Below are positions 1-64,000 of a stretch of 64,000 nt of DNA, in pieces. This DNA is from Luteolibacter ambystomatis (GTDB lineage: Bacteria; Verrucomicrobiota; Verrucomicrobiia; Verrucomicrobiales; Akkermansiaceae), in NCBI RefSeq assembly GCF_018137965.1, contig NZ_CP073100.1:4971754-5035753 (forward strand). The letters run 5' to 3'. Position 1 is the stretch's first letter, and each line of letters begins with the position of its first letter. The notes below the pieces were generated by a model. The model saw only the letters and a program-made list of their open reading frames with translations, searched no databases and had not been told where the DNA came from. The translations under genes and the position numbers were made by a program.

Positions 1-44
1 GGGTGGCATTCATCCCACGGCTTCCCGGGTTTCCCTGTCCCGTC

Positions 45-911
45 ATGACCGATCCCCGATTCACCGGCGGCGTGTCCCTGGGCACGGGCATCGGCCTGCG
101 GGTGCCGCACTACCGGCACATCCTCTCGGAAAAACCCGCCGTCGGCTGGTTCGAGATCATTTCCGAAAACTATATGGTGGATGGCGGCCGGCCGCTCGAA
201 GTGCTGGACCGCATCCTTGAGCAATACCGGGTGGTCCAGCATGGCGTGGGCATGTATCCCGGCAATGCGGGTGGACTCGACTTCGATCACCTGCGCCGCC
301 TCAAGCGGCTGATCCGGCGGACCAACACGCCATGGATCTCCGACCACCTCTGCTGGGGCAGCGTGGACGGCAGCATGAGCCATGATCTCCTGCCGATTCC
401 CTTCACCTTCGAATCCGCGCGCAAGACCGCGGAGAACCTGCGCATCGCGCAGGACTTTCTGGAGATCCCGCTGGCGGTGGAAAATGTCAGCAGCTACGCC
501 GAATTCCATGATGATGAAATGACCGAGTGGGAATTCCTCGCCGAAGTGGTGGAAGCCGCCGACGTCGGAATCCTGCTCGACGTGAACAACATCTACGTCT
601 CGTCGTTCAACCATGGCTTCGATCCCATGGATTACGTAAACTTCGTCCAGCCCGAGCGGGTGGCACAGATCCACATCGCCGGGCATTCGAAGTATGAGCG
701 CTTCATCGTGGATACGCACGACCACGCGGTGATCGATCCGGTGTGGCATCTGTATGCCCGCGCGATTGAACGCTGTGGTCCGGTGGCGACTCTTTTGGAA
801 TGGGATGCCCGGATTCCTTCTTTCGAAGAAGTGTGGACAGAGGCGAAGAAATCCGAGCAGTGGCGCGGCAGCGTCGGCAACCCGGAGGCCGGAGATCATG
901 TCGCGGCTTGA
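45..911 (+). CDS. DUF692/MNIO family iron oxidase (BufB/MbnB-like)
   Basis: This is a 288-residue member of the multinuclear non-heme iron oxidase (DUF692) family, whose characterised members modify cysteines in peptide natural products (methanobactin, bufferins). The TIM-barrel metal-ligand segments are visible: SDHLCWG, ENVSSYA, LLDVNNIYVSS, QIHIAGH, DTHDHAVIDP and LLEWDARIPS. The ATG at 45 starts the conserved MTDPRF region. The frame is also open upstream to a GTG at position 3, but that extension does not look like the family. The stop overlaps the next gene, a DUF2063 partner, by 14 bases, which is the usual bufB-bufC order. The precursor peptide gene (DUF2282/BufA-like) would be expected just left of the window and cannot be seen. 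The family call is firm. The RiPP role is inferred from the pairing. Confidence 0.9.
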   Translation: MTDPRFTGGVSLGTGIGLRVPHYRHILSEKPAVGWFEIISENYMVDGGRPLEVLDRILEQYRVVQHGVGMYPGNAGGLDFDHLRRLKRLIRRTNTPWISDHLCWGSVDGSMSHDLLPIPFTFESARKTAENLRIAQDFLEIPLAVENVSSYAEFHDDEMTEWEFLAEVVEAADVGILLDVNNIYVSSFNHGFDPMDYVNFVQPERVAQIHIAGHSKYERFIVDTHDHAVIDPVWHLYARAIERCGPVATLLEWDARIPSFEEVWTEAKKSEQWRGSVGNPEAGDHVAA

Positions 912-1797
912 GCAACTCCAGCGCGAGTTTTTCGCCGCACTTCAATTCCCACTGCGCGGACCAAGCAGGGAGCTGACGGATCTGCCGCCGACGGAGGAAC
1001 CGCATGCCGGGAAGTTCCTCGCCATCGCGGAGGACATCATCAAGCCGGGGCCGCAGCTTTCATCTGCGGAGCGTCTGGAGCTCTACCACCGCCAGTATTG
1101 GTATCGCCTGCTGGATTCCGTGGGCGAGGACTTCCCGGTGCTGGAGAAGATGCTGGGACAGGAACGGTTCTGGACCTTGATCGAGGACTACCTGCTTTCG
1201 CGGCCATCGCGGAGTTTCACGCTTCGTCATCTTGGTGAGGGATTGCCGGAATTCGCAGCCACCTGGGAACGGGCATCCGAGCAGGAGCGGCCGTGGTTGT
1301 ATGGCATCGCCCGCTTGGAATATGCGCGCATGGAGGTGTTCGAACGCGCCGAGTACCGGCCGATCCTGCCGGAGGAGCTGGCGGCCCTGGAACTCACACT
1401 CCAGCCTCATGTCGTGCGCCTGACACTGCCGGTGCCCGCGGATCTCTGTGAGGAATGGGAAACATTCACCCCACTGCCCCTGCAGTCGGTGGAGTTGGCC
1501 GTATGGCGTCTACCCCTGTCCAACACCGCACAAGCGCGCCTGCACGAGACTGAGGCAGTCTTGTTAGACCGCCTTGCGGCCGGGGGCACGCTGGAGGAGA
1601 TCTTCGCGGCTCCGGTCGATCCGGCACCCACACCGGAACAGGTTTCCGGGTGGTTCGGCGCTTGGCATGAACGCGGTTGGATCGCGGTCAAGCCCTCGGC
1701 CGAAGAGGCCATTCCATTTGTCCGCGATCTGGACGAAGGTGCGGAAATCGGCGAGGGCGTGGACAAGATGGGCTCGCAGAGCCGGGCGATGGAGTGA
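898..1797 (+). CDS. DUF2063 protein (BufC-like RiPP partner)
   Basis: This 299-residue protein starts with the DUF2063 putative DNA-binding/recognition domain, which includes the stretch LYHRQYWYRLLDSVGEDFPV at about residues 64-83. A less conserved C-terminal half of mixed helices follows. In bufferin-type clusters this protein partners the DUF692 oxidase and probably presents the precursor peptide. The start at 898 is chosen because it overlaps the DUF692 stop in a translational-coupling arrangement. The frame also runs open upstream to 754, but that part is only the shadow of the previous gene. The opposite-strand methyltransferase gene ends 3 bases downstream, so the small operon ends here and lacks an adjacent DoxX (BufD) gene. 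Confidence 0.85.
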   Translation: MSRLEQLQREFFAALQFPLRGPSRELTDLPPTEEPHAGKFLAIAEDIIKPGPQLSSAERLELYHRQYWYRLLDSVGEDFPVLEKMLGQERFWTLIEDYLLSRPSRSFTLRHLGEGLPEFAATWERASEQERPWLYGIARLEYARMEVFERAEYRPILPEELAALELTLQPHVVRLTLPVPADLCEEWETFTPLPLQSVELAVWRLPLSNTAQARLHETEAVLLDRLAAGGTLEEIFAAPVDPAPTPEQVSGWFGAWHERGWIAVKPSAEEAIPFVRDLDEGAEIGEGVDKMGSQSRAME

Positions 1798-1800
1798 GGT

Positions 1801-3282
1801 TCAGCCTTGGTTCACGAACAATCCGCGCGATGCCAGATGGGCCAGCCATGCCCGCACATCGAGCGTGGGATTGTCCACATGCCCGAGAGCGACGAGTTCA
1901 TCGACCGTGCGCGTGCCGTCCATGGCGTTGAGCAGCGTCCGGCGTGAGTCCGGAACCATGCAGGGGGATTGGTAGATGTCCACCAAAGGGTACTTCCTGC
2001 GGACGGAGAGTTGGCGCAGATGGTCGAACTTGGGCAGGCGCGGAATGGCGGAGTCGAAGCGGGCCGGTTCGATCCGCAGTTCGATGAGACCCTTCCGGGC
2101 CGCGTCCATCACCAGCCGTGCCATTGCGGGCAGACTGAGGGTCGGGTCGAATTGTGCCTGCGGAATGGAGGAAACGCGTTCGAGGACTTCTTGCATCGGC
2201 ACGGTTTCCGGAGATGTGTCGGCCAGCGCGGAAAAGAAGGCCACTGCCAGCGGGTGCTCGAAGCGTCCGTGTTCCTTGCCGGTGTGATCCACCAACCGCG
2301 CGCCTTCCGGGATGCGCTCGAATGTGTGCAGGGCGCGCACCGCGAAGTGGAGGGCGGTGGCGGTGGTGAGCCGGGGATCGACCGGGGCATCGGCACGACA
2401 CAGCAGGGAACTGCGGAACGTCCGGTTCGTGAGGGTATCGATGGTCTGCTGGAACATCAGCGGATCGCCTGCGAGCGGAGCCAGGCTTTCAGCCGCGCCT
2501 TCCGGCAGGGAGAGTGGGAAATTCGCGTGAAGCTGGGATTCCCCCAGATAGCGCAGGCCCGATGCGTGGGTGTGGCCGACGAATTCAAGGAAGGTGACCG
2601 GCTGGTTGATCGGGGCGAAATCATCGAAGGAGAGGATGTCCGCACTCTTTGCGAACATGTCGTGAAGCACACTGTTGAGATAGGCGGCCTGTGGCGTGTC
2701 CGGGGCCGGCACCGTCGCCAGCCAGGCGAGGATGGCGGCGGGATCGTGACCGATTTTTTCCGCGGCGGGACGCGTCTTCAGCAGGTTGACCAGATCCACC
2801 AGGGCCTGGCGATGCAACCAGCCGGGCTGGGTGTTGTAGCTGATGGTCGCGATGCCGGACCCGGAGAGATGGCGGGCGCAGAAACCGACCAGCGCCTGAC
2901 GCACGTCCGGTGGCACCCAGCAATAGACACCGTGTGCCATGATGAAATCATAGGCGGTGTCACCGGGATCGAAGTTCCGCAGGTCGGTTTCGATGAACTC
3001 GACATTGGCAATGCCTGCCAATTCCGCGGTTTGGCGGGCCTCGCGGATCGCTTCACCGGAGAAATCGATGCCGGTGAAGCGGCTGTCCGGCCAGCGCTTC
3101 GCCAGCGCGAGCAGGTGGTGGCCGTTCGAACAGCCGATATCCAGGATGTGCGCACAAGAAGGCGGAGGCACGGTCAGGCCGGCGAGCTTGGCTGCGACGG
3201 CGGTGATCGCCGGATCACAGATCGGATGGCTCATCGCCGGATAGGCGTTGGCTTGGTAGAGGTCTTGAACCGGGTTGGGCAT
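1801..3282 (-). CDS. SAM-dependent methyltransferase with regulatory domain, PKMT-like
   Basis: This 493-residue protein has an N-terminal class I methyltransferase domain. Motif I is ILDIGCSNGHH at about residues 45-55, the acidic strand is FTGIDFSGEAI, and MAHGVYCWVPPDVR follows. A middle region matches the methyltransferase regulatory domain (MethyTransf_Reg). The C-terminus, with LNAMDGTRTVDELVALG and RAWLAHLASRGLF, resembles the winged-helix domain seen in rickettsial protein-lysine methyltransferases (PKMT). That architecture suggests methylation of a protein, perhaps a surface protein, but the substrate is not shown. It stands alone on the minus strand, divergent from the membrane protein at 3369. 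Confidence 0.8.
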   Translation of the reverse strand: MPNPVQDLYQANAYPAMSHPICDPAITAVAAKLAGLTVPPPSCAHILDIGCSNGHHLLALAKRWPDSRFTGIDFSGEAIREARQTAELAGIANVEFIETDLRNFDPGDTAYDFIMAHGVYCWVPPDVRQALVGFCARHLSGSGIATISYNTQPGWLHRQALVDLVNLLKTRPAAEKIGHDPAAILAWLATVPAPDTPQAAYLNSVLHDMFAKSADILSFDDFAPINQPVTFLEFVGHTHASGLRYLGESQLHANFPLSLPEGAAESLAPLAGDPLMFQQTIDTLTNRTFRSSLLCRADAPVDPRLTTATALHFAVRALHTFERIPEGARLVDHTGKEHGRFEHPLAVAFFSALADTSPETVPMQEVLERVSSIPQAQFDPTLSLPAMARLVMDAARKGLIELRIEPARFDSAIPRLPKFDHLRQLSVRRKYPLVDIYQSPCMVPDSRRTLLNAMDGTRTVDELVALGHVDNPTLDVRAWLAHLASRGLFVNQG

Positions 3283-3368
3283 CGGGATGGCGGTATGGGA
3301 GCCGGTGAAGGACCGGATGGCACGGAAAATGCGCCGTGCTTGAACGGTCCAACCGATCCTGCCAGTAA

Positions 3369-3950
3369 ATGTCCCCTGTGATCCGGAGATTCAATGCGTC
3401 GCTGACGTTCCGTTCGGTGTGCGCCTTCGTGCTCTCGCTGGCCGGTTACGGCATGGCGGCCGGATTGGTATGGCTGCTCCTGTGGATTTTCCGCGATCAC
3501 CTCGCCGAACAGCGCTGGTGGCTGCCGGTGGGGATCGTGGGATTCTGGAGCGTGCTCACCACCTCCGGCTGGCGCCGGTGGCGTGCCGGACAGGGGTTTT
3601 ATGGTCCGGCGGATTCGATGGCCTTTTTCGATTTCAACGAAGAGAGCGCGGGTGGGTGGCTGGTGCAGAACCAGACCGCTCGCATCACCGGTCCGGCCTG
3701 GCTGCTTAGCCAGATGTTTCTGACCGGTCCGCTGCAGGCGCTGAAAGGCGCGAGCCTGCTGCGGGCACGGCTGCCTGACGACGTGGCGACGGAGCTCCGG
3801 TTGAACGATCTGTTGGAAAGCATCCGCGGAAAAGGCTCGTGGCATCCGGTGGATACCTGGGCCGGTCGCGAGGAGGACATTTCCTCCCTCATCCGTCTGG
3901 GCAAGCTCGAGTTCAGCTCGCGGACAGGACGCTTGCGCGTCAAACCGTGA
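3369..3950 (+). CDS. hypothetical membrane protein
   Basis: This 193-residue protein has two closely spaced hydrophobic helices, at about residues 17-40 and 51-62, separated by a short basic loop. A soluble C-terminal part of about 125 residues follows. I recognise no catalytic motif or named family. It faces the spermidine synthase-like gene, with the two stop codons 18 bases apart. The start is the first ATG after the divergent promoter region shared with the methyltransferase gene. Coding potential is good and the frame is clean. Confidence 0.6.
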   Translation: MSPVIRRFNASLTFRSVCAFVLSLAGYGMAAGLVWLLLWIFRDHLAEQRWWLPVGIVGFWSVLTTSGWRRWRAGQGFYGPADSMAFFDFNEESAGGWLVQNQTARITGPAWLLSQMFLTGPLQALKGASLLRARLPDDVATELRLNDLLESIRGKGSWHPVDTWAGREEDISSLIRLGKLEFSSRTGRLRVKP

Positions 3951-3968
3951 GGGGATTGAGGATGGTGC

Positions 3969-4712
3969 TCACAGTTTCCTGACCTGCAGGATATCCCACA
4001 GCGCACGGTCGCGGCGTTGTGGGAAACACTCCTCCCATGGCCGGAGTGCGCGACCGGACAGGACATCGTCTCCGGCCACCAGCGTTTCATTGAGACTTTG
4101 CGGGGTGGTCACACTGCGGACCACGGGAAAGGACTCCAACAACACACGGCGCGAATGCGACTGCATCATGCGATGGCCGGCACCGGTGACCAGATTCGCG
4201 GCGAGCAGACCGCCGGGCACCACTGCATCGCGGAGCGTGTCGAGTTGCCTGCTGTTCCATGCATGGGGACGGAAGACATCGGTTTTGCCCGCGAGATAGA
4301 CATCATCGATGACCACATCGAAGCGGCGCTTGTTCTTGTGCAGCCACTTATAGGCGTCACCAAGGTGGATTTGGATGCGCGTGGCATCCAGTTCCATGTA
4401 TTCCCGCGCGAGATCCACAATGCCCGGATCGATGTCCACGGCGACCAGTTCCACCTCCGGCAGCAGATGGCGGAGGATGCGGAAAGTCGTGCCACCGGCG
4501 AGCCCGAGCATCAGCACCGAGCGCGGCGGACCGGCCGGGCGGAGCAACGCGGCGGCGGCGAGGTTGTCCCAGGCCAGTCCTGTTAGAAAACGGTCGCGCT
4601 GCCACCAGGCGTGAATCGCTCCGGCCACACGGAACTCCGCCTGATTGTCCGATTTCCAGACTTCCACGCGTTGGAACGCGGTATCGACAGTGGCGACTTT
4701 CGAGAGCGGCAT
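3969..4712 (-). CDS. spermidine synthase-like methyltransferase-fold protein
   Basis: This 247-residue protein has a Rossmann fold of the polyamine-synthase type. The glycine-rich loop is VLMLGLAGGTTFRILRH, the acidic strand is ELVAVDIDPGIVDLARE, and the catalytic-loop region is RFDVVIDDVYLAG. It lacks the N-terminal beta-barrel of true SpeE and is shorter than the usual 280-300 residues. It is therefore better called a spermidine synthase-like protein than a proven SpeE. No polyamine genes lie nearby. The GH89 gene lies upstream on the same strand, 73 bases away. Confidence 0.7.
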   Translation of the reverse strand: MPLSKVATVDTAFQRVEVWKSDNQAEFRVAGAIHAWWQRDRFLTGLAWDNLAAAALLRPAGPPRSVLMLGLAGGTTFRILRHLLPEVELVAVDIDPGIVDLAREYMELDATRIQIHLGDAYKWLHKNKRRFDVVIDDVYLAGKTDVFRPHAWNSRQLDTLRDAVVPGGLLAANLVTGAGHRMMQSHSRRVLLESFPVVRSVTTPQSLNETLVAGDDVLSGRALRPWEECFPQRRDRALWDILQVRKL

Positions 4713-4785
4713 GCAGGCGGGCGGTGACCCAACCTCTTACCGTGATCTTCCTGTGCCGGAGAAGAACAATGCGGAAAAAATCCGC

Positions 4786-7314
4786 TCAGTCCTCCCATAC
4801 GATGTCTCCGGCGCTGTCCGTGCCGCCCATCGCCTCCACACGCGCGACCAATACGAGTTTTCTGGCGGAGCGGGCCGAGTTGGGGATGGCCACCGTGAAG
4901 CGGTTGGCACGGTTCTCCAAACCGGTCCAACCCTCATGGTCATCCCCGGCGATGATCTTTCCATCCGCCTCCAGCGAGACGCCGGAGATCTGGAGGGCGT
5001 TCTGCCCGGACTTGTAGGCGAAGGTCACCTTGAGATCACCATCCTTGGCGGCCCCGGGAGGGACCGGGACGGACAGTCGTGCATGGGTGCCTCCGCGGAA
5101 GGTGCTTTTGTTCCAAGCCGGGGCGGAAAGTTCCACCCGTGGCAGTGGATCGATGGCGAGGATGGCCGCACCATATTTCTGCAGCAGCTTGCGGGAGATT
5201 TCCACGGTGTCGCCCTTCGGATGGGTGGCCATGGTGGTCTTGCCGGAGTTGATCCAGCTCACCTCGAACGCACCGCGCCGCTTGTTGTAGTCGGCCATGT
5301 CCAGTTGCCTGCCGGCGGCGAGTGCGGTTTCCGTGGCATCGAGAAACATTTTCCAACGGGGCAGATAGTACTCGCCGAGCAGGCCGTTCCACTCGCGGTT
5401 GGCGTAGTCGGCCAGGTCGGTCTGCGGATTCTCCACCCAGGTGGTGAGAAGCATCCGCGCGATCCGATCCATGTAGGCGCTTTCAGCGGAGGCATTGCCC
5501 CACTTGCGGGCGTCGGACACCCAGGCACCCATCAGCCAATCGGCACGGGTTCCGGTCAGTTCATCGAGATCGGTGATGAGGCCGAGCAGGATGTCCTTGT
5601 TCTGTTTGAAGGCCGGGAGATCCTTCGCTTCCGCTGCGGCGAGCAGCCGATCATAGATCGCGCGCGAATGGTTGGTGAGCGTCTGGCGGCTGACGTCGGC
5701 GAGATCGTAGCGGTAGGTGTCCTTGTTGCCGAGCTGCGGTGCTGCTTTCAGCAGGATGTTCCAGGCCTTGGCCAGATCACGGTTGTCGTAGGACACGCGC
5801 GAACCCGGCGACCAGGTGCGGCCTTTGAGATTGGCGTCCAGCCGCGGGCGTGCGGTGAGGATGGAGTTGATGGGGGATTCGGAGGGTTTGGTCGCATAGG
5901 CCGTAGCGAGGATGCCTTTCCAGGCTTCCTCGGCGGAAGTACTGCGGGTGCCGTAGCGAGCGTGGAGGTAGTTGTTCACCCACGCGGTGGCGTCCGTGGG
6001 CGCGCCGCGCCAGGACATCTCCGTCATGAGTTCATACATCATCGGGTTGGTGTGCGATCCTTCCGGCACCAGGGCGGTGCCGGTGAGGTTCTTCCGGGCC
6101 GGGTCGGCCAGGGTGCCGCCGAAGTCCGCGGCCAGTTTCGCCGGATTGCCTTCCAGCGCGAGATTGCCACCGAAGTTGAACAGGAAGCACCACGTCCAAG
6201 GTGTGCCATCGTAGCCATTGGCGTGTTTCCAGAAAGGTCGGTAGTCGCAGTTCAGGTCGAGTGCGAGCGATTGATCCTTCCTGCCGGCATCGAACATTTC
6301 CTTGTTCGAGGTCTGCCAGCACTGCTTCACCAGCGTGATCTTCGGATCGAAGGCGAGCATGGCATCCTGGACCTGCCTGTAGACCGTGCCGCGGTCCATG
6401 CCCTTGGAACTGCCGCCTTCATGGAACGGATCGGCGGCGAGGAAGGAGACATCGCCGTAGATCTTCCGTTGTTCCTCCATGAACGTCCGCGCGATCTTCG
6501 CGTAAAGCGGATCGCCGGGATCGAGCATGTCCGGACGGCGGTTGTCGCCGGCCCAGCCGCCCTGGGGGAGCACCCTCGCTTCCGCGTGCTTTTTCGTGAA
6601 GCCGGAGGGCAGCATGCCATAGTAGCCTTGGAGGATCGGCTGGATGCCGAGTTCCTTGCAGCGCGTGACGATGTGTTGGCCGAGCCGGGTGCGGGCGTCG
6701 ATGATCGTTTGGGGCGGAGGCAGCACGCCTTCCATGTTCTGCATGAACTGCCACGGCTGGTGCACGGGCGAGCACAGCCATTGGCGCACTTCCTCCCGGG
6801 TGTAGCCGAATTTCTCGAAAGTGTTCTGCCAGACCGCTTCCTGGCCTTCGGTGACGAGGATCAGGTTGATGCCGTGCAACGCCAGCCAATCGAGTTCGCG
6901 GTCCCATTGGGCCTCATCCCAGAATGGCATGGTGTAGCCGTGGGTGCAGTAGTTGTAGGCCATCCGGTGGATCACCGGAGAGACGACGCGGATCTTTTCC
7001 GGTACGGCCGGAAGTGCGGCGGGCAGCGTGAGGTTGTCGCCGTTCCACGAAACATGCGCGTGGCAGTATTCCTTGAGGTAGTGGTAGAAGGCCGAGGACT
7101 GGGCGACACCGGTGTTTCCGCGCAAAACGATCGCTCCGTCCTTCGACTCGATCTCGTAGGTGTCGCGCCCCTCCGTCGCCGGGATCGTTTCCACCTGGAT
7201 CTTCGCCGCTTGGGAAGGGGCGTAACGATGAATCAATCCGCGTACGGCGGACTCCGCCTCGGCGAAGGTTGGCAGGGACAAGGCAAGGAAACAGAGCAGC
7301 GGGCGCAGTGACAT
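4786..7314 (-). CDS. alpha-N-acetylglucosaminidase (GH89, NAGLU-like)
   Basis: This 842-residue secreted glycosidase of family GH89 removes terminal alpha-linked N-acetylglucosamine, as found in heparan sulfate and gastric mucin. A Sec signal (SLRPLLCFLALSLPTFAEA) precedes the NAGLU N-terminal domain. The (alpha/beta)8 core includes YNYCTHGYTMPFWDEAQW, YYGMLPSGF and a probable catalytic-glutamate segment, ADPFHEGGS. The helical C-terminal domain continues to about residue 680. The last part (about 750-842) is a beta-rich extension that looks like an added carbohydrate-binding or F5/8-type module. The start at 7314 gives the signal peptide; the frame is open further upstream but that part is not protein-like. 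With the GH29 fucosidase at 21818 it suggests feeding on animal or algal glycans. Confidence 0.92.
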   Translation of the reverse strand: MSLRPLLCFLALSLPTFAEAESAVRGLIHRYAPSQAAKIQVETIPATEGRDTYEIESKDGAIVLRGNTGVAQSSAFYHYLKEYCHAHVSWNGDNLTLPAALPAVPEKIRVVSPVIHRMAYNYCTHGYTMPFWDEAQWDRELDWLALHGINLILVTEGQEAVWQNTFEKFGYTREEVRQWLCSPVHQPWQFMQNMEGVLPPPQTIIDARTRLGQHIVTRCKELGIQPILQGYYGMLPSGFTKKHAEARVLPQGGWAGDNRRPDMLDPGDPLYAKIARTFMEEQRKIYGDVSFLAADPFHEGGSSKGMDRGTVYRQVQDAMLAFDPKITLVKQCWQTSNKEMFDAGRKDQSLALDLNCDYRPFWKHANGYDGTPWTWCFLFNFGGNLALEGNPAKLAADFGGTLADPARKNLTGTALVPEGSHTNPMMYELMTEMSWRGAPTDATAWVNNYLHARYGTRSTSAEEAWKGILATAYATKPSESPINSILTARPRLDANLKGRTWSPGSRVSYDNRDLAKAWNILLKAAPQLGNKDTYRYDLADVSRQTLTNHSRAIYDRLLAAAEAKDLPAFKQNKDILLGLITDLDELTGTRADWLMGAWVSDARKWGNASAESAYMDRIARMLLTTWVENPQTDLADYANREWNGLLGEYYLPRWKMFLDATETALAAGRQLDMADYNKRRGAFEVSWINSGKTTMATHPKGDTVEISRKLLQKYGAAILAIDPLPRVELSAPAWNKSTFRGGTHARLSVPVPPGAAKDGDLKVTFAYKSGQNALQISGVSLEADGKIIAGDDHEGWTGLENRANRFTVAIPNSARSARKLVLVARVEAMGGTDSAGDIVWED

Positions 7315-7372
7315 CGGATCGGAAAGGAAAAGCGGACTCCTTATATTCCATCCGAACCCCGGTGCTGACACG

Positions 7373-7402
7373 AAAAACCCGCCCCGGGAATGCCAGGGCG
7401 GG
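7373..7402 (-). terminator. intrinsic terminator of the beta-repeat protein gene
   Basis: On the minus strand a 7-bp GC stem (CCCGCCC/GGGCGGG with an 11-nt loop) is followed directly by TTTTT. It lies 37 bases past the stop at 7439 and upstream of the GH89 start, so it separates the two minus-strand genes. Confidence 0.8.
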
Positions 7403-7438
7403 CTCTCTTGCATTGCTACCCGGGAAATTTTTCTCCGA

Positions 7439-9424
7439 TCACTCCGTGACCTTGGCGCGGATGAAGATCTTCGCGTTCCCGGCTGGATCGGAACCTGGCA
7501 CGTAGAACGAACGGTAGCTCCAGCCACCGGTGAGGGCGGGCAGGTTGTCGTGGAGCGTTCCGATATTGGTTCCTGTCACCTGATCGACATTGAACGGGAA
7601 AGACGCGAGGTCGGTTCCCGCCTGGATGTGATAGGTGATGCCATCCACCGTGGATGAAACCAGTTCACCGAGATTTCCTGCCGATGGGAATATGGCGGAG
7701 GAGCGTACCGGGGTGGTGAGTACGAGCACCCGCTCCGATCCGACGGTGGCGATCCGGACCAAAGACTTGCCATCTCCGGCTCCCGAGAGGGGATTTCTAT
7801 CGAAGGCGAATTCCATCAGGTTGTTCATGCCGTCGCCGTCGGCATCCTGATCCTTGGCGCTGTTGCCGGAGGTCAGGCCTTTCGAGGTGGCCCAGCCGTC
7901 GTAGCCGCTGGCGGCACCGGAGGTCACGGTGAGGGTGCCGCTGCCGGAGAAATGGGCGTCATCCACGTGCGCGGCACCGGAGGTGCTGGAGCCCCATGTG
8001 CCGGCAACCTGGAGAATCCCGTCGATATAGAGTTCCGTGATCGTATCGCTGCCGGAGTAGTTCAGGTTGAGGACGGCTCCGCTGGCGGCGAGAAATACCT
8101 TCGAAGCATCCGCCAGGTAGGCGCTGGTTAGGGAAAGAGAGCCTTGGTTTACCGTCGTGTTGCCGGTGTAGGTGTTGGCTCCCGCCAGTGTTTGTTTCGC
8201 GGTGCCGGTTTTGATGATGGAGATCGGACCGGAAATGATCCCGGAGCCGGACACATCGGCCGGGGTGTTCAAGGTCAGTGCCACCGCCTGGCTGGCCGCA
8301 ACGTTCACTTTCCCCGTGCCGGTGTCTTTCAAACCGGCGATGGACTGATTGTAGCTCTGGGTGCCCGCCATGTTGTTCAGCCGCAGGGTGCTTGAGACTC
8401 CCGTACTGGCGGCGATGATCCCGGTGGGGCTGAGGGTGTTGGCCGCGCCGACGTAGATGATGGCCGAGTTGTGGTCGATGGTGAGGACGCCCCACGTGTT
8501 CGAGGTGTTGCTGAACTGCCACTTGGTGCTGTCCAGGATCTGGAGCGTGCCGGTGCCCAGATTGATGGAGCCGGTGATGTTGCCGTAGGTATTCGAGTTT
8601 CGGAGAACCAATGCATTGGTATTGGTTCCAGGCAGACAGGTGATGTTGCCCGCCACGGTGGAGGCCGTGGCTGCGGAGGTGCCGCCATTGAGAATCGCGG
8701 GGAATCCGGTGGTGGCGGCGGTGGTGTTGTCCAGGGTGATGCTGCCGCTCCAGGTCGCGCCGCTGCCGAGGGACACCAGCGCGCGGCCGCTGCCGGAGTT
8801 GACGGGTTTCAGGGTCAGCGCGTTGGTGATGTTCAATCCAGCCGCCACCGCGACCGCGGAGCTGAACTGGTTGCTGCCGTTCACTTTGACGGCACTCGTG
8901 CCGAAGGCCTGCGCGTTGGTGACGTTGACCACCGACGCTCCATTGGCGGCGGAGGCGATGGTCGTGGTGCCGCTATAGGTGTTCGCTGCAGCGAGCGTGA
9001 CGGTGCCATTGCCACCGGCGGAGGTGAGGTTGAGTCCTTGGGTGCCCGCGATGGGAGCGGAGATGATGGCGGGTTTCGCCGTGCCGAGTGCGTTGAGGGT
9101 GATCGTCGGCGTGCCGGTGCTGGTCTGGAAAGTCAGTGTGTTGGTTCCCGAGAGGGTCCAGGAGGCCGCAGTGGCGGTGGCGGCGTCACCGAAGGTCAGA
9201 TTGCCCAGTGTGCGGGCCGTATCGAGATTGATGATCCGGTCCGCGGTGATGTCCGTGGTGAAGGTGGCGGTGGCGTCCGCGCCATCCGCCATGATGCCGC
9301 CGGTCCATTTGGTGGTGTCGCTCCAGTCACCGGCGGTGTCGGAGCTCCAGGTGCCGGATGCGGCGCGGGAGGAAACCGACCCGAGCAGGATGAGAAGAGG
9401 GAGTGCAAGGAAATGGGGTTTCAT
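7439..9424 (-). CDS. autotransporter-associated beta-strand repeat (PATR) surface protein
   Basis: This 661-residue secreted protein starts with a Sec signal (KPHFLALPLLILLGSVSSRA). The mature region is rich in Gly, Thr, Ser, Ala and Asn, with passenger-associated repeat units such as LAGANTYTGNTTVNQGSLSL and LAAANTYSGTTTI. These units predict a long parallel beta-helix. Near residue 555 there is a segment with DQDADGDGMNNLMEFAFDR, a calcium-type aspartate loop common before the C-terminal domain of verrucomicrobial surface proteins. I see neither a beta-barrel autotransporter domain nor a PEP-CTERM anchor, so how it is exported past the outer membrane is unclear. The start at 9424 gives the signal peptide. 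The regulator at 9562 is divergent from it. Confidence 0.85.
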   Translation of the reverse strand: MKPHFLALPLLILLGSVSSRAASGTWSSDTAGDWSDTTKWTGGIMADGADATATFTTDITADRIINLDTARTLGNLTFGDAATATAASWTLSGTNTLTFQTSTGTPTITLNALGTAKPAIISAPIAGTQGLNLTSAGGNGTVTLAAANTYSGTTTIASAANGASVVNVTNAQAFGTSAVKVNGSNQFSSAVAVAAGLNITNALTLKPVNSGSGRALVSLGSGATWSGSITLDNTTAATTGFPAILNGGTSAATASTVAGNITCLPGTNTNALVLRNSNTYGNITGSINLGTGTLQILDSTKWQFSNTSNTWGVLTIDHNSAIIYVGAANTLSPTGIIAASTGVSSTLRLNNMAGTQSYNQSIAGLKDTGTGKVNVAASQAVALTLNTPADVSGSGIISGPISIIKTGTAKQTLAGANTYTGNTTVNQGSLSLTSAYLADASKVFLAASGAVLNLNYSGSDTITELYIDGILQVAGTWGSSTSGAAHVDDAHFSGSGTLTVTSGAASGYDGWATSKGLTSGNSAKDQDADGDGMNNLMEFAFDRNPLSGAGDGKSLVRIATVGSERVLVLTTPVRSSAIFPSAGNLGELVSSTVDGITYHIQAGTDLASFPFNVDQVTGTNIGTLHDNLPALTGGWSYRSFYVPGSDPAGNAKIFIRAKVTE

Positions 9425-9561
9425 GGGCATGCAGATTGAGTGCAATTAAGACGATGCGCATGGGATTGCGCCTCGGCAACCGGGCGGGAGTGGACAAGAC
9501 CGCGTGGTTTTCCGACTCGGTTTTGGATTCCCTCCATGTCTCCTGTCGGTAGGATGGCGGC

Positions 9562-10641
9562 ATGTGGCGGGGCAAAGGCGAGCAGGTGGCGGATGTGCTC
9601 CGGGATCTCATCGCAGCCGGTGAATGGACCGGCCAACTGCCCGGCTACCGCACCTTGGAGCAGCGCCTGAAGGTCAATCGCGAGACCATCGAGAAGGCTC
9701 TGCGACGTCTGGAGGAAGAAGGCTGGGTGGGGCCTTCCGCCCCGGGGAAACGCCGGACTATCTGCCATAGAAGTCCCAGCAAGCGCACCGGCCGGCAGAG
9801 CTCATTGTTGGTGATTGGTCCACGTCCGCTCCACGATTGTTCCCCGGTGAACCGCACCATGTTGACGCGGATCTTCCAGGAAGCGGAAAGCCGCGGATGG
9901 CGGGTGGTGTATCATCACTTCGATTTCGAATTTCCGAGAAGGGCGGTATCGTCGATGAAGCGGTCGGTAGCCGATCACCGGCCGGACCGGGTGTTGTTGC
10001 AGACGCCCAGCGAGGCTTTGGAAAAATGGGCTCTGTCGGCTCCGGTGTCCTGCTTCCGACTTGGAGGCAGCGGCTCCGCCAAAGGAATCCAGTCCTTGCA
10101 AGGGGTGGGGCTGTCGTTCAGCGGAATGGTCTGCAAAGCGGCGGCCATGCTGTGGGAGCGAGGTCACCGGCGTCTGATGATTCCGATCGTTTCCGGCAAG
10201 CAGGTGATGCGGGAAAGGACGATCGAAGCTTCCGCTGCGAGCTGGGCCCGCGGAGTTCCACTGATCGAGCTGGAGGCCATGTTCCCCGACCAAGGCGAAT
10301 GGCTGCCCGATGTGCTCCGCGGGTTCTGGCCGCGTGAGTTTCCACGCCTGCTGCCCACGGCAGTGATCGTGAAGGAGAGCAATGAATTCCTCTCCCTCCT
10401 CAGCTACTGTCACCGCCAGCGGGTTCGGATTCCCCGGGATCTCTCGGTGGTCCAGCTTGCGGGCGACCCGGCGAGTCTGTGGCTGGACCCCCAGCCGGAC
10501 CGGTTCGAGTTCCCGGTGGAGGCCATGTGCCAGAAAGTCATGCGCTGGCTGGAAAACGCACCGGCAAAAGAAGGTTCCTTTGATTGGCTGGAACCCACCT
10601 ACCATCGTGGCGGGACCGTCGCCGGGCCGGGAAAGGACTGA
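9562..10641 (+). CDS. GntR-type winged-helix regulator with LacI-like sensor domain
   Basis: This 359-residue transcription factor has a GntR-like winged helix at about residues 1-60, with LPGYRTLEQRLKVNRETIEK as the recognition region. It is joined to a periplasmic-binding-protein-like sensor of LacI type; GHRRLMIPIV and IPRDLSVVQLAGD are typical segments. Such hybrids are common in Verrucomicrobia and Lentisphaerae and usually respond to sugars. The gene is divergent from the beta-repeat protein gene, with 137 bases between the start codons, so it may control that gene as well as itself. Its stop abuts the stop of the convergent ABC ATPase gene. Confidence 0.82.
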   Translation: MWRGKGEQVADVLRDLIAAGEWTGQLPGYRTLEQRLKVNRETIEKALRRLEEEGWVGPSAPGKRRTICHRSPSKRTGRQSSLLVIGPRPLHDCSPVNRTMLTRIFQEAESRGWRVVYHHFDFEFPRRAVSSMKRSVADHRPDRVLLQTPSEALEKWALSAPVSCFRLGGSGSAKGIQSLQGVGLSFSGMVCKAAAMLWERGHRRLMIPIVSGKQVMRERTIEASAASWARGVPLIELEAMFPDQGEWLPDVLRGFWPREFPRLLPTAVIVKESNEFLSLLSYCHRQRVRIPRDLSVVQLAGDPASLWLDPQPDRFEFPVEAMCQKVMRWLENAPAKEGSFDWLEPTYHRGGTVAGPGKD

Positions 10642-11373
10642 TCAATAGCGCATCACCCGTGAGAGGAAGCGCTGGCACAGCGGGGACTTCGGCTCCGCGA
10701 ACAATTCCGCGGGCGGTCTGCTCTCGACGATCTTTCCTGCCGCCAGAAACGCGACTTGATCCGAGACGGCGCGGGCGAAGCCCATCTCATGGGTGCTGAG
10801 GATGATGTTCTGTCCTTCCTCCGCCAGCTCCTGGATCAGCTCCAGCACCTCGGCGGTCATCTCCGGATCGAGTGCGGACGTTGGTTCATCCAGGAACAGC
10901 ACCTGCGGTTCGGATGCGATGGCGCGCGCGATGCCGACGCGCTGCTGCTGGCCGCCGGAGAGCTGGGCAGGAAGTTTGTCGGCGTGGGCGAGCAGGCCGA
11001 AGCGTTCCAAGGCGGCCTGGGCGATGAAGCGTGCCTCTTCCGGCTTTTTGTCATGCACTTCCTCCAGCGGCAGGGTGAGGTTCCGCAGCGCGGAGAGATG
11101 CGGGAAGAGATTGAATTGCTGGAACAGGAACCCGTTTCTGCGGCGATGGGCGAGCAGGTCCGCACCGGAGTGCGACAATGAAACCCCGAGCAGGGAGACA
11201 CCGCCCTCGTCCGGTGTTTCCAAGCCGCCAAGCACACGCAGGAACGTGCTTTTGCCGCCTCCGGACGGGCCGATCAGGCACAGCACGCGTGCTTCCGGAA
11301 CCTCGATGGAGAGATCATCGAGTGCGAGATGCGCGCCGTAGCGCTTGGTGAGGCCGGTGACGCTAAGTTTCAT
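10642..11373 (-). CDS. polar amino-acid ABC transporter ATP-binding protein
   Basis: This is a 243-residue cytoplasmic ATPase of the GlnQ/HisP family. It has Walker A GPSGGGKST, Q-loop region NGFLFQQFNLFPHLS, signature LSGGQQQR and Walker B VLFLDEPTSALD, then the H-loop in LSTHEMGFA. It is the last gene of a three-gene minus-strand operon and overlaps the permease gene by 11 bases. The substrate is a polar amino acid by family. The exact one cannot be read from the sequence. Confidence 0.93.
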   Translation of the reverse strand: MKLSVTGLTKRYGAHLALDDLSIEVPEARVLCLIGPSGGGKSTFLRVLGGLETPDEGGVSLLGVSLSHSGADLLAHRRRNGFLFQQFNLFPHLSALRNLTLPLEEVHDKKPEEARFIAQAALERFGLLAHADKLPAQLSGGQQQRVGIARAIASEPQVLFLDEPTSALDPEMTAEVLELIQELAEEGQNIILSTHEMGFARAVSDQVAFLAAGKIVESRPPAELFAEPKSPLCQRFLSRVMRY

Positions 11374-12139
11374 CTCGATAGCGGCGTTCCAGCCGGTGGG
11401 ATAGCCAGGCGATCGGCACGGTCAGCAGCAGATAGCCGACCGCCAGTGGGACGTAGGCCTCAAGGCCGCCGTAGGTTTTCGCGGTATAGGCCTTGGCTTG
11501 GTAGGCAAACTCCTGCACGCCGATCACACTGAGCAGAGAGGAGTCCTTGATGAGCGATACGAACTGACCGGCCACCGCGGGCAGGACGCGGCGCAACGCC
11601 TGGGGGAAGATCACGTGGCGATAGACCTGCCCTGTCCTGAAGCCCACGGCCCGCGCGGAGTCCCACTGCGCGCGGGGAATGCTGTCCACGCCACCGCGCA
11701 GGATTTCCCCGAGATAGGCACCGGAGAACAACGACAGCAGAAGGATGCCGATCACCAGCTTGTCGTCCCAGCCCCAGCCATCGAGCGTCCGTGACAACAG
11801 CGGCGCGAAGATGACGAAATAGCCTACCAGCAACTGCACCAGCAGCGGGGTCTCGCGGACGAACTCAAGAAACAACCGGCACGGCCATTTCAATGCCCAC
11901 AGGCCACTGCGCTGGCCGAGCAACAGCAGCACGCCGACGACCGTGCTCCCCACCAGCGAACCCAGAGAGAGCAGGATGGTGGTCTTCCATCCTTGGAACA
12001 GCAGTTCGCGATACTGCCAGGTCTTCGGCCAATCCCAGCCCTTGAGGCTGCCGAACAGCACCACGCACACCGCGGCGAAGGCCGCAAGCACTGCGGTTGC
12101 GACGGTCAGGTTCAGGGTGAGTCGGCGGGCGGGCGTCAT
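11363..12139 (-). CDS. polar amino-acid ABC transporter permease
   Basis: This is a 258-residue inner-membrane permease of the HisMQ family with about five transmembrane helices. The EAA-type coupling loop is GVDSIPRAQWDSARAVGF at about residues 150-167, and EFVRETPLLVQLL precedes a conserved helix pair. It has a longer N-terminal segment than GlnP, with an extra periplasmic loop around residues 35-50. It sits between the binding protein (6 bases upstream) and the ATPase (overlapping), so the three are co-expressed. Confidence 0.92.
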   Translation of the reverse strand: MTPARRLTLNLTVATAVLAAFAAVCVVLFGSLKGWDWPKTWQYRELLFQGWKTTILLSLGSLVGSTVVGVLLLLGQRSGLWALKWPCRLFLEFVRETPLLVQLLVGYFVIFAPLLSRTLDGWGWDDKLVIGILLLSLFSGAYLGEILRGGVDSIPRAQWDSARAVGFRTGQVYRHVIFPQALRRVLPAVAGQFVSLIKDSSLLSVIGVQEFAYQAKAYTAKTYGGLEAYVPLAVGYLLLTVPIAWLSHRLERRYRDET

Positions 12140-12145
12140 GCCGGA

Positions 12146-12937
12146 TCAACGCAGAATGAAGGGGATGCCCTGGCTTTCCAAGAACTGCTTCTCCTCCGAC
12201 AGATACTGGTCGCCCAGTTTGGCGAAGCCACCGTCCTTGCGGAATTTTTCGATGAAGGCGTTCACCTGTTCCTTCAGCGTGTCGTTGCCCTTGGCGATAC
12301 CCACGGCCCACGATTCCTCGACGAAGGGCTTCAACAGCGCGCGGGTGGTGGCCGCATTGTTCTTCTGGTAGCGGAAAATACTAAGCTGGTCGTAGATAAA
12401 GGCATCGGCGCGGCCTTGGGCGACCTCCTGCACGCAGGCGGTTTCCTCGGTGTAGGCGGTGCGCTTCGCATCCGGCAGCAGGATGGCGGCCCGGCTTTCA
12501 CCGGTGGTGGAGGCTTTCACGGCCAGCTTGCGACCGGGTTTCTTCAGGTCATCGATGGACTGGATGTCCGAGTTCTTCCCCACCAGCAGCGCCAGGCCGG
12601 TGAAGGCATAGGGCTCGGAGAAATCGATGGACTGGCGGCGTTCGTCGGTGGCGGTCATCGAGGAGATCACCACGTCCACACTGCCGGATTTCAGCGCGGG
12701 GATCAGGCCGGAAAACTCCATCGGCACGATCCTGACCGGGCGGCCGAGGTCCTTTGCGAGCGCCTCCGCGAGTTTCACACCCACACCGTCCGGCTTGCCG
12801 GAAGCGTCCTGCATTTCGAAGGGTGGATAGGTCAGTTCCATCCCCACCCGCAGGGCTCCGCCCGTCCCGGCATCGGCGGCGGGTTTCTGGCAGGCGGTGA
12901 GCAGCAGCGCGAGGGCGAGTGTGAAGAGGCGGCGCAT
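12146..12937 (-). CDS. amino-acid ABC transporter substrate-binding lipoprotein
   Basis: This is a 263-residue family 3 solute-binding protein. The signal peptide ends in a lipobox (LLLTAC), so it is lipid-anchored. The mature domain has LRVGMELTYPPFEMQDASGK, VISSMTATDERRQSIDFSEP and the hinge region after residue 120, all typical of this family. The start at 12937 is the one that gives the lipoprotein signal. The open frame continues back to 13522 but there it only shadows the kinase gene. It is the first gene of the operon and lies 17 bases after the histidine kinase stop, so read-through from the kinase gene is possible. Confidence 0.9.
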   Translation of the reverse strand: MRRLFTLALALLLTACQKPAADAGTGGALRVGMELTYPPFEMQDASGKPDGVGVKLAEALAKDLGRPVRIVPMEFSGLIPALKSGSVDVVISSMTATDERRQSIDFSEPYAFTGLALLVGKNSDIQSIDDLKKPGRKLAVKASTTGESRAAILLPDAKRTAYTEETACVQEVAQGRADAFIYDQLSIFRYQKNNAATTRALLKPFVEESWAVGIAKGNDTLKEQVNAFIEKFRKDGGFAKLGDQYLSEEKQFLESQGIPFILR

Positions 12938-12954
12938 GCCTCCGAAGGAAGCAG

Positions 12955-14127
12955 TCAGGGTGCCGGAAAAGCGAGACGGAAAGTGGTGCCCACTCCCGGC
13001 TTTGACAGGCACTCGATCTGGCCGTTGGCCTGATCGACAAGTCTTTTCACCAGCGAGAGGCCCAGGCCGGTGGAATCCTCTCCATCGGTAGGGCGGGCAC
13101 TCAGGCGCGCGTAGCGTTGGTAGAGGTGTGTCAGGTCTTCCACGGTGAAGCCCGGCCCCTGGTCGTGGATTTCGATGGTGATCCGTGAAGGTGAGGCGAG
13201 GGCATGCACCGCGATGGCGCTCTCGGGCGCGCTGAACTTGATGGCGTTGGAAACCAGATTGTCCACGATGTGGCCCAACGCCCAGCGGTCGATGTCCAGC
13301 GCCGCGTCTTCCGGATGGAGTTCGGTGAAAAGCAGGATGCTTTTCCGGGTCAGTGCGGTATGAAAGCGCTCGCCCATCTCGGCGAAGAATTCCGCCAGCT
13401 TCACCCGCGTGGGACTGGCGGGCTGGGGATCGAACGACCGCCGCGAGCGGCCGACCACATTCCCGATCAGTTCCAAGGCCCGGTTGGTATCCGCGGTCAG
13501 GCTGTCCACCAGTGGACGGCAACCCGAAGGCAGCTCGGCGTTTTTTTCGTGGAGCAGTCCGGCGATCATGCGCACGCCGGAGAGCGGATTTTTCAAGTCA
13601 TGCGCCAGGACTTCGATGAGGTTCACCAGCCGGTTCGAAGTCCGCCGCAGTTCGATGAGATTCGCCACGATCGCGGCAAACTCGCCCACGGTGACCTCTT
13701 CCTCCGCGGTCCACTGGCGGGGCTTGGTATCGATCACGCAAAACGAGCCCCAGACCGTGCCATCCTCGCCCGCCAGCGGGAATCCGAGGTAGGCGATGAC
13801 GCCGAGGTCATGCACGGCGCCGTTGTCCGCAACCCGGGGGTCGCTCCGCGCGTCCTCGATCTTCAGCCGCTGGCGGCTGGTCACCGCGTATTGGCAGAAG
13901 GAATGGCTCAGCGGGGTTTCCCGGACTTCCGCAGGCAGGCCGGTGGCGCTTTTGAAAAACTGGCGGGCATCATCCACCAGCGAGACCAGGCACACCGGGG
14001 CACCGACCATCCGCGCCGCGAGTCGCGTGATCCGGTCGAATTCCTCCTCGGGAGGGGAGTCCAGCAGACGCGTGGCCTTCAGGGCTGCCAGCCGCACGGG
14101 GTCGTTCAGGGGGGAGACACAATGCAT
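12955..14127 (-). CDS. GAF-domain sensor histidine kinase
   Basis: This 390-residue soluble kinase has an N-terminal GAF domain at about residues 20-155, with the common segments RLDPxxEEEFDR-like (LLDSPPEEEFDRI) and LSHSFCQYAV. The dimerisation box carries the phospho-accepting histidine in VLAHDLKNPLSG. The ATPase domain has the N-box NLVSNAIKFS, G1 DQGPGF and G2 GLGLSLVKRL. No membrane helix is present, so it should sense an internal signal. No response regulator lies next to it, but it is just upstream of the amino-acid transporter operon on the same strand. The start at 14127 leaves the GAF domain intact; upstream codons to 14166 add a non-conserved leader. Confidence 0.88.
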   Translation of the reverse strand: MHCVSPLNDPVRLAALKATRLLDSPPEEEFDRITRLAARMVGAPVCLVSLVDDARQFFKSATGLPAEVRETPLSHSFCQYAVTSRQRLKIEDARSDPRVADNGAVHDLGVIAYLGFPLAGEDGTVWGSFCVIDTKPRQWTAEEEVTVGEFAAIVANLIELRRTSNRLVNLIEVLAHDLKNPLSGVRMIAGLLHEKNAELPSGCRPLVDSLTADTNRALELIGNVVGRSRRSFDPQPASPTRVKLAEFFAEMGERFHTALTRKSILLFTELHPEDAALDIDRWALGHIVDNLVSNAIKFSAPESAIAVHALASPSRITIEIHDQGPGFTVEDLTHLYQRYARLSARPTDGEDSTGLGLSLVKRLVDQANGQIECLSKPGVGTTFRLAFPAP

Positions 14128-14270
14128 GGAGGGTCGTATGATGCGCCAGAATACCATAAATTCCATCCCACGCGGTCACGTCATGGACAAGGCCTGCCAA
14201 AATGGGTCATTCATTCTTCACACTTGTCAGGTCCGCGCCCCCCTGTTGGGATCACTGCCGATGACTTGGC

Positions 14271-14430
14271 GCGGGACGCATGGAATCCGGTGAGAGCCCG
14301 GAACAGTCGCGCTGCGGTATCCGGTGACGAATTCCCCATGCCAATTTCCACTCCGGTGGAGGTGAAGGCGGGAAGGAGGCGGCGAAGCTCCGGCTTCTCC
14401 ACAACCGGGAGTCCGAATACTTCGTCCCGC
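14271..14430 (+). promoter_or_regulatory. cobalamin (B12) riboswitch
   Basis: The conserved core GGAATCCGGTGAGAGCCCGG followed by AACAGTCGCGCTGCGGTA (from 14283) matches the cobalamin riboswitch consensus. The 3' conserved segment AGTCCGAATACTTCG is at 14410-14424. Outer strands GCGGGACG (14271-14278) and CGTCCCGC (14423-14430) pair perfectly over 8 bp. It lies in a 450-base gene-free stretch upstream of the DUF4465 gene on the plus strand. It should repress the locus when B12 is bound. Confidence 0.88.
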
Positions 14431-14517
14431 TCCACTCGTCCCGACACCCGAGCCTCCGAGATATGTGGTGCCGTGAAGACCTTTCCGCGCAAGGAAGGTG
14501 ACGGGGAGCCAGAGCGT

Positions 14518-14533
14518 GCCGGGAGTTCCCGGC
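14518..14533 (+). promoter_or_regulatory. hairpin in the riboswitch expression platform
   Basis: GCCGGGA and TCCCGGC pair over 7 bp with a 2-nt loop, followed by a pyrimidine-rich stretch but no clean T-run. It lies between the riboswitch aptamer and the start codon at 14578, so it could be the switching element. The mechanism (termination or translation) is not clear from the sequence. Confidence 0.4.
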
Positions 14534-14577
14534 CCGTTTCGCGTTCTCTTCTCGGGAACCAGAATTGACGAGAACAC

Positions 14578-15357
14578 ATGAACCGAAACGCCCTTGTGGT
14601 GCTCGCGCTGGCGGGTGCCTCCCTCCCGCTTGCCCGTGCCGCGACCCTGATCACCACCTTCGAATCCCCGGGCCTCGCCACGGAATCGAATGTCCATGAT
14701 TCCGCCTACACGGACACGGCGAATCAGGTGACCTTTCACAACACCTACAATTCCTCCTTCGATTCGTGGTCCGGCTTCGCCCGTTCGAATACCACGGACA
14801 CCACCACGCCGGGCTTTGGCAACCAGTACAGTTCGATTGCGGGCGGTGGTTCCGGAGGTTCCGCGACCTATGGCGTCGGCTACTATTCGGCCTATGATCC
14901 GCAGCCGACCATCATCTTCGATGGCTACCGCGGCTTTGTCGAAAGCATCGACCTCACCAACATCACCTATGCCGCCCTGTCGATGCAGGATGGCGATGCC
15001 TTCGCCAAGAAATTCGGCGGAGTGGATGGCACCGACCCGGATTACCTGTTGCTGACGATTTCCGGCTACGCGGGTGATGCGCTCACCGGGACGGTGAATT
15101 TCTATCTCGCCGACTTCCGCTCCTCCAACAGCGCCGAGGATTACATCGTGACGGATTGGCGGACACTGGATCTCAGCTCGCTGGGCTGGGTGAACGAATT
15201 GAGGTTCAGCATGACCTCGTCCGATGTCGGTGCGTTCGGCATCAACACGCCGACCTACTTCGCCGTGGACAACCTCCAGTTCGTCCCCGAGCCGTCCACC
15301 GCGGTGCTGGCCTTCGCCGGTCTCGCGCCGCTGCTTCGCCGCAAGCGCGCCTGCTGA
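14578..15357 (+). CDS. DUF4465 protein with PEP-CTERM anchor, probable B12-binding surface protein
   Basis: This 259-residue exported protein has a Sec signal (ALVVLALAGASLPLARAATL), a DUF4465 domain over most of its length (FESPGLATESN, DSWSGFARSN, GFVESIDLTNITYAALSM) and a C-terminal PEP-CTERM sorting signal. That signal consists of VPEPSTAVLAFAGLAPLL followed by basic RRKR. DUF4465 genes are recurrent neighbours of btuB in Bacteroidota B12 loci, where surface B12-binding partners are lipoproteins. Here the anchor is PEP-CTERM instead. The cobalamin riboswitch upstream and the TonB receptor downstream support a role in B12 capture. That role is inferred. Confidence 0.85.
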   Translation: MNRNALVVLALAGASLPLARAATLITTFESPGLATESNVHDSAYTDTANQVTFHNTYNSSFDSWSGFARSNTTDTTTPGFGNQYSSIAGGGSGGSATYGVGYYSAYDPQPTIIFDGYRGFVESIDLTNITYAALSMQDGDAFAKKFGGVDGTDPDYLLLTISGYAGDALTGTVNFYLADFRSSNSAEDYIVTDWRTLDLSSLGWVNELRFSMTSSDVGAFGINTPTYFAVDNLQFVPEPSTAVLAFAGLAPLLRRKRAC

Positions 15358-15452
15358 AACGGCATTCGATTCCGATTTTACGGTTGTTGGTTTGATGGGC
15401 GCGCCATGCCTGGCGCGTCCCGTCGGCCATGGTCTTTCCGAAGCGTCATCGC

Positions 15453-17450
15453 ATGAAGCGCCATCACTTCATTCCGGTCGGCCTGATCGTGGCGGGGTTT
15501 TCCGCCGCCGGGCTGGCGCTCGGCGAGGAAGAGCCGGAGAGGGTATTACCGGATGTGCTGGTGGAGGCGGTGCGGGACAGCATCGTGCCCGCGCACTACG
15601 CGGGCAGTGCCACGATCATCGAGGCGGAGGAGATCAAAAATGCCGGGGTGCGTTCGGTGGCGGAGCTGCTGGCATCAAAGGGCGGAGTGCCACTGACCAC
15701 CACCTCCGGCAATCTCTCGGACGCCCAGGTGCATCTGCGCGGCTTCGGTGAGAACTCGAACCTGCGCGTGCTGTTGATGGTGGATGGTCAGCCGGTGAAC
15801 CGCCCGGACATGGGCGGTATTTCCTGGCTGGAGGTGCCCGTTTCCCAGATCGAGCGGGTGGAGATCCTGCGCGGACCGCAGACGGCTTTGTATGGAAACC
15901 ATGCCGTCGGTGGCGTGATCCACATCGTGACCAGGCAAGGTACCAGTGTTCCCTCCGCCAGCATCGAAATAGCAGGAGGCAGTGATGGACTGCTCATCGG
16001 CCGCGGCAGCTTCCGTGGTTCGTATGATGGCAACGATCTGTCGTTCGATCTGGAGCGGAACTACACCGATGGCTGGCGTGACAATGCCGCCAGCGAGGTG
16101 GATTCATTCGGCGTGCGGTGGAAGCGCGAGATTTTCCCCGGGACCGTGGCACGGTTGGGCGTTTCCTATGCCGACGAATACGGCGAATTTCCCGGGCCTC
16201 TCGGAAAGACCCAGTATCTCACCGATCCACGCCAATCGATCTATGCGGCGGCGGGGCAGGGGAACCAGTACTTCAACGAGCAGGGAACATTCCGTACGGA
16301 AGGCAGCATCCTTCTCGGCAAGGGCGGGGACTGGACCTTCGAGGTGCCGGTCTCGACGTTGCGCCGCGACCAATCATGGAACTTCGGGCCGGGTTCGCAT
16401 GCGGACAATCTGCTGCAAACGATCTCGCTCACGCCGGTATTGAAGCGCGCGGGCGAAACATGGTCCGCGGAAGCGGGGCTCACCTACCGGCATGACGAAC
16501 TGGACATCACCAAATTCGCGGAGATCCAGCGCCTGCATCAGACCGGGCAGGCTTTGTTGTTGCGGGATGTGGGCGGAGCCTTCACCAAGGCGGAGTGGGA
16601 GTATCGTCCCGGCTGGCATCTCAGCGGCGCGCTGCGCTGGGAGGCCGCGGAGCTGGAAGGAGCCAGCCGTGATTTCATGTTCCCATCGGACCCGCTGCTC
16701 AACTTTTCCCGGGACCATCGTGAGGACAACTGGGCGGCACGGGCCGGGCTGAAATGGGAACCGGACAAGGATCGATCCGCGTGGCTGCGCTACGACAAGA
16801 TCTACCGCCTGCCCGCCACCGATGAGATCGCCGCGTATCAAGGCTATCCCCTGCAGGTGCCGTTCAATGACGCGCTGCATGCGGAGACGGGACACGGCGT
16901 GGAGATCGGCGGCGAGTGGAAGCCCGGTGGCTGGACGCTCGGCGCGACGGCATTCGCCCAGTGGCTGGAGGGGGAAATCCTCTACGATTACACGCAGAAC
17001 CTGAACGTGAACCTCGCCGATACTCGCCGCGTTGGCGTTGAACTCAATGGTGGCTATCAAAGCAGCTTCTGGGATGTGGATGTGCGCTACACTTGTCTGA
17101 AAGCGGAGTTCGCGGATGGACATTATGAAGGCCGTGAGGTCTATCTGGTGCCCCGCCAGCATGTCTCCGCGACCGTGGCGATGCATCCGCATGTCGATTG
17201 GACCGTGCAAGCGGAGTGGCAGGCCACCAGCTCTTGCTTCGAAGGCAATGACTTCCTCAACACCGGAGAGAAGCTGCCAGCCTATCAGGTGACGAACCTG
17301 ATGATTCGCTACGAACCCAAGCCCGGACTCTCGCTCTATGCGCGGGTCAACAATCTCTTCGACGAACGATACGCCACACTGAAATACAGCGGCGTCTGGT
17401 ATCCTGCGGCAGGCCGCCAGTTTCAAATCGGCATTCGTCGCGAACTTTGA
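15453..17450 (+). CDS. TonB-dependent outer-membrane receptor, BtuB-like
   Basis: This is a 665-residue TonB-dependent receptor of the size of BtuB (about 600). After a signal peptide and a short TonB-box-like stretch ([10 protein letters not shown]), the plug domain follows with [37 protein letters not shown] and [20 protein letters not shown]. The 22-strand barrel ends in an aromatic-rich terminus ([18 protein letters not shown]). The start at 15453 is preferred because it gives the better signal peptide; an ATG at 15429 is also possible. Its place after a cobalamin riboswitch and a DUF4465 gene points to B12 as cargo. No btuCDF genes are in the window. Confidence 0.87.
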
Positions 17451-17463
17451 CGCACCCATTTTC

Positions 17464-18372
17464 ATGACCGCCCGCTTTTCGATCCTGTTTCTCGCACCTG
17501 CTGTTGTGGCGGCCGGGCCTTATGCGCCCGCTCCACCACAGGCCGCTACCACGGCGATCTCCAAGGATGACTCGCGCTTCGTCGCGTGGGCTTCCGGCTA
17601 CTGGTCTCCCACCTACGGTCCAAACGTCGATGCCACCTGGAAGACTCCCGACAAGGCACTCGGCAAGGCGAAGGGAGATTCCTACGACATCGTCTGCCTT
17701 GGCGACAATGGCAGCATCACCATGTGGTTCCCGCATCCGATCCGAGATGAAGCCGGCGCGGACTTCGCGGTGTTCGAGAATTCCTTCAGCGCCACCTTCC
17801 TGGAACTCGGCTTCGTGGAAGTCTCCAGCGATGGTGTGAACTTCTTCCGGTTTCCCACCGCGTCGCTTACGGCCAGCGCGGTGGGTGGCTTCGGCAATGT
17901 CGATCCCACCAACATCGACGGATTTGCGGGCAAGTATCAGCAAGGCTATGGCACTCCTTTCGATCTGGCCTCGGTGGCGGATTCGCCGAATCTCGACAAG
18001 CAGCACGTCCGCTTTGTCCGCATCGTGGATGTCATCGGAAACGGCACGGCCAAGGACAGCTCGAATCGTTCCATCTACGATCCTTATCCGACCACCGGAT
18101 CCGGCGGCTTTGATCTGGATGCGATCGGCGTGATCCATCAGAACATCCAGCCGGAAGCGATCGTCTCCACGGTCGCGGGCGGCGCGGTGCAACTGCGGTG
18201 GCAGAGTAATCCCGGCAGCAGCTACCGGGTGGAGACCTCGGTGGATCTTTCCATCTGGATTCCTCTGGAAACCAATCCCGGTCCGGCTGCGGCGGGGCTC
18301 GCCACACGGACCTATCCGTTCGTGAGCGGGGAGAAGGCACGCTACTGGCGGGTGGTGCGGATTGATCCGTAG
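17464..18372 (+). CDS. secreted surface protein of B12 loci
   Basis: This 302-residue protein has a signal peptide ([17 protein letters not shown]) and a domain that recurs as a cell surface protein beside btuB genes. Its landmarks are [44 protein letters not shown] and the closing [15 protein letters not shown]. The last 75 residues form a second beta domain ([16 protein letters not shown]) of a kind often added to verrucomicrobial secreted proteins. The gene starts 13 bases after the receptor gene, so they are surely co-transcribed. I expect it to act on the cell surface with the receptor. The biochemical role is not known to me. Confidence 0.75.
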
Positions 18373-18469
18373 AGAGATTCCGGACGTTGCTTAGCTTTCA
18401 TGAGATACCAGTACATCCGTTCTTCATCTTACTTGATCGCGTAAGGCGGAGGTGCCACTTTGTTAGGGT

Positions 18470-18856
18470 ATGCAAACGGGCTCCCCCCTCCTGTTGGCAT
18501 CCATCGAGTCGGTCAGGCCTGTGTATCTGATCGTGATGGGTGTGTCGTTGCTGCTGTTCGCGTGGAGGCTTTCGCGCTCCGCGTCGAGATGGGCGGCGCG
18601 TCTCATGATGGCGGGAGCGATCCTGCTCTCCATGGGCTACGCGCTGGTGATGCCGATGTATGAGGCGGGCAAGATCCAATATCTTGGCTCGCACCACGGC
18701 GACACGTCCTCGGCCCTTGCTTGGCACGTGGTGAAGCTCGTCTCGATGAACGCCGGTTGGCTCCTCTTCGGATGGGGGCTGGCGGTTCACGCGCACCTTT
18801 TCAGCAACGACCGCAAGGTCGCGCACTCCGCAACCTTGCTCCCGACGACCCGATGA
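18470..18856 (+). CDS. small integral membrane protein
   Basis: This 128-residue protein has three predicted membrane helices (about residues 18-36, 45-63 and 90-112). A His-containing loop (YLGSHHGDTSS) lies between the second and third. It is not a family I recognise. It lies 97 bases after the surface protein gene and its stop overlaps the next start in an ATGA, so the two small membrane proteins are translated together and probably form one complex. Membership of the B12 locus is possible but unproven. Confidence 0.65.
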   Translation: MQTGSPLLLASIESVRPVYLIVMGVSLLLFAWRLSRSASRWAARLMMAGAILLSMGYALVMPMYEAGKIQYLGSHHGDTSSALAWHVVKLVSMNAGWLLFGWGLAVHAHLFSNDRKVAHSATLLPTTR

Positions 18857-19191
18857 CCGCATTTCTCGAATTCCTTGTCCAAGGCACCCTCATGATCGAC
18901 ATGGCCGGGGTTCTCGGCCTCGCGATGCTGGCGATGGCGGCCATCCGCCTGGCCCGCCGCGAGCATTCCTGGGGTGGCAACATGATGGCGTATGGAGCCG
19001 TGGCGATTCTGCTGGGCCGGGTGATCCTGGTGGCGACTCCGTATGTGCTGCCTCCGATGACCTTGGCCAGCCTCGGACCGGTGGCTGTCAGCGCGCATAT
19101 TGCAATCCCATCCATCCTGCTTTCATTCGGCCTTGCCGGCGTGGTGTGGGGCCTGTGGGGGCATGCCCGCTGGCTGCAGGACGAACGCTGA
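18853..19191 (+). CDS. small integral membrane protein
   Basis: This 112-residue protein has three or four predicted helices (from about residues 7, 42, 65 and 83). It contains an Arg/His loop (RLARREHSWGG). The start is the ATG of the ATGA overlap with the preceding gene. I recognise no family. Its coupling to the preceding small membrane protein suggests a two-subunit membrane complex. hflX follows 61 bases later and is likely a separate unit. Confidence 0.65.
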   Translation: MTAFLEFLVQGTLMIDMAGVLGLAMLAMAAIRLARREHSWGGNMMAYGAVAILLGRVILVATPYVLPPMTLASLGPVAVSAHIAIPSILLSFGLAGVVWGLWGHARWLQDER

Positions 19192-19252
19192 GCCATGATC
19201 CGTATTTTTTCCCGTCGCGCGCGCGGGTTTCCGGTGTTATCCCCCCGCCGGA

Positions 19253-20551
19253 ATGTTCGAGGTTCGTGAGAAACCGGAAATGGTGGAGCGCGCCCTGCTG
19301 GTGCGGATCTATTTCGATCCGCGCGAGGAGGACGAGGCGGCTTCGCTGTTGGAAGAGCTCGGGGAACTGGTGTCCACGCTGGGCATCGGCATCGTCGAGT
19401 CCGTGCTGGTGCGCAGCCGCCAGCAGCACAAGAAGCACATTTGCGGCACTGGCAAGGCGGCGGAGATCATCGCGCTGGCCAAGGCCCACGAATGCGATGT
19501 GATCGTTTTCGACAACCAGCTCGCCCCGCACCAGCAGCGGACCTGGGAGCGTGAAGGCGACACCTGCGTGATCGACCGCGAGGAAGTGATTCTCGATATT
19601 TTCGCCAAGCGCGCCCAGACCAAGGAAGCCCGCCTTCAGGTCGAGCTCGCCCGGATGCAATACGCCCTGCCGCGCATGGCGCGGATGTGGGGCCACCTTG
19701 ACCGCGAAGGCGGCGGTGGTGCCGGAGGCGGCGGCGCGGCGAACCGCGGCATGGGTGAAAAGCAGATCGAAGTGGACCGCCGCATGGCGCACGTCCGCAT
19801 CGACCGCGCGCGCCGCGAACTGGAAGAGGTCCGCAAGCAGCGCGCCACCCAGCGCAAGGAGCGCGAGCGTTTGGAAACTCCGCACGCCGCGATCGTGGGC
19901 TATACCAACGCGGGCAAGTCCACGCTGCTGAACAGACTCAGCGGTTCCGACGTCCTCTCAAAGGACATGCTTTTCGCCACGCTGGACACCACCACGCGCA
20001 AGATCGAATTGCCGGACGGCCAGCCGCTGCTGCTCACCGATACGGTGGGCTTCGTCCGCAATCTTCCGCACCGGCTGGTGGAGGCGTTCAAGGCGACCCT
20101 TGAGGAAGCCGTGCTCGCGGATTTCCTGATCCACGTGCTCGATGCCACCTCGCCGGAGATCGAACGCTTCCACGACACCACGCTGGAAGTGCTGAAGGAA
20201 CTCGGAGCCGAGGAAAAGCAGGTGGTGACGGTGCTGAACAAGATCGATCTCGTAACCGATCCCGAGACCTTGCGCGCCTTGGACCGGCTTTTCCCGGATT
20301 CCCTGCATGTCTCCGCCGCCACGGGCGAGGGCACCGAACGCCTGCTTCAGAAGTGCAGCGAGGTGATGGCCGACCGTGTCCGCCGCTGCCACTACCGCAT
20401 TCCCCAGCACCGCGCGGATCTGGTCAGCCTGCTGCACCGCGATGCCAAAGTGCTGACCACCGACTACGAGGGGAATGACATCCTCGTCACCGCCGTGGTT
20501 CCGGCATCGATTGCCGGCCGCCTTGAATCATTCACCGAACTGCCCGCGTAA
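19253..20551 (+). CDS. hflX: ribosome-associated GTPase HflX
   Basis: This is a 432-residue GTPase that splits or rescues stalled ribosomes, especially under heat stress. The HflX N-terminal domain is at about residues 10-190, with a glycine-rich linker (GGGGAGGGGAANRGMG) near 158-173 and a basic coiled coil. The G domain has G1 GYTNAGKST, G2 region LFATLDTTTR, G3 DTVGF and G4 NKID. Length fits the family. The start at 19253 is the first ATG with the conserved domain in frame. Confidence 0.95.
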   Translation: MFEVREKPEMVERALLVRIYFDPREEDEAASLLEELGELVSTLGIGIVESVLVRSRQQHKKHICGTGKAAEIIALAKAHECDVIVFDNQLAPHQQRTWEREGDTCVIDREEVILDIFAKRAQTKEARLQVELARMQYALPRMARMWGHLDREGGGGAGGGGAANRGMGEKQIEVDRRMAHVRIDRARRELEEVRKQRATQRKERERLETPHAAIVGYTNAGKSTLLNRLSGSDVLSKDMLFATLDTTTRKIELPDGQPLLLTDTVGFVRNLPHRLVEAFKATLEEAVLADFLIHVLDATSPEIERFHDTTLEVLKELGAEEKQVVTVLNKIDLVTDPETLRALDRLFPDSLHVSAATGEGTERLLQKCSEVMADRVRRCHYRIPQHRADLVSLLHRDAKVLTTDYEGNDILVTAVVPASIAGRLESFTELPA

Positions 20552-20564
20552 CATTCCCGTCCGC

Positions 20565-21733
20565 ATGATCCGCCGATTCGCTGTCGTTCTTCCTGTTTTG
20601 ATGTTGGTTTCCGGACTCCGCGCCGCCGAGCCTGAGGCTCCGGTCCTGAAGGCCATCCCCGTGGATATCGAGGAGCTGCCGCAGGTCGATCCCACGCCGC
20701 AGCGTGTGGCTCCCTCCGCCGTCGCTCCGGCTGCGGCCAAGCCGCTGCCGTCCGCGGAGACGACCGCTCCCACCCGCCCGCCCCGGATGGCAAGCCAACC
20801 GGCGATGACGCGGTGCGGATCCAGATCTTCCTCGATCAGGCGTTGTTCGGTCCAGGGGTGATCGATGGCAAGCCGGGGCGTTTCTCGGAACTGGCGATGC
20901 AGTCGTGGAACGAGGTCCATGGGCACCCGGCGGAGGACTGGCAGCCGCTCCTCACGGAAGCCCGCAAGACGGTGCCGAACCCCTTCGCCGTGGCAATCGT
21001 GCCGGACGTGGTGAAGGATTGGGTCGATTCAACCCTGCCCACCGATCACGAAGGCCAGGCGAAGCGGAAGCGCATGAGCTACCGCAGCGTGATCGAGTTC
21101 ATGGCGGAGCGGTATCACACCAGTGACGAGTACCTCGCCGTGCTGAATCCGGGCAAGAAGCTCGGCAATCTCAAGGCGCGCGACTCGCTGGTGGTGCCGA
21201 ATGTCGTTCCTTTCCCGATCGAGATCATCACCGGCAAGAAATTCGAGGCAGATACCGTGATGAGTTCCCGCCATGTGGTGGTGGATACCAAGATCAACCA
21301 GGTGCGGATCTTTGAGGCCGCGCCTCCCGCACTCGTGGTTTCCGAAAAGGAAGCCGATGGCGTGGTGAAGGTGCGGCGCCCGAACCGCGGTCTGGTCGCG
21401 TCCTTCCCGATCACGCCCGGCCAGCCGAAGTTCATCAAATACGGCATCTGGGAACTCAAGAACTGCCTCGAACTGCCATACTGGCGCTACGACAAATCGC
21501 TGCTGGAAACCGGCGTGCGCAGTTCGCAATCGATCAACATTCCACCCGGACCGAACAGTCCGGTGGGCATCCTCTGGGCGGGGCTGAGCAAACCGGGCAT
21601 CGGCATGCACGGCACCGGTGAACCGGAAACGATCGGTCGTGCCCGTAGTCACGGCTGTATCCGCCTCGCGAACTGGGACGCCATCCGTTTGCCCACATTG
21701 ATCCGTCCCGGAGCTTCGGTGGAGATTCGCTGA
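20565..21733 (+). CDS. L,D-transpeptidase (YkuD family) with apparent frameshift
   Basis: The gene reads in two frames. From 20565 there is a signal peptide (RRFAVVLPVLMLVSGLRA) and a Pro/Ala-rich linker. The rest, from about 20783 to 21733, continues in the -1 frame and holds a peptidoglycan-binding-like region and a YkuD catalytic domain ending GMHGTGEPETIGRARSHGCI, with the active-site pattern SHGCIRLAN. The frame change falls at the run of four C at 20781-20784; one extra C would restore a single frame of about 390 codons. It may be a sequencing error, a real mutation or, less likely, a programmed shift. An internal GTG at 20813 opens the second frame but gives no signal peptide. The enzyme cross-links peptidoglycan in the periplasm. 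Confidence 0.8.
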
Positions 21734-21817
21734 AGGTGGATTCTGCGTAGTAAATTTAGGCAATTCGATCGGCTTTTTGCCGTTTCTTCGCTGACCTCCA
21801 GGAGCGATCCTGAGGGC

Positions 21818-23188
21818 ATGTTTCATCTGTTCCGCAGTCTTGTTCCCGCTCTTTTGGTTTCTCCGCTGCTGATGGCGGCGGACGAAGGCACCAAGGGCGC
21901 CGATCTCACGAAATCGAAGGGCGATACCGCCAACTCGGAGACGCCTGATCTGAAGGGCTGGGTGCGCCGTACCGATCCGGCGATGGAGAAATGGCGGGAC
22001 AACCGCTTCGGCTGCTTCATTCACTTCGGCACGTATTCGATTCTCGGCGGACAGTGGAATGGCAAGGAAGTGCCGGGAGCCGCGGAGTGGATCAAGGTCG
22101 GGGGCCGCATTCCTTCCGCGGAATACGACAAGCTGGTGAAGCAGTTCACTCTGGAGAACTTCGATGCGAAGAAGTGGGCTGCGGACATCCGCAGGATGGG
22201 CGCGAAGTACGTGATCATCACCACCAAGCATCACGACGGCTTCTGCCTGTGGGACAGCAAGCTCACCGACTACGACATCGGCTCCTCACCGACGAAGCAC
22301 GCCGTGCTCAAGGAGCTCGCGGACGCGGTCCGAGCCGAGGGCATGGACATGTATTTCTACTACTCCATCATCGACTGGCACCATCCGGACTATCGCGCCG
22401 CCGATCCGAAGACTCCGGAGGATCAGGCCGCCTACGCGCGCTACCTGGAATTCATGAAAGGTCAGCTCAAGGAGCTGCTCACCGACTTCGGCGACATCAA
22501 GGGTCTGTGGTTCGATGGCCGCTGGGACGCTTCCTACAAGAATCATCCGGACATCGGCAAGGGGCTGGAAGCCTGGTTACGCGAGCTGAAGCCCGGCATC
22601 GTGCTCGGCGACCGCGTGCGTGCGTATGACAGCTTCGCCGACTACAACTCGGGCTATGAGCGCAAGCTGCCGAAGACCCAGCCGCTGCTCGATTGGGAGG
22701 CCTGCATGACCATTCCGGAGAACTCGTGGGGCTATCACAAGACTTGGTCCGGCGTGGGGCGCAAGACGCCGAAGACCCTGCTGGAAATGCTGGTCCGCAG
22801 CGCCGCGATGAGCGGGAACTTCGTGCTCAACATCGGTCCGAAGGGGGATGGCTCTTTCAATGAGAAGGACGTGGAGCGCATGGAACCCATTGGTGTGTGG
22901 ATGAAGAGCAATGGCGCATCCATCTATGGAACCGAAGGTCTCGCCCTGACTCTGCCCGCAGGCACCTACGCCACCCGCAAGGATGACAAAGTCTTCATCC
23001 ACGCGTTCCAGTGGCCCGAGACCGACAAACTGCCGGTCAAGGGACTGCCGGGAAAAATCAAGTCCTGCACGCTCATGACCAAGGACGGAGCGAAGAGCAT
23101 CCGCTTTGAAGGGGAAACGTTGCTCGATCTACCGTTGACCGCTCCCGACGTGCTGGACAGCGTCTTCACCCTTGAGATCGAGAAGTGA
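21818..23188 (+). CDS. alpha-L-fucosidase (GH29)
   Basis: This is a 456-residue secreted fucosidase. After the signal peptide (FRSLVPALLVSPLLMAAD), the GH29 barrel starts at KWRDNRFGCFIHFGTYS. It has ITTKHHDGFCLWDS and the nucleophile region IKGLWFDGRWD, whose Asp is the catalytic base-partner in the family. A short beta-sandwich C-terminal domain follows from about residue 365. It releases alpha-linked fucose from mucin, milk or algal glycans. It stands alone and converges on the coiled-coil cluster, with a strong hairpin between them. Confidence 0.93.
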   Translation: MFHLFRSLVPALLVSPLLMAADEGTKGADLTKSKGDTANSETPDLKGWVRRTDPAMEKWRDNRFGCFIHFGTYSILGGQWNGKEVPGAAEWIKVGGRIPSAEYDKLVKQFTLENFDAKKWAADIRRMGAKYVIITTKHHDGFCLWDSKLTDYDIGSSPTKHAVLKELADAVRAEGMDMYFYYSIIDWHHPDYRAADPKTPEDQAAYARYLEFMKGQLKELLTDFGDIKGLWFDGRWDASYKNHPDIGKGLEAWLRELKPGIVLGDRVRAYDSFADYNSGYERKLPKTQPLLDWEACMTIPENSWGYHKTWSGVGRKTPKTLLEMLVRSAAMSGNFVLNIGPKGDGSFNEKDVERMEPIGVWMKSNGASIYGTEGLALTLPAGTYATRKDDKVFIHAFQWPETDKLPVKGLPGKIKSCTLMTKDGAKSIRFEGETLLDLPLTAPDVLDSVFTLEIEK

Positions 23189-23195
23189 CCTTCTT

Positions 23196-23235
23196 CACCC
23201 TGCGACCGCTCCTTTCACGGGGAGCGGTCCGGGTG
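23196..23235. terminator. hairpin between convergent genes
   Basis: GACCGCTCC (23204-23212) and GGAGCGGTC (23221-23229) pair perfectly, and the stem is extended by CACCC/GGGTG on the outside. It lies in the 52 bases between the fucosidase stop and the stop of the opposite-strand gene at 23241. No clear T-run follows on either strand, so it is a likely but unproven two-way terminator. Confidence 0.5.
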
Positions 23236-23240
23236 GGGGA

Positions 23241-24155
23241 TCAATAGACCGGCTGGGGACGCCCGGCGTTTTCCAAGCGTCTTCTCGCCTGCTCACAGTA
23301 TTGCACGGCCCGGTCGAGTTCGCCGGAAAGGCGTGTCGCCCGCGCGGCCCATGTTTCCAAGGTGCCGGGAGGTGACTGGCTGCTGCCATTGCTGCGGGAG
23401 AGGGCTTCGTCACGCTGGGCGCGCAGGGCTGCAACCTTCGCATTCCATGCGTTGAACTCGATCTGGAGCCGGTCGAGGTCATTGCTGGAACCGGCGGGCG
23501 CCGGAGCCAGGTTGCCGCTGGGAACAGGAGGGACGGGAGCGTTGGCCGCCTGCTGGAGCGCCTCGCGTTCGCGTTTGAGCACTTCGAGGCGCTCATCGTC
23601 CTTCCATTGGAATCGCTCCTGCCATTTGCCGTCGAGATCGGCGGCGCTGACACGCGCGTTGCCGTCCGAATGGCTGATCTCCAATCCCACGGGGGTCACC
23701 CGCAGGATGGTCACGTCCTGGTAGCGGCGTCCGTTGCGCAGGACCAGTTCCGGCATCTTTTCGTTGGCGGCGGCATCCCAGATGCCCTTGCGATAGGTGG
23801 TACGATATTTCTCGTAGCTGTCCCCCACGGAAAGCAGCGAGGTCTTCAGTGCCGCGGAACGGGTCCGCAGGGAATCGAGTTGCAGTTGCTGGTCCACCAG
23901 CCTGCCCTCGATGGCCTCCAGTTCAGCGGCCTGTTCCAACCTCGGGCTGGCCGTGGCGTCGAGTTGTTTCAGCCGCTGAAGGCGGGGTGTCAGGGAGGTG
24001 AGGAGTTCCTCGTTGTTCCTGATGTCCTGGTTGACCGCTTTGTTGGCGCTGAGAAAGGAGCTGCGCTGGTCCGCGGCCACGGAGAGGAATATCCCGCCGA
24101 AAACCAGCAGGATCATGCCGCCCACCACCATGTAGGTGCCCGAGTTGTCACTCAT
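23241..24155 (-). CDS. membrane-anchored coiled-coil protein of unknown family (copy 3)
   Basis: This 304-residue protein has a short N-terminus, one membrane helix at about residues 8-27, and then a coiled coil to about 120. A YRTTYRKGIW motif leads into a compact beta domain at about 141-185 (NGRRYQDVTILRVT, then GLEISHSDGNARV and WQERFQW). The rest is a Pro/Ala-rich linker and a second helical stretch (225-298). It is a paralogue of the products of 26362-26955 and 24159-25061. It ends the minus-strand cluster and starts 3 bases after the previous stop. The topology suggests an inner-membrane anchor with the coiled coil in the periplasm. Function unknown. Confidence 0.78.
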   Translation of the reverse strand: MSDNSGTYMVVGGMILLVFGGIFLSVAADQRSSFLSANKAVNQDIRNNEELLTSLTPRLQRLKQLDATASPRLEQAAELEAIEGRLVDQQLQLDSLRTRSAALKTSLLSVGDSYEKYRTTYRKGIWDAAANEKMPELVLRNGRRYQDVTILRVTPVGLEISHSDGNARVSAADLDGKWQERFQWKDDERLEVLKREREALQQAANAPVPPVPSGNLAPAPAGSSNDLDRLQIEFNAWNAKVAALRAQRDEALSRSNGSSQSPPGTLETWAARATRLSGELDRAVQYCEQARRRLENAGRPQPVY

Positions 24156-24158
24156 CGC

Positions 24159-25061
24159 TCAGCGGGGCTTGGCTTGCGTGCGGAGAGACTCCACGCGGGC
24201 GAGAGCCGTGGCCCGCCGGGTCTGGAGGCTCTTGATCTTGGCTTGGAACGGGGCTGGATTGAAGATGTTTTCCCGCGCTTTGGCTATCTTCATCTCCCGT
24301 TCGGTCTTCTCGATCTCCTCTCCAAGCTGGGTGATGAGAATCTGGAGCTTTTCGATTTCCGCCGCGGCATCCACCGTCTGGGTGGCTTTCGCTGCATTGT
24401 TGGCCTCTCCGGCCTTTTGGATGCCTTGGTCGATGGTCGTGTTATAGGCGGCGGATTGGTCCCGCTCGCTGTTGATCGCTTCCTTTTTCTCGTTCGGATC
24501 GTATTGGAAATGCTCGCCGATCTCGGGAGGAAGGTTCTCGAACTCCACTCGGGCAGTGCCATCCTGGTGCTGGATGTTCATGCCGACGGCGTCCACCTTG
24601 CTCACCACCACGGTCTGATAGACCTTTCCGGAGAGCGTCTTCAATTGGGCATAGGTCAGGCCCTTGCCTTCATTGCGGATCTGGCTGCGGTAGGCGGCCC
24701 GGTAGGCGGCGTCCTTCGTCTTGACCTGTGCGATTTCCGATTGGATGCGGGAAACCAGGCTCACCTGGGTATCGAGATCGCCTTTGATCTCGCGGGCCTT
24801 GCGCTGCATCTGGTCCGCCTCCGCGGCGATGGTCCTGAAGTTGGCGCGGGTTTCGAGAACATTGGTCTGGTTGCCAGCCCAGTCCTTGAGCCGGTCGATT
24901 TCCTCCCGTTGTTCCTTGATCACCGATTCGATGCTACGGCCACCGGCCATGCTCTCGTCGAAGACGAAGAAGTAGAGGACGACGAAGCCACCGAGAACGA
25001 GGGCTGCCACAAGCGTGCCCATCACACCCGCCCCGCGGCCGCTGGAAATATCGAGTCCCAT
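24159..25061 (-). CDS. membrane-anchored coiled-coil protein of unknown family (copy 2)
   Basis: This 300-residue protein has one membrane helix at about residues 14-34, a long coiled coil (45-118), and then AYRAAYRSQI and the shared beta domain at about 144-187 (LSGKVYQTVVVSKVDAVG, then MNIQHQDGTARVEFENLP). A second coiled coil (about 215-290) closes it. It is the most diverged of the three membrane-anchored copies. It lies 12 bases after the lipoprotein gene at 25074, and the pair mirrors the arrangement at 26362-27330. I recognise no named family. Confidence 0.78.
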   Translation of the reverse strand: MGLDISSGRGAGVMGTLVAALVLGGFVVLYFFVFDESMAGGRSIESVIKEQREEIDRLKDWAGNQTNVLETRANFRTIAAEADQMQRKAREIKGDLDTQVSLVSRIQSEIAQVKTKDAAYRAAYRSQIRNEGKGLTYAQLKTLSGKVYQTVVVSKVDAVGMNIQHQDGTARVEFENLPPEIGEHFQYDPNEKKEAINSERDQSAAYNTTIDQGIQKAGEANNAAKATQTVDAAAEIEKLQILITQLGEEIEKTEREMKIAKARENIFNPAPFQAKIKSLQTRRATALARVESLRTQAKPR

Positions 25062-25073
25062 GGTTGCGGAAGA

Positions 25074-25400
25074 TCAGTTGTTCTTGAGAATGTACTTCTG
25101 CCGGTAGTCGGCGAAGTCCTTTTCGGCGGCGGCCTTCTTTGCCTCCAGTGAGGCAATCTCCTTCTCGATCCGGGCGATTTCCGCCGTCTGGGTCTCGATC
25201 TGCTCCTTGGCTTTCGCGAGATCCTTGGTGCGGTCGGGGACGGGTTCCTTGAGCTTTTCGTCAAGCAGGGCGACCTCACCCTTGAGGCGGGTGATTTCCG
25301 CCTGCTGTTCGTCCCGCTTGCGGACGAGTTCGGGATCTTCCTTGCAGGATGTGAGACCGGCCGCCAGCAGGACGGATAAGATAAGGTAACGGGATTGCAT
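25074..25400 (-). CDS. small coiled-coil lipoprotein (copy 2)
   Basis: This 108-residue protein has a lipoprotein signal (LILSVLLAAGLTSC) followed by a nearly continuous Lys/Glu/Ala-rich coiled coil that ends at YRQKYILKNN. It is clearly related to the product of 26965-27330: both carry a P-x-DRTK stretch in the middle and the same Y-R-x-x-Y-x-L-K end. The start at 25400 is set by the signal peptide; codons upstream to 25472 are not protein-like. It precedes the membrane-anchored gene at 24159 by 12 bases. Function unknown; the two products probably work together. Confidence 0.78.
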   Translation of the reverse strand: MQSRYLILSVLLAAGLTSCKEDPELVRKRDEQQAEITRLKGEVALLDEKLKEPVPDRTKDLAKAKEQIETQTAEIARIEKEIASLEAKKAAAEKDFADYRQKYILKNN

Positions 25401-25488
25401 GACGTGTGAACGGAGGAAAAGGAAAGTCGCTGAGGAACGGGGCCTCTTATGGCATATGGTTGCAGAAGGCAAGGCTGTGACGGGAACG

Positions 25489-26292
25489 TTACCAGCGATA
25501 GGTGCTGTAATAGCGGGGAGTGGAGCGACCGTTTCTCCAGATCCGGTAGGTACGCGGGGTTTCCGGGTTTTCCGATTCGCCGAAGCCGATCCGTCGTGAG
25601 AATCCGAAATTGGAGTAACCGGAAGAGCTGCCAGGCTGCACCGGGATGTAGGTATGGGGAGGGCGCGCCGGTGTCACTGGCGGGGAGGTCATGAATTGGT
25701 TGGCGGCCAGTGTCTGATCGGCTTCGCGATGATAGGCGGATTGTCTCGCCTCGATCTGCCGGACCGCCAGTTGCTCAAGAGATTCATCGAGGCCGAGGCG
25801 GTCGCACATTTGTTGATCGAGATCCTCCACTCTCAGGCGAGCGAACCCGGAAGAGTGGCTGATTTTCGCTCCGTCATCCCTGACTTCCTCCACCTTGACC
25901 TTCTCGAAGGTCGTCCCCGTGCGGGTGGTCAGGGTGGCGAACTCGAGACCCTTGGCCTTCCGGCGGGTTTCGGCCAGGCGATCGGCATGTGCCGCTGCCA
26001 AGGCGGTTTCGAGTAACGGAACATCGGCTCGGAGGGTGTCGCGATAGGCTTCCAGTTCCGCCCGATAGACAGTGAGGCGCGCGGCGGTGGCGATCTGATC
26101 GGCCCCTTTGGTGCGCCGGATCTCCATTTGTGCGACTTTGAACTCCGCCAGTTCGCGTTGCTGGACCAGTTCCATGCGTTTCAACTCCAAGCGCCGCCAG
26201 ACCGGATCGTTGTCCGCCGTGACCTTACGGGAACAAGAATTGGTCAACAGAGCCAAAGGGCAGAGCAACACCCACAGGCGGCGGGGAAACAT
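25489..26292 (-). CDS. lipoprotein with coiled coil and the shared beta domain
   Basis: This 267-residue protein has a lipobox (LALLTNSC) and a coiled coil at about residues 30-110. A diverged copy of the cluster's beta domain lies at about 125-168 (TGTTFEKVKVEEVRDDG, then KISHSSGFARLRVEDLD). The tail, from about 205, is rich in Pro, Ser, Tyr and Arg (for example RNGRSTPRYYSTYRW at the end). It combines the lipid anchor of the small lipoproteins with the beta domain of the membrane-anchored copies. It sits between the two lipoprotein/membrane-protein pairs, with gaps of 69 and 88 bases. Function unknown. Confidence 0.75.
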   Translation of the reverse strand: MFPRRLWVLLCPLALLTNSCSRKVTADNDPVWRRLELKRMELVQQRELAEFKVAQMEIRRTKGADQIATAARLTVYRAELEAYRDTLRADVPLLETALAAAHADRLAETRRKAKGLEFATLTTRTGTTFEKVKVEEVRDDGAKISHSSGFARLRVEDLDQQMCDRLGLDESLEQLAVRQIEARQSAYHREADQTLAANQFMTSPPVTPARPPHTYIPVQPGSSSGYSNFGFSRRIGFGESENPETPRTYRIWRNGRSTPRYYSTYRW

Positions 26293-26361
26293 ATGGCCGA
26301 TTTAATGCCATCTTGGCCATTCGGGCAAGCTTCGTCTGCCGTGTCGCAAGTTCGACACATG

Positions 26362-26955
26362 TCAATGAACCGGCTGGGACATGTCCCACTGGAAACGCTT
26401 TTGCCAAGTCGCGTCCAAATCGGTTGGGGAGATTCTCGCAAGGCCGTCCTGATGGCTGATCTCCATGCCGCCAGCCGTTACCCGGACAATGGTGACGTTG
26501 TCGTAGCGCCGCCCGGACTTGAGAGCCAAGGAGGGCAGCTTTTCACCGGCAGCGCTTTTCCAAACGCCTTCCCGGTAGTCATCCTTGTAGGATTTCAGAT
26601 CGGATTCGAGGCGGTCGATCCCGGCTTTGAGGTCTGCGACGGACTTGATGCGAGCCGAGTTTTCGCTCTCCGCCAACTCCAGCTTGTGAGCCAGAATATC
26701 AGCGTCCGCGGCGGTTTGCCTCCGGACTTCGATGGAGTGTTTCGCGGCAGCGATGTCGTCCTCCAGATCCCGGATCCGCTCGGTTTGTTCCTGGACCACG
26801 ACTTTGAACTCACGTCCATCCGGGGCGACGCTGTCGTTCGCCACGAGGAAGTGCCACGCCGTGCAGACGGCGAGGATGAAGACGAAGGAGATGCCACCGA
26901 TCACACCCAGCGAGCCGAACCTGCCGTTTTCGGAGATATTTTGAACCATGCCCAT
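26362..26955 (-). CDS. membrane-anchored coiled-coil protein of unknown family (copy 1)
   Basis: This 197-residue protein is the shortest membrane-anchored copy. It has a membrane helix at about residues 18-38, a coiled coil at 50-122, the motif YKDDYREGVW at 123-132, and the beta domain at about 148-191 (SGRRYDNVTIVRVT, then GMEISHQDGLARI and WQKRFQW). It then stops, so the second helical arm of the other copies is absent. It lies 9 bases after the lipoprotein gene 26965-27330, and the pair looks like one expression unit. A second ATG two codons in is an equally good start. Confidence 0.78.
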   Translation of the reverse strand: MGMVQNISENGRFGSLGVIGGISFVFILAVCTAWHFLVANDSVAPDGREFKVVVQEQTERIRDLEDDIAAAKHSIEVRRQTAADADILAHKLELAESENSARIKSVADLKAGIDRLESDLKSYKDDYREGVWKSAAGEKLPSLALKSGRRYDNVTIVRVTAGGMEISHQDGLARISPTDLDATWQKRFQWDMSQPVH

Positions 26956-26964
26956 GACCGTGGA

Positions 26965-27330
26965 TCAGTGTGATTTGAGAGGATATTGGGCCCGGTAGGA
27001 GATGGACTCTTTCTCCCGCGCGGCTTTGGCGGTTTCGAGTTGTTCGATCTCCGGGTTGAGGCGGGCGGCGGCTTTTTCCAAATCCTCCAGGCGCTTGCGG
27101 GATTCCTCGACCTCCTTGGTGCGGTCTTTGGGAAGAAGCTTCAGTTCGGCATCCAATCCGTCGAGCTCGGTCTGGAGGCGTTGGATCTCCTTTTCCTGGA
27201 CCTTGGATTTGCGGGTGACTTCACGTTTGCCGCATCCGGAAGCGAGAGGGAGCAGGCACAGGGCGGCGATCCACCAGAGTCTTCCGATTCGTTTTGCGCC
27301 TGCCCGGGTTGATTTCAGATGCCGATCCAC
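26965..27330 (-). CDS. small coiled-coil lipoprotein (copy 1)
   Basis: This is a 121-residue lipoprotein with signal IAALCLLPLASGC, preceded by a long basic N-terminus (about 20 residues with many Lys/Arg). The mature part is a coiled coil with PKDRTKEVEESRKRLEDLE in the middle, ending in YRAQYPLKSH. It is a paralogue of the 25074-25400 product. It is the first gene of the minus-strand cluster. The basic leader may be shorter if an internal start is used, but no better one is evident. Confidence 0.75.
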   Translation of the reverse strand: MDRHLKSTRAGAKRIGRLWWIAALCLLPLASGCGKREVTRKSKVQEKEIQRLQTELDGLDAELKLLPKDRTKEVEESRKRLEDLEKAAARLNPEIEQLETAKAAREKESISYRAQYPLKSH

Positions 27331-27427
27331 TCATTCCATCATGGAGATCCCGGCGGGCGATGCAATCCGCGTGTTTCCGGATCGAGGGGACGTGACAATC
27401 CGGTCTTGCCGGGTATGGATGATGGGG

Positions 27428-27982
27428 ATGAATCCTGCTGTTGTTTCGAAGTCGCTTCTGGCCCTTGCCGCCGCCGCCCTGCTTCCGTCCTGTGCCGGAC
27501 CGAGTTGCTGGGAAGGGGGCATCCCGCTCCGTTCGGGGGGCGAGACGGAAGCCCAGGCCCACGCCGCCGCCGAGGTGCGCGCCGCGGAGAATGTCACGGT
27601 CTATCGCGGACTGGCCCACCCGCAGAACGAGAAGGCGCTCTATCGCCGGCAGTTGAAGACCGTGCAGCACACCCACATCCACGGGTTCGATTTCTTCTCC
27701 AAGCCCGCCGATGTACCGAAGGCCACGGTTCGGAAAATCCTGGACCTCTACGTGGATCCGACCTCGCACCAGGCTCTCTCCACGAAGGATTTGTGCCACT
27801 ATCACCCGGACTACGCGTTTGTCTGGAAGACGGGAGCGCAGGAGCATGTGCTCCAGATCTGCTACGGCTGTCACGAGTGGCGTTATTTCTGCGAGCGCGG
27901 CGCACTGTGCACGGACATCAATGAACCGGCCTACTTCGACAAACTGACGAAGTGGCTTCCGAAATCCACGGCCAAGGAGTAA
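27428..27982 (+). CDS. lipoprotein with Cys/His motifs
   Basis: This is a 184-residue predicted lipoprotein (LLALAAAALLPSC). The mature part contains HTHIHGFDFF, LCHYHPDY and ICYGCHEWRYFC. The CYGCH matches the CxxCH pattern of c-type haem attachment, but only one copy is present. The surrounding pattern (PDY, a charged-aromatic strand, C-x-x-C-H-E) looks more like a metal- or disulfide-binding surface domain. Several in-frame starts exist (27419, 27422, 27428); the last gives a compact signal. The frame is open further upstream but overlaps the neighbouring gene on the other strand. Function unknown. Confidence 0.65.
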   Translation: MNPAVVSKSLLALAAAALLPSCAGPSCWEGGIPLRSGGETEAQAHAAAEVRAAENVTVYRGLAHPQNEKALYRRQLKTVQHTHIHGFDFFSKPADVPKATVRKILDLYVDPTSHQALSTKDLCHYHPDYAFVWKTGAQEHVLQICYGCHEWRYFCERGALCTDINEPAYFDKLTKWLPKSTAKE

Positions 27983-27997
27983 GCGGGGCCGCGGCCC

Positions 27998-28033
27998 ACA
28001 AAAAACCGGGAGGCCCTTGCGAGCCTCCCGGTT
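27998..28033 (-). terminator. intrinsic terminator of the pseudopilin gene
   Basis: AACCGGGAGGC and GCCTCCCGGTT form a perfect 11-bp stem with an 8-nt loop. On the minus strand it is followed by a run of T and lies about 30 bases past the stop at 28063. It may also stop the convergent lipoprotein gene, though less efficiently. Confidence 0.85.
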
Positions 28034-28062
28034 GGTAATCCGGAAACCGGAACAAATGCGGA

Positions 28063-28764
28063 TCAGCGCTTCTTGGAAGGAGCGACGATGCGCGGGTTCA
28101 CGTCGGTGCCCCAGACGGTGTCCTCACCGGTGGAGAGCAGACCCTTGCCGCCCGGAAGGACGACGGTCTTGGTGTTCTGGTTGATCTGATACGACACGGC
28201 GCTGTTGTCGAGACGCAGCACGATGGCCTTCTGGTCGAACGGGTCGGAGTCGAAGGTGCCATCGGAGGATGCGTTGAGCAGCGGGGTTGCGATGATCGGG
28301 CGAGCCGAGTTACCGGTGGTGCTGAAGCCGGATTGGTCGTTCATCAGGTAGCCGAAGCCCACTTCGCCATCGGCGAGGGCTTTGTCACCGGTGATGACGT
28401 TGTCCGGTTTCTTGGTGTAGGGAAGCTTCGCGAAGAAGATTTCCTCGGAGGTGGTGATGCCGGCAGCGATGAGCTGGCGGAAGTAGTCGTTGGACGTGCC
28501 GCCCTGAAGGGTCAGCGAGGAACCAGTGGCCTCCTTCACGCTGTCCGCAGTGGTGCGGTCAGGGAAGTTGGAGTAGTCCGAGTCGAAGTCGAACAACGCC
28601 AGACCGATCTGGCGGGCGTTGCTCAGCGCCTGGGTGGACGCGGCCTTCTTCTGCTGCTTCAGGAGCATCGGGGTCGCGATGCCGGCGAGTGCCACGATGA
28701 TGGCGATAACGACGAGAAGCTCCACGAGAGTGAAGCCCTTGCGCCGTTTGATGGATGTTTTCAT
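28063..28764 (-). CDS. type II secretion/type IV pilin-like protein (prepilin)
   Basis: This 233-residue pseudopilin has the prepilin peptidase site in RRKGFTLVELLVVIAIIVAL: cleavage after G, methylated F+1 and E at +5. The hydrophobic helix is followed by a globular domain of the kind abundant in Verrucomicrobia and Planctomycetes (ARQIGLALFDFDSDYSNFP). The start at 28764 gives a short basic leader (MKTSIKRRKG). No pilus assembly genes are adjacent, so it is an orphan pilin. No clear Shine-Dalgarno precedes it. Confidence 0.88.
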   Translation of the reverse strand: MKTSIKRRKGFTLVELLVVIAIIVALAGIATPMLLKQQKKAASTQALSNARQIGLALFDFDSDYSNFPDRTTADSVKEATGSSLTLQGGTSNDYFRQLIAAGITTSEEIFFAKLPYTKKPDNVITGDKALADGEVGFGYLMNDQSGFSTTGNSARPIIATPLLNASSDGTFDSDPFDQKAIVLRLDNSAVSYQINQNTKTVVLPGGKGLLSTGEDTVWGTDVNPRIVAPSKKR

Positions 28765-28910
28765 ACGGTTATGTGTTTTTCGGGTTTGTTTTTGTTCATG
28801 GTGGGGCAATCGCCCCGGTTTGGTATAATCCTTCCGTGGAAATCCCACTTCAGGATCGGAAAAAAGTAAGATCAGGCTGCGGGAGATCAAGGGGAAAGCT
28901 CGCGCGGCGG

Positions 28911-29690
28911 TCAGCGGGCGAACGCGCTGGCCAGCGCGGCCAGATCTCCAGCACTCGCACGATCCGCCTCCACAATGGCGGCTTTCTGGAGTTCAATGAG
29001 TTCCGAGATTCCCTTGCGAGCCAGCGCGAGCATGGCGGCGGACTCTTCCTCCGTAAATACCGCCTCTTCGCCGCTGCCTTGAATTTCCACGAATTCGCGG
29101 TTTTCCGTCATCACTACATTGAAGTCCACGGCGGCGTCACGGTCTTCCGGATAATTCAGATCGAGGATCGCCCCGCCTTCGAAAATTCCGGCGGAAACCG
29201 CAGCCACCAGTTTCTTGAGCGGGAAGGCTTTCAGCTTGCCTTGGGCGAAAAGCCGGTTGAGGGCGATGGCGACGGCCACGCAACCTCCGGTCACGGAGGC
29301 GGTGCGGGTGCCGCCGTCCGCCTGGAGCACGTCGCAATCGACCCAGATCGTGCGTTGGCCGATCTTGGTGAGATCCACGGCGGTTCTCAGGGCGCGGCCG
29401 ATGAGGCGCTGGATTTCCGAGGAGCGCCCGTCGAGCTTGCCGCGGACGATGTCGCGCTGTTTTCGCTCCAGCGTGGAGTAGGGCAGCATGGAGTATTCCG
29501 CGGACAGCCAGCCGCCTTCCACGCGCTGGGCCTTCATCCAGCGGGGGACGTCTTCTTCAATGGTGGCGGCGCAGATCACGCGGGTATTGCCGAAGGACAC
29601 CAGCACCGAGCCGGTGGCATAGGGGGCCACGTTCGGGATGAATGAAACCGGGCGGAGTTGGTCGGAAGTGCGGCCGTCGGGGCGGGTCAT
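28911..29690 (-). CDS. rph: ribonuclease PH
   Basis: This 259-residue phosphorolytic 3'-5' exonuclease trims tRNA 3' ends. It has the start RPDGRTSDQLRPVSF, GSVLVSFGNTRVICAATIEE, QRLIGRALRTAVDL and the catalytic-centre ADGGTRTASVTGGCVAVAIA with its conserved Asp (DLNYPEDRDAAVD) later. The length is typical. It reads towards the pseudopilin gene on the same strand. Confidence 0.95.
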   Translation of the reverse strand: MTRPDGRTSDQLRPVSFIPNVAPYATGSVLVSFGNTRVICAATIEEDVPRWMKAQRVEGGWLSAEYSMLPYSTLERKQRDIVRGKLDGRSSEIQRLIGRALRTAVDLTKIGQRTIWVDCDVLQADGGTRTASVTGGCVAVAIALNRLFAQGKLKAFPLKKLVAAVSAGIFEGGAILDLNYPEDRDAAVDFNVVMTENREFVEIQGSGEEAVFTEEESAAMLALARKGISELIELQKAAIVEADRASAGDLAALASAFAR

Positions 29691-29701
29691 GGGGGGAGAG
29701 T

Positions 29702-29723
29702 CCGGAATCCGGAATCCGGAATC
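29702..29723. repeat. short tandem repeat CCGGAAT x3
   Basis: Three head-to-tail copies of a 7-base CCGGAAT unit lie in the 100-base gap between the divergent rph gene and the gene at 29791. No function is evident. Confidence 0.6.
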
Positions 29724-29790
29724 AAGAGAAGAGGGGTGGCCCGCCCGCGCCGCGTCCTTGACCCCGCCGGAGACGTTCGTAATCTGCGGA

Positions 29791-31212
29791 ATGCTGAAAG
29801 GTCTGGTTCCGTTTTGGGTGATGTCCGCCGTGGCGGGCGCGGCTCCGTCTTATACCATCGTCACGTCCGAGAGCTCGGCGGCCGACCCGGGATGGAAGGA
29901 GGTGGCGGCGGCCTTGGAGGCGAAATACCCCGGGGCCACCCGCGTGACCTGGAGCAAGGATGTATCCGATTGCCTGCCGGAACTGGCGAAGCAGCACCCG
30001 CGCTACGTGTGCTTCGTCAGCCCGCTGTCCGAAGTCAGCCTGGATTTCGTCCGCCATGTCCATCGGCTGACCCGGAAGTTCGATGCCGATCCATTCACCG
30101 ATTGCCGATGGGGGATTTTGACGGGCTTTGATGCCGCCAATGCCCTCCGGATCGCCAAGGAAAGCACGCCGCTCACGATCCGTCAGACGCTGTCCGGCAC
30201 GGACATCGCGACCGAGCGCTGTGAGAATGCCCGCACATTCAGCGAATTGGAGGCCGGAAAGACCGTTTCGAAAACCGCTGGAGCGGATGCCACGACCAAG
30301 ACCGGCCCTGCGGATTCCAGTTTTGCGATCGCCTCCGTGCTGGAGCAGCCGGAGACGAACCTGTTCATCACCTCCGGCCACGCCACCGAGCGGGATTGGC
30401 AGATCGGCTACCGCTACAAGAACGGCGTCTGGAAGAGCAAGGGTGGTGAGCTCTTCGCGATCAACCTGCAGGGCGAGAAGAAGCCGATCCGCAGTGACAG
30501 CGCGAAGGTCTATCTGCCGGTTGGCAACTGTCTCATGGGCCATATCGACGGGCCGGATGCGATGGCGCTGGCGTTCATGAACAGCGCCGGGGTCCGTCAG
30601 ATGACCGGTTACACGCTGCCCACCTGGTATGGCTATCAGGGTTGGGGGATGCTCGATTACTTCGTTGAACAGCCGGGCCGCTACACGATGAACGAGGCGT
30701 TCTTTGCCAACCAGAACGCCCTGGTGCAGCGTTTGCGGACGTATTTCCCCGAGGTGGCTGGTGAGGATTCCGACAGCCCGATGGGCAAGATCGCGAAGCC
30801 TATCCCGGTAGGTGCCGAGGCAAAGGAGGCGGGGCTCACCGCGCAGGACGCGCAGGGTCTGTTGTTTGATCGCGATGTGGTCGCCTTCTACGGTGATCCC
30901 GCGTGGCAGGCGCGGATGGCTCCCGGGCCGCTGCAGTGGAAGGAAACGTGGACACCGGATGCCACCGGTGGACGTTTGGAGATCAAGCCTCTTGCCGGGG
31001 CAGCCAGCTTCAAGCCGGTGAATGAAAACGGTTCTCAGCGTGGCGGTCGTCCGATCGTGCGTTTCTTCGAGCAACGTATCGATCCGGCCAGCGTGGTGAT
31101 CACGGAGGGCGCTGACCTGAAGCCGGTGATCACGGATGACTTCATCCTCGTGCCCTTGCCGAAAGGCGATGCCACGGATCTGAAGATCGCATTCACGGCG
31201 AAGTCGCTTTGA
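29791..31212 (+). CDS. secreted protein with possible clan CD (C25/caspase-like) His-Cys dyad
   Basis: This 473-residue exported protein has signal LVPFWVMSAVAGAAPS. The body alternates hydrophobic strands and helices in a Rossmann-like order. LFITSGHATERDW (His about residue 197) and VYLPVGNCLMGH (Cys about 247) recall the H-G/A and strand-Cys motifs of clan CD peptidases such as gingipain-type C25. A beta-rich C-terminal domain (about 385-473) follows. No experimental family is obvious to me, so peptidase activity is an inference from spacing and motif shape. The start at 29791 gives the signal peptide. lpxK follows 67 bases later. Confidence 0.6.
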   Translation: MLKGLVPFWVMSAVAGAAPSYTIVTSESSAADPGWKEVAAALEAKYPGATRVTWSKDVSDCLPELAKQHPRYVCFVSPLSEVSLDFVRHVHRLTRKFDADPFTDCRWGILTGFDAANALRIAKESTPLTIRQTLSGTDIATERCENARTFSELEAGKTVSKTAGADATTKTGPADSSFAIASVLEQPETNLFITSGHATERDWQIGYRYKNGVWKSKGGELFAINLQGEKKPIRSDSAKVYLPVGNCLMGHIDGPDAMALAFMNSAGVRQMTGYTLPTWYGYQGWGMLDYFVEQPGRYTMNEAFFANQNALVQRLRTYFPEVAGEDSDSPMGKIAKPIPVGAEAKEAGLTAQDAQGLLFDRDVVAFYGDPAWQARMAPGPLQWKETWTPDATGGRLEIKPLAGAASFKPVNENGSQRGGRPIVRFFEQRIDPASVVITEGADLKPVITDDFILVPLPKGDATDLKIAFTAKSL

Positions 31213-31279
31213 GGGTGCTTCCAACGGACTCCTTTGTCCTTGGAAGGAACGGTTCCCGCCGCCAGCCTGTGCGCGACCG

Positions 31280-32491
31280 ATGAAGGAGCAGCTCGCCGAG
31301 CTCGAACGCTGGGGATCCGACGTCATCTTCGGGCGGGCCAAGGGCTTCCGCGCGACGGTGATGCGCATGCTCATGCTCATGCTCTCCGGCGTTTACCGGA
31401 TCATCGTCCAGAACCGCCTGCGCCTGTATCGCAAGGGTTGGAAGCAACAGCACTACCTCGGCACGCTGGTGGTGAGCATCGGCAATCTCACCGTGGGCGG
31501 CACCGGCAAGACGCCGGTGGTCGAGCTCTTGGCGCGCACCCTGCGCGATCGCGGCCGCACCGTTTCGATCCTCAGCCGCGGCTACAAGAGCAAGAAGCTT
31601 GATGAGGCTCAGAAGTGGAAACGCGCCGATGGCACGCCCGTGCCGCCCGAACTGATGCCGAAGGTGGTCAGCACCGGCCGCGCGATCCTGTTGGAGTCGA
31701 AGTTCGCCGGAGACGAGCCGTTCATGCTGGCCTCGAACCTCGATGGAGTTTCCGTCGTCGTGGACAAGGATCGCGTCAAAGGCGGCCGCTTCGCCATCCG
31801 CGAACTGCTCGCGGACACGCTGCTGCTGGATGACGGCATGCAGTATCTCAACCTCGCGCACGGCATCGACATCGTGCTGGTGGACGCCACCGCGCCCTTC
31901 GGCACCGAGGCGCTGCTGCCGCGCGGCACCCTGCGGGAGCCACGGTCGAACCTGCGCCGCGCCAGCTATATCTTCATCACCAAGTGCGATGGCTCGTCCA
32001 ATGAGGCGCTCATCGCACGATTGCGGAAATACAACCGTGTCGCGGAGATCATCGAGTGTACCCACGGCCCGAAGTATCTCCAGAATCTCTTCACCCACGA
32101 GCGGCAGTCCTTGGCATTCCTGGAGGGCAAATACGTCGCCGCGATCAGCGGCATCGCGGTGCCGGAGAACTTCGAGCGCCAGGTGGAGAAGCTCGGCGCG
32201 AAACTGGAGATCCGCCGCCGTTTCTCCGATCACCATCGTTTCTCGCGCAAGGAGATCACGAAGTTCCTGACCCGCTGCACCGAGCGGGACATGGATCTCA
32301 TCATCACCACCGAGAAGGATGCCGTGCGTTTCCCGCGTCCGGCGCAGATCGAAGTGCCGCTGTATTTCCTGCGCATCGAGGTGCAGATCCTCAAGGGGCA
32401 TGATGTGTGGGAGCGTCTCATCGACCGGCTGTGCAGCCCGCCTGCGACGGAGGGGCATGTGATGCGTTCCCGCGGGTCTTATCCGGTGTGA
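31280..32491 (+). CDS. lpxK: tetraacyldisaccharide 4'-kinase LpxK
   Basis: This 403-residue inner-membrane kinase phosphorylates the lipid A precursor at the 4' position, the sixth Raetz-pathway step. An N-terminal membrane helix at about 25-45 is followed by the P-loop [32 protein letters not shown] and [12 protein letters not shown], all characteristic. It is longer than E. coli LpxK (328 residues), with insertions and a C-terminal tail. It shows that this organism makes lipid A. Confidence 0.93.
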
Positions 32492-32573
32492 TGGGGACGG
32501 CTTGGGAAAAGGCCACCGGTGCGAACTTGTCTTGAGTGATCCGGGCGGATGCGCCTAGATTCCCATTCACAAG

Positions 32574-34265
32574 ATGCGAGGCTTGCCAAACCGCTGGATA
32601 CCACGGGGCGAACCGTTCCGGGGCGGAACAGGTTCGGGCGGCTCGATTCCCGCGATTTTGGAGCATTTGATCCGTCAGCGCGGGCTGCCCGCAGGAATGG
32701 ACATCGAGGGGTTCCTGAACCCCCGGCTCCGCGACCTGGCCGACCCATTCCTGATTCCGGGGATGGAAGGAGCGGTGGCGCGGATTCTCCAAGCGGTGGA
32801 TCGGAAGGAAAGCGTCTGCATTTTCGGCGATTATGACGTGGATGGGGTGACCTCGATCACGCTGATGCGCCGCATCCTCCATGCCTACAGCATCGAACCC
32901 CGGCACTTCATCCCGCACCGCGGTCCGGAGGGCTATGGCCTGAGCGATGCCGCGCTGGTTCGCTGCATGGCGGAGGGACCGAAGCCGGACCTGCTGATCA
33001 CCGTCGATTGCGGTACCGTTTCCATCGACGAGATCGCGGGTTTGAAAGCCCAGGGCGTCGATGTGGTGGTGGTGGATCACCATGAGCCCAGCCCCCGCGG
33101 CCTGCCGGCCTGTGTGGCGCTGGTGAATCCGAAGCGGGGGAACGATTTCACCTATCTCTGCGCCGCAGGCGTGGTATTCAAGCTGGGCCATGCGCTTCTC
33201 AAAACCCGGCCCGTGGACCTTGATCTCAAGGAACTGATGGATCTGGTGGCGGTGGCCACGATCGCGGACATCGTGCCGCTGGTGGGGGAAAACCGGCTGT
33301 TGGTCCGCCATGGCCTCAAGCGGCTGCCGACCACGCTGAATCCCGGCTTGCGTGCGCTTCAAGAGGTTACCGGCATGAATGGCCATGCCACCTCGATGGA
33401 TGTGGGCTTCCGCATCGGTCCGCGCCTGAATGCCGCGGGCCGCATGGATGCACCGGAGGATGCGTTGGCCACGCTGCTGACCGATTGCCGCCGCGTTGCC
33501 TTCGATTTCGCCGAGAAACTGGATCGCTACAATCGCGACCGGCAGCAATACGAAACCCAGATCCGCCGTGAGGCGCTGGAGATGCTGGACAGCTCGTTCG
33601 ATCCGGAGCGCGATCCGGTGATCGTGCTGGGTTCGCGGTCCTGGCATCCGGGTGTGGTCGGCATCGTGGCATCCCGCCTGATGCGCCAGTTTCACAAGCC
33701 GACTTTCGTGATCGCCATCGATGGTGACGGCATCGGCAAGGGCTCCGGCCGAAGCATCGAAGGCGTGTCGCTGGTCGAGGCAATCCAGGATTGCCAGCAG
33801 CATCTGCTGGCCGGTGGCGGCCACGCGATGGCGGCGGGCCTTTCGATCCAGGAAGGCGAGCTGGATGCCTTCCGCCGGCGCTTCGCGGACTACGTGCTGC
33901 GAACCACGGATGAGCGCCAGCGCCAGCCGACGCTGTGCTACGACGCGGAGATCACCTTCTCCCAACTGTCGCTGGATTTCCTTGCCGGATACGACCTGCT
34001 GCAACCTTTCGGAAACGGCAATCCGCAGCCGGTTTTCATTTCCCGCGGGATCAGCCTGAGCCGTCCGCCGGTGCATATGAAGAACCAGCACCTGCGCTTC
34101 ATGTTGCGGCAGGGCTACGCCGAGCAGGACGCGGTGTTCTTCGGAGGTGGCGAGCGGCCGTTGCCGGATCCGCCGTGGGACATCGCCTTCACGATCGACC
34201 GGAATACCTTCCGGGGCCGGACCACGCTGCAACTGGTGATCCAGGACGTGCGCGCGGCGGAGTGA
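32574..34265 (+). CDS. recJ: single-stranded-DNA exonuclease RecJ
   Basis: This is a 563-residue DHH-family 5'-3' exonuclease used in recombination and mismatch repair. Motifs: FGDYDVDGVTS, ITVDCGT, VVVDHHEPS, and in the DHHA1 part LAGGGHAMAAG. A C-terminal OB domain follows from about residue 445. The order and length fit RecJ. The start at 32574 gives a short basic leader before the conserved region. It follows lpxK by 82 bases and ends at a terminator shared with the next, convergent gene. Confidence 0.94.
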   Translation: MRGLPNRWIPRGEPFRGGTGSGGSIPAILEHLIRQRGLPAGMDIEGFLNPRLRDLADPFLIPGMEGAVARILQAVDRKESVCIFGDYDVDGVTSITLMRRILHAYSIEPRHFIPHRGPEGYGLSDAALVRCMAEGPKPDLLITVDCGTVSIDEIAGLKAQGVDVVVVDHHEPSPRGLPACVALVNPKRGNDFTYLCAAGVVFKLGHALLKTRPVDLDLKELMDLVAVATIADIVPLVGENRLLVRHGLKRLPTTLNPGLRALQEVTGMNGHATSMDVGFRIGPRLNAAGRMDAPEDALATLLTDCRRVAFDFAEKLDRYNRDRQQYETQIRREALEMLDSSFDPERDPVIVLGSRSWHPGVVGIVASRLMRQFHKPTFVIAIDGDGIGKGSGRSIEGVSLVEAIQDCQQHLLAGGGHAMAAGLSIQEGELDAFRRRFADYVLRTTDERQRQPTLCYDAEITFSQLSLDFLAGYDLLQPFGNGNPQPVFISRGISLSRPPVHMKNQHLRFMLRQGYAEQDAVFFGGGERPLPDPPWDIAFTIDRNTFRGRTTLQLVIQDVRAAE

Positions 34266-34269
34266 GATC

Positions 34270-34307
34270 AAAAACCCGGACGGCGGCTAGCACCACCGCC
34301 CGGGTTT
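34270..34307. terminator. two-way terminator between recJ and the nuclease gene
   Basis: AAACCCGG (34272-34279) pairs with CCGGGTTT (34300-34307), and the stem continues inward through CGGCGG/CCACCG with mismatches. The A-rich stretch on the left becomes a T-run for the minus-strand gene ending at 34326. Confidence 0.7.
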
Positions 34308-34325
34308 CGGGAAAGAGCGGGCGGC

Positions 34326-37300
34326 TTACGGCGCTCCCGGTCCCTGGGCTTTCACGCGGAGGAACAGGGCGGAGGCCGTGCCGGAGGTGACGTCCGCCGC
34401 CACTTCCAGCGTGTCCTGCGACACCGGAGTGGTTCCGATGACAACGGTCGTCCCACCAACGGTCTCGCCGGAGGAATGCCAGTCCGTCAAATTACCAGAC
34501 CATTCGTAGGAACCGGAAATGTCGGTGGCGACGGAGCCACCATGGGGATGACGGAAGGTGAAGTGTCCGGAGGCCGCCGATACCGGTGTGAGGCCGGCAT
34601 TGGCCACGCCCGGATGGGTGCCGAAGAAGTTCTCCAACCCGTTCGGGATGCCGTCGTGGTCGAAGTCATCGCGGAAGCCGGTCATGCCGCCGACCTGCGG
34701 GAAGCCTGCGATCCAATGGTTGAAGCCGCCGAGGGTAATGCCCACCACCACCGGATCGTGGTCGGACGCGCGCCATGGCGTGTCGCCATCGTTCACGGTT
34801 TTGGCGAAGGCGGATTTGTACTCGGTGTTGTAGTCGAGGAAGACCGGCTCATCGGCGTTGTTGTGCCAGGATTGGGCTCCGGTGATCTGGGTGTGCAGTC
34901 CGGCGCTGGCCATCACGTGGTCGAGGTGGCCGAACTGGGCGTCGAATTGATAGGAGTAGCCGCCCTCGCCTTCGAATCGCTCGATCTGGTTCGAGTAGCC
35001 CGCATTCTTCAGCGCGGTGATCGGATCTTCCTTGGCGTAGGAATTGAGGTCGCCAATGACCAGGATGTCGGGATCGGCGTCACCGGTCGGATTGGTGGCC
35101 AGCCAGGTGGCGAGTGTGTTCGCCTGCTGGGTGCGGCGGTTGTTCCAAGCGCTCTGGCCATCGCCCTGGTCGGTGTCCACACCGCTGGACGGCGGGCTGC
35201 CCTTCGACTTGAAGTGGTTCACGCAGATGGTGAACTTCTCATTGGTGGCGATCTGGCGGAAGGTCTGCGCCAGAGGCGGGCGGTTGAAGATCGAAGCCGT
35301 GTTTACCACCGCACTGCCGACGGGGGCGACGGTGTTGGACTTGTAGATGATGGCGCAGGTGATGGCATCCGTGCCGATCGAAGAGACTCCCGGATTGCTG
35401 AAGGTGTAGGTGGTTCCGGACGGTGCCGCCGCGTTGAGCGCATTGACGAGATCGCGGATGGCACTGGTGGTGCCGAAGCCATCGTTCTCCATCTCGGTGA
35501 GGCCGTAGATGTCCGCGTTCAACTGGAGAAGAGAAGTCACGATATGCTTGCGCTGGCGCACCAGTTCTTCCTCCGTGGTGGCGCCGCGTTCGGTGGGGAA
35601 GCCGCCGCCCGTGCCATCGCCATTGAAGAAGTTCAGCACGTTCGCGCCGACGACTTTCAACGAACCACCGACCGCAGGCGGGCCGACGCGGGGATTGGCG
35701 CGGGTGAAGACCGGGGCGACGGTCGGCTCCAGCATGTAGGAGGTGGCGGAAAGGTAGGTCACCACGCCGGTAAGTCCGGCCACGGTGTCACCGGTACGGA
35801 GGGTGTTCTGGACCGGCGTGCCACCGCCGAAGAGATAGGGCGTGGTGTCCGGATCTTCCTTGGACGAGCCATCGTCCACGGTGAGCAGGTTGAGGTTGTT
35901 CGCGGCCTGCTTCGCCAAGGCCGGAGCACCGGGGGCGACCACGTTGGTGGGTTGCTGGAGAACACCTCCGGAAGACACGTCGAATTCGCCGTAGCGGCCG
36001 AGATAGTAGTTGTTCGTGACGTGCAGCGTCTGCGGCAGAGTGATCAGCATGCCTTCGACTTTCTCGAGCGTGGTGGAGCTGGTGAACGGAAGCGTCACCG
36101 TCACCGGAGTCGGAAGGGGGGCTGTTCCCGTCTTGGAAAGAGCGGTGAGGGTGTCGAGCTCGGTGAGGGTATTGAATTCCTTCACGGTTCCCGAAACGCT
36201 GATCGTATCGCCGGTGGCCAGCGTGGCGAGTGTCGAAGTCACGGCGGAGGAACCGTTGGCATAGACATAGATGCCCTCCGAGGTATTCGGATCACTGTCG
36301 GCGTCAGCATCGGCCGCCTGGAGATAGAAGCCCGCACGGGTTCCATCGCTGTTCAGGTAGAAGCCCGTGACGATGCCGGAGGCGACCACCGTCTGGTTGG
36401 CCAGCGGGCTGGCGGAACCGTTGCCTTGGATCGCATGGATCGGCGTTCCGGAACCCGGCTGCGTCATCGTGGTGAAGCTGACCGTGGTGTCCGCGGTGGG
36501 ATGCAACGAGCCGGTCGCCTGGTCTGTCACGGACGCCGCCGTCACACCGAGCGTGTAGGTCTCGTTGTAGGCCAGCGACGCGGACGGTGTGACCGTGAAG
36601 GTGGTCGGACCGCCGGTGACGCTCACGGAAACCGAGCCGCTGTTCGCGCCGGAAAGCGTGATGCCGCCGTTCGCGACCGTGACCGCCGTGTTGAACGTGA
36701 CGGTAAGCGGAGCGGAAATGCCCACGGCAGTGGCGCCTTGGGACGGCACGGTGGAAGCCACCGCAGGCACCGGATCACCGCCGCCCGAGGTGCTGAAGCT
36801 GAAGTCATCGACCGCGAGACCGCAGTCGGCCCCGCTGATGTTCAGGTCCGTCCAACGGATCACCAGTGTCTGGCCGGCGGGCCAGGTGATGCCGGACACG
36901 GTACCGGAAATGGAAGCGCGGTTCGCCGCGCCATTGCCATCCAGAGCGGCTCCGGTTGCTCCGGTGGCGGGACCACTGAAATCCAGCGAAGGAACGGCGG
37001 TAAAGGTGCCGGAGATCACCGAGGCCGCATTCACCGCGTATTCGAACTTCAATTTGTCGGTGACGCCGGAGCTGCCGCCCTGCCGCCATTGTTCACCGGT
37101 ATAAGCGATGGAGAAGGAAGTGATGGTCGAACCGGTGTTATTGACCAGCGCCACACCGATGGTGGATTCCACGGACCCACTGAGCAGCATGCCCAGTGCG
37201 CGTTCTGAAGCGGAAGCGGCACCGAAGGAATAGACCGAACCCGTGTTGCCGGAACCGGTGCCCACGTTGAAGAGGGCGTTGCTGCCTGAACCACCGGTTT

Positions 37301-37550
37301 TCGCGAAGCTCCAGCCGCTCAGGCCGGAGGCGTTCACCGGTGAGGCGTTCAAGCCGAACGGGCCGGCTCCCGTCACCGTGAAGGTGCCGGAAGATGGCAG
37401 CGTGTCGAAGTTCTGGCTGTAGGTGCCGCCAGCGTAGGACACCTGGGCATTGGCGGATCCGGCAAGCATCGGGATCGACGCCAGCACGGACAAGAGGGAA
37501 AGGACACCGCGTCGTCTGAAGCGGCATGAAGGGGCAAGGGGTGGGTTCAT
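34326..37550 (-). CDS. ExeM/NucH-type extracellular endonuclease
   Basis: This is a 1074-residue secreted nuclease. After a signal peptide ending SANAQ comes a beta domain (about 35-250, GTYSQNFDTLPSSG), and then a Big_5-type Ig domain (255-350, VPSQGATAVGISAPLTVTF). An OB-like domain resembling that of ExeM follows (365-480). The endonuclease/exonuclease/phosphatase domain is at about 640-960, with GLTEMENDG, CVNHFKSKG, VIGDLNSYAKED, FGHLDHVMAS and ASDHDPVVVG. The C-terminal part has the calcium-like DDFDHDGIPNGLENFFG loop and a beta domain often found in verrucomicrobial exported proteins. It should degrade extracellular DNA for phosphate or nutrients. It is convergent with recJ. Confidence 0.92.
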   Translation of the reverse strand: MNPPLAPSCRFRRRGVLSLLSVLASIPMLAGSANAQVSYAGGTYSQNFDTLPSSGTFTVTGAGPFGLNASPVNASGLSGWSFAKTGGSGSNALFNVGTGSGNTGSVYSFGAASASERALGMLLSGSVESTIGVALVNNTGSTITSFSIAYTGEQWRQGGSSGVTDKLKFEYAVNAASVISGTFTAVPSLDFSGPATGATGAALDGNGAANRASISGTVSGITWPAGQTLVIRWTDLNISGADCGLAVDDFSFSTSGGGDPVPAVASTVPSQGATAVGISAPLTVTFNTAVTVANGGITLSGANSGSVSVSVTGGPTTFTVTPSASLAYNETYTLGVTAASVTDQATGSLHPTADTTVSFTTMTQPGSGTPIHAIQGNGSASPLANQTVVASGIVTGFYLNSDGTRAGFYLQAADADADSDPNTSEGIYVYANGSSAVTSTLATLATGDTISVSGTVKEFNTLTELDTLTALSKTGTAPLPTPVTVTLPFTSSTTLEKVEGMLITLPQTLHVTNNYYLGRYGEFDVSSGGVLQQPTNVVAPGAPALAKQAANNLNLLTVDDGSSKEDPDTTPYLFGGGTPVQNTLRTGDTVAGLTGVVTYLSATSYMLEPTVAPVFTRANPRVGPPAVGGSLKVVGANVLNFFNGDGTGGGFPTERGATTEEELVRQRKHIVTSLLQLNADIYGLTEMENDGFGTTSAIRDLVNALNAAAPSGTTYTFSNPGVSSIGTDAITCAIIYKSNTVAPVGSAVVNTASIFNRPPLAQTFRQIATNEKFTICVNHFKSKGSPPSSGVDTDQGDGQSAWNNRRTQQANTLATWLATNPTGDADPDILVIGDLNSYAKEDPITALKNAGYSNQIERFEGEGGYSYQFDAQFGHLDHVMASAGLHTQITGAQSWHNNADEPVFLDYNTEYKSAFAKTVNDGDTPWRASDHDPVVVGITLGGFNHWIAGFPQVGGMTGFRDDFDHDGIPNGLENFFGTHPGVANAGLTPVSAASGHFTFRHPHGGSVATDISGSYEWSGNLTDWHSSGETVGGTTVVIGTTPVSQDTLEVAADVTSGTASALFLRVKAQGPGAP

Positions 37551-37708
37551 GGCTCGGAGGGGCTGCGAATCCGGAGATTCACCATCATCCCTAGTGATCC
37601 GGCCGGAGCGCGCACCCCGCTGGCGGTGGCACTATTGTCATGTGAAGGTTTCGCCATGATCCCTGCGGCATTGACCACCGCCGCGCCACGCCCGAAACTG
37701 CGGGCCGC

Positions 37709-38740
37709 ATGCGCATCGTTCACGCCGCCAACCTCCAGCTCGACAAGGATGGCGCCCATCTCTGGAATCAGGATCAGAAGATCCACCACGGCCTCGTGCG
37801 GCTGGGGCACTTCGTCTATCCGTTTTCCATCAACGACCGTGCGCGCATGCTCTCTCCCTTCGGAGGGAAATCGCTTGGCAAGAAGCCGGCGAACCGCGCG
37901 TTGATCGAGACCTGCCGCAACGTCCACCCGGATGTGCTGTTGCTCGGGCACGCGCAGTACATCACCGCGGAGACCCTGCTGGAGATCCGCCGGATTCTTC
38001 CGGAGATCCGCATCGGCCTGTGGTACGTCGATCCGTTGTGGGACGATGAAGCGACGCAACATCTGCGCGATCGCCTGCAGGTGCTCGACGCTCTCTTCTG
38101 CTCTACCGGAGGATCATTGTTGGAAGCTCTGGCGCGCCCGAATTGCCCGGCTGCGTTCATCCCCACGGCGGTGGATGCGGGGATTGAATGTCACCGTGCG
38201 TTCGAGACGGCGGAAGCGGACTTCCTGCACGACTTTCTTTTCTTCGGCCGCGACAAGGGCGAGCCGGCACGGCGCGCATTGCTCCAGGAACTGGAGCGCC
38301 GTTTGCCCGATCTCAAGAGCGGCATCTATGGCTGCCTTGACCGGCCCGGCATCTTCGGCTGGGAGAAGGAACAGATCATCCGGCGCTCCAAGCTGGCGCT
38401 GAACCTTTCCCGGCGAGCCGATGTTTCACTGTATTCGTCCTCACGCATCGGCGAACTGATGGGAAATGGCATCCTTGCTCTGACACCGCGCGGCGCGGGG
38501 TTGGAGGAACTTTATGCCGAGGATGAGATCGTTTACTTCGACGGTGCCGACGAACTGGTGGAGAAGATCCGCCATTACGCCACGCATTCGCAGGAACGCA
38601 CCGCCATCGCCCGCAAAGGGTGGGAGCGCAACCACCGCGATTACAACGGAACGGCGGTGGCGGGATTCATCACCGCGCTTACCACGCGGGATGATGCATG
38701 GAAACAAGCGCCATGGGCGGCGCATGTGTACGGGGCCTGA
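37709..38740 (+). CDS. CgeB-like glycosyltransferase
   Basis: This 343-residue protein has an overall GT-B architecture and a C-terminal domain resembling the glycosyltransferase domain of the CgeB/YkvP family (SRIGELMGNGILALTPRGAG, then LEELYAEDEIVYFDGADEL). The N-terminal domain has LLLGHAQYITAETL and RIGLWYVDPLWDD. The sugar donor and acceptor are unknown. It stands alone and converges with a small lipoprotein gene. The ATG at 37709 begins the conserved MRIVHAANLQ. Confidence 0.78.
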   Translation: MRIVHAANLQLDKDGAHLWNQDQKIHHGLVRLGHFVYPFSINDRARMLSPFGGKSLGKKPANRALIETCRNVHPDVLLLGHAQYITAETLLEIRRILPEIRIGLWYVDPLWDDEATQHLRDRLQVLDALFCSTGGSLLEALARPNCPAAFIPTAVDAGIECHRAFETAEADFLHDFLFFGRDKGEPARRALLQELERRLPDLKSGIYGCLDRPGIFGWEKEQIIRRSKLALNLSRRADVSLYSSSRIGELMGNGILALTPRGAGLEELYAEDEIVYFDGADELVEKIRHYATHSQERTAIARKGWERNHRDYNGTAVAGFITALTTRDDAWKQAPWAAHVYGA

Positions 38741-38758
38741 TGCGCGGGCAGCGTCGGA

Positions 38759-39097
38759 TCACTTCGGCTTCTTCTTGGTCTTGGCCGGAGCGTGTTCGGC
38801 GGGTGCGTTGCCACCTTGGGCTGGAGCCGGTGTCGAGGGCTCGGCGACGGGTTGGGTGATTTCGTTGTCCGGCATCGAGGGTTCCTCTTCGTCCGGCATC
38901 ACTTCATCGGCGGATTCCGGAGGCGTGGCACCCGGTGGCAGATCGAGATTCGGCTTTGGTGGAGCCTCCGCTTTCGCCACCGCAGCCGGTGCGGCGGATT
39001 TTTCCTCGGCGGCTCCGGACGTTTCCTTCTTGCCGCAGGAGGTGAGCGCGAGAGCGGCCAGCAGGCCGGCAAACGGAAGCCACGAACGAAGTTTCAT
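38759..39097 (-). CDS. Pro/Ala/Glu-rich lipoprotein
   Basis: This 112-residue protein has signal AGLLAALALTSCGKKE and a low-complexity mature part rich in Pro, Ala, Glu and Lys that ends KTKKKPK. It has no folded domain that I can see; it is likely a disordered, lipid-anchored protein. An ATG at 39097 is preferred to the GTG at 39103. Homology-based function cannot be given. Confidence 0.65.
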   Translation of the reverse strand: MKLRSWLPFAGLLAALALTSCGKKETSGAAEEKSAAPAAVAKAEAPPKPNLDLPPGATPPESADEVMPDEEEPSMPDNEITQPVAEPSTPAPAQGGNAPAEHAPAKTKKKPK

Positions 39098-39144
39098 GAG
39101 CACAGGATATGCGCCCGCACCCGGGTTCCGTCAAGGGATCGGGC

Positions 39145-40446
39145 CTATCGTACGAAGGCGAGTTGCGGCACCTTGCGTGCCTCGACCTTCAGACGGGCAA
39201 GGCTTGGCGAGTCCGGCAGGGCCAGTTCGCGGCGGCTTTCATTCCAAGTGAAAGGCTTGCCCGAGACCGGCTCCGCCGTCACCGGTTCACCGGCCAGGAT
39301 ATCGAAAACCGCCGCATCCATGGAGCGCTGGATCTGCATGCCCAGCCACTCGCGGCTGGCGGCGGCGCGATCATCCATCGCCATTTGATAAAGGTCGCGA
39401 CATTCCGGGGAGAGTTTTTCCGGTGGCGCGATGATGGTATTCCACGATGGCAGGTCGGTGAATGCGGCGGCTTTTTCGCAGGCCTCGATCTGGGTCCGCA
39501 TGCGGTCGGTGTAAGTATCGACGAGCGCGTCCGCATCCGGCGCATGGCTTTGGTCGTGGAGGTTCACGAGCGTGGGCAGCAGGAACTCCCGGAGACTCAT
39601 CTGCCAATTGGCACGGAGGATTGTGGCGTAGTCCTTCGGGGCGGCGGCGGGTGCGCGCAGCAGGGGGGCCCAGGTCTGGAGATGGCAGGCGCGGTCCCCG
39701 GACAGGGCGGGCAGGATTTCCCGGATGATGCGGTTGCGCATCCGCGCATCGATGGCGGAGGTGATCCGCCAGTAGTGGTCGTCCGGCACCTCGATTCCGC
39801 TGAAATGGTCTGCCAGTCCCTGTACGGCCCGCATGCGGCGCAGAGCGGTGGCTTCGTCGCCATCCTCCGCCACCGAGCGAGCCTCCAGCATCAGAGCCTC
39901 GGCGCAGCGCAGTTCAAACCTCCCGCAATCGTGCTTCCAGCGTTCCAGTGCGATGCCCCGTACCGAGCGGTCCGGCAGTTCGCCAATGGCCTGAAGCTCG
40001 TCCAGCAGGGCCCTGTTTTCCAATAGCCAGCGCTTCGTCTCGAACCGGTCCAGATTGGACCCGCCATCGAACCAAGCTCCCAAGGCCGCTGGGACTTTCA
40101 GTGAATTGCAGCCATGGGTCTCGACGAACTTCACCCATCTCAAAAAGCCGTTCCGCTCATCCGCCACTTCATGGTTGGCGGGAGCCAGGTCCGGATGACG
40201 GGCCGCGATTTCCTTCCACCAGTCCTCCGATCTTGAGGCGATCCTGTGGTAACGCTCCCGGACCGCAGGGTCTTCGGAGCGGGCCATCGGCTCGGTGCCA
40301 CTGACAAACACGATCGCCCGGCAGACCACGTTCGTCCTCACCGGCTCAGGTTTTGACCACCGGAAGACTCCGTAAGCTCCCGCCGCCGCGGCGATCAGCA
40401 CCACCGCGAGAACCAGGAGACAGCGGCTGGAGCGCCATTGATTCAC
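39145..40446 (-). CDS. hypothetical membrane-anchored protein
   Basis: This 433-residue protein has one N-terminal membrane helix (about residues 8-27, LLVLAVVLIAAAAGAYGVF) and a long, mostly helical soluble domain with few cysteines. It resembles the general pattern of Verrucomicrobia/Planctomycetes proteins with repeated helical hairpins, but I recognise no family. It is coded opposite to the flanking plus-strand genes. The frame is clean and long, which supports a real gene. Confidence 0.65.
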   Translation of the reverse strand: MNQWRSSRCLLVLAVVLIAAAAGAYGVFRWSKPEPVRTNVVCRAIVFVSGTEPMARSEDPAVRERYHRIASRSEDWWKEIAARHPDLAPANHEVADERNGFLRWVKFVETHGCNSLKVPAALGAWFDGGSNLDRFETKRWLLENRALLDELQAIGELPDRSVRGIALERWKHDCGRFELRCAEALMLEARSVAEDGDEATALRRMRAVQGLADHFSGIEVPDDHYWRITSAIDARMRNRIIREILPALSGDRACHLQTWAPLLRAPAAAPKDYATILRANWQMSLREFLLPTLVNLHDQSHAPDADALVDTYTDRMRTQIEACEKAAAFTDLPSWNTIIAPPEKLSPECRDLYQMAMDDRAAASREWLGMQIQRSMDAAVFDILAGEPVTAEPVSGKPFTWNESRRELALPDSPSLARLKVEARKVPQLAFVR

Positions 40447-40578
40447 GGCACCAGATATTTTAGCTGAATTTACAATGTATGCAAGAGGGTTTTGTCGATA
40501 CCTCCTATTCCTGAACCTTGGTTCTGAACTCTTTCCCGAATTTGACCTCGGAACGCGGATGCGCCATGATGCCTGAAC

Positions 40579-41034
40579 ATGGCTAACAGCGGCACAATCA
40601 TCATGGCGGCCTCGATCGCCCCCATTCTACTCGGAAGCTGCGCGACGGTGATGCAGGGGAAATCCGATCCGGTGAAATTTGCGACCGTTCCAGCTGGTGG
40701 GTCGGTGACCGTGGATGGCACGATCCACAAGACACCTTCCACGGTCGAAGTATCGAAGAAGACCACCTCCGCCACCTTCTCACTCCCGGGGCAGGGATCG
40801 AAGACCGGCAAATGGGATCGCAAGTTTCAGGAAGACTACGTCTTGATGAACGTGATCTTCACCCCGGGCATGGGCAGCTCGGGCACCGCGGTGGACACCG
40901 CCAGCGGCGCGATCTGGCAGCAACCGGAGAGCGTGACCTACAACTTCAAGACCGGCCGCACCGAGATTGCGATGAAGCCGCCAGGCAAGTCCCATCCGAC
41001 GACGGGCAATCCGAAGCGGACCGGGAAGCGGTGA
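40579..41034 (+). CDS. lipoprotein with PEGA-like domain
   Basis: This 151-residue predicted lipoprotein has signal MAASIAPILLGSC. The stretch after it (DPVKFATVPAGGSVTVDGTI, then TPSTVEV) fits the strand pattern of PEGA-like surface domains, in which a bulged G-x-V-x-V-D-G is followed by TP. The middle has a hydrophobic segment (YVLMNVIFTPGMGSSGTAVD) that could insert in a membrane. The tail is basic. No neighbour indicates a role. Confidence 0.65.
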   Translation: MANSGTIIMAASIAPILLGSCATVMQGKSDPVKFATVPAGGSVTVDGTIHKTPSTVEVSKKTTSATFSLPGQGSKTGKWDRKFQEDYVLMNVIFTPGMGSSGTAVDTASGAIWQQPESVTYNFKTGRTEIAMKPPGKSHPTTGNPKRTGKR

Positions 41035-41093
41035 TCCCGAGGGCGGCGGCTTTCGGGCCGCCGTTGCATCGAACGAGATCCATACGCTTTGTG

Positions 41094-41122
41094 ACAACCG
41101 GCGTTGCTTTGACGCCGGTTGT
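41094..41122. terminator. perfect 11-bp hairpin between convergent genes
   Basis: ACAACCGGCGT and ACGCCGGTTGT pair perfectly around a 7-nt loop. It lies between the lipoprotein stop (41034) and the reductase stop (41183). The T-run is short (CTTTG), so it is a probable rather than certain terminator. Confidence 0.6.
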
Positions 41123-41182
41123 CTTTGATCGCAGGTGATCTCCCGCGAATATGGCTCCTCGAACGGAGCCACTCCCAGTGGA

Positions 41183-42904
41183 TCAATAGACGTCGCGCAG
41201 GTAGCGCTTGTCCTTCTTGAGCTGGCTCACGAACGCCGCAGCGTCTTCTTTGGAAAGACCGCCGTGCTGCTCGGCGATGGTGTGGAGGGCGGCATCGACG
41301 TCCTTCGCCATGCGGGTGGCATCACCGCAGACGTAGAAAGCGGCTCCGTTCTGGAACCACTGCCAGATCTCCGCGCCCTGCTGGACCATGAGATTCTGGA
41401 CATACACCTTCTCCTTCTGGTCGCGCGACCATGCGACATCGAGGCGACCGAGCGTGCCATCCTGCTGGAAGGCCTTCAGTTCATCCTGATAGAGGAAATC
41501 GGTGGCGCTGTAGGGATTGCCGAAGAACAGCCAGTTCGCGCCCTTGGCATTGGTGGCCTTGCGTTCTTCAAGGAATGCACGGAACGGTGCGATGCCGGTA
41601 CCGGGGCCGACCATAATGACCGGAGTCTCGCCATTGGCAGGCAGACGGAAGGCGTTGTTCGAATGGACGAACACGCCGGGCTGGAGGCCCTTCGAGCGAT
41701 CCGAGAGGAAGGTCGAGCAGATGCCGCCGCGCTTCCGGCCGAAGGTATTGTAACGGACGATACCGACGCAGAGATGCACCTCGCCGGGATGAGCCTTCGG
41801 GCTGGAAGCGATCGAGTAGAGGCGTGGCTGGAGCTTCTTGAGCACCGACACGAATTCCTCCGCATCGGTGAAGTCCGCCGGATGGTCGACCACAAGATCG
41901 ATCAGGTCGCGGCCCCAGCAGAAATCGTCCCAGGCCTTCTTGTCATCGGCGGCGACCAGCGAACGCAGGAACGGCGAGCCGCTGCGGGCCTGCCACTTCT
42001 GGACAATGGACTTGTTGAGCGTGCCGATGTCGTAGTGGCTGATGAGGGCCTCGCGGAGAGGGACCTCCTCACCGCTGGCGAGTGCCACGGTGCCGCCCTT
42101 GAACGGCAGATTGGCGAGGATTTCATCCACCACCGGCTCCGGATTGCGCGGGAAAACGCCGAGAGCATCGCCGACTTCGTATTCGAGGCCGGAACCATCG
42201 AGGGAAAGCTCGATGTGGTGGGTCTCCTTGTCGCCACCACCATTGAGATTGAAATTCGAGAGGATGGCGGAGGGGAAGGGATTCTTCTTCGAGTATCCGG
42301 CTTCCACTTCGGCGGCGGCCGCGCCATTGACCGGAGCGGAGGCACCGCCAGCGGGAGACAGCACGCCGAGCACGCCATCGGACCACTGCTTGAAGGGTGC
42401 GTCGTAGTCGACATCGCTGTCGACACGCGGGAACAGACGCTTCGCGCCGAGTTGCTCGAAGCGGGTATCGAACTCGATGCCGCACTTGCAAAAGTCCGGG
42501 TAGTTCGTGTCACCCAGCGCGAGCACGGAGAAGCTCAGGCCTTCCAAACGCGGGGCGCTTTCGCCGAGGAACCAGCCGTGGAAATCCGCGGCATTGTCCG
42601 GCGGTTCGCCATCGCCGTAGGTGGAGGTGATGACGAGCACGTTCTTCTCCGTGGCCAGGCGGCTGCGGTCGTAGGCACCGAGATCGTGGACCTCCGGCTC
42701 GAAATTCCCCTTCTTGAGAGTTTTGACCAGTTTCTTGGCGAGGCCTTCGGCATTGCCGGTTTGGGAACCGAAAAGCACGGTGACAGGCACCGCCGGGCCG
42801 CTCGGAGCACCGGCACCGGCGAAGAACTTGCCGAGGAAGTCGTTCAACCACGCGCGTTGCTCGGGCGTGAAAGGGGCGTCTTCGGGAATCACTGGGATGG
42901 TCAT
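41183..42904 (-). CDS. sulfite reductase-type diflavin reductase (CysJ-like)
   Basis: This 573-residue protein passes electrons from NADPH through FAD and FMN, as in sulfite reductase alpha subunit. It has a flavodoxin domain at about 40-180 (VLFGSQTGNAEGLA, TSTYGDGEPPDNA), an FAD domain (RLYSIASSP, GGICSTFL) and an NADPH-binding domain (VGPGTGIAPFRAFLEER, YVCGDATRMAKDV) ending in DVY as CysJ does. No cysI is next to it, so its partner is unknown; a haemoprotein subunit elsewhere is expected. It is downstream of opcA on the same strand with a terminator between them. Confidence 0.88.
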   Translation of the reverse strand: MTIPVIPEDAPFTPEQRAWLNDFLGKFFAGAGAPSGPAVPVTVLFGSQTGNAEGLAKKLVKTLKKGNFEPEVHDLGAYDRSRLATEKNVLVITSTYGDGEPPDNAADFHGWFLGESAPRLEGLSFSVLALGDTNYPDFCKCGIEFDTRFEQLGAKRLFPRVDSDVDYDAPFKQWSDGVLGVLSPAGGASAPVNGAAAAEVEAGYSKKNPFPSAILSNFNLNGGGDKETHHIELSLDGSGLEYEVGDALGVFPRNPEPVVDEILANLPFKGGTVALASGEEVPLREALISHYDIGTLNKSIVQKWQARSGSPFLRSLVAADDKKAWDDFCWGRDLIDLVVDHPADFTDAEEFVSVLKKLQPRLYSIASSPKAHPGEVHLCVGIVRYNTFGRKRGGICSTFLSDRSKGLQPGVFVHSNNAFRLPANGETPVIMVGPGTGIAPFRAFLEERKATNAKGANWLFFGNPYSATDFLYQDELKAFQQDGTLGRLDVAWSRDQKEKVYVQNLMVQQGAEIWQWFQNGAAFYVCGDATRMAKDVDAALHTIAEQHGGLSKEDAAAFVSQLKKDKRYLRDVY

Positions 42905-42910
42905 GGTCTC

Positions 42911-42937
42911 AAAAATGGCCCCCGAGGTGGATCGGGG
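42911..42937 (-). terminator. intrinsic terminator of the opcA gene
   Basis: On the minus strand CCCCGA/TCGGGG arms with a 6-nt loop are followed, after 5 bases, by TTTTT. It lies between the opcA stop (43013) and the reductase start (42904). Confidence 0.6.
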
Positions 42938-43012
42938 CGCGGAAGATGGGAGAAAAGCTGAGGGGGTTCAAGCGCGGATCGTGCCAGCCAAAGCGGCAAA
43001 ATTCACTGGCGT

Positions 43013-44098
43013 TCAACTACCAAGGAGTTCGAGGAAGCGGGGCACCACCTTGCGGTAGAGGGAGTTTTTGCCGCCGCGGGAGAGCTGGTCGCCCACGAGC
43101 AGGGCATCGTCATCCGGGTCCGCCGGACCCAGAGCTGAGCGCGTGACCCCATTTACTGAAGATTCCCGGACCAGATGGCTGGCTCCGGCCTCGCGGGACA
43201 CCCGGACGGCGGCCTGAGGTGAGGTGAGTTCCAGCAGGCCGAGCGGCGCGGAATTTTCGTCCGCCTCCACGGTGACCGTGATGGCGTTTCCGGACGGCGA
43301 TTCGAACGAGAACGACTGGTTGCCACCGTTGCGGCGGGCCACCGCCAGATCCAACTCCAGTCCGGTGCGCCAGCCTGCCTGCACCGCGATCCATGCGAGA
43401 AGCTGGAGCGCCGAGGAACGATGGGCCGGGTGATGGACGATGCGGGCGGACATGATCGAGCCGAGGGCATCGAGCGCGACCGGCTCATCGAACAAGGCTG
43501 CCACCGAGAGACGGAACTGCCAGGTGCGGGTCCACGCGAGATCCTGCACGACGAGATTGTCGCCGGAGGCCTTTACGGCTTCGCGGAGTTTGGTGAAGGA
43601 CGCCACCGGGTCGGTCCACGGCGCGCTGTCGATCACGAGGCGGTCAATCACGCTGGAAAGGCGCTCGGTGAACACGTCCGTGAGTTCGCCCTGCCACCAG
43701 AAGATCAGCGGCAGATCGCTGTTGAGGTGGGCGAAGACGGTGTTGCGGAAGCGACCGGTCACGCGACCGGTGAACTGGAAGGCGATCTGTTCGCAGCACA
43801 CCGACTTCTTGCCTTCGGAAAGGTGGCAATGCGCCGTGATCCACGCATGGATCGAGGGCTCGGTGACGGTGCGGTCAAACTCGACGAGGATCGCGCGGCA
43901 GGCGTGCTGCTCGGTGAGATGCCGGATGATCTCCGTGTTCTTGCGCAGCGAGCCGGTTTCCTCGGAGCAGGTGACGAGATTGATCAGGGACGCGTTGGTG
44001 CGCGCCTCATCCGCTTCCCAGAGCTTGCGCAGCTCCTTGTCGATGGAGGCCACGGGGACTTCCTGTCCGAGCACGGGGTCCATGGAAAGAGTGGGCAT
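43013..44098 (-). CDS. opcA: glucose-6-phosphate dehydrogenase assembly protein OpcA
   Basis: This 361-residue protein of the OpcA family is needed for active G6PDH in cyanobacteria and is also found beside zwf in actinobacteria. Typical features are the beginning (ELRKLWEADEARTNASLINL), LVTCSEETGSL, DLPLIFWWQGEL and DLAWTRTWQFRLSVAALFD. It lies 96 bases after zwf on the same strand, which fits a zwf-opcA operon feeding NADPH to biosynthesis. That gap carries several GTTGAGAG/CTCTCAAC-type short repeats. Confidence 0.88.
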   Translation of the reverse strand: MPTLSMDPVLGQEVPVASIDKELRKLWEADEARTNASLINLVTCSEETGSLRKNTEIIRHLTEQHACRAILVEFDRTVTEPSIHAWITAHCHLSEGKKSVCCEQIAFQFTGRVTGRFRNTVFAHLNSDLPLIFWWQGELTDVFTERLSSVIDRLVIDSAPWTDPVASFTKLREAVKASGDNLVVQDLAWTRTWQFRLSVAALFDEPVALDALGSIMSARIVHHPAHRSSALQLLAWIAVQAGWRTGLELDLAVARRNGGNQSFSFESPSGNAITVTVEADENSAPLGLLELTSPQAAVRVSREAGASHLVRESSVNGVTRSALGPADPDDDALLVGDQLSRGGKNSLYRKVVPRFLELLGS

Positions 44099-44194
44099 GG
44101 TAGGGTGAGTTGAGAGTTATTGGTTGAGAGCTGAGAGTCGGAGGAGAAGGATCGGAGTGGATTCTCAACCCTCGGCTCTCCCCTCTCAACTTCT

Positions 44195-45727
44195 TCACAG
44201 CCTGCGCCAGGAGAAGCCGTCTTCCTGCAGGAGGTTGTCGGCTTCCTTCGGACCCCACGAACCCGCGGTGAAGGTCGCCATCGGCGGCGGGGTGGTGCTC
44301 TTGTGCCAGGCGTTCTCGATGTTATCGATGAACTTCCAGGCCTCCTCCACTTCGTCGCGACGGGCGAAGAGGGTGGCATCGCCGGCCATGCAATCGAGCA
44401 GCAGGCGCTCGTAGGCTTCCGGGCTGCCCTTGCCGAAGCTGGTGGCGTAGTGGAAGTCCATCTTCACCGGCTCCAGGCGGAGGCTGGTGCCGGGGAGCTT
44501 CGAAACCATGCGCAGCGAAATGCCTTCGTCCGGCTGGATGCGGATGACGAGGACGTTGCCGCCGGGCACGCCACCGGGGAGCGCGTTGAAAAGCACGCAG
44601 GGAGCGTCCTTGAAGTGGACGGAGATCTCGGTGGTCTTCTTCGGCAGGCGCTTGCCCATGCGGATGTAGAACGGCACGCCGCTCCAGCGCCAAGTGTCGA
44701 TCTTCAGACGCAGGGCGATGTAGGCCTCGGTCATCGACTCGGGGTCGACGCGGTCTTCCTCGCGGTAGCCGGGAACCGGGGTGCCATCGATGTGCCCGGC
44801 GAGATACTGGGCGCGGATCACGTTGGCAGCTACCTTCTCCGGAGTGTCCCACTGGCGGAGCGAGCGGATCACCTTCACCTTCTCATCGCGCACCCCATCG
44901 GCGGAGAGATCGGTCGGCGGCTCCATCGCCACCAGGCTGAGAAGCTGGAGCAGGTGGTTCTGCACCATGTCGCGCAGGGCCCCAGCCTTGTCGTAGTAGC
45001 CGCCGCGGCCACCTTCCATGCCGAGGTTCTCGGCGCAGGTGATCTGGACGTGGGAGATGAAGCGGCTGTTCCAGAGCGGTTCGAAGATCGAGTTGGCGAA
45101 ACGCAGCACCATGATGTTCTGCGCCGTTTCCTTACCGAGGTAGTGGTCGATGCGGTAGGTATCGCTCTCGTGGAAGGTCTCGTTGACGACCTGGTTGAGG
45201 TGCTTGGCGGTGGCGAGGTCGGTGCCGAAGGGCTTCTCGACGATCACGCGAGCCCAGCAACCTTCCGCGGCCTGGTTGAGGCCGGCGTTTTTGAGGCTGA
45301 TGAGGATGTCATCGAAGAACTCCGGAGCACTGGCGATGTAGAACAGGCGGTTGCCCTTGCCGCCGCGCTCGCGGTCGATCGCATCGAGGCGCTCGGCCAA
45401 GCGCTTGTAGCCGTCCGCGTCCGTGAACTCGCTGGTGTGGTAGTGGATGTTCTCGGCGAAAGGGGCCCAGATCTTGTCATCGTGGCCGGAGCGGGAAACC
45501 TTGCGGTTCAGCTCTTCCAGACCGGTACGGAACTCGGCATCCGATTTCTCACGACGGGCGAAGCCGATGATCTTCACACCGGTTGGCAGTTCGCCATCGA
45601 CAGCGAGATTGTAGAGCGCCGGGACCAGCTTGCGGTGCGTCAGATCGCCGGTGGCACCGAAGATCACCACGGTGCAGGGCTCTGGCTGCGAGCGGGAAAC
45701 GAGGTCTTCGCGGAAGGGGTTCGTCAT
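44195..45727 (-). CDS. zwf: glucose-6-phosphate 1-dehydrogenase
   Basis: This 510-residue enzyme makes 6-phosphogluconolactone and NADPH in the oxidative pentose phosphate pathway. The coenzyme loop is VVIFGATGDLTHRKL and the substrate signature RIDHYLGKE is intact at about residue 195. A C-terminal domain with FVIRIQPDEGISLRM-like beta strands follows. Length is typical. opcA is downstream. Confidence 0.96.
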   Translation of the reverse strand: MTNPFREDLVSRSQPEPCTVVIFGATGDLTHRKLVPALYNLAVDGELPTGVKIIGFARREKSDAEFRTGLEELNRKVSRSGHDDKIWAPFAENIHYHTSEFTDADGYKRLAERLDAIDRERGGKGNRLFYIASAPEFFDDILISLKNAGLNQAAEGCWARVIVEKPFGTDLATAKHLNQVVNETFHESDTYRIDHYLGKETAQNIMVLRFANSIFEPLWNSRFISHVQITCAENLGMEGGRGGYYDKAGALRDMVQNHLLQLLSLVAMEPPTDLSADGVRDEKVKVIRSLRQWDTPEKVAANVIRAQYLAGHIDGTPVPGYREEDRVDPESMTEAYIALRLKIDTWRWSGVPFYIRMGKRLPKKTTEISVHFKDAPCVLFNALPGGVPGGNVLVIRIQPDEGISLRMVSKLPGTSLRLEPVKMDFHYATSFGKGSPEAYERLLLDCMAGDATLFARRDEVEEAWKFIDNIENAWHKSTTPPPMATFTAGSWGPKEADNLLQEDGFSWRRL

Positions 45728-45910
45728 GAGCGGGCGGGGATTTCACCTCAGGCGACCCCACAGGCAAAGGCAAATCGCCCCCTCTCGAACGAATGGCGTG
45801 CATTGAAACCAGCAATGCGGCGAATGCGTCACAAGGGGTTTTTTCGCGATTTGCGAACCGATGCAGAGTGATCGCGGAGCCTATTTCGGCCATTTTCGCC
45901 AAACTTTAAC

Positions 45911-45940
45911 CACGAATGGTCGCGAATAGGCACGAATTGC
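45911..45940. repeat. degenerate 10-bp tandem repeat (CACGAATNNN)
   Basis: Three tandem units of CACGAATggt, CGCGAATagg, CACGAATtgc follow AACTTTAAC in the 247-base gap between zwf and the toxin gene. It resembles the widespread intergenic CACGAAT repeat seen in Verrucomicrobia and Planctomycetes. I see no gene in this gap. Confidence 0.6.
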
Positions 45941-45974
45941 GAGAAATGACGGCGACTTTCCCGCAAGCGCGCCA

Positions 45975-46394
45975 CTATCCTCTGAAACTTCCGGGAGCCT
46001 TTCGCGTCACGCCATGGAGTTTATCGAAATCCTTGTCAAACGACGCCACGGGGAGCTTTTCCAAGATGGAAGCTGCGGCCAAATAGCAATCGACGAAATC
46101 CAGCCTTCCGACCCCGAAGAGCTTCAGCGCGCGCAAAAGCCGATCCAGTTCGGAGCATTGAAAGCCGGGACTGGAAATCAGATGCGAGAGCGCTTCCGCG
46201 ACCGCAGCCCGGGGATGTTTGTAAAAGCCGTTCAGTACGAAAACCGATTCAGCCACCACCATCGGAAGGACGATCAGGCGGATTTTGCCCTGCTCCGCCA
46301 GCGTCACCAATCCCGCCACTTCGACCGCCTGCTTTTCCGGTTCTCCCGTAACGAAGCGAACGATGGTGTTGGTGTCCAGCAATGCGGACTTCAT
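45975..46394 (-). CDS. PIN-domain toxin (VapC-like)
   Basis: This 139-residue PIN nuclease begins with the acidic site LLDTNTIVRFVTGEPEK, has a central VAESVFVL, then DFVDCYLAAASI and VASFDKDFDKL, so the conserved acidic residues are present. The start at 46394 overlaps the AbrB-type antitoxin stop in an ATGA. RNA cleavage, probably of tRNA or rRNA, is the family role. Confidence 0.85.
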   Translation of the reverse strand: MKSALLDTNTIVRFVTGEPEKQAVEVAGLVTLAEQGKIRLIVLPMVVAESVFVLNGFYKHPRAAVAEALSHLISSPGFQCSELDRLLRALKLFGVGRLDFVDCYLAAASILEKLPVASFDKDFDKLHGVTRKAPGSFRG

Positions 46395-46651
46395 CGAAGT
46401 CCCTCCTTGGCGGCATCCGCTTCCCACATTTCGCGGGACTTTTTCCGGGCTTCCTTGAACTCCACACCGGCTTGATCCGGAGCGGACTTGAGGGTGCCGA
46501 ATACGGCCATCGCCCCGGGCTGGTGACGGATGACCACGGCATCCCCTTGGATCTCATACGAAATCCGGTCGCCTGGTTTCAGATGGAGGGCCTCGCGGAT
46601 CTGGGAAGGGAGAGTGGTTTGGCCTTTGCTGGTGATGGTGGAATGCGTCAT
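46391..46651 (-). CDS. AbrB/SpoVT-type antitoxin
   Basis: This 86-residue DNA-binding antitoxin has STITSKGQTTLPSQIREALH and KPGDRISYEI, the swapped-hairpin AbrB fold. The start at 46651 is supported by AAGGAG a few bases upstream, better than the ATG at 46666. It should repress its own promoter and neutralise the PIN toxin. Confidence 0.88.
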   Translation of the reverse strand: MTHSTITSKGQTTLPSQIREALHLKPGDRISYEIQGDAVVIRHQPGAMAVFGTLKSAPDQAGVEFKEARKKSREMWEADAAKEGLR

Positions 46652-46793
46652 GGCTTCTCCTTGCATTAGAATTTTTCCTTACTTTTAGAATAAATCAAGG
46701 CGATGATGAAATTCCAATGATCCTTATTCGTGCCCACATCCCCGGGCGGATGGAGAACAGGACAGGAATGTCCCTTCTCCTTGGGGGCGAAAA

Positions 46794-46822
46794 CAAAACG
46801 GCCGGAGGAAGTCCTCCGGCCG
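46794..46822 (-). terminator. intrinsic terminator of the rpiB-glyA fusion gene
   Basis: CGGCCGGAGG (46799-46808) and CCTCCGGCCG (46813-46822) form a strong stem with a tiny loop. On the minus strand it is followed by TTTTGTTTTC. It lies 30 bases past the stop at 46853. Confidence 0.85.
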
Positions 46823-46852
46823 CTTGGTGAAATGATTCTGGATGCGCGCGGC

Positions 46853-48526
46853 TCAGGCCGGCATCGGGAAGGCGCGGTTGAATTCGAAAACGCGGTCGCG
46901 GATCTCGTGGAGCTTCGCGGTGTCCTTGTAGTTTTCGAGGGCTTCCTGGATGAAGTCGGCGACCTGCTCGACGTCCTTTTCCTTCATGCCGCGGGTGGTC
47001 ACAGCCGGAGTGCCGATGCGGATGCCGCTCGGCTTCATCGGGGTGCCGGTGTCGAACGGGATGGCGTTCTTGTTCACCGTGATGCCCGCTTCATCGAGGG
47101 CGTGGGAAGCATCCGCGCCGTTGAGGCCCTTCGGACGGAGGTCGACCAGCATGACGTGGTTGTCGGTGCCGCCGGAGACGATGCGGAAACCGTGTTCGGT
47201 GAGCCGGGCGGCCATGGCCTGGGCGTTCTTCACGATCTGGGCCTGGTAGTCCTTGAACTCCGGCTTGAGAGCCTCGCCGAAGCAGACGGCCTTGGCGGCG
47301 ATGACGTGCATCAGCGGGCCGCCCTGGATGCCCGGGAAGACCTGGGAATCGATCTTCTTCGCGAACTCCTCCTTGCACAGGATGATGCCGCCGCGCGGTC
47401 CGCGCAGGGACTTGTGGGTGGTGGAGGTGACGAAGTCGGCGTGCGGCACCGGATTCGGGTGCTCGCCACCGGCGACGAGGCCGGCGATGTGCGCCATGTC
47501 CACGAAGAGGTAGGCACCCACTTCACGGGCGAGCTTGCCCATACGTTCGAAATCGATGATCCGCGGATAGGCGGACGCGCCTACGGTGATCAGGGCGGGC
47601 TTGGTTTCACGGGCCATGCGCTCAAGCTGGTCGTAGTCGATGCGCTCGTCCTTTTCGCTGACGCCGTAGTGGATGACATCGTAGAAACGGCCGGAGAAGT
47701 TCGCCTTGTGGCCGTGGGTGAGGTGACCGCCGTGGGCCAGATCCATGGTCAGGATGCGGTCGCCTGGCTTCAACACGGAGAAATAAACGGCGGTGTTCGC
47801 CTGCGAGCCGGAGTGTGGCTGGACGTTCGCGTGCTCGGCACCGAAGAGGGCCTTGGCGCGGTCGATGGCGAGCTGCTCGACCACATCGACGTTCTCACAA
47901 CCACCGTACCAGCGCTTGCCGGGATAACCCTCGGCATACTTGTTGGTGAGGACGGAGCCTTGGGCCTCCATCACCGCAGGGGAGGCGAAGTTCTCGGAAG
48001 CGATCAGCTCGATGTTGTTCCGCTGGCGGCGCTCTTCGGCGAAGATCGCCTTGTAGAGGTCCGGATCGATCTCGGCGATGCGGCTGCCGGAGGACTTGCA
48101 GACGCGGGCTTCGTGACGGCCACCGGCAAAAGCGGTGGAAAGGAAGGCGTCCACGATTGCGGCGCCGGTGGCGGCATCCGTTTCCTTGCCACCCAGGCAG
48201 AGGACGTTGGCGTCGTTGTGCTCACGGGTGACTGTGGCTTCCTCCACCGTGCGGACGACCGCGGCGCGGACGTGGCGGTGACGGTTCGCGGCGATGGAAA
48301 CGCCGATGCCGGAGGTGCAGCAGAGCACGCCGTAGTCGCTGGTGCCATCGGCCACGGTGCGGGCCACCGCGTTGGCGAAATCCGCGTAATCCACGGACTC
48401 GTGACCGTGCGTACCGAGATCGGTCACCTCGTGGCCGGAGGCCTTCAGATGGGCGACAAGGGAATCCTTGAGGTCAACTCCGCCGTGGTCGGCGCCGAGT
48501 GCGATACGCAGGGTCTTGGTACTCAT
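46853..48526 (-). CDS. glyA: ribose-5-phosphate isomerase B / serine hydroxymethyltransferase fusion
   Basis: This 557-residue protein joins two complete enzymes. Residues about 1-145 match RpiB ([34 protein letters not shown] with its catalytic Cys, [12 protein letters not shown]). Residues about 150-557 match SHMT ([38 protein letters not shown], and the PLP lysine in [14 protein letters not shown]). GlyA makes glycine and methylene-tetrahydrofolate from serine, and RpiB interconverts ribose- and ribulose-5-phosphate. The start at 48526 gives the whole RpiB part; the frame is open upstream to 48607 but not conserved. There is no linker of note. The single open frame across the junction argues for a true fusion and not an assembly error, but this should be checked. 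Confidence 0.93.
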
Positions 48527-48675
48527 GGTGTGGGGCAGGCAGGGGAAATGACGGGTGGGCCGGGAAAAAGCAACGCCTGATTGGTTCGGAAGGCTCCGGG
48601 ATTTCACCCGTCCTCTCCGACTTCCCGGACTGCGAATCTTCCATCGCTCGAATCCCGGTCACCTGACCGGTGTGG

Positions 48676-49233
48676 CTAGCGCAGGGTGATGCGGAAGCGC
48701 ACCATTTCCCCCGGTGGATAGCCCGGTGGCTTCGGCACGCGTTCCACCAACTCGCCGCCATTTGCCAGAATCACTTTCTGGGACGGCAGGTTGTCGGTAT
48801 TCGCGGTGATCTCGACATAGGGCAGGCCCTCGGCTTTCGCTTCCGGGAGTAGCTGGCGCAGCGCCTCCGTCGCGTAACCGCGCTGTTGCTTCCACGGCAC
48901 CACGGAATACCCGATGTGCCCCAGGCAGGTGGGAGGCAGTGCCGGGGTTCCGCGCTGCCAGCGGAAATTGATTGAGCCGCAGAACTCTCCATCCCACATC
49001 CACTGGTAGAATCCAGGCAACCGGGACACGATGTTGCCATCCGGCAGCTTCACAGGGTCGCCCTTCGCCTCGCGATCCACCAATGATGCCACGTATCCGG
49101 CGGCATCGGCGGAAATCCTCGCTTGGATCTCCCGGGCCGCGGCTTCTCCGCGGACGGTGTCCGGGGACCAGCCACGCTCCAGCGCGTCGACATAACCCGG
49201 AAGATATTCAATCGACGGCCAGACGAGTTCCAT
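48676..49233 (-). CDS. GNAT-family N-acetyltransferase
   Basis: This 185-residue protein has the GNAT fold with HIGYSVVPWKQQRGYATEAL, which carries the acetyl-CoA-binding Q/R-x-x-G-x-A motif. YVEITANTDNLPSQKVILAN follows. It has a long N-terminal stretch before the conserved motifs. The substrate is unknown. It follows the glyA fusion gene upstream on the same strand with a 149-base gap. Confidence 0.85.
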   Translation of the reverse strand: MELVWPSIEYLPGYVDALERGWSPDTVRGEAAAREIQARISADAAGYVASLVDREAKGDPVKLPDGNIVSRLPGFYQWMWDGEFCGSINFRWQRGTPALPPTCLGHIGYSVVPWKQQRGYATEALRQLLPEAKAEGLPYVEITANTDNLPSQKVILANGGELVERVPKPPGYPPGEMVRFRITLR

Positions 49234-49310
49234 GATGGGACCATGACAGTCAGGCCCTGCCGGGCAAGAGCAATGCCGGGTAGGGTGACGGTCGATGGAT
49301 AGCCGGGAGA

Positions 49311-49982
49311 TTACAGGTTCGCCTGCGTCTTCTGGGTTTCCGGCGGCACGAACTCATCCACCGCGCGGTAGTCGAGGCGGCCGTTCGAGGGGTTCTTGAA
49401 GAAAAACACATAGGACCGCGAGCGTTCGTCCACGGGCCAGCGGGTGGTGCTGAGGACGCGGTTCCCGGTTTCGGCATGCACGCCGAAGCCCACGTCATAG
49501 AATTTTTCCGCGCGTGCTCCTTCCGGTTTGATGATCTGGCCTTTTTCCGCCGCGATCGTGAACTTGCTGCTGCCCACGTATCCGAGGATCGTCTGATCGC
49601 TGTGGTTGTAGAAATAGACATCACCGGCTTTGAAGGCCTGGGTGTCCGCCGGGATCACGATGGCCTGGTAGCCGCCACCGGAGGCCGGGACCAGCAGCGA
49701 GATGAACGAGTCGCCGGACTCGGGGAGCTGGAGGTTGGCGATGGCCACGTCCGGTTGCTTGCAGCGGAGCTGGCAGGTGCGGGCCGGCACTTCGATGGGC
49801 TCGGAAAGATGATTGGTCGTGAGCGCGAAGTCGGCGGAGCGCTTGTCGCCGGCGACCAGTGCTACCTGTCCGGCATTGGCGGGGACGCGTTCGGCGAGAA
49901 AGCGGATGCGGGGACGGCCTTTTTCATCGGCAGCGAGGCCGGTGACGGTGAGGAGAAGCAGGAACAGGGCGGAGCGATGCAT
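49311..49982 (-). CDS. secreted hypothetical protein
   Basis: This 223-residue protein has signal ALFLLLLTVTGLAADE and then a beta-rich body (FISLLVPASGGGYQAIVIPA, AGDVYFYNHSDQTILGYVGS) without recognisable motifs. It starts 13 bases after the Verru_Chthon-type gene stop on the same strand, and similar proteins accompany such cassettes in Verrucomicrobia, so it is likely part of that unit. The frame extends upstream but the signal peptide fixes the start. Confidence 0.7.
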   Translation of the reverse strand: MHRSALFLLLLTVTGLAADEKGRPRIRFLAERVPANAGQVALVAGDKRSADFALTTNHLSEPIEVPARTCQLRCKQPDVAIANLQLPESGDSFISLLVPASGGGYQAIVIPADTQAFKAGDVYFYNHSDQTILGYVGSSKFTIAAEKGQIIKPEGARAEKFYDVGFGVHAETGNRVLSTTRWPVDERSRSYVFFFKNPSNGRLDYRAVDEFVPPETQKTQANL

Positions 49983-49995
49983 GGGTCGGTGGGGT

Positions 49996-52900
49996 TCAGA
50001 CTTCGGACGGCAGCAGCCAGCGGAACGAGACCATCTGATAGCGGCGGCCGAAGATCTGGTTGATGGGGGAGAGGGAGGCGGCGGCGACCGTCGACTTGTT
50101 CGTCGGATCCACATTGGCGCCGCCGCGGGTGACTTCCGCTTCACACCAGGCACGGGCGGTAACCTTGCCGCTGCCGTCCACCGATTCACCGTAGCCGCGG
50201 ATCAGGAAACTGTCCGAGCGGGCGGACAGATAGGGTGCCAGCGGAGTGAGAATGTCCGCCTGCTTCACCACACCGGGGATGCCATACGCGGCGGGGCCGT
50301 TCTCGGCCTCCGGGAAGACATAGCCGCGGCTGCCATCCACCGATGCGGCGCGACTACCACTGTTGTAGTACTTGTTGATCGAGACGGCGGGGGAATCCAA
50401 CGCGCTCTGGAGCGTGCCTGCCTTCGCGAGATCCTTGTCGGAACCCGGGCGGCGGTTGATGAAATCCGCCAGGCACAGGAACGGCCCGCGCTTCCGCACT
50501 TCGTAAACGATGGCCCGTGCGAGTTCATCGATCTCTCCATCCTTCAGCACCCGGTGGCCGGTCCATTGCGGCGTGGAAAGGACGTCTCCGAGCGTCTCTC
50601 CCTCCGCCAGCAGGTCGGCGGGAGTCTGGATCCCCATCACCGGCACGCCTGCGGAACTGATCGAAACCTCGGTTCCGGAGGCATCGCGGGCGGCGAGCTG
50701 CTGGTTGCGCACACCGGAGAGGAAGGTGCGCCAGGCTTCCACGGAGGTGGAGTTCACGTTGAACATTCCTTCCACGCACATTGCGGACGCCATCTCGTCC
50801 ACCGCCTGCGCGGACGGCGTGTCGCCACTGAACCAGCGGCCCAGCAAGGCCTCTTTGGTTTCGCCGGTATCGGGGGCGGAGTAGAGGTAGCGGGAGTTCG
50901 GCAACGGCCGGGTTCCGGCGAAGAACTGCTGGGCGACCTGGCGTTGGCCGATTTTTGAACTGAAGCTGTCGGCGGTCTGCGGGGCGATGCTGGAAAGGAA
51001 CCAGTCATCCCACAGGGCCTGGTTGGCGAGATAGGAATGGTCGGCGAGCTGGCGCGGACCATCGAGAGTGGAACTGGTCTGGTCGGATGGGATGATGGAA
51101 GGCGCGACGGAGTTCCCGATCGCGTGGCTGATCTGGGGCAGCAGATAGGAGCCTTGGGCGGGCAGGTTGCCATTCCAGGTGAAGCCATTGGCGAAGGCGT
51201 TTTGGAAAGCGGCGAGGGAGGTGAGCGGCTCGTGCGGCACCGAATGGGTGGTGACCAATGGAGTGCCGGACTGGGCGGTGACTCCGCCGCCGAAGTAGCT
51301 CTGGCCGTTCGGGGAGACTTCGAGGTTGCGGTTCTTCCAGGAATTCAGCGGCTCGATATGGACCTCGAAGGGCAGCGTTTCCAATTCGTCCGGGGTGAGG
51401 GTCTGGAAATCGGTGCCCGCACGCGGATTGTAGCGGGCCAGATAGCGGCCGGGGCGATCGGTGTCCTGCTCCGTCTTTGCGCCGAAGGAGAAGATCATCA
51501 GCGGCTCCTTGCGGCCCACCAACTGGGACGAGGAGATGGGACGCGAGGTCGAGGCCGGGACCTTGTTGAAGAAGTCCGGTTTCTGATTGGCATAGATGCG
51601 GCCGGTTGGCTTGCCACCCAGGTTGTCGATGGACGTGCCGGAGTTCAGGCCGAGGCTTTCGCCGCTGCCGGTGCGGTCCTCCTTGTAGAAGGTGTCGTTG
51701 GCGGTGAGGAACCAGGCCTGGGTGCCGAGTCCCTGGTTGCCATTTGGAGAGATCTCGTAGCGGAGGGTGTCTGCTGGATCGAGATAGACGGGGCTGCTGC
51801 CGTTTTTCACCGGAATGGCAACGCCTCCGCCGAAGTTCCAACCGGCCTTTGCCTGGATCTTGTTGAGGCCGGGATTGTAGGTGGCCGGTGAGGTGTTCGG
51901 CCCTTGGGAGAACATGACCACTTCACCAGGGCGGAGCACCACCGGCTGTGACTGGCCGATGACGAAGGTGAGGTAGTTGGCCTGGCCCCCCATGATGTTG
52001 GTCATGCTGATGGAGACATCGCCGCCCGTGAGCTTGAGTTTGAAGTCGTACGGAAGCTGCCAGAATTTGACGGAATGATAGGCCGGGGTGATGACCAGCG
52101 GCACGTCGAGCGGATTCCAGTAGGTGACGATCGGATCGACCACCATGTAGAGCTGGACCTTCGAGGCTCCGGCCACGGTTGCCGGGATGCCGTAGAAGGA
52201 CAGGATCGTCTTGGTGCTGAGGAAAGTCGGCTGCTTGTAGAGCGTGAAGGAGTCTCCCTGCAGGGCGGCGAGGCTGGATGAGAGTTGGAGATAGGGCGTG
52301 GATGCCCCCATGTCACCGCCGGTGGTGTAGGTGAAGGCGCCGCCGGTTTTGAGCTGCTTGTAGAGGTTGTAGTAGAGCCACAGTTCGCCCTGGTTGATGC
52401 CATTCTGACCGCCGCTGGAGTAGAGGGTGTTTCCCATCAGGGAGTTGAGCGGTTGTTCCATCTGCATCGAGAGGTCCTTCCGGAAGCCACCGGTGCGCAC
52501 GTTGGTCAGCAGGCCGGTGGAGCGTCCGGCAAGGTCGTGAAAGAGTGGTTTCGGCGCGTTCGGTGAGACGGCCACGAGTTCGCCCTGCTTCCAGCCGGTG
52601 AGACTGCGCACCCGGGTATCGGCCGGCGTGATCGAGGAGAATGGTTTCTCCCCTGTGCCGCTGACGGCGACCTCCAGCGAAGTGCGGGGCGAGGACTGGA
52701 GTCCTTGGCGGGCGGCGGCGAGATCCGTGGAAGTGCCGGGCGCGGGCGTGGAAAGCGGGGCTTTCACCCCCTGGTCACCCACCCACCAGCCATAGCGGGC
52801 CACCACTTTGCCCGATGCGTTGTAGTCCACCAGCGGCACCTGGACCGTGCCGATGCCAGTGTCACCGAGCGTCCCCTTGCCGACCAACTCCACGCCACCG

Positions 52901-53361
52901 CTGCCATTGGGGGCGGACCTGGCGAAATCGAGAAGGCGGGCCTCCGAGTCCGGGGCGGAAACAAGCCAGCGCTGGAACTCCGGTGCGGGACGGGTTGTCG
53001 CCGTATTCAGCCACGATTTGTAAACGCCGGTCCAGTGGCTGCGAGTCGCCTGGGCACCGGTGGATTTCCCATCCGCCGCGCCCGGGATCTGATCCGCCGC
53101 GATGGTGATGCGCTGGTCCGGGCCGGTTTGTTTCTGAAGCTCCCCGATGGCAAGTTGCAGGGCGAGGCGCGCGTTCGAACGGGCCACCGCTTGATCCGCC
53201 TGAGCCTGGGAGCTCCGGAGCGTGATCGTGGACAGTGACAGCAGCCCCAATGCGAGGATGCAAAGCAGCATCATCATCATCAGCGTGACCAGGAGGCTGA
53301 ATCCGCGGCGTGGAGGCCGCCCGGCCAGATGGGGAGGGACTATGAAAAGGGTCTTTTTCAT
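49996..53361 (-). CDS. Verru_Chthon cassette protein A-like, pilin-type N-terminus
   Basis: This 1121-residue protein begins with a pilin-like leader (RRGFSLLVTLMMMMLLCIL), followed by LLSLSTITLRSSQAQAD and NARLALQLAIGELQKQTGPD, which identifies the Verru_Chthon cassette A family. The N-terminal helix should be processed by a prepilin peptidase. The remaining 1000+ residues are a beta/loop-rich exported body. The start at 53361 gives the short basic leader. Known cassettes carry further small pilin-like genes (B, C, D); here only one neighbour (49311) is visible. Role unknown; assumed surface structure or secretion. Confidence 0.85.
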   Translation of the reverse strand: MKKTLFIVPPHLAGRPPRRGFSLLVTLMMMMLLCILALGLLSLSTITLRSSQAQADQAVARSNARLALQLAIGELQKQTGPDQRITIAADQIPGAADGKSTGAQATRSHWTGVYKSWLNTATTRPAPEFQRWLVSAPDSEARLLDFARSAPNGSGGVELVGKGTLGDTGIGTVQVPLVDYNASGKVVARYGWWVGDQGVKAPLSTPAPGTSTDLAAARQGLQSSPRTSLEVAVSGTGEKPFSSITPADTRVRSLTGWKQGELVAVSPNAPKPLFHDLAGRSTGLLTNVRTGGFRKDLSMQMEQPLNSLMGNTLYSSGGQNGINQGELWLYYNLYKQLKTGGAFTYTTGGDMGASTPYLQLSSSLAALQGDSFTLYKQPTFLSTKTILSFYGIPATVAGASKVQLYMVVDPIVTYWNPLDVPLVITPAYHSVKFWQLPYDFKLKLTGGDVSISMTNIMGGQANYLTFVIGQSQPVVLRPGEVVMFSQGPNTSPATYNPGLNKIQAKAGWNFGGGVAIPVKNGSSPVYLDPADTLRYEISPNGNQGLGTQAWFLTANDTFYKEDRTGSGESLGLNSGTSIDNLGGKPTGRIYANQKPDFFNKVPASTSRPISSSQLVGRKEPLMIFSFGAKTEQDTDRPGRYLARYNPRAGTDFQTLTPDELETLPFEVHIEPLNSWKNRNLEVSPNGQSYFGGGVTAQSGTPLVTTHSVPHEPLTSLAAFQNAFANGFTWNGNLPAQGSYLLPQISHAIGNSVAPSIIPSDQTSSTLDGPRQLADHSYLANQALWDDWFLSSIAPQTADSFSSKIGQRQVAQQFFAGTRPLPNSRYLYSAPDTGETKEALLGRWFSGDTPSAQAVDEMASAMCVEGMFNVNSTSVEAWRTFLSGVRNQQLAARDASGTEVSISSAGVPVMGIQTPADLLAEGETLGDVLSTPQWTGHRVLKDGEIDELARAIVYEVRKRGPFLCLADFINRRPGSDKDLAKAGTLQSALDSPAVSINKYYNSGSRAASVDGSRGYVFPEAENGPAAYGIPGVVKQADILTPLAPYLSARSDSFLIRGYGESVDGSGKVTARAWCEAEVTRGGANVDPTNKSTVAAASLSPINQIFGRRYQMVSFRWLLPSEV

Positions 53362-53589
53362 CGTGCGGGAAAGATTGAAAGCTGGAACTCGAATGTATGG
53401 TCTTTGTGCCTCAATCGCCTTCTGTTGCATGCAAGATGATTTGACGCATGAGGTGGCTATTGAGAGCGTAACTTCATCATCTGGAGCGAATCAGAAGGAG
53501 TGGCGGCAAATCACGCGCTGAGCATGGGCAGTAGAGGGAAACATTTCATGCAACTGCTGCATCATGCTCTCGATTCGCCATTTGCGTCA

Positions 53590-53607
53590 GTCGGCAGTAC
53601 TGCCGAC
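53590..53607. promoter_or_regulatory. 18-bp perfect palindrome, possible operator
   Basis: GTCGGCAGTACTGCCGAC is identical to its reverse complement. It lies in the 282-base gene-free stretch between the P-type ATPase stop and the Verru_Chthon-type gene start (both minus strand). No T-run follows, so it reads better as a repressor or activator site, or a stable hairpin, than a terminator. Confidence 0.5.
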
Positions 53608-53643
53608 ACGCCAAATTTCCCCCGCAATTTGCCGATCCGGCTC

Positions 53644-55557
53644 TCAGTTTCTGGCCACAAAGAGCAGCCGCAGGCTGTTCAAGACCACGATGACAGTGGA
53701 ACCCTCGTGGCCTAACACTCCCACGGGCAGCGGAATCCACGCTCCCAGCGCGGAGAGAGCGAGCACCAGCACGATCCCCAGGGAGATCGCCAGATTCTGG
53801 CGGATGATGCGGGTGGCGCGGCGGCTGAGATTGAGCGCGGTGAGCACTTTCTCCAGCTTGTCCTGGGTCAGGACGATGTCCGCCTGCTCCAGCACGGCAT
53901 CCGAACCCCGCAGCCCCATGCCAATCGAAACGTCCGCCGCTGCCAGCGAAGGCGCGTCGTTGACTCCATCACCGACCATGGCCACGCGTTCACCGGCGGC
54001 CCGCCAGGCTTTGATTGCGGCGACCTTGTCCTCGGGAGTCAGTCCGGCGCGGGCTTCGTCGAGGTTGAGCTCCTTTGCCACCAGCTCGGCGGCTTGCGGG
54101 CGATCGCCGGTGAGCATGGTAACCTTCAGTCCTTCCTGATGGAGCCGTGCGATGAGGCCTTTCGATTCGGGGCGGAGCGCATCGCGGAGCAGGATGCGGC
54201 CGGTGGTTTGTCCGGAGCCGACAATGACCTCGGTGAGGCCGGGTTCGGGATCCGGCAGGCCGGCCACCCAGGCGTTGCCGGGGAACAGACCGCGCCGTCC
54301 TTGCGAAACGGGCATGCCATCGAGTTCTCCACGCAGGCCTTGTCCGGAGATGGACTCCACCTTGTCCGCTGCGGTGGCCTCGGAGCCGTGGCGCTTGTGC
54401 CAGGTCGCGGCGATGGCACGTGAGAGCGGATGCGTGGATCGGCGTGAGAGACCGGCTGCCAGCCGCAGCACCTCGTCCTCCGCGCCCGGGGCGGCGGCTT
54501 CGATGGAGACCAGTTCCAGCTCGCCCTTGGTCAGCGTGCCGGTTTTGTCCACTGCCAGCCGTTGGATGGTCGCAAGGTTTTCCACCGCGATGCCGCCACG
54601 AAATAGAATGCCACGCCGTGCTCCGGCGGCGATGCCGGTGAGGATCGCACTGGGAATGGAGATCACCAGCGCGCAGGGCGAGCACACGACCAGCAAGGTC
54701 ATGGCACGATAGAGCGCGGAGGTTTTGCCTGGTTCGGAAACAAAGGCGGGGAGTCCGAATGCAAACCTCCACACGAGGAACATCACCAAGGATAGGGCGA
54801 GAACGCCGAGCGTATAGCCGGTACCGAAGCGGTCGGTGAAGCGTTGCGACGGTGCCTTGCTGGCCTGGGCGTCGCGGATCAGGTCAATGATGCGTGCCTG
54901 TGCGCTGTCATGCGGCGGGCGGGTGACTTCCACGTCCACGGCACCCCAGGTGTTGAGCGTCCCGCCGAAGACGGTATCGCCCGCGGCTTTGTCCACCGGC
55001 TCGGACTCACCTGTTAGGGAAGCTTCGTCGGCCGCGGATTCGCCGCGGATCACGCGTCCATCCGCGGGGAACTGCGAGCCGGGCAGGATGCGGACGTGGT
55101 CTCCTGCTTGTAGTGACTCGACTTGAATCTCCTGCTCCTTGCCATCCGCTGTGATGAGCGTGGCGGTTTTCGGAGCATCGCGGAAGAGGCTCTTGATCTC
55201 ACGTTCGGTGCGGGCCATCGCCATCGCTTCGAGGGCGTTGCTCAGGGAGAACAGGAACAGTAGCGCCGCACCTTCCCACCACGCTCCGATGGCGGCCGCT
55301 CCGATGGCCACGGCCAGCATCAGGAAGTGGATATCGAGGCGGAAGCTCTTCAGGCGGTCGAAGGTATCGAGTGCTGCGTCCCAGCCGCCGCACAAATAGG
55401 CCGCCGCATAGGCCGCATAGGCGAGGTTCGGCGGAGCGCCGGAACGCTGGAGAAACACGCCCGCTAGTGTGAAGAGTCCGCAACCCGCGGCCGAAGCCAG
55501 CAGCAGTTTCCACGACGGGCCTTCGCCGTGATCATGACCATGGGCGTGATCGTGCAT
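53644..55557 (-). CDS. P1B-type heavy-metal-translocating ATPase (Zn/Cd/Pb-like)
   Basis: This 637-residue ATPase has a His-rich N-terminus (HDHAHGHDHG) in place of HMA domains, and several membrane helices. The TGES-loop is LTGESEPVD, the metal site is CSPCALVIS, the phosphorylation site is DKTGTLTKGE, and the hinge is VGDGVNDAPSLAAADVSIG. The CPC motif and overall sequence suggest Zn2+/Cd2+ export, but the specificity is inferred. No regulator is adjacent. Confidence 0.9.
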   Translation of the reverse strand: MHDHAHGHDHGEGPSWKLLLASAAGCGLFTLAGVFLQRSGAPPNLAYAAYAAAYLCGGWDAALDTFDRLKSFRLDIHFLMLAVAIGAAAIGAWWEGAALLFLFSLSNALEAMAMARTEREIKSLFRDAPKTATLITADGKEQEIQVESLQAGDHVRILPGSQFPADGRVIRGESAADEASLTGESEPVDKAAGDTVFGGTLNTWGAVDVEVTRPPHDSAQARIIDLIRDAQASKAPSQRFTDRFGTGYTLGVLALSLVMFLVWRFAFGLPAFVSEPGKTSALYRAMTLLVVCSPCALVISIPSAILTGIAAGARRGILFRGGIAVENLATIQRLAVDKTGTLTKGELELVSIEAAAPGAEDEVLRLAAGLSRRSTHPLSRAIAATWHKRHGSEATAADKVESISGQGLRGELDGMPVSQGRRGLFPGNAWVAGLPDPEPGLTEVIVGSGQTTGRILLRDALRPESKGLIARLHQEGLKVTMLTGDRPQAAELVAKELNLDEARAGLTPEDKVAAIKAWRAAGERVAMVGDGVNDAPSLAAADVSIGMGLRGSDAVLEQADIVLTQDKLEKVLTALNLSRRATRIIRQNLAISLGIVLVLALSALGAWIPLPVGVLGHEGSTVIVVLNSLRLLFVARN

Positions 55558-55641
55558 CGCCCGCCATCATCGCCCAAGTGATGTTAGGGTGCAAGAAGGT
55601 TGCCGCATTGCAACCCGTGCGCGAATGCATGTCGTGTGCGG

Positions 55642-57117
55642 TTAGCGCTTCTCCCAACCCGCAAGCAGCGCGGTCAACGTTCGCACGCCCCATCCGGTCG
55701 GGCCCTTCGGATAGAGGCCCTGCCAATCGTGGTCGCCATCGCTCACCGCCGTGCCGGCGAGGTCGAGGTGCAGCCATGGCGTTACCGGCATGCTTTTCGG
55801 TGCGTCTTCCCCCACGAAGAAGGAAAGATACGCGGCCCCGGTCCCGGCATGCGAGTAGCGGTAGGGCGAGGAGTTGTGCAAATCGGCGACGCCCGCGCGC
55901 ATCTGGTCGCGCAGCGATTCATCCAGTGGCAAACGCCACACGCGCTCATCGGCTTGGCGGGAGGCGTCCTCCAGTTCCTTCACCAGCTCATCGTTGTTGC
56001 TGAAGACGCCGGTGATGGTGCGGCCCAGTGCGACCAGCACGCCACCGGTGAGAGTGGCGGCATCGATCACCGCGGACGGCTTGTAAGTTTTCGTGCCCCA
56101 GGCGAGCGCATCGGCGAGGACGAGGCGGCCTTCGGCATCGGTGTTGGTGATCTCGCAGGTCACGCCGTTGGCGTGGGTGATCACGTCATCGAGGCGGTAG
56201 CAGGTGGAGTCGATCATGTTCTCCGCCGCAGCGAGGATGCACACCACGCGGGTCTTCACCTTGAGAAGCGCGAGCGCCTCCATCACGGCGAGCATCGTGC
56301 AACCGCCCGCCTTGTCCACCTTCATGCCCTTGCCACCATCGGCCTTGATGGAAAGGCCGCCGGAGTCATAGGTCATGGTCTTGCCCACCAGCAGCACCGG
56401 CGCGGTTTTCTTTTTGGAAGGATTCCACTCCATCACCACCATGCGCGGTGGAGTGACGGAACCGGCGCCTACGGCGAGCAGTCCGCCCATGCTGAGCTTC
56501 TTCGCCTCGGCGGCACCGATCACGCGGATCGGCATGCCATGCGTTTTCGCGATGTCCTTGGCGCGTGCCGTCATCCACTCCGGCGTGGCGATGTTCGGCG
56601 GTGTGGTGGACAGCATGCGTGCGGTGTTCACCGCTTGGCCGAGAAGCAGGCCGGTCTTGAAGCCGGCATGGAAACGCGGATCGAGCGTGATCTTCAGCGA
56701 GGCATCGGCCTTGGCGGCGCTCGCGGTTCCGGCGAAGGGCTTGGAATCGAAGGTGGCGATGGCGAGGCCTTCCGCGAGCGCCTGGCCCACGGCGGCATCC
56801 TCCGGAGATTCATCTGCAAGCGCGAACAGGTCGAATGCGAAATCGCCGACGTTTAACTCCTGCATCGCTTTTACAGCACGCACGGCACCGAGTCGCAGCG
56901 CGGCGGTGCCTGCGTTTTCCTCGATGCCGATGAACACGGTGACGCGGCCCTTCGCATCGACCAACGTGCGGGTTTGTTTCGCGGACAGTGGGATATCCTT
57001 CAGCGCGGCGGCCAGAGGAGCGGAGAGTTTTTTTCTCGCGACTTCACCCGCAGGCAGAAGAACGGCGACGGCTTGGGTGGCGGATGCCTTGGAACGACGG
57101 AGCGTGATGACGGACAT
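55642..57117 (-). CDS. pepA: leucyl aminopeptidase (M17)
   Basis: This is a 491-residue two-metal aminopeptidase. The signature NTDAEGRLVLADAL is intact. Metal- and catalytic-site segments are GKTMTYDSGGLSIK and MKVDKAGGCTML; the second differs from the usual MKxDMGGAA but keeps the metal-binding Asp. It removes N-terminal residues from peptides in the cytoplasm and may bind DNA as PepA does. It stands in a minus-strand run with the beta-CASP gene upstream. Confidence 0.93.
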   Translation of the reverse strand: MSVITLRRSKASATQAVAVLLPAGEVARKKLSAPLAAALKDIPLSAKQTRTLVDAKGRVTVFIGIEENAGTAALRLGAVRAVKAMQELNVGDFAFDLFALADESPEDAAVGQALAEGLAIATFDSKPFAGTASAAKADASLKITLDPRFHAGFKTGLLLGQAVNTARMLSTTPPNIATPEWMTARAKDIAKTHGMPIRVIGAAEAKKLSMGGLLAVGAGSVTPPRMVVMEWNPSKKKTAPVLLVGKTMTYDSGGLSIKADGGKGMKVDKAGGCTMLAVMEALALLKVKTRVVCILAAAENMIDSTCYRLDDVITHANGVTCEITNTDAEGRLVLADALAWGTKTYKPSAVIDAATLTGGVLVALGRTITGVFSNNDELVKELEDASRQADERVWRLPLDESLRDQMRAGVADLHNSSPYRYSHAGTGAAYLSFFVGEDAPKSMPVTPWLHLDLAGTAVSDGDHDWQGLYPKGPTGWGVRTLTALLAGWEKR

Positions 57118-57145
57118 GACGATGAACGAACGACGAAACGAAAGA

Positions 57146-58513
57146 TCAGATCACATGTTCCTCGCCCGGCTGCGGGACGATGACCTGGGTGCCCGGCAGC
57201 TTCTCGGCGAGCTGCTGCTTGAACCACTCGACGGCCGGTTCGTCACCATGGACGAGGAAGGTCTTCGGTGGGTTCACCTTGATGATGTAGTCGAGCAGCG
57301 CTTCGCGGGTGGCGTGGCCGCTGAAGTCGAACACCTTCACGTCGCAGTTGATCGGCACCGCGCCATGGGCCGCATCGATGGTGACAAGATCGCCCTGTGT
57401 CGCCGCACGGATCTTGCCGCCAGGGGAGGAGGGATCGGCATAGCCTACGAAGAACAGGCCGTTCTTCTTGTTCTCGAGGATGCCGGTGCGGGCGAAAAGA
57501 TTCGAGACGGTCTTTTCCGTCATCATCCCGCTGGAGAGTGCGTAGATGGCACCCTGCACCAGTGGGATCTGGCGCGGCTTGCGGCGGTCGCGGTTTCCTG
57601 CTTCCAGATCCATGTCCGCGAGGATGCGGAAGCCGGGGAGCTTGCGGCGGGAAGTATCACTATGGCGATCGTAGATGAGCGTCATCTTCGTGCTCAGGCC
57701 GCCGATGTAGACCGGAGTCTTGTAGGGAATGAGATTCTCCTGCTTGAAGCGGTGGATCATTGCCAGCACCTCCTGGGTCTTGCCCATCGCGAAGACCGGC
57801 AGCAGCACCGAGCCCTTGCGTGCGATCACCCGCGAGATCGCTTCGCCGAGCGCGTTTTCCTCGGAAAGCCGGGTATAGTCCGGACGCCGCGCGTAGTCGC
57901 CGCGGGTGGTCTCGATCACCAGCGCGTCCACCGGGCCATGCGGCAGGATCGCGCCCTTTTGAATGGTGGCGTCCTCGAAATTCACGTCGCCGGTGTAGAG
58001 CAGCGTCTTGCCATCCGCCTTCAGCGTCACGCCCACCGAACCGAGGATGTGGCCGGCATCATGGAAGGTCGCGCGGATCTTGCCGTCCGGATCGACATCG
58101 AAGGGGCGCTCGATGCCGCGCAGCTCGAATTTCTCGGCGATGACATCGATCTCGCGGTGCTCGAAAAGCGGATATTCATTGATTCCCAGCTCGATCCGCT
58201 TCGCCTGCATCACGTTGACGGAATTGTGCAGCATCGCGCAGGCGAGGTCCGCGGTTTCCGGCGTGAGGAACACCTTCGATTGCGGCTGCTGCTCCAACAG
58301 CACCGGCATGGTGCCGACGTGATCGAGGTGGGAGTGTGTGATGATGGTTGCATCCACGCTGCCCGGCTCGAGCAGTTCGAACCGTGGACAAGCTTCGGGG
58401 CCCTCCAATTCCGGGTGCATGCCGGAATCAAGAACGACACGGGCACCGGACGCTTCCAGCAGGTAGGAGTTCGCGCCGATTCCAGCGTGGCGGCAGAGGC
58501 TTTTGAAAATCAT
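57146..58513 (-). CDS. beta-CASP metallo-beta-lactamase-fold RNase
   Basis: This 455-residue protein has the MBL motif THSHLDHVG, later AGHILGSVGV, YTGDVNFED, and the beta-CASP motifs KGSVLLPVFAMGKTQE, FDFSGHAT and VHGDEPA. It is of the RNA-specific exonuclease/CPSF-100-like branch and probably processes or degrades RNA. The start at 58513 begins at a conserved MIFKSLCRHAG; the frame is open further upstream but only across the neighbouring gene. It lies 28 bases before pepA. Confidence 0.88.
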   Translation of the reverse strand: MIFKSLCRHAGIGANSYLLEASGARVVLDSGMHPELEGPEACPRFELLEPGSVDATIITHSHLDHVGTMPVLLEQQPQSKVFLTPETADLACAMLHNSVNVMQAKRIELGINEYPLFEHREIDVIAEKFELRGIERPFDVDPDGKIRATFHDAGHILGSVGVTLKADGKTLLYTGDVNFEDATIQKGAILPHGPVDALVIETTRGDYARRPDYTRLSEENALGEAISRVIARKGSVLLPVFAMGKTQEVLAMIHRFKQENLIPYKTPVYIGGLSTKMTLIYDRHSDTSRRKLPGFRILADMDLEAGNRDRRKPRQIPLVQGAIYALSSGMMTEKTVSNLFARTGILENKKNGLFFVGYADPSSPGGKIRAATQGDLVTIDAAHGAVPINCDVKVFDFSGHATREALLDYIIKVNPPKTFLVHGDEPAVEWFKQQLAEKLPGTQVIVPQPGEEHVI

Positions 58514-58575
58514 TCGGTCCGGGAAAGTCCGCCGACCATGGGGGACCGGGGCGGTCGTGTCAACCGGGCCAAGTA

Positions 58576-59091
58576 TCAGGCATTTGCGGAGCGGATCGCA
58601 CTCAAGGCATCGGCGGCCTGTTGCTCGGTGGCGGCGGAGAGATCCCGCCACACTAGGACGCCATCCTTGAACAAAAACGCCTGCCGCCGCGTGAAGCCGA
58701 AGGAATGCGGCACGCCGAAGGCCTCCGCCAGCTCTGCCTCGGTATCCGCCAGCAGCGGGAAGGGGAGGTGGTGCTTCGCGCGGAATTCTTTCTGGCGCTC
58801 CACACTGTCGAGGCTGGCTCCATAGACGTGAGCACCCAGATCGAGCAGATCGGCATAGGAATCGCGGAGGCTGCACGCCTGCTTGGTGCAGCCCGGGGTA
58901 TCCGCGCGCGGATAGAAATACACCAGCAGCCAGCCGGTGGCGCCCATGCCGGAGAGGTTCACGGCCGTGCCGGAATCGTCCGGCACCGTCACGCTGGGAA
59001 TGCGCGCGCCGAGCGGCAGGGCTTCTCCCGCGGAGGAAAACCAGCGGCCGATACCATCGAGGATGCGGGAAACGGTGGATTCCGATGCCAT
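58576..59091 (-). CDS. peroxiredoxin (BCP/AhpC-TSA type)
   Basis: This 171-residue thiol peroxidase has VYFYPRADTPGCTKQACSLRD with the peroxidatic Cys (PGCT) and a nearby second Cys (QAC) as in atypical 2-Cys BCP. A further helix of about 25 residues precedes the fold. It reduces peroxides in the cytoplasm. A 131-base stretch separates it from the divergent tRNA gene. Confidence 0.92.
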   Translation of the reverse strand: MASESTVSRILDGIGRWFSSAGEALPLGARIPSVTVPDDSGTAVNLSGMGATGWLLVYFYPRADTPGCTKQACSLRDSYADLLDLGAHVYGASLDSVERQKEFRAKHHLPFPLLADTEAELAEAFGVPHSFGFTRRQAFLFKDGVLVWRDLSAATEQQAADALSAIRSANA

Positions 59092-59222
59092 GGCATACAG
59101 GTGTCAGGTTGTTCCGGACTTGCAACCCGCCGATGCGGATGAATTTTCCAATGGACAACCACGTGGAGCGGCGATAAAGCGTGCGCCCCGCGCGGTGACT
59201 TCCATCGCAGGGAAACGAACGT

Positions 59223-59297
<75 letters not shown>

Positions 59298-59370
59298 CGT
59301 TTCCTTCTTTTCTTTTCTGGTGTCCGGTCTTTTGCCGGAACACATCCCGCAGTATGGGATTCCGATGATC

Positions 59371-59415
59371 GCCTGCGAAGCAGCGCCGTGTCCCGCCCGG
59401 CGCTGCTTCGCAGGC
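59371..59415. repeat. 17-bp perfect inverted repeat
   Basis: GCCTGCGAAGCAGCGCC (59371-59387) is the exact reverse complement of 59399-59415, with an 11-base loop. It lies in the 714 bases between the tRNA and rpsL, where I see no protein-coding gene. It may be a terminator for the tRNA transcript or part of a structured RNA. Confidence 0.75.
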
Positions 59416-59446
59416 GTCCCGGTGGCGCTATATATAAGAGGGTGTA

Positions 59447-59498
59447 CCGAAACCCCGGTTGAAGTTTCTTCGTCCCGTTGGGACGAAGAAGGTTTCGG
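59447..59498. repeat. nested inverted repeat (structured RNA candidate)
   Basis: An outer CCGAAACC/GGTTTCGG pair (59447-59454 and 59491-59498) encloses TTCTTCGTCCC/GGGACGAAGAA (59466-59476 and 59480-59490). In the transcript this would give a long rod with a bulge. TATATAAG lies just before it. The region from about 59298 to 60011 has no gene that I can support. Confidence 0.65.
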
Positions 59499-59819
59499 CG
59501 CCCCCTCTGAGAGCGGGTCGCAGCGATTTGGCGGGAACTGGAGAGCCAGGCGGGAGAGGTGAGGGGTTTGCCGGGCTCTCGCAGACCTTCGTCCGGGCAG
59601 TGAAGTGACTTTTTTGTCGGCTTTCTCTGAAAATTTTTTGGCGGATTCTGGAGATGGAACCCGCCAATTTTTAACCCGGCAGGGGATAAAAGTGCCGGAC
59701 ACGGGCGAAATCCGGGTGCTCCCGGGAGAGGATTTGTTAGTCTATAGTTCTCATTCTGAGCGATATGCGTGCCTGGTGGATGATGGTGGCGGCTGCTGCA
59801 AATAATTTCAAAATAGGGC

Positions 59820-59847
59820 TTGTCAGATCCTCGGCGATCACTAGATT
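59820..59847 (+). promoter_or_regulatory. candidate promoter of the rpsL operon
   Basis: TTGTCA (59820-59825) and TAGATT (59842-59847) are spaced by 16 bases, close to a sigma-70 promoter. The leader to the rpsL start at 60012 would be about 155 bases. Another weak candidate further upstream cannot be excluded. Confidence 0.45.
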
Positions 59848-60011
59848 CGCCGCCCCGCATTGCGACCCCGGGTGCCAAGTCACCCCGGCTCGCCTACATG
59901 GGATCAATTTTATCGGGTGCAGCTCCGGATAACAGGCTCCTGCGAGGATTCTCGCCGGCGCTCTGGTTTGCACTCGAAGCACGATGCAAATCCAGAACCA
60001 CGCAGGATAAC

Positions 60012-60425
60012 ATGCCGACCATCAATCAGCTCGTTCGCAAAGGGCGCCTCACTCCGGCTGAAAAGTCGAAGTCGCCGGCATTGGCGAACTGCCCCCAGCG
60101 CCGCGGAGTCTGCCTCCAGGTTATGACCCGCACGCCGAAGAAGCCGAACTCGGCGCTTCGTAAAGTGGCCAAGGTTCGCCTGACGAACGGCTACGAAGTC
60201 ATCGCCTACATCGGTGGTGAAGGCCACAACCTCCAGGAGCACTCGATCGTTCTCGTGCGTGGTGGTCGTGTGAAGGACCTTCCGGGTGTCCGCTACCACA
60301 TCGTCCGTGGCTCCCTCGATACCCTCGGTGTCGACAAGCGCCGCCAGGCTCGCTCGAAGTACGGTGCCAAGCGTCCGAAGCCGGGCCAGGCCGCCGCTCC
60401 CGCCAAAGGTGGCAAGAAGAAGTAA
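60012..60425 (+). CDS. rpsL: 30S ribosomal protein S12
   Basis: This 137-residue protein reads [31 protein letters not shown] and [18 protein letters not shown], and ends in a basic tail with GGKKK. It is the decoding-centre protein of the small subunit. The start at 60012 is the only one that gives the canonical MPTINQL; upstream codons do not match. It is first in the ribosomal run. Confidence 0.98.
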
Positions 60426-60465
60426 GCCTTCTTTCAATCGACTTTAACACCAACCGATTCCCGCC

Positions 60466-60939
60466 ATGCCCCGCCGCAAGCGCGTTTTCACCAAGCCCGA
60501 CCGTAGCGATCCGCGCTACGCCAGCCCTCTCGTCGGCCACCTCATCAGCAAGGTCATGCGTGATGGCAAGCGTTCGCTCGCCCAGCGCATCGTCTACGCC
60601 GCGATCGACAAGGCCAACGAAGGTGTCGACACCATCGACCCGCTCGAGGTCATCACCCGTGCGATCGAGAACGCCAAGCCGCGCGTGGAAGTGAAGTCCC
60701 GCCGCGTGGGTGGTGCCACCTACCAGGTGCCGCTCGAAGTTGCCGCCGACCGTTCCGAGTCCCTCGCCATGCGCTGGATCTGCACGTATGCCCGCAACCG
60801 CAAGGGCACGCCGATGCACGTCGCCCTCGCCAACGAGATCAAGGACGCCGCCAACAACCAGGGCAACGCCGTCCGCAAGCGCGACGACGTCCACAAGATG
60901 GCCCAGGCCAACCGCGCCTTCGCCCACTTCCGCTGGTAA
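60466..60939 (+). CDS. rpsG: 30S ribosomal protein S7
   Basis: This 157-residue protein begins PRRKRVFTKPDRSDPRYASP and contains VEVKSRRVGGATYQVPLEV and the C-terminal MAQANRAFAHFRW. It organises the 3' domain of 16S rRNA. It follows rpsL by 40 bases. Confidence 0.98.
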   Translation: MPRRKRVFTKPDRSDPRYASPLVGHLISKVMRDGKRSLAQRIVYAAIDKANEGVDTIDPLEVITRAIENAKPRVEVKSRRVGGATYQVPLEVAADRSESLAMRWICTYARNRKGTPMHVALANEIKDAANNQGNAVRKRDDVHKMAQANRAFAHFRW

Positions 60940-60996
60940 TCACAGCTCAGCAGACGCTCCAAGAAACTCCAACGCCCGCCGGTCTCCGGCAAGACG

Positions 60997-63159
60997 ATGT
61001 CCGCCAACCCCAACAGTCCAAACCGCCAGTATACGCTGGAGCGCACCCGGAATATCGGGATCGCCGCTCACATCGATGCTGGCAAGACGACGTTGACGGA
61101 GCGGATTTTGTTCTACACGGGCATGATCCACAAGATCGGTGAGGTGCACGATGGTGCCGCCACCACCGACTGGATGGAGCAGGAGCGCGAGCGCGGCATC
61201 ACCATCACCTCCGCCGCTGTCACCACCGAATGGTGGCAGCGCAATGAGGACGGTGTGACCAAGCTCTTCCCGGAGCTCAAGCAGCGCATCAACATCATCG
61301 ACACCCCCGGCCACGTGGACTTCACGGCCGAGGTGGAGCGCTCGCTCCGCGTGCTCGATGGCGCGATCGTCGTGTTCTGCGGCGTCGCCGGTGTCCAGCC
61401 CCAGACCGAGACCGTCTGGCGCCAGGCCACCAAGTATCATGTTCCGCGTATCGTGTTCGTCAACAAGATGGACCGCACCGGCGCGAACTTCCAGAACGTC
61501 TTCAATGAGGTGAAGGAGAAGCTCGGTGCCCATGCGGCCCGCATTCTCATCCCGATCGGTGCCGAGGATCATCTCATCGGCCAGATCGACGTCGTGAACC
61601 AGAAGGCCATCTTCTATTCCGACAGTGACAAGTTCGGTTCCACCTATGAGGTGCGCGATCTCGATGACGCCCAGAAGGCCGTCGCCGAGGAAGCCTACGG
61701 AGAGCTTGTCAATGCCGTTGCCGATGTGGACGACGTGCTCGGTGAAAAGATCCTCATGGAGGAAGCCTTCACCAAGGCCGATCTCAAGGCCGCCATCCGC
61801 CGCGCCACGATCGCCAACAAGCTGATCCCGGTCGCAGGTGGTTCCGCTTTCAAGAATAAGGGCGTCCAGTATCTCCTCGATGCCGTTGTCGACTACCTCC
61901 CGAGCCCGCTCGACCTGCCGCCGGCGGTCGGCATGGATCCGGACGACCACGATCGCCACATCGAGGTCATCACCTCCGACAACGAGAAGTTTGTCTCGCT
62001 CGCCTTCAAACTCTGGGCGGACAAATTCGTCGGAAAGCTCGTTTTCTTCCGCGTCTACTCCGGCTCGATCAAGAAGGGCGACACGGTCTACAACCCGCGC
62101 ACCCGCCGATCCGAGCGCGTCGGCCGCCTGATCCGCATCCAGTCCAACGAGCACAAGGACGTGGATGTCTGTTACTCCGGTGACATTGCCGCCATGGTCG
62201 GCATCAAGAACGTCACCACCGGCGATACCCTCGCCGCCGAAGACCACGACGTGGTCCTCGAACCCCCCACTTTCCCGGAACCGGTCATCTCCATGGCCGT
62301 CGAACCGAAAACCAAAGCCGACCAGGAAAAACTGGCGCTCGCCTTGGGCCGCCTCTCCGAAGAAGACCCGACCTTCATGGTCAAGACGGACGAGGAAACC
62401 GGCCAGACCATCATCGCTGGCATGGGCGAACTCCACCTGGAGATCATCGTCGACCGCCTCAAGCGCGAGTTCAAGGTTGAGGCCAACACTGGGGCTCCGC
62501 AGATCGCCTACCGCGAGACCATCACCAAGGGCGCTCCGGGCGAAGGCAAGCTCGTCAAGCAGTCCGGTGGCCGCGGCCAATACGGCCACGTCCGCCTCGA
62601 GCTCAAGCCGAACGAAAAGGGCAAGGGCCTCACCATCGAGAACAAGGTGGTCGGTGGCGAAATCCCGAAGGAATACATCAACGCCGTCTACAAGGGCGTG
62701 AACGAGTCGATGACCAATGGCATCATCGCCGGCTTCCCGGTGATCGACGTCCACGTGGACATCCTCGGTGGTTCCTACCACGACGTGGACTCGAACGAAA
62801 ACGCGTTCACCATGGCCGCCATCTTCGCGATGAAGGATGGCTTCAAGAAGGCCAAACCGATTCTCCTCGAGCCGATCATGGCCGTGGAAGTCTCCACTCC
62901 GGACGACTACCAGGGTGACGTGATGGGCGATCTCAACCGCCGCCGCGGTCAGATCCAGAACATGGAAACGAAAGGTCGTCTGGCCGTGATCCACGCCAAC
63001 GTCCCTCTCAAGGAAATGTTCGGATACTCGACCGACGTCCGCACCATCTCATCCGGCCGCGCTTCGTATTCGATGACCCCGTCGCACTTCGAGCAGGTCC
63101 CCAACAACATCGTCGACCAAATCGTCAGCGAGCGCACGGGCTACTCCAGCCGCGACTGA
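60997..63159 (+). CDS. fusA: elongation factor G
   Basis: This 720-residue translocation GTPase has G1 [10 protein letters not shown]3 DTPGHVDF and G4 NKMD. The domain order is normal and domain IV has GRGQYGHV. Between switch I and G3 there is a longer loop (about 19 residues between ITSAAVTT and RINIIDTPG) than in Thermus EF-G. It follows rpsG by 57 bases. The usual tuf gene is not next; rpsJ follows directly. Confidence 0.97.
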
Positions 63160-63191
63160 TCCACTCTCACGCACCAACCCCTTCACACGTC

Positions 63192-63500
<309 letters not shown>

Positions 63501-63555
63501 GCCGCCGTCCGGGTATCTCTAGTTCTCAATTTCCAATCTCAAATTCTTCCACGCC

Positions 63556-64000
63556 ATGTCTCTCGGACTCCTCGGCAAGAAAATCGGTATGACCCGCCTT
63601 TTTGATGAAAAGGCGCAGAGCATGATCCCCGTGACCGTCATCGACGTCGCCGGCAACACCGTGCTCCAGGTCAAGACCACTGAAAAGGACGGCTACTCCG
63701 CCGTGCAGGTCGGCTACGGCGACCAGAAGGAGCAGCGCGTTTCCAAGCCGGATCTCGGCCGCTTCAAGAAGGCCGGTTCCACCCCGAAGCGCTTCGTCAA
63801 GGAGTTCCGCTTCGCCGCTGGTGAAGCCGCTCCCGAAACCCACCCGGGTGTCGAGCTGTTCTCCGCCGGCCAGTGGGTCGACGTGATCGGCACGAACAAG
63901 GGCAAGGGCTTCCAGGGTGCTGTGAAGCGCCACGGCTTCGGTGGTCTCAAGATGACCCACGGCTCCATGATGCACCGCCGGACCGGAGCCATCGGCTGCC
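63556..64000 (+). CDS. rplC: 50S ribosomal protein L3 (partial, runs off the window)
   Basis: The first 148 residues of L3 are present: LGLLGKKIGMTRLFDEK, VTVIDVAGNTVLQVK and GVELFSAGQWVDVIG. It binds near the 3' end of 23S rRNA. The stop lies beyond the right edge. Confidence 0.96.
   Translation, partial: MSLGLLGKKIGMTRLFDEKAQSMIPVTVIDVAGNTVLQVKTTEKDGYSAVQVGYGDQKEQRVSKPDLGRFKKAGSTPKRFVKEFRFAAGEAAPETHPGVELFSAGQWVDVIGTNKGKGFQGAVKRHGFGGLKMTHGSMMHRRTGAIGC

Follow-up and report, generated by a model that had tools for sequence, protein, structure and literature searches.

A cluster of six genes encoding predicted lipid- or membrane-anchored coiled-coil proteins occupies positions 23241-27330 on the minus strand of the window (the whole 64,000-nucleotide stretch of DNA that was analysed, part of genome G000, a single 5.3-Mb contig). 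A preliminary description had placed six minus-strand open reading frames in this interval, and all six are present with the coordinates and order it gave. The features are as follows.

26965-27330, minus strand: P1, a 121-residue lipoprotein with a GTG start, an LASGC lipobox, and a coil ending in YRAQYPLK; a P4 paralog, part of the extra pair.
26362-26955, minus strand: P2, 197 residues, with a single transmembrane (TM) helix, a coil, a YKDDYR motif, and a small beta-barrel; falls inside the P6 clade.
25489-26292, minus strand: P3, a 267-residue lipoprotein with a coil, a small beta-barrel, and a Pro/Tyr/Arg-rich tail; a single clade across genera.
25074-25400, minus strand: P4, a 108-residue lipoprotein coil with 80 residues from lipid Cys to YxxKY; core gene.
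24159-25061, minus strand: P5, 300 residues, with a single TM helix, a coil, a beta-barrel, and second long helices (AlphaFold2 mean pLDDT 83); core gene.
23241-24155, minus strand: P6, 304 residues, with a single TM helix, a coil, a beta-barrel, and a C-terminal helical hairpin (AlphaFold2 mean pLDDT 86; ambiguous topology); core gene.
23200-23230, minus strand: a perfect 9-bp inverted repeat (GACCGCTCC/GGAGCGGTC; z -4.9) directly after P6.

The cluster thus comprises two lipoproteins that are coils only (P1 and P4), a third lipoprotein that combines coil and barrel (P3), and three coil-and-barrel proteins with one TM helix each (P2, P5, and P6); the lipoboxes of P3 and P4 read TNSC and LTSC. 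Taking the ATG at 25400 as the start of P4, the intergenic gaps measure 9 bp (P1-P2), 69 bp (P2-P3), 88 bp (P3-P4), 12 bp (P4-P5), and 3 bp (P5-P6), in agreement with the tight spacing of 9 and 12 bases reported earlier for the two lipoprotein and membrane-protein pairs, P1-P2 and P4-P5. The coding status of the reading frames is backed by conserved relatives and by dN/dS values of 0.18-0.65 against locus L114 (0.18 for P1 against its ortholog there), which are rough, with dS near saturation. A scan for promoters and terminators returned nothing beyond chance; the inverted repeat past P6 lacks a following T run at 23200-23230 and was not listed by the terminator scan, and it may possibly mark the transcript end. 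Upstream of the cluster lies a pseudopilin-like gene (28063-28764, minus strand; KRRKGFTLVELLVVIAII) common to close relatives, and a YkuD-type L,D-transpeptidase-like gene with an SHGCIRL motif (20813-21733, plus strand) is found nearby, a location kept in close relatives only. Farther away in the window, two small genes at 45975-46666 on the minus strand resemble, by eye, a PIN-domain toxin/AbrB-type antitoxin pair.

Sequence comparison shows that the six proteins are paralogs built on one plan, a relationship that goes beyond mere likeness of layout. BLASTP aligns P2 with P6 (39% identity), P2 with P5 (29%), P1 with P4 (36%), and P3 with P6 (E 2e-7), and profile comparison links P3 with P5 (99.4% over 163 columns), P4 with P5 (95% over 75), and P4 with P6 (95% over 46). 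The common plan runs from an anchor through a coil of ~80 residues to a Y-x-x-x-Y motif, a small beta-barrel, and second helices. P1 and P4 stop at the motif, here Y-x-x-[KR]-Y, and consist of the coil alone, without the barrel; the Y-x-x-x-Y end is present in all of the proteins but P3. The domain of P2, P3, P5, and P6, with the consensus G..Y..V.V..V...G..I.H..G.AR....L, is a small SH3/Sm-like barrel. The long coils of the preliminary description therefore stand, whereas its picture of proteins that merely resemble one another in layout gives way to paralogy, and the barrel was left unnamed in it. In the tree, P2 falls inside the P6 clade and P3 forms one clade across genera, with deeper branches poorly resolved; P2 is a duplicate of P6. 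A solitary P2/P5-like gene also occurs elsewhere in three close genomes (L171-L173).

AlphaFold2 models built from family alignments place a TM helix at residues 11-34 of P5, followed by a helix at 44-131, the barrel at 136-184, and helices at 189-263 and 270-297; P6 is modeled as a near-continuous helix at 5-129, the barrel at 133-182, and then more helices. The overall pTM of 0.39-0.40 makes the relative placement of these parts unreliable in both models. The earlier prediction that all coils face the periplasm is supported for P1-P5; for P6 it is not, the charges on either side of its TM helix being inverted. The charges flanking the TM helix of P5 (mean -0.35 before and -2.1 after) fit a periplasmic C terminus. 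Those of P6 (mean -1.3 before and +0.8 after) leave its predicted topology ambiguous and, because of the inversion, would allow its domain to lie in the cytoplasm, although homology to the lipidated P3 argues for a barrel outside. Elsewhere in the same genome, a gene on the minus strand (L174:8267-9898; contig C1 of G000, ~2833266-2834897) encodes a lipidated coil and the same barrel running into a trypsin-like serine protease domain, called by eye from the motifs TAAHV ... GNSGG; the gene that follows encodes another lipoprotein, whose start looks coil-like. An extracytoplasmic stalk fits the fusion of this lipobox, anchor, coil, and barrel to a protease.

The length of the coil is nearly fixed. 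P4 proteins have a median ungapped identity of 28%, yet in 30 of 34 the first Tyr comes 79-80 residues after the lipid Cys; a lipobox is found in 35 of 38 P4-type reading frames, for which lipid modification is predicted, and the coil itself is assigned from the sequence and its match to the P5 helix. From Met to Tyr, P5 spans 116-125 residues (SD 1.7) and P6 115-125 (SD 2.3; measured in the 17 sequences where the motif is clear). Beyond the Tyr the lengths are far more variable, with SDs of 18 in P5 and 36 in P6. P3 has 102-107 residues from Cys to barrel in 15 of 16 proteins, the outlier of 130 probably reflecting a wrongly chosen Cys, and the 80 residues of P4 plus the ~25 from Tyr to barrel in P5 equal the 104-105 of P3. 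Because coils match one another easily, register was tested separately: with the Y motif excluded, 56 shifts were compared, and the Y-to-Y register ranks first in every pair (P4-P5, P4-P6, and P5-P6). In this register the lipid Cys of P3 and P4 aligns with approximately residue 42 in P5 and residue 40 in P6, in both cases a few residues past the TM helix. As a helix, a coil of ~80 residues measures ~12 nm. The collinear, length-matched coils and the position of the P3 and P4 Cys just outside the P5 and P6 TM helices favor, without proving, the simplest geometry, a parallel bundle with every anchor in one membrane and ~12 nm up to the barrels. Common ancestry partly explains the equal lengths and shared register, so that these count as support and not as proof.

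We read 36 loci, the window included; they represent nine genera within a single family at the level of Akkermansiaceae. Contig edges aside, P4, P5, and P6 are adjacent, on one strand, and in fixed order, P6 not being seen in two loci of genus g28, and P3 stands ahead of this triad in 21 of the 36. The recurrence of the order in other loci takes the layout beyond chance, and its persistence in nine genera while the flanks vary between them suggests that the unit is self-contained; an absence of conserved pairing had been named in advance as grounds for rejecting the cluster as a system, and the order is kept. P1 and P2 accompany the core only in the window and L114 among the loci read and form a lineage-specific second pair. 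Full-length matches to P5, beginning at or near the first profile residues and extending to position 250, occur in ~46 of 195 sampled family genomes, in nine genera. Outside the family, P5-profile matches in the phylum sample lie mainly over the barrel region, and a few also extend into the coil. Named relatives are mostly deposited as Akkermansiaceae or Verrucomicrobiaceae metagenome-assembled genomes.

Within the window's own genus the set is present in 16 of 37 sampled genomes and the full set is missing in the other 21, some of which are incomplete; it is thus not required genus-wide. Among the 16 with the set, a stop interrupts P5 in genome G010, and in G018 (L039:8754-10020) P5 is spread over two frames ~240 bp apart, one with the N-terminal TM helix and coil and the other with the C-terminal barrel and helices, which is either a true break or an assembly fault. 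Five loci of the same genus (L037, L042, L043, L048, and L115) have a gene resembling Xaa-Pro aminopeptidase immediately downstream of the set or separated from it by one gene, a neighbor probably shared by descent.

A smaller version occurs in genus g19, which has small genomes, many nearly complete, and is probably Akkermansia. Here a single TM-coil-barrel protein is encoded, and in ~20 of 30 loci read its gene is directly preceded or abutted by one that the lipobox rule identifies as encoding a lipoprotein. In the 11 closest loci the lipoprotein scores as a relative of the L120 coiled lipoprotein, and in more distant loci it is identified from position and lipobox. By these signs, this Akkermansia-like genus carries a reduced lipoprotein and membrane-protein pair.

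We tentatively propose, at somewhat below an even chance, that the products of the locus assemble into a hetero-oligomeric envelope stalk serving as a fixed-height scaffold or ruler. The coils of the lipid-anchored P3 and P4 and the TM-anchored P5 and P6 would form a parallel, in-register bundle standing on the periplasmic side of the inner membrane, and this would keep barrels and distal helices at one set height in the periplasm, where they may serve as scaffold or ruler for a partner closer to the wall or outer membrane; P1 and P2 would be a second, dedicated pair. That lipid- and protein-anchored rods form one shared envelope structure is probable, since the genes for the two versions invariably occur next to each other. 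The broader claim of a new type of envelope machine, a self-contained, hetero-oligomeric periplasmic ruler throughout the family, with paralogs differing mainly in anchor and barrel and binding domains held at a fixed height, we regard as somewhat unlikely. Against a stalk stand the missing Y motif of P3, the inverted charges of P6, a possible outer-membrane location of P1, P3, and P4, the lack of a genomic neighbor pointing to a process in the flanks of the loci read, and the absence of the full set from part of the genus.

The preliminary description had also suggested an inner-to-outer-membrane spacer. In such a trans-envelope tether the outer membrane would hold the lipoproteins and the inner membrane the TM proteins, with rods end to end or antiparallel setting or bracing the intermembrane distance. 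Placed end to end, two rods of 12 nm would come to roughly the width of the periplasm (our own estimate), and most P4 proteins lack Asp at +2, which would send them outward by an E. coli rule that may not hold in this phylum. The pairing of lipoprotein and TM-protein genes also recalls the two-component spanin layout (PMC6139136). Yet the collinear, height-matched coils of P3-P6 and the lipid Cys at the TM exit suit one membrane better, and across two they would be a coincidence; we consider the tether rather unlikely. It ranks next after the ruler or scaffold, an order that follows, by analogy only, from Lpp, whose length sets the envelope distance, 14 or 21 extra residues moving the membranes 3 or 4 nm further apart (PMC5736177).

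The scaffold reading of the preliminary description is possible. As an assembly or regulatory scaffold for division, wall synthesis, or protein quality control, with barrels binding a client and coil length incidental, it draws on weak, sub-threshold similarity to DivIC/FtsB coils, on the related coil-barrel lipoprotein that bears a protease (L174), and on the frequent role of small SH3/Sm-like barrels in binding. The DivIC/FtsB scores are nevertheless below cut-off and typical for coils, a conserved neighbor was not found, and a coil of such constant length hardly looks incidental; we consider this version clearly unlikely. Even less probable is a lineage-specific expansion of paralogs with little joint function, adjacent from tandem duplication only: solitary coil-barrel proteins (L171-L173), solitary barrels across the phylum, and the origin of P2 as a P6 duplicate agree with it, but drift would break the triad order that nine genera keep amid changing flanks, P3 is one clade across genera, and the genes show purifying selection. 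If the set does fix or use periplasmic height, it would offer a natural system outside the Proteobacteria for studying how envelope geometry is measured, and its near-fixed coil length gives a clear prediction, that adding or removing heptads should matter. For this unnamed set of three to six related genes, spread over nine genera with a reduced pair probably in Akkermansia itself, no family model or described function was found.

Searches of Pfam, NCBIfam, and PDB sequences gave just sub-threshold coil matches, and no single characterized family matched all six proteins. Foldseek, an earlier suggestion and here run on P5, returned small barrels and helices only, at E 0.2 or worse, and the VIA-align rows cover C-terminal helical hairpins only, with Z scores reaching 10, no more than the tool itself gives as normal for helical bundles. 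The barrel may resemble SHD1 (Sla1 homology domain 1, PF03983), a small beta-barrel domain of which these genomes have many copies; the SHD1 structure 2hbp scores a Foldseek probability of 0.84 (E 0.67), with Hfq and designed SH3 barrels ranking alike. Membership in SHD1 was rejected: the profile-profile probability is 6.5%, and the SHD1 profile hits none of the six proteins, being absent from the matches of P2, P3, P5, and P6 at E up to 1, while the family is detected elsewhere in the genome. TIGR04211 (SH3 domain and membrane anchor) shares the combination of SH3-type domain, coil, and TM anchor, in what we take to be a different domain order; P4 reaches 18.5 bits (coil only) and P1 12.9 against its cut-off of 65. 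Two-component phage spanins (Rz/Rz1) likewise join a single-TM coiled-coil gene to a lipoprotein gene, but here the partners are paralogs, the TM partner has a barrel, and the genes are kept in a bacterial family with no phage context. Cluster neighbors are ordinary bacterial genes, and a tblastn search of P5 against 50,697 phage records gave no match; a plasmid or phage origin was set aside, P5 having no match in plasmid or phage records.

The literature searched yielded nothing on such genes, and the earlier statement that no system with this layout is described agrees with the lack of a naming match there and in Pfam, NCBIfam, and PDB. In the libraries and papers searched we found no described equivalent of a conserved operon whose coil-barrel products are paralogs anchored by lipid or by a TM helix, which is not proof that none exists. 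Every one of the 36 genomes tested has L,D-transpeptidases, whether or not it carries the set, which makes their presence uninformative. The Lpp model is not among the best 25 of the 27 (P1) and 35 (P4) Pfam families matched. Covalent wall attachment of the Lpp type is unsupported, the C-terminal residue of P4 being variable: the Lys by which Lpp is attached to peptidoglycan is not conserved (K in 11, R in 10, and another residue in 16 of 37). P4 nonetheless resembles Lpp (Braun's lipoprotein of E. coli) in being a small, nearly all-coil lipoprotein of near-constant length with a C-terminal Tyr and basic residues, and differs from it in its coil of ~80 residues and in the TM-anchored paralogs alongside. 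As a kind, the locus belongs with the coiled-coil tethers and scaffolds of the bacterial envelope.
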